Shown: positions 1 to 22,072 of the stretch, one piece after another
Numbering within the stretch: the first letter of the stretch is position 1
Layout: the number at the start of each line of letters is the position of its first letter
Source: a virus
DNA length: 22,072 bases
Virus record (IMG/VR): IMGVR_UViG_3300032050_000898
Location: 1-22,072 of that record
Reading direction: 5' to 3' (one strand)
Notes under the pieces: generated by a model
Database searches by the model: none
What the model was told of the DNA's origin: nothing
Seen by the model: only the letters and a program-made list of their open reading frames with translations
Position numbers and translations under genes: made by a program

Positions 1-131
1 TTGATCAATGGCTTAGAAGTGAGATAAAGTATAATGAAAAATTATCTGAAGAAAGATATGATGCTTATGAAGCTGTTAGAGATAAGATCCGGGAGATTTT
101 AAATGATGATAACCTAAATATAGAATCATGA
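1..131 (+). CDS. C-terminal end of an unidentified protein (partial)
   Basis: An open frame runs in from the left edge of the window, readable from base 3, and stops at the TGA at 129-131. The visible 42 residues are strongly charged and probably helical (many E, K, D and R). No domain can be recognised. The stop overlaps the ATG of the next gene as ATGA, the tight coupling used throughout this window, which supports it as the tail of a real gene. The start and the function lie outside the window. Confidence 0.6.
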   Translation, partial: DQWLRSEIKYNEKLSEERYDAYEAVRDKIREILNDDNLNIES

Positions 132-310
132 CTTGTATAAAATGCGGAGCTCCAGCAACTAAAAGATATAGTCCTGATCTTGATATCAAGGGTATAGGAA
201 TGTGTGCAGAGCATACAGATGAGATTATGATGGATCTTATGGTAGCTCAGTTTGATAAAAGAGGCTGGGAAAAGTTTGAGAAAAAGTATTTACCTAAAAA
301 AGATAAGTAA
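128..310 (+). CDS. small Cys/His mini-protein, possible zinc-binding
   Basis: This 60-residue protein begins MTCIKCGAPATKRY and has a CxxC pair at residues 3-6. A Cys and a His follow at about residues 26-29 (GMCAEH), so four possible zinc ligands are spaced as in a small treble-clef or zinc-ribbon fold. The rest is lysine-rich and ends KKYLPKKDK, a basic tail suited to nucleic acid or protein contact. The start overlaps the upstream stop (ATGA) and the stop overlaps the next start (TAATG), so all three genes look translationally coupled. The zinc binding is inferred from ligand spacing. No specific family is recognised. Confidence 0.7.
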   Translation: MTCIKCGAPATKRYSPDLDIKGIGMCAEHTDEIMMDLMVAQFDKRGWEKFEKKYLPKKDK

Positions 311-405
311 TGGAATTTTTAATAGGAGCAGTTATAGTAATTGTAATTGCAGGTTTAATAATTTATAAATTAAGAGATGAAGACTATCATGGCTGGGATG
401 ATTGA
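310..405 (+). CDS. 31-residue single-pass membrane peptide
   Basis: This very short gene starts at the A of the upstream stop (TAATG) and ends at the TGA at 403-405. It encodes 31 residues: a start MEF, a wholly hydrophobic stretch at residues 4-19 rich in Val, Ile, Ala, Leu and Gly, then a polar, acidic tail (YKLRDEDYHGWDD). That is a single membrane helix with a charged end. By the positive-inside rule the KLR after the helix suggests a cytoplasmic C terminus. Coupling to its neighbour and its clean composition favour a real gene. Inner-membrane peptides of this size in phages often act in lysis control, exclusion or host takeover, but nothing here decides between these. Confidence 0.6.
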   Translation: MEFLIGAVIVIVIAGLIIYKLRDEDYHGWDD

Positions 406-455
406 TTGTATTTATACAGTCATCATCAGTATTATTTATAGAAATATTGATTAAT

Positions 456-1355
456 ATGGTAACTACAGAAGTATTACTTAAAAAATTGAATATTGCTAAC
501 ATAAGAACTGTTAAGCAAATACTAGCAAATAAAGAACTGTCTGAAGAAATTGCAAAAAGAGATGTAATATCTGAAAAACAGTTGGTGGAGGAATATCAAA
601 TTCCTCAGAGCCATTTAAGAAATCTGAAACAAAAAAATAAAATATCTTATTTCTGTACTACAGGTGAATTAAACAAAAGTAGTAGGGGATCTAAAGCTTA
701 TTATTTTGTAGATGAAGTTCAAGAAATATTTGGATACAATATTAAGTATAACAAATCATTAGTATTTAAGCATAACATATTTAATAAGCTAATGGTAGAT
801 TTATCTAAGGAGTTTTGTACAAATAGAGAATCCAGATTATTAGAAATGTTGCTTGTACAAAATCTATCAGTAGAAGAAATTGCTTATGAAGAAGGTGTAG
901 GTGTTGTTAGAGCAAATGATATGATTAATAAAGCTCATAGAAGAGTACTTAGTAAGATTTATAGTCTTAAAAAAATGTTTGCTGAATGGCCTAATGAACT
1001 AGCTTATAAAACTGAAAATGAGTTACTTAAAAAACAAAATACAGAATTATACCATAAGTTTTTAAGAAATAAAGAAAACAAAGAAGCTAAAGATTATTTG
1101 TCTCAAGATGCTGTTCAACATTTTATTAAATATGGATATGATCTTAAAGACTTGGATAAATCTATTATAGATTTTGATTTATCTGTAAGAGCTCTTAATG
1201 GGTTAAAAAGTATAGAGATTGAAAAGCTTGAAGACTTGCTATCTTATAGTAAACATGATCTTTATTGTATAAGGAATATGGGTGATAAGACTATAAGAGA
1301 AATTTGTGATTGGTTAGAAGATACTTATAATTGGAAATTAAAAATTAAGAATTAA
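456..1355 (+). CDS. putative transcription regulator: sigma-region-4-like HTH plus RNAP alpha-CTD-like domain
   Basis: This 299-residue protein is counted from the ATG at 456; the frame opens at a TTG at 402, but that would overlap the upstream gene. Residues about 38-95 look like a helix-turn-helix of the excisionase/MerR kind (EKQLVEEYQIPQSHLRNLKQ). Residues about 123-168 resemble sigma-70 region 4: a helical stretch, then LSVEEIAYEEGVGVVRANDM as the turn and recognition helix. A charged helical linker covers about 180-215. Residues about 240-288 match the RNA polymerase alpha C-terminal domain pattern (LSVRALNGL, then LEDLLSYS, then IRNMGDKTIREI), a helix-hairpin-helix DNA contact unit. 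The protein probably redirects host RNA polymerase to phage promoters. The domain calls rest on pattern recognition only. A sigma4 plus alpha-CTD arrangement is unusual, and it sits at the head of this gene block. Confidence 0.6.
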   Translation: MVTTEVLLKKLNIANIRTVKQILANKELSEEIAKRDVISEKQLVEEYQIPQSHLRNLKQKNKISYFCTTGELNKSSRGSKAYYFVDEVQEIFGYNIKYNKSLVFKHNIFNKLMVDLSKEFCTNRESRLLEMLLVQNLSVEEIAYEEGVGVVRANDMINKAHRRVLSKIYSLKKMFAEWPNELAYKTENELLKKQNTELYHKFLRNKENKEAKDYLSQDAVQHFIKYGYDLKDLDKSIIDFDLSVRALNGLKSIEIEKLEDLLSYSKHDLYCIRNMGDKTIREICDWLEDTYNWKLKIKN

Positions 1356-1359
1356 TGAC

Positions 1360-1611
1360 ATGACAGAACAAGAATTAATAGATCTTGGCTTTGAAAGAGT
1401 GGATATACTTGATGATGAAAGCCAAAATGGATATGATTACTACTATTATCATAAAGAGCTGTGTTCTGGAGTACTTTTACATAGTACAGATAATATTGAT
1501 GTTAAAGATGATAAATGGGTTTTGAAATCATTTGAAATTCCAGCATTAAATATTAGAGACAGAGTTCATTATGATCAGTTTTTAGAAATAATGAATAATA
1601 TAACTTGTTAA
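1360..1611 (+). CDS. conserved-looking small phage protein
   Basis: This 83-residue protein begins MTEQELIDLGFERVD, a beginning I recall from many small hypothetical proteins of Flavobacteriia and other Bacteroidota phages. It has an acidic, Tyr-rich middle (GYDYYYYHKE) and no membrane segment, signal peptide or catalytic motif. It starts four bases after the previous stop and so lies in the same transcript. The predicted fold is a small alpha/beta domain. The function is unknown. The family resemblance comes from memory of the N-terminal pattern, not from a search. Confidence 0.75.
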   Translation: MTEQELIDLGFERVDILDDESQNGYDYYYYHKELCSGVLLHSTDNIDVKDDKWVLKSFEIPALNIRDRVHYDQFLEIMNNITC

Positions 1612-1613
1612 TT

Positions 1614-1991
1614 ATGTTTAATGGTAAATTAATTAAAAGAAATGGCAAACTTAGTTTTGTTGATGGAAAGTCAAAGTTAGGTTATCAGATTTTTCTAGAT
1701 AAACTAGCTGAAGGACAAAAGGTAGATATGTATGTTGATGTGTCAGGTATTGAACACAGTAAAGCACAACTTGCAAAAGTTCATGCTTGTATTAGAGAAT
1801 TAGCAAAAGAGTCTGGGTACACTTTTGATGAAATGAAATGTCTTGTAAAAGATCAAGCAGGCCTAGCTTATAAAGAAGGTATGATGAAAAATTACAAATC
1901 ATTTGCTGAATGCAGCAAAGATGAATTAAGTTTAGCTATTACAGCTTGTATTGAAATCGGTAACTTATATAATATTAGCTTTCCGGAGTAG
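1614..1991 (+). CDS. NinB-like recombination-associated protein (tentative)
   Basis: This 125-residue protein is counted from the ATG at 1614; an in-frame TTG at 1605 overlaps the upstream gene and is less likely. The first third is a beta-rich segment ending in VDMYVDVSG. The rest is helical with the layout of phage NinB/Orf-type recombination mediators and similar proteins: HSKAQLAKVHACIRELA, then GYTFDEMKCLVK, then SFAECSKDELSLAI and a closing NLYNISFP. In that family the N-terminal strands bind single-stranded DNA. The similarity is in pattern only, and other small replication proteins share this layout. Its last 17 bases overlap, tail to tail, a gene on the other strand. Confidence 0.5.
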   Translation: MFNGKLIKRNGKLSFVDGKSKLGYQIFLDKLAEGQKVDMYVDVSGIEHSKAQLAKVHACIRELAKESGYTFDEMKCLVKDQAGLAYKEGMMKNYKSFAECSKDELSLAITACIEIGNLYNISFPE

Positions 1992-2286
1992 TATCTGTAG
2001 GAGGATTTGGTAAGTCAATTTCTTTGTCTACCATTTTATTTTCTACAGTTGCTACTCTTTCAATTTCTGCAACTAAAAGAGAAAGAGTTTTAAATGCTAA
2101 TTCAATTTCAGTAAATTCTTTCATGTTAGAATCAAGAACTTTTTTAACCATCTCTTCTTTCTTTTGGTTATCAGGTTCTTGTTTGAACACATAGAATAGC
2201 GCACCTTTAATCATTAGATAAAAGTTTTTATTTACTTTTATTTCAATGATTGCATCATCTTGAATTTCTTTAACTTTAAGTCCCAT
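1975..2286 (-). CDS. conserved-looking hypothetical protein, lone antisense gene
   Basis: This 103-residue protein is read leftward inside an otherwise rightward block. No rightward frame fills 1992-2319, and the frame has a normal phage-like composition, which supports it as real. The N-terminal part (EIKVNKNFYLMIKGALFYVF) is amphipathic, the middle is helical with a charged run, and the C terminus is a Pro/Thr-rich acidic tail (PNPPTDTTPES). It is preceded by an A-rich leader and a Bacteroidota-type -7 box at 2303-2310, and is divergent from the uracil-DNA glycosylase gene. I recall similar short proteins in Bacteroidota phages but know no function. It is soluble by sequence, with no catalytic motif. 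Confidence 0.75.
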   Translation of the reverse strand: MGLKVKEIQDDAIIEIKVNKNFYLMIKGALFYVFKQEPDNQKKEEMVKKVLDSNMKEFTEIELAFKTLSLLVAEIERVATVENKMVDKEIDLPNPPTDTTPES

Positions 2287-2302
2287 TTTTATTTATTTGT
2301 AA

Positions 2303-2310
2303 CAAAAATA
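2303..2310 (-). promoter_or_regulatory. candidate Bacteroidota -7 box (TATTTTTG) for the antisense gene
   Basis: Read on the minus strand, these eight bases match the Bacteroidota -7 consensus TAnnTTTG exactly, 16 bases before the ATG of the antisense gene. This would place transcription start in a short A-rich leader. No TTG at the usual -33 spacing was found, so the call rests on one box in AT-rich sequence. Confidence 0.35.
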
Positions 2311-2319
2311 AAAAATTTT

Positions 2320-3033
2320 ATGAAAGAAAAATTAGATATTGAAGAAATTAAACAAAAAATGTTTGATAAACTTCAACCTAGCGGATGGAGTAAAGTTCTT
2401 AAATCTTTTATATTTAGTGGTGATTTTGATAAGATTATATCACAGTTAGCTGCTTTAGCAAAAGATGGTAAAAGATTTACTCCTCCTCTGAAACATATCT
2501 TTAGAGCATTTGAAGAATGTCCTATAGATAAATTAAAAGTTGTTATAGTGGGTCAGGATCCATATCCACAGTTTGGTGTAGCAGATGGAATATCATTTAG
2601 TTGCAGCAATACAAATGAATTACAACCTAGTTTAAGTTATATCTTTGATGAAATAAACAGAACAGTTTATAAAGGGCATCCTGGATGTTTAGATGTAAAT
2701 TTAACTAGATGGTCTAATCAAGGTATTTTAATGCTTAATACAGCTCTTACAACAACTGTAGGAAAAAGTGGTCAGCATTATCATATTTGGAAGCCATTTA
2801 CTGCATTTTTATTTGATTATCTTACTTGGAATCAAAACGGTCTAGTTTATATATACTTAGGTAAAGAAGCTAAAGACTGGTCTGATTGTGTAAATGATAA
2901 TAACTATAAGTTATTTGCCAGTCATCCAGCAAGTGCAGCTTATCAAAAGTTTAGATCTTGGGATTCTCAAGATGTTTTTAATAAGACAAATGAGATAGTT
3001 GAAAAAGTGTATAATCAAAAAATAATTTGGTGA
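2320..3033 (+). CDS. ung: uracil-DNA glycosylase, family 1
   Basis: This 237-residue protein removes uracil from DNA by cutting the N-glycosidic bond. The water-activating motif is GQDPYP at residues 78-83 with catalytic Asp80. The uracil-binding strand is LMLNTALT at 137-144, and the leucine-loop motif begins HP at 202-203. That last motif reads HPASAAY rather than the textbook HPSPLS, so the usual intercalating Leu is missing, a change I have seen in phage versions. The ATG at 2320 follows an A-rich leader; an upstream in-frame ATG at 2260 lies inside the antisense gene and is rejected. Length is normal for the family. It opens the replication block, so a repair role during phage DNA synthesis is likely. 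It also implies that the phage DNA contains thymine rather than uracil. Confidence 0.95.
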   Translation: MKEKLDIEEIKQKMFDKLQPSGWSKVLKSFIFSGDFDKIISQLAALAKDGKRFTPPLKHIFRAFEECPIDKLKVVIVGQDPYPQFGVADGISFSCSNTNELQPSLSYIFDEINRTVYKGHPGCLDVNLTRWSNQGILMLNTALTTTVGKSGQHYHIWKPFTAFLFDYLTWNQNGLVYIYLGKEAKDWSDCVNDNNYKLFASHPASAAYQKFRSWDSQDVFNKTNEIVEKVYNQKIIW

Positions 3034-3620
3034 TGGATGAAATATTTAAGAGGCTTATGGATGAAAACATAAGTCCAAATACTTACTATGTTTTACATTG
3101 TATAAAAGAAAAAATTGTTCCTTCTACATTAGTAAATAAAGAAATAGAAAGCAAAAGACTGCAAAGTAATGCATGGCTTGATGAAAATTTGCAACTTACA
3201 AGTAAAAGTATTATCTTTATGGAAGAAATCAATGGTTATTTCAAAAGAACAAAGAAGAAAGCAGCCAAAGATTTAATGGGTAAAGACTTTTTGTTAAACA
3301 TAAAGGAATATGTTGAAATATTTCCTAATAGGAAACTGTCCTCTGGAAAATATGCAAGAGTTAACCCTAAAAATCTTGAAGCTCCTTTTAAATGGTTTTT
3401 TGAAACCTATGATTATAGCTGGGATATTATTCTGCAAGCAACAAACAAATATGTTAATGAATATGAGGTCAGAGATTATGAGTTTATGAGGACTGCTCAA
3501 TACTTCATTAGGAAGCAAAATATAGATAAGTCTTTTGAATCAGATTTGGCAACATATTGTGAGTTGGTGATTAATAATCCAGATGATGAAATAGTATACT
3601 TTAAAGAAAGAATACTATAA
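3033..3620 (+). CDS. phage protein next to helicase; candidate helicase loader
   Basis: This 195-residue protein starts at the A shared with the upstream stop (TGATG); the in-frame TTG at 3027 is not needed. It is mainly helical. The centre carries LLNIKEYVEIFPNRKLSSGKYAR and LEAPFKWFFETYDYSWD in sequence, and then a Tyr-rich helix ending QYFIRK. I recall this arrangement from hypothetical proteins of Bacteroidota phages that lie beside replicative helicases. Position immediately before the DnaB-type gene, lack of enzyme motifs and helical make-up would fit a helicase loader or replisome adaptor, but that is inferred from context only. No nuclease or NTPase signature is seen. Confidence 0.75.
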   Translation: MDEIFKRLMDENISPNTYYVLHCIKEKIVPSTLVNKEIESKRLQSNAWLDENLQLTSKSIIFMEEINGYFKRTKKKAAKDLMGKDFLLNIKEYVEIFPNRKLSSGKYARVNPKNLEAPFKWFFETYDYSWDIILQATNKYVNEYEVRDYEFMRTAQYFIRKQNIDKSFESDLATYCELVINNPDDEIVYFKERIL

Positions 3621-3645
3621 ATGTTTAACCAATTAATTCTACAAA

Positions 3646-4653
3646 ATGTCAGATTTATTTAATGGAGCTAAACCGCTCATGCCTGTAAGTGAAAGAGATG
3701 CTTTAGGAAAGGGTCTTGTAAAAATGAAATTAAGAAGAAAAGGACAGTTAAAATCACTGAAGAGTGCATGGCCCAAATTTAATGATGCCTTTTGTGATGG
3801 ATTAGAATGGAGAACTATTACCGTAGTTGGTGCTAGACCTGGAACTGGAAAAACTTTATTTATGGAACAGTTAATAACTGATATCATAGAAAAGAATCTA
3901 GATCATAAGTTTAGAGTATTAAAGTTCCAAATGGAAATGCTAGATGAAACTAGTGGTATAAGAAAATTGAGTCTGAGTACAGGTGCTGATTATAACACTC
4001 TGATGAGTAAAAATGAACCAGTTGATGAGGATGTTTACTATAAGTGCGTTGAGTACTATAATAAAACTGCGGAGAAAGATATTATTAATGTGGTATATGA
4101 TCCATGTACTGTGGATGAAATGTGTGCTACCATTCATTATGAAATGGAAAGATACAAGAATTCAGATGGTGCATACATGAATATGCTAGTTACAATAGAT
4201 CACGCAGCATTATTTAAAAATGGTAAAGGACAGAAAGATAAATTTGAGATGCTGTATGCTTTAGGAGAAGCTTTGACTTTGATGAAGAAAAAGTATCCAA
4301 TTGCCTTTTTAGTTTTAAGCCAACTTAATAGAAACATAGATGATCCCAAAAGACAACTTAATGGTGTTTATGGTAATTATGTACTAGATTCTGATTTATT
4401 TGGTGCGGATGCATTATTACAACATGCTGATGTAGTTCTAGGTATAAATAAACCTTCTGTAAGGAAGATTAGACAATATGGCCCAGAAAAGTTTATCATT
4501 GCTGATGAAGACATACTGGTATTTCATTTCTTAAAATCTAGAAATGGACTTACAGCTATTGCTTTTTTCAAGCTTGATAGAAGAAACATGAGAATAGTTG
4601 AGATACCTACTCCGCCTCAAGCCGTTGACAAAGTAAGTGTAAGTAAAAATTAA
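3646..4653 (+). CDS. DnaB-type replicative DNA helicase (RecA-core only)
   Basis: This 335-residue ATPase should unwind DNA at the fork as a ring. Motifs in order are: Walker A GARPGTGKT (62-70), a DnaB-like H1a region with Glu97 (FQMEM, about 94-98), Walker B ending in LVTID (181-185), motif H3 LSQLNR (224-229), and H4 with FHFLKSRNG (293-301), which carries the basic finger. The N-terminal DnaB domain that normally binds primase is absent; only about 50 residues precede Walker A. Primase and loader interactions must therefore be made differently, perhaps through the upstream neighbour. The C terminus ends in a Pro-containing linker. The neighbouring glycosylase, Sak4-like ATPase, SSB-like protein and primase support the role. 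Confidence 0.9.
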   Translation: MSDLFNGAKPLMPVSERDALGKGLVKMKLRRKGQLKSLKSAWPKFNDAFCDGLEWRTITVVGARPGTGKTLFMEQLITDIIEKNLDHKFRVLKFQMEMLDETSGIRKLSLSTGADYNTLMSKNEPVDEDVYYKCVEYYNKTAEKDIINVVYDPCTVDEMCATIHYEMERYKNSDGAYMNMLVTIDHAALFKNGKGQKDKFEMLYALGEALTLMKKKYPIAFLVLSQLNRNIDDPKRQLNGVYGNYVLDSDLFGADALLQHADVVLGINKPSVRKIRQYGPEKFIIADEDILVFHFLKSRNGLTAIAFFKLDRRNMRIVEIPTPPQAVDKVSVSKN

Positions 4654-4659
4654 AAATTT

Positions 4660-5322
4660 ATGAGTATTAGAAAAGAAAAAGAAAGAGAGTTTTTTGTTAA
4701 CCACATGGAAACATTTAGAGCTCTACAATTAAATGACCCATTTTTTGTTATTAAAACAGCCTTTTTTCAAAAAGGTAAATATGGGAGACAAGTTCAATTT
4801 TTTGAGTCTGAATTATCTAAAGAGGAAGATATCTTTATTGAATTCTATGAGAATGTAAAAGATTCTAATGGAAATGATTTAGATATAGTTCCTATGCATG
4901 AGGATAGACCTTTATTCAGGTACAAATACAATAGGTATTTTTCTGAAGAGTATGAACAAAAAGAAAATGTTAACTCTAAAGGTGAAACATATCATACTTA
5001 TACAGTACCAGTATCAGAATTATTGGCTGTTCTTAAAGATGGATCTGAAATAACTTATGCTCTTTATGAAAAAAGGAAAGCAGAGGCAGAAGCTAAAAAA
5101 TCTATGAGTGAATTACCTAGATTACAAAAAACTTTGTCTTTATTTCCTGATTTTGAAGAAGAATTTGCTCCTAAAGCAGAAGCAGAGATTTCTGAAAACT
5201 ATGAAGATGTACCATTGTCAGAAATTACTATTAAAGATTTTGCAGCAATTATGTTAATGAAACCTGTAAGTAATAGACCATGGTTAAATGAGTTAATTAA
5301 ACAATCAAAAAATGAATTATGA
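4660..5322 (+). CDS. replication-block protein with linker-borne C-terminal motif
   Basis: This 220-residue protein has no recognised enzyme motif. Residues 1-125 form a compact, probably alpha/beta domain rich in aromatic residues (NDPFFVIKTAFF, GRQVQFFESEL). A charged, low-complexity helical linker covers about 128-185, with the run KAEAEAKK in it. A separate short unit closes the protein: PLSEITIKDFAAIML, then KPVSNRPWLNELI. I recall this kind of C-terminal motif recurring in phage proteins of otherwise unlike sequence, which suggests a docking peptide. It lies between the helicase and the Sak4-like ATPase, and its stop overlaps the next start (ATGA). A replisome adaptor role is inferred; the function is unknown. 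Confidence 0.75.
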   Translation: MSIRKEKEREFFVNHMETFRALQLNDPFFVIKTAFFQKGKYGRQVQFFESELSKEEDIFIEFYENVKDSNGNDLDIVPMHEDRPLFRYKYNRYFSEEYEQKENVNSKGETYHTYTVPVSELLAVLKDGSEITYALYEKRKAEAEAKKSMSELPRLQKTLSLFPDFEEEFAPKAEAEISENYEDVPLSEITIKDFAAIMLMKPVSNRPWLNELIKQSKNEL

Positions 5323-6041
5323 GCATAGTATTGCCAACTACAAAAGTAAAAGCGGCTAGAGTAAATCCAAAAAGACTTGTGATTTATTCAAAGCCTAAAA
5401 CAGGAAAGACAACTGCATATGCAGGTCTTGACAACAATCTGATTCTTGATTTAGAAAATGGTACTGAGTATGTAGATTCTTTAAAGATTACAATTAATAA
5501 TCTTCAAGAGCTTTTAGATGCTGGTAAGGCCATTAAAGAAGCAGGTAAACCCTATAAGTATGTTACTGTAGATACTGTAACTGCATTAGAATCTATGATC
5601 ATGCCATTAGCTGTAAAGTTGTACAGAAAAACTGCCATGGGTAAAAACTTTGACGGTGATAATGTAGCAAGTTTACCAAATGGTGCTGGTTATTTATATA
5701 TTCGGGAAGCATTTTTCCAAGTATTAGATTTTATTGATACCTTAGCTCCTCATGTAATTTTATCTGGTCATATTAAAGACAAACAGGTAGATGATAAAGG
5801 AGAATTGGTAATGTCTGCAAATATTGATTTGACAGGTAAAATAAAATCTCTTATTTGTGCTAATGCTGATGCAATTGGTTACATGTATCGGAAAGGTAAC
5901 AAGACTATTCTTAATTTTAAGACTAATGAGGAAGTTACTTGTGGTGCAAGACCAGAACATCTTAGAAATGAAGAGATAGTAGTTACTGAGATGAATGAAA
6001 AGGGTGAATTAGAGTTTCACTGGGATAAAATTTATGTATAA
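5319..6041 (+). CDS. Sak4-like RecA-fold ATPase (single-strand annealing)
   Basis: This 240-residue protein is a P-loop ATPase of the AAA_24/Sak4 kind. Walker A is SKPKTGKTT (24-32), right after the first strand. Walker B is YVTVDTVTALE (81-91), and a later strand reads VILSGHIKDKQ with the usual catalytic-site polar pair. Sak4 proteins are minimal RecA/Rad51-like proteins that help anneal single strands in phage recombination and are usually encoded beside an SSB. The next gene here looks like an SSB, which strengthens the call. Length fits the family. The start is the ATG overlapping the upstream stop. ATP binding is clear from the motifs; the annealing role comes from the family. Confidence 0.85.
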   Translation: MSIVLPTTKVKAARVNPKRLVIYSKPKTGKTTAYAGLDNNLILDLENGTEYVDSLKITINNLQELLDAGKAIKEAGKPYKYVTVDTVTALESMIMPLAVKLYRKTAMGKNFDGDNVASLPNGAGYLYIREAFFQVLDFIDTLAPHVILSGHIKDKQVDDKGELVMSANIDLTGKIKSLICANADAIGYMYRKGNKTILNFKTNEEVTCGARPEHLRNEEIVVTEMNEKGELEFHWDKIYV

Positions 6042-6063
6042 TAACAAATAAAAATAAAAAACA

Positions 6064-6756
6064 ATGGGACTAAGTACAACAGATCTATCAACAGGAGGGG
6101 GCTCCGGATTACCAAAAACAATTCAACCAGGTAATCATGTATTGAAAATTAATAACATCACACTTGAAGATTATCAGTTTATTGATAATGCCAAGCACTT
6201 GATTTTACATGTGGAGACAAAACCTATTGATGGCTTTGAAGGTTTTATGATTGACAAAGATGATGAAAGCAAGGGTCACTATGCAGGTCAGATTGGTAGA
6301 GTTAAAGCTAGCCAATATGCATTTGCAGATGGTGAAACTAAATCAGGAGTTAAAATTCAAAGAGATAGATCAATTTTGATTTTCTTACAGAATTTGTGTA
6401 AAAGTCTTGGTGTAAATGATTGGTTTGTTGCTCAAGACAACCGTCATGATACAATTGAAGATTTTATTAAAGCATTTGCAAAAGATGCTCCATTTACTGA
6501 TAAGTTTATGGAATTTTGTATTGCTGGTAAAGAGTATGAAAGTAAAACTGGTTATACTAATTATGACATGTGGCTTCCAAAATCAGAAGGTAATAAATAT
6601 GCCTATGGTGAAATTGAAAGTAACAAAGTTCTTAAGTATGATGAAGCTAAGCACTTGAAGAAACTAGAAGTAAAAGATGTTAAATCATTTGGAGAAGATG
6701 ATGATGATCTTTCTGTACCTTCAAGAACATCTTCTGACTTTAATCTAGATGACTAA
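6064..6756 (+). CDS. SSB-like single-stranded DNA-binding protein
   Basis: This 230-residue protein follows the Sak4-like gene. Its N-terminal ~20 residues are Gly/Ser-rich and flexible. The next part has beta strands with the spacing of an OB fold: QPGNHVLKINNITLED, then HLILHVETKPIDGFEG, then GQIGRVKAS. The C terminus is a strongly acidic, disordered tail with GEDDDDLS and the end SSDFNLDD, like the tail by which bacterial SSBs recruit partner proteins. Known Sak4/SSB pairing and the replication context support it. The fold is inferred, and there is no strict bacterial SSB motif. A terminator follows the gene, so it closes a transcript. Confidence 0.75.
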   Translation: MGLSTTDLSTGGGSGLPKTIQPGNHVLKINNITLEDYQFIDNAKHLILHVETKPIDGFEGFMIDKDDESKGHYAGQIGRVKASQYAFADGETKSGVKIQRDRSILIFLQNLCKSLGVNDWFVAQDNRHDTIEDFIKAFAKDAPFTDKFMEFCIAGKEYESKTGYTNYDMWLPKSEGNKYAYGEIESNKVLKYDEAKHLKKLEVKDVKSFGEDDDDLSVPSRTSSDFNLDD

Positions 6757-6774
6757 TATTTTTTAGTTTGACAG

Positions 6775-6800
6775 AAGGGGTCAGAAATGGCCCCTTTTTT
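6775..6800 (+). terminator. intrinsic terminator after the SSB-like gene
   Basis: The stem is GGGGTCA (6777-6783) with TGGCCCC (6788-6794), loop GAAA, one G-T wobble, extended by AA/TT outside. Six T follow at 6795-6800, then more T-rich sequence. It lies between the SSB-like gene and the primase gene, marking the end of the 2320-6756 unit on the plus strand. Confidence 0.85.
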
Positions 6801-6820
6801 AATTTTTTAATTTTTAGATT

Positions 6821-7801
6821 ATGATTTCAACAAAAGCAATTGTTTCTGATGTGGTAGATGTACCAAGAGAATGGATATTTGAATTTTATCTAAAATTAGA
6901 TGAAAAATTGTGTGGCCAAGATATAAAAATTAATTCTGTATTTAATGCTAAAGATAAAACACCTTCAATGTGTATTTATATTGATGCAAAAAATAATTAT
7001 AGATACAAAGATTTTTCGTCTGGTATTGGTGGTGATGCTCTAGATTTAGTAATGCATTTATTTAATTTACCAACTAGAGGTACTGCATCATTTAAAGTAG
7101 TTCAAGACTATAATGAATATTTAAAAAATAATGATTATATTCAGAATTATGCACCAAAATCTCAAACTAGATATCAAGTTACTGATTATGAAATGAGACA
7201 CTGGACAAACTTTGATGAAAAGTATTGGACACAGTTTAAAATTTCTTCTAATGAGTTATCAAAGTATAATATTGTTCCTTTAGATCATTATATTTTAACA
7301 AGAGATAATGATTTGACTGGTGCTAACTCTTTGACAATAAAAACTAGATATTTATATGGTTATTTTAGAGAAGATGGTGTTTTGTATAAAGTCTATCAGC
7401 CTAAATCAAAAGATAATAAGTTTTTAAAGGTTCGGGATTATATTCAGGGAAGTGAGCAATTAAAATATGATAAATCTTATTTAATTATTGTGTCATCACT
7501 AAAAGATCTTTTAGCTTTAAACATTTTAGGTATTGGTGGAATAGAAGCAGTAGCTCCAGACAGTGAGAATATAATGATTCCAGATCCATTTATACAAAAT
7601 GCAATGAAGAAGTATAAAAAGGTACTTGTCCTATTTGATAATGATGAAGCTGGTAAACAATGTGCAGCTAGATATAAAGATAAGTATGGGCTTACTTGTA
7701 TTGACTTTAATCTTGATAAAGATATAGCAGATGCAGTAAAGAATCATGGTGTTGAAAAGACTAGAGCTGAATTGTTTCCACTATTAAAACAAGCATTATG
7801 A
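6821..7801 (+). CDS. DNA primase-like protein with Toprim domain (atypical)
   Basis: This 326-residue protein should make RNA primers for DNA synthesis. Residues about 38-80 follow the CHC2 zinc-finger layout of DnaG primases (KDKTPSM, then the GIGGDALDLV segment), but the Cys and His ligands are gone: only one Cys is present in this stretch. The Toprim core is at about 219-304. It has LIIVSSLKDLLAL where the catalytic Glu is normally found, then VLVLFDNDEAG (D273 and D275) and DKDIAD (299-304). Phage Toprim proteins with a similar S/K motif are known to me, so the loss of Glu may be family-wide. It lies four bases from the nuclease gene (overlap ATGA) and downstream of a terminator, so it needs its own promoter. 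None was recognised. Confidence 0.8.
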   Translation: MISTKAIVSDVVDVPREWIFEFYLKLDEKLCGQDIKINSVFNAKDKTPSMCIYIDAKNNYRYKDFSSGIGGDALDLVMHLFNLPTRGTASFKVVQDYNEYLKNNDYIQNYAPKSQTRYQVTDYEMRHWTNFDEKYWTQFKISSNELSKYNIVPLDHYILTRDNDLTGANSLTIKTRYLYGYFREDGVLYKVYQPKSKDNKFLKVRDYIQGSEQLKYDKSYLIIVSSLKDLLALNILGIGGIEAVAPDSENIMIPDPFIQNAMKKYKKVLVLFDNDEAGKQCAARYKDKYGLTCIDFNLDKDIADAVKNHGVEKTRAELFPLLKQAL

Positions 7802-8223
7802 GTTGGATCTATCAAGGTAAAGAGTTTACTAACAGTATGATTCCTGAAGGAGCTGTAGGATTTGTGTATGAGATGGAAGCCATTATTGATGGTAAATCTG
7901 TAAGGTATGTAGGTAAAAAGAATTTTTACTCTACTACAAAGAAAAAGTTTGGTAAAAGAGCTGTTGCTAAAATGACAGATAAAAGAAACAAGAAATATGA
8001 AACTGTTTCTAAAGCTAGTTATCAGAACTACTACAGTAGTAATGTAGTTCTTAAAGAAGCTCACAAAGCTGGTATACCAATTAAAAGGTATATGGTTAAG
8101 ATATGTTTTTCTAAAATGGAGCTTACATATTTTGAGACTAAGTATCAGTTTTTGAGAGAAGTTCTTGAAAAAGATGAATACCTAAATGGAAATATACTAG
8201 GTAGGTTTTATAAAATCAAATAA
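7798..8223 (+). CDS. GIY-YIG-like nuclease
   Basis: This 141-residue protein carries the pattern of the GIY-YIG endonuclease fold: GFVYEM (21-26) as the GIY strand and RYVGKK (36-41) as the YIG strand. A helical stretch with YQNYYSSN (75-82) follows, then ELTYFETKYQF (108-118), whose Glu113 could be the metal ligand, and NGNILGRFY (130-138) with a catalytic-type Asn. Small phage proteins of this kind can act as homing or DNA-processing nucleases. There is no extra DNA-recognition domain, so target choice is unclear. The start overlaps the primase stop (ATGA). Confidence is good for the fold and low for the biological role. Confidence 0.7.
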   Translation: MSWIYQGKEFTNSMIPEGAVGFVYEMEAIIDGKSVRYVGKKNFYSTTKKKFGKRAVAKMTDKRNKKYETVSKASYQNYYSSNVVLKEAHKAGIPIKRYMVKICFSKMELTYFETKYQFLREVLEKDEYLNGNILGRFYKIK

Positions 8224-8224
8224 T

Positions 8225-8629
8225 ATGACAGAAGTAGAAATAACAAGCCTCTTACTTAAGTTGGCTGATTTTGGTATTAAAGGTATTAAAGTAAAATATG
8301 ATGGTGGAGGAGACTCAGGTGCCATAGAATGGATAGGTTTTACACATAAGTCTTGTGAAACTCCTGAAGATGTAGATAATAACATAGAAGATTGGGAATC
8401 TAATTTTAATCTTACTAATCTTGATTCTGATCTTTATTATGAAGTTGAACAGTTTGCAGAGTCTAAACTTCTTGATGATATAGAAGATTGGTGGAATAAT
8501 GAAGGTGGCTGGGGAGATTTGTGCATTTGTATTCCTTCAGGTAAGTATCAAATTACTAATAATATTAGAGTTACTGACCATGAAACATTTAATCATGAAG
8601 GTAGTATTCTAGATAAAGCAGAAGAGTAA
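8225..8629 (+). CDS. DUF6878-like protein
   Basis: This 134-residue acidic protein shows a pattern that I associate with the DUF6878 family. It has a strand with IKVKYDGGGDSGAIEWI, an acidic helical middle, and DDIEDWWNNEGGWGDL with downstream IPSGKYQI and HETFNHEG. The repeated GGGDSG and WWNNEGGWG are the diagnostic pieces. Members are found on plasmids and phages, but no function is known to me. It begins 2 bases after the nuclease stop and shares a base with the next start (TAATG). The family assignment is from memory of the motif. No enzyme residues are obvious, although the conserved acidic and Trp-rich site could bind a ligand. Confidence 0.7.
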   Translation: MTEVEITSLLLKLADFGIKGIKVKYDGGGDSGAIEWIGFTHKSCETPEDVDNNIEDWESNFNLTNLDSDLYYEVEQFAESKLLDDIEDWWNNEGGWGDLCICIPSGKYQITNNIRVTDHETFNHEGSILDKAEE

Positions 8630-8811
8630 TGGAAGACTTTGAAAGATGGTTAATTGATGAGTTGGAAACTCAAACATTAACAGATGAGTTAAAAGATGAA
8701 ATACTTGAAAGAGTAAGAGAATTACATGAACAAGCTCAAAGTGAAGGATATGATGAGGGGTATAGTGAAGCTAAGCATGAGATTATTGATTATTTAACAT
8801 ATAAAATGTAA
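8629..8811 (+). CDS. small acidic coiled-coil-like protein
   Basis: This 60-residue protein is almost wholly charged and helical: many Glu, Asp and Lys, with leucines at heptad-like positions in TLTDELKDEILERVRELHEQ, followed by a Gly/Tyr-rich turn (EGYDEGYSEAKHEI). It has no Cys, signal or membrane segment. Overlaps of one base on both sides (TAATG) put it inside the DUF6878-like/DUF6915-like run. It could be a small adaptor or the oligomerising part of a complex with its neighbours. Nothing specific can be named. Confidence 0.65.
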   Translation: MEDFERWLIDELETQTLTDELKDEILERVRELHEQAQSEGYDEGYSEAKHEIIDYLTYKM

Positions 8812-9158
8812 TGGCACATCCTTGGCAACATGCAAAATCATCAGCTAAGAAGTTTGGTGGATCTCCTGTAGATTATCTAGCAATACATAACTGGTTTGAT
8901 GAAACTAAGGCCTGGGTAGGTCATAGTATGCATAGAATGTTTAGACATCATAGTGAAGGTATATTTGAATGTGAGCAAAGATTTGGTATGGTGATTACCA
9001 ACTCTGACGGCAAAGATGTATATGTAAGATATGTAGGAGAGCAGCATGTCAAGGAAGATTGTAATAATTATATTCCTACTGCAAAAGAATGGATAGATAT
9101 GATTGAATCTGGTAAGCCTGAGAAATGGGCAATAAAAACTTTAAAAATTGAAGACTGA
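8811..9158 (+). CDS. DUF6915-like His-rich protein
   Basis: This 115-residue protein matches the pattern I know as DUF6915: AHPWQHAKSSAKKFGG near the start, DYLAIHNWFDETKAWVGHS, MFRHHSEGIFECEQRFG and RYVGEQHVKED, then a closing PTAKEWIDMI. The His residues recur in conserved blocks (3, 7, 26, 38, 41, 46, 47), which suggests a metal- or nucleotide-binding site. The family is scattered across bacteria, plasmids and phages, and its function is unknown to me. It lies between the coiled-coil protein and the 9158 gene in the tightly overlapping accessory run. The family name comes from memory of the motif; the metal idea is inferred from the His pattern. Confidence 0.75.
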   Translation: MAHPWQHAKSSAKKFGGSPVDYLAIHNWFDETKAWVGHSMHRMFRHHSEGIFECEQRFGMVITNSDGKDVYVRYVGEQHVKEDCNNYIPTAKEWIDMIESGKPEKWAIKTLKIED

Positions 9159-9574
9159 TGGCAAAAATGATTTTTGGAAAAGAAGAAACAAGGAACTTGC
9201 TTATGATGTTGCAATCTGAAGATGCAGACAATCATACTATAGCATTTGAATCCTTGAAAAATGTTGATTTTAATAAGTATATAGGAGAACTATTAGTTCT
9301 CTATAAGTTTGGTGGACACAGTATAGGTAATTGGAATACAAATTGTAAAAATCTTACTGCTAAATTAGCAAAGATTGTAGATCAAACTCCACTCAGTAGT
9401 CCTAAAACTTTAAGTCTGATTACACAACACAAAGGTTCTAAAGCTTCGGTTGAGCTATTTATGGAATTCTTTATTAGAGATATGTCAAGGATGTTAGAGT
9501 CTATTGGCTATCCTACAGATAAATTTGAGATAAATATTAAATTTAAAGATGATGGACAGACAACAGAGTCTTAG
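9158..9574 (+). CDS. unknown protein sharing a domain with the 12007 gene
   Basis: This 138-residue, largely helical protein has an N-terminal unit MLQSEDADNH at residues 17-26. The unit resembles MFKSSDQDNH in the protein at 12007-13371; in the first 19 aligned positions nine are identical, including the S-x-D-x-D-N-H core and the following Ala and Glu. The rest of the unit in both is helical with aromatic and Lys residues. This suggests a shared domain or paralogy. The gene overlaps the upstream stop (TGATG) and the downstream VWA gene by 26 bases, so its expression is tied to that system. No catalytic motif is recognised, though the D/N/H cluster could bind metal. Confidence 0.75.
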   Translation: MAKMIFGKEETRNLLMMLQSEDADNHTIAFESLKNVDFNKYIGELLVLYKFGGHSIGNWNTNCKNLTAKLAKIVDQTPLSSPKTLSLITQHKGSKASVELFMEFFIRDMSRMLESIGYPTDKFEINIKFKDDGQTTES

Positions 9575-10730
9575 TAAAATTGGTAAAGAGTTAATGCTGA
9601 AAGAGCCCTTCTACGGGTTCTTTCTTATTGCTCTAAATAAAATCTGGGGTAATAAGATCTCAACTGCCGGGGTTAGTAAGAATGGTATTAATTATCAGCT
9701 CTTTATTAATACTGAATTTTGGGAAAGTCTTAGTGATAACCACAGACTTGGATTATTGAAACATGAATTGCTACATATTGCATTTGGACATCTCACTACT
9801 TTCTTTAAGTTTAGTGATAAGAGACTTGCAAATGTTGCAATGGACATGGAGATCAATCAGTATATATCTAAAGAATGGCTACCAGAAGGTGGTATTGATA
9901 TAGATGAATATGCTGACTTAAATCTTGATAGAAAAGCAGGTTGTAGATATTACTATGACAAGCTGAAAGAACTTCAGGATAAGAAAAAACAGAATGGTAC
10001 CTGTGGAAATGAGCCTATGGATAAATTATTAGATGCCATAGAAAATGGTGAGACAGATGATCATGCAACATGGGAAGAGTTTGAAGATATGACTGAAGCT
10101 GAGAAAAAGTTAATTGAGAAACAATTACAAAAAGTTCTTGGTGATGCTAAAGATCAGACTATTAAGAAGAAAGGTAATGTTCCTGGAGAGATTGAAGCAG
10201 TAATTATCATTGAAGAAGTTACTAAACAAAAATTTAATTGGCGGGGATATATTAGAAGATTTACAGGAGTAAGTACTAAGGTATTTACCAAAAAGATCAG
10301 AAGAAAAGAAAACCGTAGATTTGAAGCTAATCCAGGTCTGAAAGTAAAAATGAGACAGCATATGTTGTTGGCCATAGATACTTCAGGATCTGTAAGTGAT
10401 GATGAGCTCAAAGAATTCATGAGTGAAATATACCATATTTATAAATGTGGTGTTGATATTACTGTAGTACAGTGTGATACTGTTATTAGATCCATTGAAC
10501 CTTACAAAGGTAAATTTGAGATGGGTGTACAAGGTAGAGGTGGGACTGAGTTTGATCCCGTCCTAGAATATTTTAATGCCAACCTGAAGAAATATACAAG
10601 CCTGGTGTATTTTACTGACGGTGAATGTGGTTATTCTGTAAAACCTAGAGGTAATACTCTATGGGTTTTGTCAGAAAGATCTTATATGAATGAAGAATTA
10701 CCGGGTAAAGTTATTAAATTAGAATTATAA
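9549..10730 (+). CDS. metallopeptidase-like/VWA protein (DUF2201 type)
   Basis: This 393-residue protein joins two domains. The N-terminal part carries a zinc-protease signature, KHELLHIAFGHL (H72, E73, H76), followed by NVAMDMEIN (95-103), where Asp99 may be a third ligand. The C-terminal part is a von Willebrand A domain with an intact MIDAS: DTSGS (277-281), GGTEF with Thr333, and TDGE with Asp357. A charged linker of about 140 residues separates them. The family (metallopeptidase-like plus VWA) usually works with a MoxR AAA+ ATPase, and the next gene is exactly that. The pair likely remodels or processes a target protein; the target is unknown. Start is ATG at 9549 or the adjacent ATG at 9552. 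Confidence 0.9.
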   Translation: MMDRQQSLSKIGKELMLKEPFYGFFLIALNKIWGNKISTAGVSKNGINYQLFINTEFWESLSDNHRLGLLKHELLHIAFGHLTTFFKFSDKRLANVAMDMEINQYISKEWLPEGGIDIDEYADLNLDRKAGCRYYYDKLKELQDKKKQNGTCGNEPMDKLLDAIENGETDDHATWEEFEDMTEAEKKLIEKQLQKVLGDAKDQTIKKKGNVPGEIEAVIIIEEVTKQKFNWRGYIRRFTGVSTKVFTKKIRRKENRRFEANPGLKVKMRQHMLLAIDTSGSVSDDELKEFMSEIYHIYKCGVDITVVQCDTVIRSIEPYKGKFEMGVQGRGGTEFDPVLEYFNANLKKYTSLVYFTDGECGYSVKPRGNTLWVLSERSYMNEELPGKVIKLEL

Positions 10731-10742
10731 AAATTAAAGATT

Positions 10743-11912
10743 ATGAATCAAGTACAATTAAATGTAAATGAGTTAAAGGATTTTATTAAGCATATGGTTA
10801 AGAATAACCAACACATTCAGTCTGAAGGTAAAGTACCTGTGGCTATTAATATTGAAGGTGATGCAGGTTTGGGTAAGACTTCTGCAATCATGCAGTTAGG
10901 TAAAGAATTGCAAATGGATGTTGTAAAGCTTAATTTATCTCAGTTAGAAGAATTAGGTGACTTAGTTGGTTTTCCTGTAAAAGAATTCCAGATTCAAAAT
11001 GCAGAAGGTAAAACTACCTGGATTAATGAATCTCAGATATCTGCAGCAAGTGCAAAAGGATATAAAGTTATAGGTAAGAGAATGTCACATGCTGCTCCTG
11101 AATGGATTCAGGGTAAAGGAGAAGGTGGTTTCTTGATTCTTGATGACTATACTCGTGCTGATGCAAGATTTATGCAAGCAACTATGGAGATTCTAGATAG
11201 ACAAGAATATGTTTCTTGGAAGTTACCTAAGAACTGGCATGTTATCTTGACTACTAATCCAGACAATGGTGACTATAATGTTACTAGTCTTGACGTAGCT
11301 CAGAAGACTAGATTTATCTCTGTAGAGTTAAAATATGATTCTGATGTATGGGCTAAATGGGCAGAGAAAGCAAACATAGATGGTAGATGTATTAACTTTA
11401 TGTTGATGCATCCAGAGTTAGTAACTCAAAGAGTTAATCCAAGAGCTATTACTACTTTCTTTAATGCTATCAGTTCTATTGAGAAGTTTGAAGCAGACCT
11501 GCCTTTGATTCAAATGATTGGTGAGGGATCTGTAGGAGTGGACTTTAGTTCAATGTTTACTATGTTTATTAATAACAAACTTGATAGAATTATCAGTCCA
11601 GTAGATATTCTAACCAAGGATGAGCAGTATGTAATGAACTCTCTTACTAATGCAGTTGGTAAAGATGATGACTTCCGAGCGGATATATCTAGTGTTATTG
11701 CAACAAGGGTGATTAACTATTCTCTTACTTTGGCTGATAAAGGTGCCGTAGGTAAACCAATTATTGATAGAATAGCTAAGCTTACTACTGACTGTGATGC
11801 ATTTACAGATGACCTTAGATATTATATGGTTAAGGAGATTGTTAACGGTAATAAAGTTAAATTCTCACAACTGATGATGAATCAAAACGTGGTGAAGATG
11901 GCTGTTAAGTAA
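10743..11912 (+). CDS. MoxR-type AAA+ ATPase, partner of the VWA protein
   Basis: This 389-residue AAA+ ATPase has Walker A GDAGLGKTS (39-47), Walker B LILDDYTRAD (131-140) and sensor 1 TTNPDN (170-175), with a likely Arg finger near Arg190. The layout is that of MoxR proteins, which act as hexameric chaperones together with VWA proteins (for example RavA-ViaA and CbbQ-CbbO). Here the VWA gene is directly upstream, 12 bases away, so the two should be made together. Residues about 200-389 form a helical lid. A hairpin and a terminator follow the gene, so the accessory run ends here. Its phage role is unknown. Confidence 0.9.
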   Translation: MNQVQLNVNELKDFIKHMVKNNQHIQSEGKVPVAINIEGDAGLGKTSAIMQLGKELQMDVVKLNLSQLEELGDLVGFPVKEFQIQNAEGKTTWINESQISAASAKGYKVIGKRMSHAAPEWIQGKGEGGFLILDDYTRADARFMQATMEILDRQEYVSWKLPKNWHVILTTNPDNGDYNVTSLDVAQKTRFISVELKYDSDVWAKWAEKANIDGRCINFMLMHPELVTQRVNPRAITTFFNAISSIEKFEADLPLIQMIGEGSVGVDFSSMFTMFINNKLDRIISPVDILTKDEQYVMNSLTNAVGKDDDFRADISSVIATRVINYSLTLADKGAVGKPIIDRIAKLTTDCDAFTDDLRYYMVKEIVNGNKVKFSQLMMNQNVVKMAVK

Positions 11913-11919
11913 AGCAAAC

Positions 11920-11940
11920 ATAGAGGGTTTCCCCTTCTAT
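11920..11940 (+). other. hairpin without T-tract, upstream of a terminator
   Basis: An imperfect hairpin pairs ATAGAGGG (11920-11927) with CCCTTCTAT (11932-11940), one bulged T, loop TTTC. The following bases are not T-rich, so it is unlikely to terminate by itself. Its TCCCCT (11930-11935) could instead pair with AGGGGA (11971-11976) of the downstream terminator, which would allow an attenuator-like switch. Confidence 0.4.
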
Positions 11941-11970
11941 TAAAACTTTAATAAATTAAAAACAAACATG

Positions 11971-11994
11971 AGGGGAGATAAAACTCCCCTTTTT
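11971..11994 (+). terminator. intrinsic terminator after the MoxR gene
   Basis: The stem is GGGGAG (11972-11977) with CTCCCC (11984-11989), loop ATAAAA, flanked by A11971/T11990 and followed by T through 11994. It lies under the first codons of the frame opening at 11968, which shows that the ATG there is spurious and that translation starts at 12007. Confidence 0.8.
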
Positions 11995-12006
11995 AAACTT
12001 AAATCT

Positions 12007-13371
12007 ATGAAAGTTTATTTGCATATTTATGAAGTAGAAGCAGATGATAATGAGCTAATAATGAAGGTTGAACCTTTATATTGTGCTGAAGGAAGTGCAT
12101 ATTCATTTAATGTTACTCCTAATGATTATACTCCTACAAAAGGAGATAAATTGTATTTTCTACCAGGGGTTAATATTCCTAGAGTAAAACTTAAAGACTT
12201 GTCTCTACAACACGGTATTAAAACTGTGAGAGATATTGATCAAGCAACACATGTATTTGTTGGTAAGAATACTAAAGACAAAATTGTAAATGGTCATTGG
12301 TATTATACAATAAATACTTCTGCTGTTAGAGCTATTCTTAATGATCCTGATCTTGTAATGGATGATTATTATAAAGAAAATCTTAATCAAGCTTTAGAAT
12401 TTTATACAGAACCAATTGTTGTTGTAGATTATCATTCAGCTACTGAATTAAGAAATTCAGAACTACCTTTTGTAAAAAGATATATGATTGGTAATTTATC
12501 AAGATCATCTACTACTTTTTATTCTGTAGATGATGACCACAAAGATTTATTTCCGGGTATTATGAATCTTGAGCTTTATGATGAGAGTAAGTTACTCAAA
12601 CACATTAATGGTGATGATGCTGCTACTATAGATGAAACTATGTTTCTGCAGATTTCTGACATGTTTAAGAGTTCAGATCAAGACAATCATATTCTTGCAA
12701 TGGAGATTATGGCCAATTGTAATTATATGGATAGTCTTCTCTATATAGAGATGTTATTTGAAAAATATGAAAATCAGATGTATAATTGTCACACTAAGAA
12801 CCATGTGAATTTCAAGTCTTTACTTAGTTTTTTAGGTAAAAAGAGAACATACATGAATACTGACATTGATGATGTTGTTAAATCTCTTATAAATAAAGGA
12901 GTATTTGATATAGACAAAGTAAATGTTATTATGAAGTATTATGGTGAGGCAATTGCCAATCAAGGAGGTACTGATTTCTTTGAAGTAAAAAGTCTAACTC
13001 TTAGTGAAGAAGCTGCAAAACTACTCAATACTAACTATGTTCATCAGACCTTCCCAGATTTCATTCCTGAAGGTGGTGTAGAGGTACCTGAGATACATGG
13101 AGACCTTGTAGATCTTAACACTTTGTCCCCAGGGGTGGCTGAGGTTGATGATGTATGCAATGAGTCTGCACAGGAGGAAGAACTAGCTGATGAAGACATA
13201 GAAGATGCATTTACTAATATTGTTAGAAATGAACTCAAGTCAGAGTTAATAGCATTAGAAGAGGAAGATGAAGTTTCTGGATTAGAAACAAATAAAGAAC
13301 CTGAGCCTGAAGAAGAAATAGATAATAATCAAACAATACAAACTAAAGATGATGACTTTGAATGGTTCTGA
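12007..13371 (+). CDS. large unknown protein with SSB-like acidic C-terminal tip
   Basis: This 454-residue protein is counted from ATG 12007; an in-frame ATG at 11968 lies inside a terminator hairpin and is rejected. The N-terminal third is beta-rich with Tyr/Asp. Residues 219-228 (MFKSSDQDNH) begin a helical unit shared with the 9158 gene. From about residue 350 the chain is disordered and very acidic, with EEELADEDIEDAF, and ends DDDFEWF, an aromatic-acidic tip like that of SSB. No enzyme motif is seen. The tail suggests docking to a partner that reads SSB-type tips. The gene starts a new transcript between a terminator and the exonuclease gene. The function is unknown. Confidence 0.8.
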   Translation: MKVYLHIYEVEADDNELIMKVEPLYCAEGSAYSFNVTPNDYTPTKGDKLYFLPGVNIPRVKLKDLSLQHGIKTVRDIDQATHVFVGKNTKDKIVNGHWYYTINTSAVRAILNDPDLVMDDYYKENLNQALEFYTEPIVVVDYHSATELRNSELPFVKRYMIGNLSRSSTTFYSVDDDHKDLFPGIMNLELYDESKLLKHINGDDAATIDETMFLQISDMFKSSDQDNHILAMEIMANCNYMDSLLYIEMLFEKYENQMYNCHTKNHVNFKSLLSFLGKKRTYMNTDIDDVVKSLINKGVFDIDKVNVIMKYYGEAIANQGGTDFFEVKSLTLSEEAAKLLNTNYVHQTFPDFIPEGGVEVPEIHGDLVDLNTLSPGVAEVDDVCNESAQEEELADEDIEDAFTNIVRNELKSELIALEEEDEVSGLETNKEPEPEEEIDNNQTIQTKDDDFEWF

Positions 13372-13375
13372 TGAG

Positions 13376-14362
13376 ATGGAGAAATTCTATCAGAAGAAAT
13401 TTTATTTTAGCTATAGTGGGTTGAATAAACTACTTTATTCACCTGCTATGTTTTACAATCATTATGTGCTCAACCAGAGAGAAGACAGTACAGACCCTCA
13501 CCTTGTAGGAGGTAGGGTCTTGCACTGCCTTTTGTTTGAACCTGAGAAATATGATGATTACTTTATCTCCTTGCCTGGCAAGCTTCCTAGTGATAATCCT
13601 AAAAAAATTATTGATAATATTTTTAGAATTCATCTTGGATATCAAAATAATTCATTAATTTTGGAAGACTACTCACAAGATATACTCACACAGCTACTCA
13701 CAGCAAATCTTTATCAGAATCTTAAAACAGATCAGCAAAGACTTGACAAGATACTAACTGATGAACACAAAGAGTATTTTGAATTCCTTAAAAATAGTCT
13801 AGACAAATCAATAGTAGATCAACCTACTTTGGATGGCTGCAAAGCACAGGTAGAGATACTAAAGAGTAATAAAGACATAAGATCTTTATTAGCACTAGAT
13901 AAATCTGAGGAAGACACCCACATTGAAACCTATAATGAGTTGCATATTAAGGTTGACCATGACAAATTACCTTTTGGTTTACACGGAGTACTTGACAATG
14001 TTGTTGTTGACAATGAGGCAAAGATAATTTTTATCAATGACCTCAAAACAACCGGTAAGTCTGTACAAGATTTCCCTGAATCTGTTGAATATTACAAGTA
14101 TTGGATACAAGCAGTTATCTATACTATTCTAGCTTCAGATAAATTCTTGAAAGACAAACCAGATGCTAGAGACTGGCAAGTTCAAGTAACCTTTGTTGTA
14201 ATTGACAAATACAATTTAGTTTATCCTTTCCAAGTCTCTGCAGAAACAATGAGTCAATGGAAAAGTGATTTCAGATCTGTACTTCAAATTGCTAAATGGC
14301 ATTATGTACAGAAGAGATATGACCTACCATATGACTTAGCAGTAGGTAATATTAAATTGTAG
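13376..14362 (+). CDS. PD-(D/E)XK exonuclease (RecE/RecB-like)
   Basis: This 328-residue nuclease starts MEKFYQKK; in-frame ATGs at 13349 and 13352 would overlap the upstream gene by 20-23 bases and are possible but less favoured. Residues 45-50 (GGRVLH) belong to the typical N-terminal block followed by LLFEPEKYDDYF. The active site reads GVLDNVVVD (Asp207), INDLKTT (Asp222 and Lys224) and YWIQAVIY (Gln245 and Tyr249). This is the layout of RecE/YqaJ-type phage exonucleases that degrade duplex ends to leave single strands. With the Sak4-like ATPase and the SSB-like protein it makes a complete single-strand-annealing set in this window. Confidence 0.85.
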   Translation: MEKFYQKKFYFSYSGLNKLLYSPAMFYNHYVLNQREDSTDPHLVGGRVLHCLLFEPEKYDDYFISLPGKLPSDNPKKIIDNIFRIHLGYQNNSLILEDYSQDILTQLLTANLYQNLKTDQQRLDKILTDEHKEYFEFLKNSLDKSIVDQPTLDGCKAQVEILKSNKDIRSLLALDKSEEDTHIETYNELHIKVDHDKLPFGLHGVLDNVVVDNEAKIIFINDLKTTGKSVQDFPESVEYYKYWIQAVIYTILASDKFLKDKPDARDWQVQVTFVVIDKYNLVYPFQVSAETMSQWKSDFRSVLQIAKWHYVQKRYDLPYDLAVGNIKL

Positions 14363-14365
14363 ACT

Positions 14366-14929
14366 ATGTATGTACATGCGCTTTATAGGAAATACTTTCA
14401 AAAGTCCAAGATATTTATATATCCGCTCTTGGGCATAAAAAGAGGAACTAAAACTGTACCAACTGAAACTTATTTAAGTTGGAATACAACTTGTTCCCCT
14501 GAGGATATGAAGCTAATATGTTTATATGATACTTCTCATGCTAATTATTTAGAATTTGAAAAAGAAATATTGTTGAAGCATAATAGACTTTCTGATTACA
14601 TAAAAATAAGCGCAAATAAATGTATTGTAACTTTTGATTTTTCTGATTTAAGTGAAGACTGGATGCATTTTGTTAATGGTAGATACAGTCAAATAAATGT
14701 AAATGTGAAAAAGAAAATTCTAGATTTTTTTGATAAAACAACAGGTAATTATGTATATGTAAATAGTTACTTGTTTCCTGAAAAGTTCTTTGCTAGATAT
14801 GCAGAGATACTTGATGTTCCTATAGATTTATTGAAATCTGTAGGAGAGCTCTGTGATAAGCCAGATTTTAAAAAAGAAAATTTACAACTTGTTGTACCAG
14901 AGCTTCAAAATTCAAAAATTTTAGAATAA
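14366..14929 (+). CDS. conserved-looking hypothetical protein
   Basis: This 187-residue soluble protein has Tyr/Phe-rich blocks: IYPLLGIKRG (residues 18-27), VPTETYLSW, then CIVTFDFS and EDWMHFVNGRYSQ, with the end VGELCDKPDFKKENLQL. I recall this whole layout from unnamed proteins of Bacteroidota phages. It has no nuclease, NTPase or membrane motif. It begins four bases after the exonuclease stop, so it should be made together with it, and may act in recombination or DNA handling. That is only an inference from position. Composition matches its neighbours. Confidence 0.75.
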   Translation: MYVHALYRKYFQKSKIFIYPLLGIKRGTKTVPTETYLSWNTTCSPEDMKLICLYDTSHANYLEFEKEILLKHNRLSDYIKISANKCIVTFDFSDLSEDWMHFVNGRYSQINVNVKKKILDFFDKTTGNYVYVNSYLFPEKFFARYAEILDVPIDLLKSVGELCDKPDFKKENLQLVVPELQNSKILE

Positions 14930-14934
14930 ATTTG
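14927..14934 (+). promoter_or_regulatory. candidate -7 box (TAAATTTG) before the 14955 gene
   Basis: TAAATTTG matches the Bacteroidota -7 consensus TAnnTTTG, 20 bases before the ATG at 14955 and over the previous stop, giving a short A-rich leader. No TTG with a usual -33 spacing is present, so the evidence is one box in AT-rich sequence. Confidence 0.35.
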
Positions 14935-14954
14935 TATTAATTAAAACCAACAAA

Positions 14955-15305
14955 ATGAGTGAAAAAACAATGATGCTTGTTGAAGCTACATGGCAAGACA
15001 AGAAAACCTTCAGATTGATTCCAATTACAGAATCATGTCCATATGTAGAATGTATTTTTGATCCTGAGACAAAAGTCTTAGTAGTAATATCAAAAATTAA
15101 AAAGACTGCTCTACACATGTTACCTAAACTTGATGACTATGGTCAACAAATTGCAGGTACCAAAGGTATAAAGCAGGAAAGACATAAGATTGAAGTGTTT
15201 CAAGAATTTTATGTAGAAGATGCAGCAGCTATAGAGGAGTTAATCAAAATTTTTGCAATAAATTCAAAGTTTGATTATAAGAAGTTTATGGCTGAGCAAG
15301 CTTAA
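14955..15305 (+). CDS. conserved-looking small hypothetical protein
   Basis: This 116-residue protein is probably an alpha/beta domain. Strands are predicted in KTMMLVEATWQDKKTFRLIP, YVECIFDPETKVLVVISK and KIEVFQEFYV, and a helix follows in EDAAAIEELIKIFAI. It has no motif that names an enzyme. It has its own possible promoter (14927-14934) and a strong terminator just downstream (15324-15358), so it could be expressed alone, a pattern seen with abundantly made small proteins. The function is unknown. Confidence 0.75.
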   Translation: MSEKTMMLVEATWQDKKTFRLIPITESCPYVECIFDPETKVLVVISKIKKTALHMLPKLDDYGQQIAGTKGIKQERHKIEVFQEFYVEDAAAIEELIKIFAINSKFDYKKFMAEQA

Positions 15306-15323
15306 ACAATTCCAAAAAACCAG

Positions 15324-15358
15324 AAAGAGGGTGGGTACCAAACGACACCCTCTTTTTT
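15324..15358 (+). terminator. intrinsic terminator before the DNA polymerase gene
   Basis: AAAGAGGGTG (15324-15333) pairs perfectly with CACCCTCTTT (15346-15355), a 10-base stem with a 12-base loop (GGTACCAAACGA), followed by T through 15358. It ends the transcript of the 14955 gene. The loop holds the palindrome GGTACC, which may be chance. Confidence 0.9.
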
Positions 15359-15396
15359 ATTAACTAAAGGGGGAACAGCTTAACTGAACTTATGGT

Positions 15397-17382
15397 ATGA
15401 GAACACATTGGGTAATGGACTATGAAACTCTTAGTAATTGTTTCATAGCAGTCTTTGAAGACATAAAATCTGAAGATCAAGAGATTTTTGTCTGTCATGA
15501 ATCTAGAAATGATATAGTTCAATTAGTTACTTTCTTAGAAAGAAATATAGGACTAGAAGAATGGCATGTAAGTTTTAATGGTTTATCATTTGACAGTCAG
15601 ATAACTGAACATATTCTCCGTGCTAAAGATCAGCTATGTGAACTTGACGGAGATGTTATTGCTAAATTTTTATATGATAAAGCTCAGTCAGTAATCCAGA
15701 AACAAAATGAAGGAGAGTTTTCTGAATTTGGTCCTAGAGATATGCATATCCGACAAGTAGATGTATTTAAACTAAATCACTGGGATAATCCAGCTAAGAG
15801 AAGTTCATTAAAATGGATTCAGTTTAGTATGGATTGGAAAAATATCATTGATATGCCTATTCATCATAGTAGCAATATCCGGGCGGATCAGATTGATAGT
15901 ATTATAACTTATTGTATTAATGATGTCAAGTCAACTAAAGCTATAATGTTCTTAAGCAAAGGACAGATTGAACTTAGAAGGGCGCTAACTGAAGAATATA
16001 ATATTGATTTATTTTCTGCATCTGAACCAAGAATATCTAAAGAACTATTTTTGCATTTCTTGAGTAAACAAACTGGTATTAAGAAGTGGGAACTTAGACA
16101 AATGAGAACCCGCAGAAATCAGATTGTTGTAAAAGATATCATCCTACCTTATATTGAATTTAAGACAGCCACATTTCAAAACTTATTAAAGAAGTTTAAT
16201 GAAATAGTAATTAATACTAATGAAACAAAAGGTGGTTTTAAGTATTCTGTTCAATATAAAGGAGTTAAAACTGATTATGGTCTTGGTGGTATCCATGGTG
16301 CTAGAGCTAGTAAAGTCTATAAGGCAGATGAAGATATGGTAATTATGACATCAGATGTTGTAAGTTACTATCCTAATCTAGCTATTAGAAATAAATGGTC
16401 TCCAGCACATTTGCCAAAGAAGGAGTTTTGTGATCTGTATGAGTGGTTCTTTGAAGAAAGAAAAAAGATACCTAAGAAAGATCCAAAGAACTATGTATAT
16501 AAGATTATTCTTAATTCAACTTATGGTCTTAGTAATGATGAGAATAGTTTCCTATATGATCCAGAGTTTACTATGAGGATTACTATTAACGGTCAGTTAT
16601 CTTTAACTATGTTGTATGAAATGATCTGTGAAGAAATTCCAGGATCTATTCCTTTAATGCAAAATACAGATGGACTAGAGACCGTTATCCCTAGGAAGTA
16701 TCAGGATAAATATATGGAGATCTGCAAAAGATGGGAAGAAATGACTATGCTTGAGCTGGAACATGGTACATATCAGAAGATGGTAATAGGTGATGTAAAC
16801 AACTATATTGCTCTTACAGAACCTTCTGAAGTACATAAAGATGTGTATGAGAAACTGAAGAAAGATTTTCCTCATGATATATTTGAGGAAAGAAATGGTA
16901 AGTTCTATTATTCTGCAGTTAAATCTAAAGGCCGGTTTGAGTTTGCAAATTTAGCCTTACATAAAAACAAAAGCTTTTTGATTATTCCTAAAGCACTACA
17001 TTATTATTTTGTTCATGGTATTCAACCTAAGAATTTTATAAGTGAACAGAAAAATATATTTGACTATTGTGGTGGTGTAAAAATAAAAGGTGATTGGAAA
17101 TTTGTAAAACATCATGTTGTAAATCAAGAATATATAAAAGATTCTTTACAGCATACAATTAGATATTATGTATCTAAAAGTGGTTCCAAAATTATCAAGA
17201 CTCATTTATTTGATGAAAGAGAGATACAGGTAGAAGCTGGTAAATGGCTTCAGACTGTATTTATTGATTATCAGGAAAAACATTTTGATGATTACCAAGT
17301 AAATTATGATTACTATCTTGAAAAGATAAATAAAGAAATAGAGGGCTTAGAGCCAAATATAAATCAATTAAGTTTATTTTAA
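15397..17382 (+). CDS. family B DNA polymerase with 3'-5' exonuclease
   Basis: This 661-residue enzyme copies the phage genome. The proofreading domain shows Exo I at MDYET (Asp8 and Glu10), Exo II in FNGLSFDSQ (Asn61 and Asp66) and Exo III YCIND (Tyr172 and Asp176). A GGIHGA segment (297-302) precedes the palm, as in many phage B polymerases. Motif A is SDVVSYYP (Asp320), motif B is KIILNSTYG (Lys369 and Tyr376), and motif C reads QNTDGLE with Asp425. Motif C has Asn where the first Asp of DTD normally stands. No protein-priming insert was identified, and the protein is short for a T4-type enzyme. It lies downstream of a terminator and upstream of the DUF932-like gene. Confidence 0.93.
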   Translation: MRTHWVMDYETLSNCFIAVFEDIKSEDQEIFVCHESRNDIVQLVTFLERNIGLEEWHVSFNGLSFDSQITEHILRAKDQLCELDGDVIAKFLYDKAQSVIQKQNEGEFSEFGPRDMHIRQVDVFKLNHWDNPAKRSSLKWIQFSMDWKNIIDMPIHHSSNIRADQIDSIITYCINDVKSTKAIMFLSKGQIELRRALTEEYNIDLFSASEPRISKELFLHFLSKQTGIKKWELRQMRTRRNQIVVKDIILPYIEFKTATFQNLLKKFNEIVINTNETKGGFKYSVQYKGVKTDYGLGGIHGARASKVYKADEDMVIMTSDVVSYYPNLAIRNKWSPAHLPKKEFCDLYEWFFEERKKIPKKDPKNYVYKIILNSTYGLSNDENSFLYDPEFTMRITINGQLSLTMLYEMICEEIPGSIPLMQNTDGLETVIPRKYQDKYMEICKRWEEMTMLELEHGTYQKMVIGDVNNYIALTEPSEVHKDVYEKLKKDFPHDIFEERNGKFYYSAVKSKGRFEFANLALHKNKSFLIIPKALHYYFVHGIQPKNFISEQKNIFDYCGGVKIKGDWKFVKHHVVNQEYIKDSLQHTIRYYVSKSGSKIIKTHLFDEREIQVEAGKWLQTVFIDYQEKHFDDYQVNYDYYLEKINKEIEGLEPNINQLSLF

Positions 17383-17383
17383 A

Positions 17384-18781
17384 ATGCCAAAGAAAATACA
17401 AAACACAACAAAGGCCAGTTTAGTAAGTGTGCCTTTACCAAATCATGGTGCTACATATACTGTAATTAGTCACCAATTTGTAATTGATTATGCTTACCAA
17501 TCCCTTGCTGCTGCAGGGTTTGGTATTGTAGATGAGGAGTACAGATGTACTGCCGATGGACAGATTGCCCAGGGAATTTATAAACTAAATTTTAATAATG
17601 ACCCTGAGTTATCTATGATGTTTGCATGGACAAACAGTTATAATAAACAAGTAAAGTTTAAATGTGTAGTTGGTGCATATATAAACAATAGTGGTTCTGT
17701 TATGATTTCTGGAGAAGTAGGTAGCTGGGTTAGAAAACACACAGGTACTGCAGATACAGAAGTAAAGGATACTATTGATCAGTATATCTCTAATGCACAT
17801 ATGTATTATAATCAGCTATGTACTGATAAAGCTGCTATGGAAGTAGTAAGCTTGAATAAGAGAAAACAGTCTCAGTTATTAGGCGTGCTGTTTGCTGAGT
17901 ATGAAATTCTTACTACTGAGCAAGCTAGTATGATTAGAGATCAAATGAAGAGACCACAACAAGTATTTGCTAATTCAGATAGTTTGTGGGCATTCTATAA
18001 CTTTGTAACTAATGCATTACAGTCATCACATCCTAAGACTTGGATGGAAGATCAAAGAATCTTGCATTACTTCATAGGGACAATTTGTGATTTTAGTGCA
18101 CCACCTCAACCTGTAAGTGCACCAGTTACTAATTTAAGTACACCAGTTGTAGATCCTTTATATATAGATCCAAATCAAACTAATATTCTTGATCAGATTG
18201 CTGATTTAGAAGCAGACCAAATGGATGAAGATGTTAGATATGCTGCAGCTGAAGAAGATGTTTTAACTGAAGCTGAGTTAGCTCATGAGCTGTATGGTGT
18301 AAATAATGATATAGAAGTTTCTATTCATCCTGCAGAGAAAGAAATACAAGATTCAGAGGAATATATATTAACTGAACGTGAACTAGCTCATGAGTTATAT
18401 GGTGTAGATAATGACATAGAAGTTTCAATACCAGCTCCATGTGCTGCACATGATGCAGAAACAGAAAGGGAAATTCGGCAAGAAAATTCTGAGGACATTT
18501 TTCCCCAAGCTGAAATTGCATCTTTAGAACCAACTCCAGAAGAATATGAAATAATTGAAGCTGAGGAAGGAGCATTACCATGGGATGATATTATTCCTAT
18601 AGATAGTTCTATTGAACCAGCTGAGTCAGATTCATTTGAATTACCAGAAGTAAGTCTAACAGATACAAATGAAGAAACAGTTGTAGCTAATTTAAATCTG
18701 ATTGAGACAGAAGATGATGATGCATTTGATTTTGATATATCAGATGAAACATCTACTGATAATTCAGATTTTGATTTTTAA
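17384..18781 (+). CDS. DUF932-like protein with duplicated motif and acidic tail
   Basis: This 465-residue protein starts one base after the polymerase stop. Residues about 15-235 have the pattern of DUF932/phage-plasmid-like proteins: PNHGATYTVISHQFVID, an internal DEEYRCTADGQIAQGIY, then VVGAYINNSGSVMISGEV, and a helical half ending near HPKTWMEDQRILHYFIG. The remaining ~230 residues are disordered and acidic, with two copies of LTE(A/R)ELAHELYGV(N/D)NDIEVSI 35 residues apart, and end SDFDF like an SSB tip. DUF932 proteins are common on phages and plasmids without a settled role. Coupling to the polymerase and the tip suggest work at the fork; the function remains unknown. Confidence 0.75.
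   Translation: MPKKIQNTTKASLVSVPLPNHGATYTVISHQFVIDYAYQSLAAAGFGIVDEEYRCTADGQIAQGIYKLNFNNDPELSMMFAWTNSYNKQVKFKCVVGAYINNSGSVMISGEVGSWVRKHTGTADTEVKDTIDQYISNAHMYYNQLCTDKAAMEVVSLNKRKQSQLLGVLFAEYEILTTEQASMIRDQMKRPQQVFANSDSLWAFYNFVTNALQSSHPKTWMEDQRILHYFIGTICDFSAPPQPVSAPVTNLSTPVVDPLYIDPNQTNILDQIADLEADQMDEDVRYAAAEEDVLTEAELAHELYGVNNDIEVSIHPAEKEIQDSEEYILTERELAHELYGVDNDIEVSIPAPCAAHDAETEREIRQENSEDIFPQAEIASLEPTPEEYEIIEAEEGALPWDDIIPIDSSIEPAESDSFELPEVSLTDTNEETVVANLNLIETEDDDAFDFDISDETSTDNSDFDF
18263..18430 (+). repeat. two-copy 63-base coding repeat (21-residue motif) in the DUF932-like gene
   Basis: The copies are at 18263-18325 and 18368-18430, a period of 105 bases (35 codons), so the reading frame is kept. 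The two protein copies differ at only two residues (A/R and N/D), while the DNA differs at more positions. This suggests an old duplication held by selection on the protein, as for a paired binding peptide. Confidence 0.85.
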
Positions 18782-18801
18782 TAGGTTAGTCTATTAGTTG
18801 C

Positions 18802-18836
18802 AAAAAGAGAGTGCAGAAATGTGCTCTCTTTTTTTT
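18802..18836 (+). terminator. intrinsic terminator after the DUF932-like gene
   Basis: The arms 18802-18815 and 18820-18833 pair, with loop GAAA and two G-T wobbles in the middle; the outer part is A-rich against the T-run, which continues to 18836. It shares the octamer CAGAAATG at the loop with the terminator at 6775-6800. An in-frame GTG at 18821 lies in this hairpin and is not the start of the next gene. Confidence 0.8.
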
Positions 18837-18847
18837 ATCTTTACATT

Positions 18848-19270
18848 ATGGAAAAACAATTACAAGCAGTGGCAGAGTTCCACAAAGCATTTGGTCAGAA
18901 AGATGGTAAATGGCCACAACTAATATCTAATGCAGAATATGATCTTAGACATAGTCTAATGAAAGAAGAGAATGATGAATATCTAGAAGCATGCTACAAT
19001 AAATCCTTAGTGGAAATTGCTGATGCTTTAGGAGATCAGTTGTATATTCTCTGTGGTACTATTCTTAAGCATGGTATGCAACATATTATATTTGATGTAT
19101 TTAATGAAATCCAAGCAAGTAATATGAGTAAGTTAGGTGATGATGGTAAACCGGTTCTTAGAGAAGATGGAAAGATTCTTAAAGGTCCTGGATACTTCAG
19201 ACCAGATTTGAGTAAGTTTATTAAAGTTGACACAGATGCATCCAGTGACATTCAGAAAAGCAATGATTGA
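18848..19270 (+). CDS. MazG/HisE-like nucleotide pyrophosphohydrolase
   Basis: This 140-residue all-helical protein has the ExxE...ExxD metal site of the MazG/phosphoribosyl-ATP pyrophosphohydrolase group: EENDEYLE with Glu41 and Glu44, then VEIADALGDQLY with Glu56 and Asp59. It also has the typical downstream helix VFNEIQASNMSKL (84-96). Members split (d)NTPs or related nucleotides to monophosphate and pyrophosphate. In phages they may cleanse the pool or lower ppGpp-type signals; which substrate is used here cannot be read from the sequence. The ATG at 18848 follows the terminator and an AT-rich TATCTTTA that could be a weak -7 box giving a very short leader. Confidence 0.85.
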   Translation: MEKQLQAVAEFHKAFGQKDGKWPQLISNAEYDLRHSLMKEENDEYLEACYNKSLVEIADALGDQLYILCGTILKHGMQHIIFDVFNEIQASNMSKLGDDGKPVLREDGKILKGPGYFRPDLSKFIKVDTDASSDIQKSND

Positions 19271-19406
19271 GGCTTATCTAGCGGGAGCAGAGGCCATGGC
19301 ATCAGGAGATATTGATGAACCTAACAAAAAAGATGCTAGGGATTGGTTTGATAATGAATATGGACAACAAGAGTCAGAAGAATGTGACTGTTGTGAAGAA
19401 GAATAA
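19263..19406 (+). CDS. 47-residue acidic mini-protein with CDCC end
   Basis: The gene overlaps the MazG-like gene by 8 bases in another frame and ends at the TAA at 19404-19406, three bases before the terminator. It encodes an acidic protein with a small helical start (MIEAYLAGAEAMASG), a DARDWFDNEYG block and a Cys-rich acidic end (ECDCCEEE). The overlap with its neighbour and its end flush against a terminator support it as real. The clustered Cys could bind metal, or an interacting protein could be captured. No family is recognised. Confidence 0.65.
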   Translation: MIEAYLAGAEAMASGDIDEPNKKDARDWFDNEYGQQESEECDCCEEE

Positions 19407-19408
19407 AT

Positions 19409-19439
19409 GGGGGAGCCTTCGGGTTCCCCCTTTTTTTTT
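19409..19439. terminator. UUCG hairpin between converging blocks, possibly bidirectional
   Basis: A 9-pair stem GGGGGAGCC/GGTTCCCCC with one G-T wobble closes the stable TTCG loop, followed by nine T at 19431-19439 on the plus strand. On the minus strand the stem is followed only by a weak T-rich stretch (CATTTATTC), so the reverse activity is less certain. It marks the switch from rightward genes to the leftward block. Confidence 0.9.
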
Positions 19440-19440
19440 C

Positions 19441-19581
19441 CTACCTGCCTTGGGCCCGGTATGACTTTTTGTAATTCTTAGATTTTTTTGATCTAGAAGT
19501 TTTTGTTTTAGCATGTACACCTGGTCTTGAAACCTTTGGTTTAATATATGCTTTTACTGTTGCTGTTGTTGACTTTGCCAT
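19441..19581 (-). CDS. 46-residue very basic protein
   Basis: This gene is read leftward and starts one base after the stop of the giant protein. Nearly half of its residues are Lys, Arg or Ser, with no acidic residue. It has MAKSTTATVK at the start, RPGVHAKTKTSRSKKSKNYK in the middle and a YRAQGR end. I recall short proteins with the GVHAKTKTS/KNYKK/RxQGR pattern in Bacteroidota phages, always unnamed. The composition fits nucleic acid binding or a capsid-packaged basic peptide. Being placed at the end of the virion-type transcript favours a structural or DNA-condensing role, but that is inference. Confidence 0.75.
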   Translation of the reverse strand: MAKSTTATVKAYIKPKVSRPGVHAKTKTSRSKKSKNYKKSYRAQGR

Positions 19582-19582
19582 G

Positions 19583-22072
19583 TTATCTTACTTTTTGTGT
19601 TCCTTCCATTGTTTCTAATAATTTTCTAGTATCTCCTGAACCACCTGTAAATCCTACAGTTTTAAATACATCTTTAATAATTTTAGGAGTACCTTCTTTT
19701 TGCCACCAGAATGGGCCCTCATCTCTTTTATAATATGCATCTTCATCACCGGTTAGCCAATTAGTTAAATCCTCTAGAATTTTTATATATAAACTACCTG
19801 TATTTGCAAATAAACTTGTTGACCCACTTAAAAATTTTGCATAGTCATCAAAACCAAAGTTTACATTATATAGTGTTGGTAAAGGTATAAATGTAGTTGT
19901 TTCTGCCATAACACCTAATGTAGTAATTAAAAAATGATTTGCTATGAATCCTGATAAGTTAAATCCTTCAGTACCCCATGCATCCGATCTAGCTTCTAAT
20001 TTTTTAAATCTGTCTGGATCATCTTCATCATAACCAAAGTAAACTAAAGTTATCATTGCCAAGGTCATTACAGATACAAATGTCATAAAGTTTCTTTTGA
20101 ACTGAGCTTTTTCTCTTTTATTCATCCATCTAAAATACTTAGCCTTATGTTTAAAAAATTTAAATAGTACTTTAAATGTTCTTATATAACCACCTATTTC
20201 AGTTGTACCAAGTGCCCAGTCATATCTTGCTCTACCAAAATAACCATCTCCCAATCTTGTATCAAAACCCCATCTATTAACAGCCATTGGTGTAATCCAT
20301 TTTCTCATGAACATGAATGCTCTATAGATAAGATATTTATTTGCTTCAGGCTGTCCAAACTGATCATAGTTACCATATAGTTTTCTTGATAAACCTTGGT
20401 ATCTATTCTTAAACTGCATTAACTTATTACCTTTAGTGATTAAAATCTCTGCGCCATCTTTTAAATCAGAAGCTCTTTCAATTTTATTTCTTTCTTTAAG
20501 TTTTTCTACAGTAGTAGAATATCTTCTAGCTAATGCTTCTAATGTATCTCCTTTCTGATAAATATGATATATTTCTTTATTTCCCCAGTCAGGATCTATA
20601 TTATCTTTAAGTTTAATAATACCATTAGCATCAAGTTCCCATGCATCCATGTAGTTCCTATAGATAACCTTACCATCACTTGTTCTTTCTTCTACTTTCT
20701 GATGTATTAATGTACCTGCAAAAAGCTGTAAGGCTGCTTCCATCTCAGCTCCTTTTCTAAAGTCATTTATCCATTCTCCATTTAATAAATCTTTTAATAA
20801 AGTTCTACTTGGAGCTCGGCCTAATTGTTCTTCTGTTCTAAATACAGCATCCATAGTTTCTATAAGCTGAGCAGTAAGACTTCCATTACCTTTAGCATAA
20901 ATATCTTTAGCACTCCAGTTCATCATAGTTTGTGCAGCCCATACTCTACCTAATGCTAAATCTTGTAGATTAACAAATTCACCTCCGGCAGCTTCAATTA
21001 GATTTTGAACTATCTGACCATATCTGTTTTTTAATGAAGCCGGAACATTTAAACCTAAAGTTGTTGCAGAACCAATTTTCATAAAAGTATTTACTGCTTT
21101 TGTAAGAACTGAATATTGGTTAGCTCCAGAAGAAGTTGTAACACCATAGAGCTCTCTTTCTCCTAAGCCTCTTATGGCTTCAAGTCTACCATATTTTTGA
21201 CCTCTTTTAGTAGCTTTTATATCTTTTCCTTTTCTTTGTTTTGATTGTTTACTATAAGCACCTGTCCCTGGAGGATTTGATTCTAATGTTTTTACAATAG
21301 ACTCATATCTAGGAAGGGCTTCAATCATAGCAGATTGATTTTCAAGTGACATCAAGTATTTACCCATAACCTGAAGTACATCTTTATCTATTTGATCCGC
21401 CTCAAACTTAAACAAACCAGTTACAGGAACATAAGAAATCTCTCTGTTTAATGCATCTGTATTTACATAGCTGTTTTTAGTTGGATCATAGTTAGTTATT
21501 CCACGGTTAAAGTCATCTTGAGCTTTCCAAAAAGTACCTCTTAATATTTCTTTAGCTGAGGCTCCTTTTCTTTTAAGAGCATCAGCATATTTTCCAGATT
21601 GAAAAGCTTGTAAGTTATCATCAGCACCATATCTTGGCATATCCAAATATAATCTAGATTGTTTTGGTTTACCTTTTTGCCAATCTAAGAAGTGTTTCTT
21701 CATAAACTCAATAAACTGATATTCTGCAGTATTATTAGCTTTCATTTGCATGAAATCTTTATTTACATATTTATTAGTCTTAGCACTATTTGGATCACCA
21801 GGTATGTATGGTCTTGGTAAGAACTCATATCTGTTATTAATAACCTTTCCTATATATTTATCTTTACTCTCACCAAAAGGAATACTTCTGTATTCATTCT
21901 TTACTCTATAAGTACTGTGTCTTGCATTTGGTAAACCATTGAATATAACTTCATCACCAGTAGTATTATCAATGACAGTAGTTTTTATGTACATAGATTC
22001 ATCAGAAGGAACTGATACAGAATGAGCATATATTCTTTCATAAACAGTAATTGCTTTACCTTTATCTACATA
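19583..22072 (-). CDS. C-terminal part of a giant virion-type protein with LysM domain (partial)
   Basis: The frame stays open to the right edge, so at least 829 residues of a longer protein are seen; the Met at 21994 is internal. Counted from that Met, residues 1-270 are charged and mixed, 290-430 are helical, and 475-520 form a LysM-type domain (IYHIYQKGDTLEALARRYSTT then VEKLKERN and DGAEILI), a peptidoglycan- or chitin-binding unit. A Trp- and Tyr-rich segment follows, then a hydrophobic stretch at about 636-655 (FMTFVSVMTLAMITLVYFGY) that could be a membrane helix. Large proteins of this kind at the head of the opposite strand in crAss-like phages are virion proteins carried into the cell, some being RNA polymerase subunits. 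No polymerase motif is visible in this part. Confidence 0.8.
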   Translation of the reverse strand, partial: YVDKGKAITVYERIYAHSVSVPSDESMYIKTTVIDNTTGDEVIFNGLPNARHSTYRVKNEYRSIPFGESKDKYIGKVINNRYEFLPRPYIPGDPNSAKTNKYVNKDFMQMKANNTAEYQFIEFMKKHFLDWQKGKPKQSRLYLDMPRYGADDNLQAFQSGKYADALKRKGASAKEILRGTFWKAQDDFNRGITNYDPTKNSYVNTDALNREISYVPVTGLFKFEADQIDKDVLQVMGKYLMSLENQSAMIEALPRYESIVKTLESNPPGTGAYSKQSKQRKGKDIKATKRGQKYGRLEAIRGLGERELYGVTTSSGANQYSVLTKAVNTFMKIGSATTLGLNVPASLKNRYGQIVQNLIEAAGGEFVNLQDLALGRVWAAQTMMNWSAKDIYAKGNGSLTAQLIETMDAVFRTEEQLGRAPSRTLLKDLLNGEWINDFRKGAEMEAALQLFAGTLIHQKVEERTSDGKVIYRNYMDAWELDANGIIKLKDNIDPDWGNKEIYHIYQKGDTLEALARRYSTTVEKLKERNKIERASDLKDGAEILITKGNKLMQFKNRYQGLSRKLYGNYDQFGQPEANKYLIYRAFMFMRKWITPMAVNRWGFDTRLGDGYFGRARYDWALGTTEIGGYIRTFKVLFKFFKHKAKYFRWMNKREKAQFKRNFMTFVSVMTLAMITLVYFGYDEDDPDRFKKLEARSDAWGTEGFNLSGFIANHFLITTLGVMAETTTFIPLPTLYNVNFGFDDYAKFLSGSTSLFANTGSLYIKILEDLTNWLTGDEDAYYKRDEGPFWWQKEGTPKIIKDVFKTVGFTGGSGDTRKLLETMEGTQKVR

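Follow-up and report, generated by a model that had tools for sequence, protein, structure and literature searches.

A 22-kb virus record from IMG/VR (the window, meaning the whole 22,072-nucleotide stretch analysed here) encodes a 299-residue protein in which a domain resembling region 4 of sigma factors (sigma4) is joined by a long helix to a C-terminal domain of the RNA polymerase alpha subunit (alpha-CTD). We propose, with about evenly balanced confidence, that this protein is a phage-encoded accessory transcription factor acting on the host RNA polymerase (RNAP). The proposal draws on the domains themselves, their conserved order, invariant DNA-contacting residues, a crAss-like genomic context and a promoter-like motif on the structural strand of related genomes. 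The features on which the analysis rests are as follows.

456-1355, + strand: gene of the 299-residue sigma4-alphaCTD fusion protein (open reading frame; dN/dS 0.29; order kept in homologues)
456-563, + strand: N-terminal helical region, residues 1-36, with three predicted helices (family-conserved in the alignment; model)
564-731, + strand: probable winged helix-turn-helix (HTH), residues 37-92 (model topology)
759-965, + strand: sigma-region-4-like domain, residues 102-170 (Sigma70_r4 in homologues; Foldseek; RpoD profile matches)
903-1100, + strand: long helix, residues 150-215, probable coiled coil (model; heptad pattern; dN/dS)
1143-1322, + strand: RNA polymerase alpha-CTD, residues 230-289 (PF03118; Foldseek TM 0.92; determinant residues)
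19583-21994, - strand: 803-residue open reading frame, given for context, equivalent to the C-terminal portion of a giant that relatives encode on their structural strand

Comparison with a relative that is 88% identical gave a dN/dS of 0.29 over the whole gene, so purifying selection acts on 456-1355 and the gene is genuinely coding. By part, and on small counts, the same comparison gave 0.10 for the linker at residues 171-229, 0.20 for the alpha-CTD and 0.53 for the sigma4-like domain, which makes 171-229 the most constrained stretch of the protein and sigma4, on few changes, the least constrained. The gene is not a contaminating host gene, as near-identical copies occur on several IMG/VR contigs and the neighbours are phage genes. 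Rfam and tRNA scans of the whole window returned no match.

Residues 230-288 are certainly an alpha-CTD, by both sequence and predicted structure. They match PF03118 with 60.4 bits (E=1.3e-16; Pfam cut-off 23.8), and the top matches in a sequence search of the PDB are RNAP alpha subunits (best E=1e-8). In the AlphaFold2 model, the predicted domain superposes on 1z3e_B with a TM of 0.92 and an rmsd of 1.1 A (Foldseek). The Foldseek matches to alpha-CTDs have a probability of 1.00 and a modest best E-value of 8e-4, probably because each match takes in a single domain of a query that has several. The first-pass annotation had placed an alpha-CTD-like unit at about 240-288; these searches confirm it, with an actual extent of roughly 230-289. 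The N-terminal domain of alpha (alpha-NTD), through which alpha dimerises and binds beta and beta', was not found, the NCBIfam rpoA model covering the C-terminal part only, at 52.8 bits versus 227.8.

For individual residues, E. coli alpha-CTD and sigma70 served as the reference sequences. In alpha-CTD, R265, N268, G296, K298, S299 and E302 (E. coli numbering) are the DNA-binding residues, and positions 259 and 261 belong to the surface contacting sigma. The window protein has the equivalents of R265 (its R245), N268, G296, K298 and E302, with a conservative S299 to T change and a C269 to G change. Across 18 phage and plasmid proteins, the R265, N294 and G296 equivalents are invariant (18/18), K298 is changed to R in Goe8 only and E302 to Q in L141 only, and the N268 equivalent is altered in four. 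The sigma-contact positions 259 and 261 vary across the same set. Judged from these residues, the DNA-binding surface of the alpha-CTD is conserved and the sigma-contacting surface is not.

Taken by itself, the window protein gives a weak sigma4 signal (residues 122-165 match a PHROG sigma factor family with E=0.01), and the domain comes out through its homologues. Sigma70_r4 scores 23.2 bits in L021, a protein 57% identical to that of the window, just below the cut-off of 24.1, and 25.3 bits in a six-frame search; in the same columns it exceeds the cut-off in L040 (26.7 bits) and in the plasmid relative L054 (30.0 bits). Of 198 Bacteroidota genomes searched with a profile of the window's family without the alpha-CTD (A8), 34 gave matches in or around the sigma4 columns of the profile (about 100-203), and the two matched open reading frames that we inspected are RpoD-type sigma factors aligned at region 4. 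The corresponding profile of a second set of proteins, also without the alpha-CTD (A9), found a match in all 198 Bacteroidota genomes. In the first AlphaFold2 model, helices at residues 102-120, 123-133, 139-146 and from 150 onward superpose on the sigma4 structure 3vfz (TMt 0.81, rmsd 1.5 A), and Foldseek also matched the sigma4 structures 2h27 and 3hug. Since homologues and RpoD agree in the same columns, a chance HTH match can be ruled out. The sigma4-like HTH first noticed at about 123-168 thus holds through homologues, profile and model, and extends over roughly 102-170.

The base-reading residues of this domain have diverged in the window's lineage. R584, E585, R588 and Q589 of sigma70 are the residues of region 4.2 that read the -35 bases; at these positions the window protein has V, V, N and D, which makes reading of a standard -35 element unlikely in its lineage. 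R/E/R/Q is kept at these positions in L044, L047 and L141. Sigma regions 2 and 3, which serve core binding and -10 recognition, gave no family match in Pfam or NCBIfam, and the N-terminus is modelled as helices and a winged HTH.

The putative winged HTH at residues 37-92 has a probable assignment based on model topology: strand 37-39, helices 40-46 and 51-59, strands 65-67 and 81-84, and helix 85-92, with pLDDT of about 74-86. Pfam gave no N-terminal HTH match in the window protein, and HTH_17 or MerR models match the equivalent place in the second set of proteins. The long helix linking the sigma4-like domain to the alpha-CTD is conserved and probably forms a coiled coil; in the model it begins as the recognition helix of sigma4, and its best heptad pattern lies around residues 181-210. 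The AlphaFold2 model of the 299-residue protein has a mean pLDDT of 81, and the alignment behind it consisted of the window protein and proteins of related loci, with the plasmid row left out. Overall, the three-unit architecture initially read from the sequence is borne out: Foldseek recovered both the sigma4 and the alpha-CTD folds from the structure prediction, homologues retain the domain order in viral relatives and in a plasmid protein, and an N-terminal HTH is seen, in the model only, at 37-92.

Seven homologues on viral contigs keep all parts in order (L004, L006, L021, L029, L033, L040 and L145), and the identities of the viral relatives to the window protein are, in descending order, 97, 88, 61, 57, 56, 49 and 48%. 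The same domain order occurs in WP_124785686.1 (L054), encoded on a mobilizable plasmid of Chryseobacterium taklimakanense, which is a full-length homologue (28% identity in the alignment; BLASTP E=8e-12). The second set of proteins combines an HTH_17-type head, sigma4, a helical linker and alpha-CTD (L044, L045, L047, L141, L142 and L143); L045 is a doubtful member, since its middle HTH has no Sigma70_r4 match and instead matches Mor with 24.7 bits. Another protein, L048, has an XRE head followed by sigma4 and alpha-CTD, and in L147 and L148 the pair occurs with no other HTH detected. The heads thus vary (HTH_17, XRE or none), and the sigma4-alphaCTD pair recurs in clearly different contexts. 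The first scan of genome contigs gave no match, and in a second contig scan and a phylum search with the alpha-CTD included, matches were dominated by host alpha subunits. Four matches in the phage collection (H1, H3, H6 and H10) are cellular alpha subunits and were rejected as relatives.

Near-complete relatives of the window are 117-136 kb long and carry a replication block, which includes the fusion gene, on one strand and a structural block with giant open reading frames on the other. The portal protein of G001, from a region that lies outside the 22-kb window, matches crAss-like portals. Its best match, at 31.5% identity across 98% of the protein, is the portal of Leptolyngbya phage Lbo-JY46 (L234), which infects a cyanobacterium. 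Giant proteins of 3431-4301 residues in G001, G002, G003 and G307 carry, in a conserved block, the RNAP-type DxDxD motif, which reads D-F-D-G-D in G002 and D-F-D-I-D in the other three. They show distant similarity to giant proteins of crAss-like phages, among them one annotated as a putative RNA polymerase. The region of this giant lies outside the window; in G002 it is encoded at G002:C1:22232-35137 on the - strand. The 803-residue open reading frame of the window shares 41-44% identity with the last ~810 residues of giants 1977-2631 residues long in G001, G003 and G307, and it bears a LysM-like stretch. Elsewhere in the window, adjacent genes at 9549-11912 (+) encode a member of a PHROG "HNH endonuclease" family and an AAA ATPase; by eye the former looks like a VWA or metallopeptidase protein, and the two resemble a MoxR/VWA pair.

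A Bacteroidota host is supported indirectly. The sigma4 profile matches Bacteroidota RpoD, and a full-length homologue resides on a Chryseobacterium plasmid; crAss-like relatives, too, infect Bacteroidota (PMC10136315). Pointing away from this host, the closest portal among named phages is that of a cyanobacterium phage. An alpha-CTD gene gave no match in the Crassvirales genomes cr131_1 and cr55_1, in csAssE-Sib or in Lbo-JY46, so such phages do not generally require the factor.

Structural-strand genes of the relatives are preceded by a recurrent motif, TATATTAT, present in 7/69 upstream regions in G001, 6/70 in G003, 5/59 in G002 and 4/54 in G307. Shuffled sequence gave about one occurrence, and the other strand gave none in G001, G003 and G002 and one in G307. 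The motif was first noticed in G001 and counted afterwards, so that the G001 numbers are partly circular and the test is fairer in G002 and G307; its sites in G001 and G003 are nearly identical, so these two genomes are not independent. Most sites have a TTG some 15-24 bases further upstream. The Bacteroidota promoter consensus has TTTG at -33 and TAnnTTTG at -7, and the TTG...TATATTAT arrangement resembles it. On sequence grounds, we consider this arrangement a candidate late promoter of the relatives. Because the TTG element is constant and the reading residues of sigma4 differ among lineages, its reader is suggested to be the host sigma factor, not the fusion protein.

How could the fusion protein act on the host enzyme? 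The first-pass annotation had proposed that it might replace host subunits. This did not hold up: with alpha-NTD and sigma regions 2 and 3 not found, replacement of alpha or of a whole sigma factor is excluded. The other half of that proposal, bridging of subunits to take over transcription, is plausible and agrees with the reading we favour, as a dimer bearing both modules would offer a simple means of recruiting or redirecting host RNAP. As an accessory factor, the protein would dimerize through its coiled coil, and the pair would present two alpha-CTDs, as the alpha dimer does. The alpha-CTDs would grip A/T-rich upstream DNA, the winged HTH could provide phage-specific anchoring, and the sigma4-like domain would contact RNA polymerase. 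The likeliest place for this contact is the beta-flap site that host sigma4 uses, in the manner of T4 gp33, which mimics sigma4 there (PMC2988020). Alternatively, the sigma4-like domain may act at the promoter as a side-by-side partner. The fusion gene sits among early or replication genes, the class that the injected phage polymerase transcribes in those crAss-like phages that have been studied; the factor would then steer host polymerase towards the structural (late) genes, or off host genes. The virion polymerase of crAss-like phages is responsible for the early and middle genes, and late transcription is considered a likely task of host RNAP (PMC10136315). Counting against a role at host RNAP are the lost -35 residues, the low constraint on sigma4, the constancy of the TTG element where sigma4 reading residues differ, the variability at 259/261 and the four genomes that lack the alpha-CTD.

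Some of the same observations would fit a self-standing DNA-binding repressor or activator, in which the sigma4-like domain and alpha-CTD serve as DNA modules with no contact to RNAP. The winged HTH, the sigma4-type HTH and the alpha-CTD are each able to bind DNA, the DNA residues of the alpha-CTD are conserved and its sigma-contact residues are not, the recurring HTH_17 and XRE heads are ordinary regulator HTHs, and the plasmid copy stands outside any phage takeover. However, such a regulator hardly explains the repeated pairing of two RNAP modules that neighbour each other at the -35/UP region, and L147 and L148 carry the pair with no further detected HTH. We regard this explanation as possible but unlikely.

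Host shut-off is more improbable still. The sigma4-like domain would occupy the beta flap and the free alpha-CTDs would occupy UP elements or regulators that bind alpha-CTD, lowering host transcription. Both sites are known phage targets, the flap through T4 gp33 and alpha-CTD through ADP-ribosylation of Arg265 by T4 (PMC2988020), and the phage protein Rac acts on alpha (PMC7552054), but the winged HTH and long helix would be superfluous and a copy on a mobilizable plasmid would gain nothing. That the factor is a promoter-recognition subunit for a giant crAss-type RNA polymerase encoded by the phage itself is very improbable, since, although relatives encode a giant protein with the DxDxD motif, cr131_1, cr55_1 and csAssE-Sib have no alpha-CTD gene even though such phages carry the giant polymerase, no giant polymerase gene is among the listed neighbours of the plasmid homologue, and sigma4 and alpha-CTD belong to the cellular enzyme.

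An accessory factor acting on host RNAP would bear on the switch from virion to host polymerase in crAss-like phages, for which host RNAP is described only as "likely" to transcribe late genes (PMC10136315). Host-type promoter-contact modules in one conserved factor, together with the structural-strand motif, offer a testable candidate for this switch in one lineage. More broadly, a sigma4-alphaCTD pairing that recurs among phages and on a plasmid would mark out a class of regulators directed at RNAP and now hidden under one-domain annotation. A broader and rather doubtful extension is that these fusions form a widespread class rebuilding the -35/UP contact on one dimeric polypeptide, and that here they bring about the late switch from phage to host polymerase. 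A limited search of the open-access literature found no description of the fusion.

Phage proteins with an alpha-CTD are already annotated, and phage factors acting on host RNAP are already known. Examples carrying the label "RNA polymerase, alpha subunit, C-terminal" include A0A6J5QDR9 and others from uncultured Caudovirales, Rhodococcus phage Finch, and gene 5 of Bacillus phage Goe8, whose alpha-CTD protein, unlike the fusion, has no sigma4 match. The Goe8 protein (L012:1959-2591) is present twice in its record, near both ends. WP_124785686.1, 28% identical and with the same order as the window protein, differs by its plasmid location, and its annotation names the alpha-CTD only ("DNA-directed RNA polymerase subunit alpha C-terminal domain-containing protein"). 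With bacterial alpha (PF03118), the fusion shares the fold (TM 0.92 to 1z3e_B) and the DNA-binding residues, but its alpha-CTD lacks an alpha-NTD and is joined to a sigma4-like domain by a long helix. With sigma-70 region 4 (PF04545) in RpoD of Bacteroidota, it shares fold and profile similarity, but it has no regions 2-3 and in the window's lineage has lost the -35-reading residues. The likeness to T4 gp33, a phage-encoded sigma4 mimic that works on host RNAP with gp55, is a functional analogy; the sequence of gp33 is not recognisably similar to that of sigma, and the protein attaches to the sliding clamp and, unlike the fusion, has no alpha-CTD.
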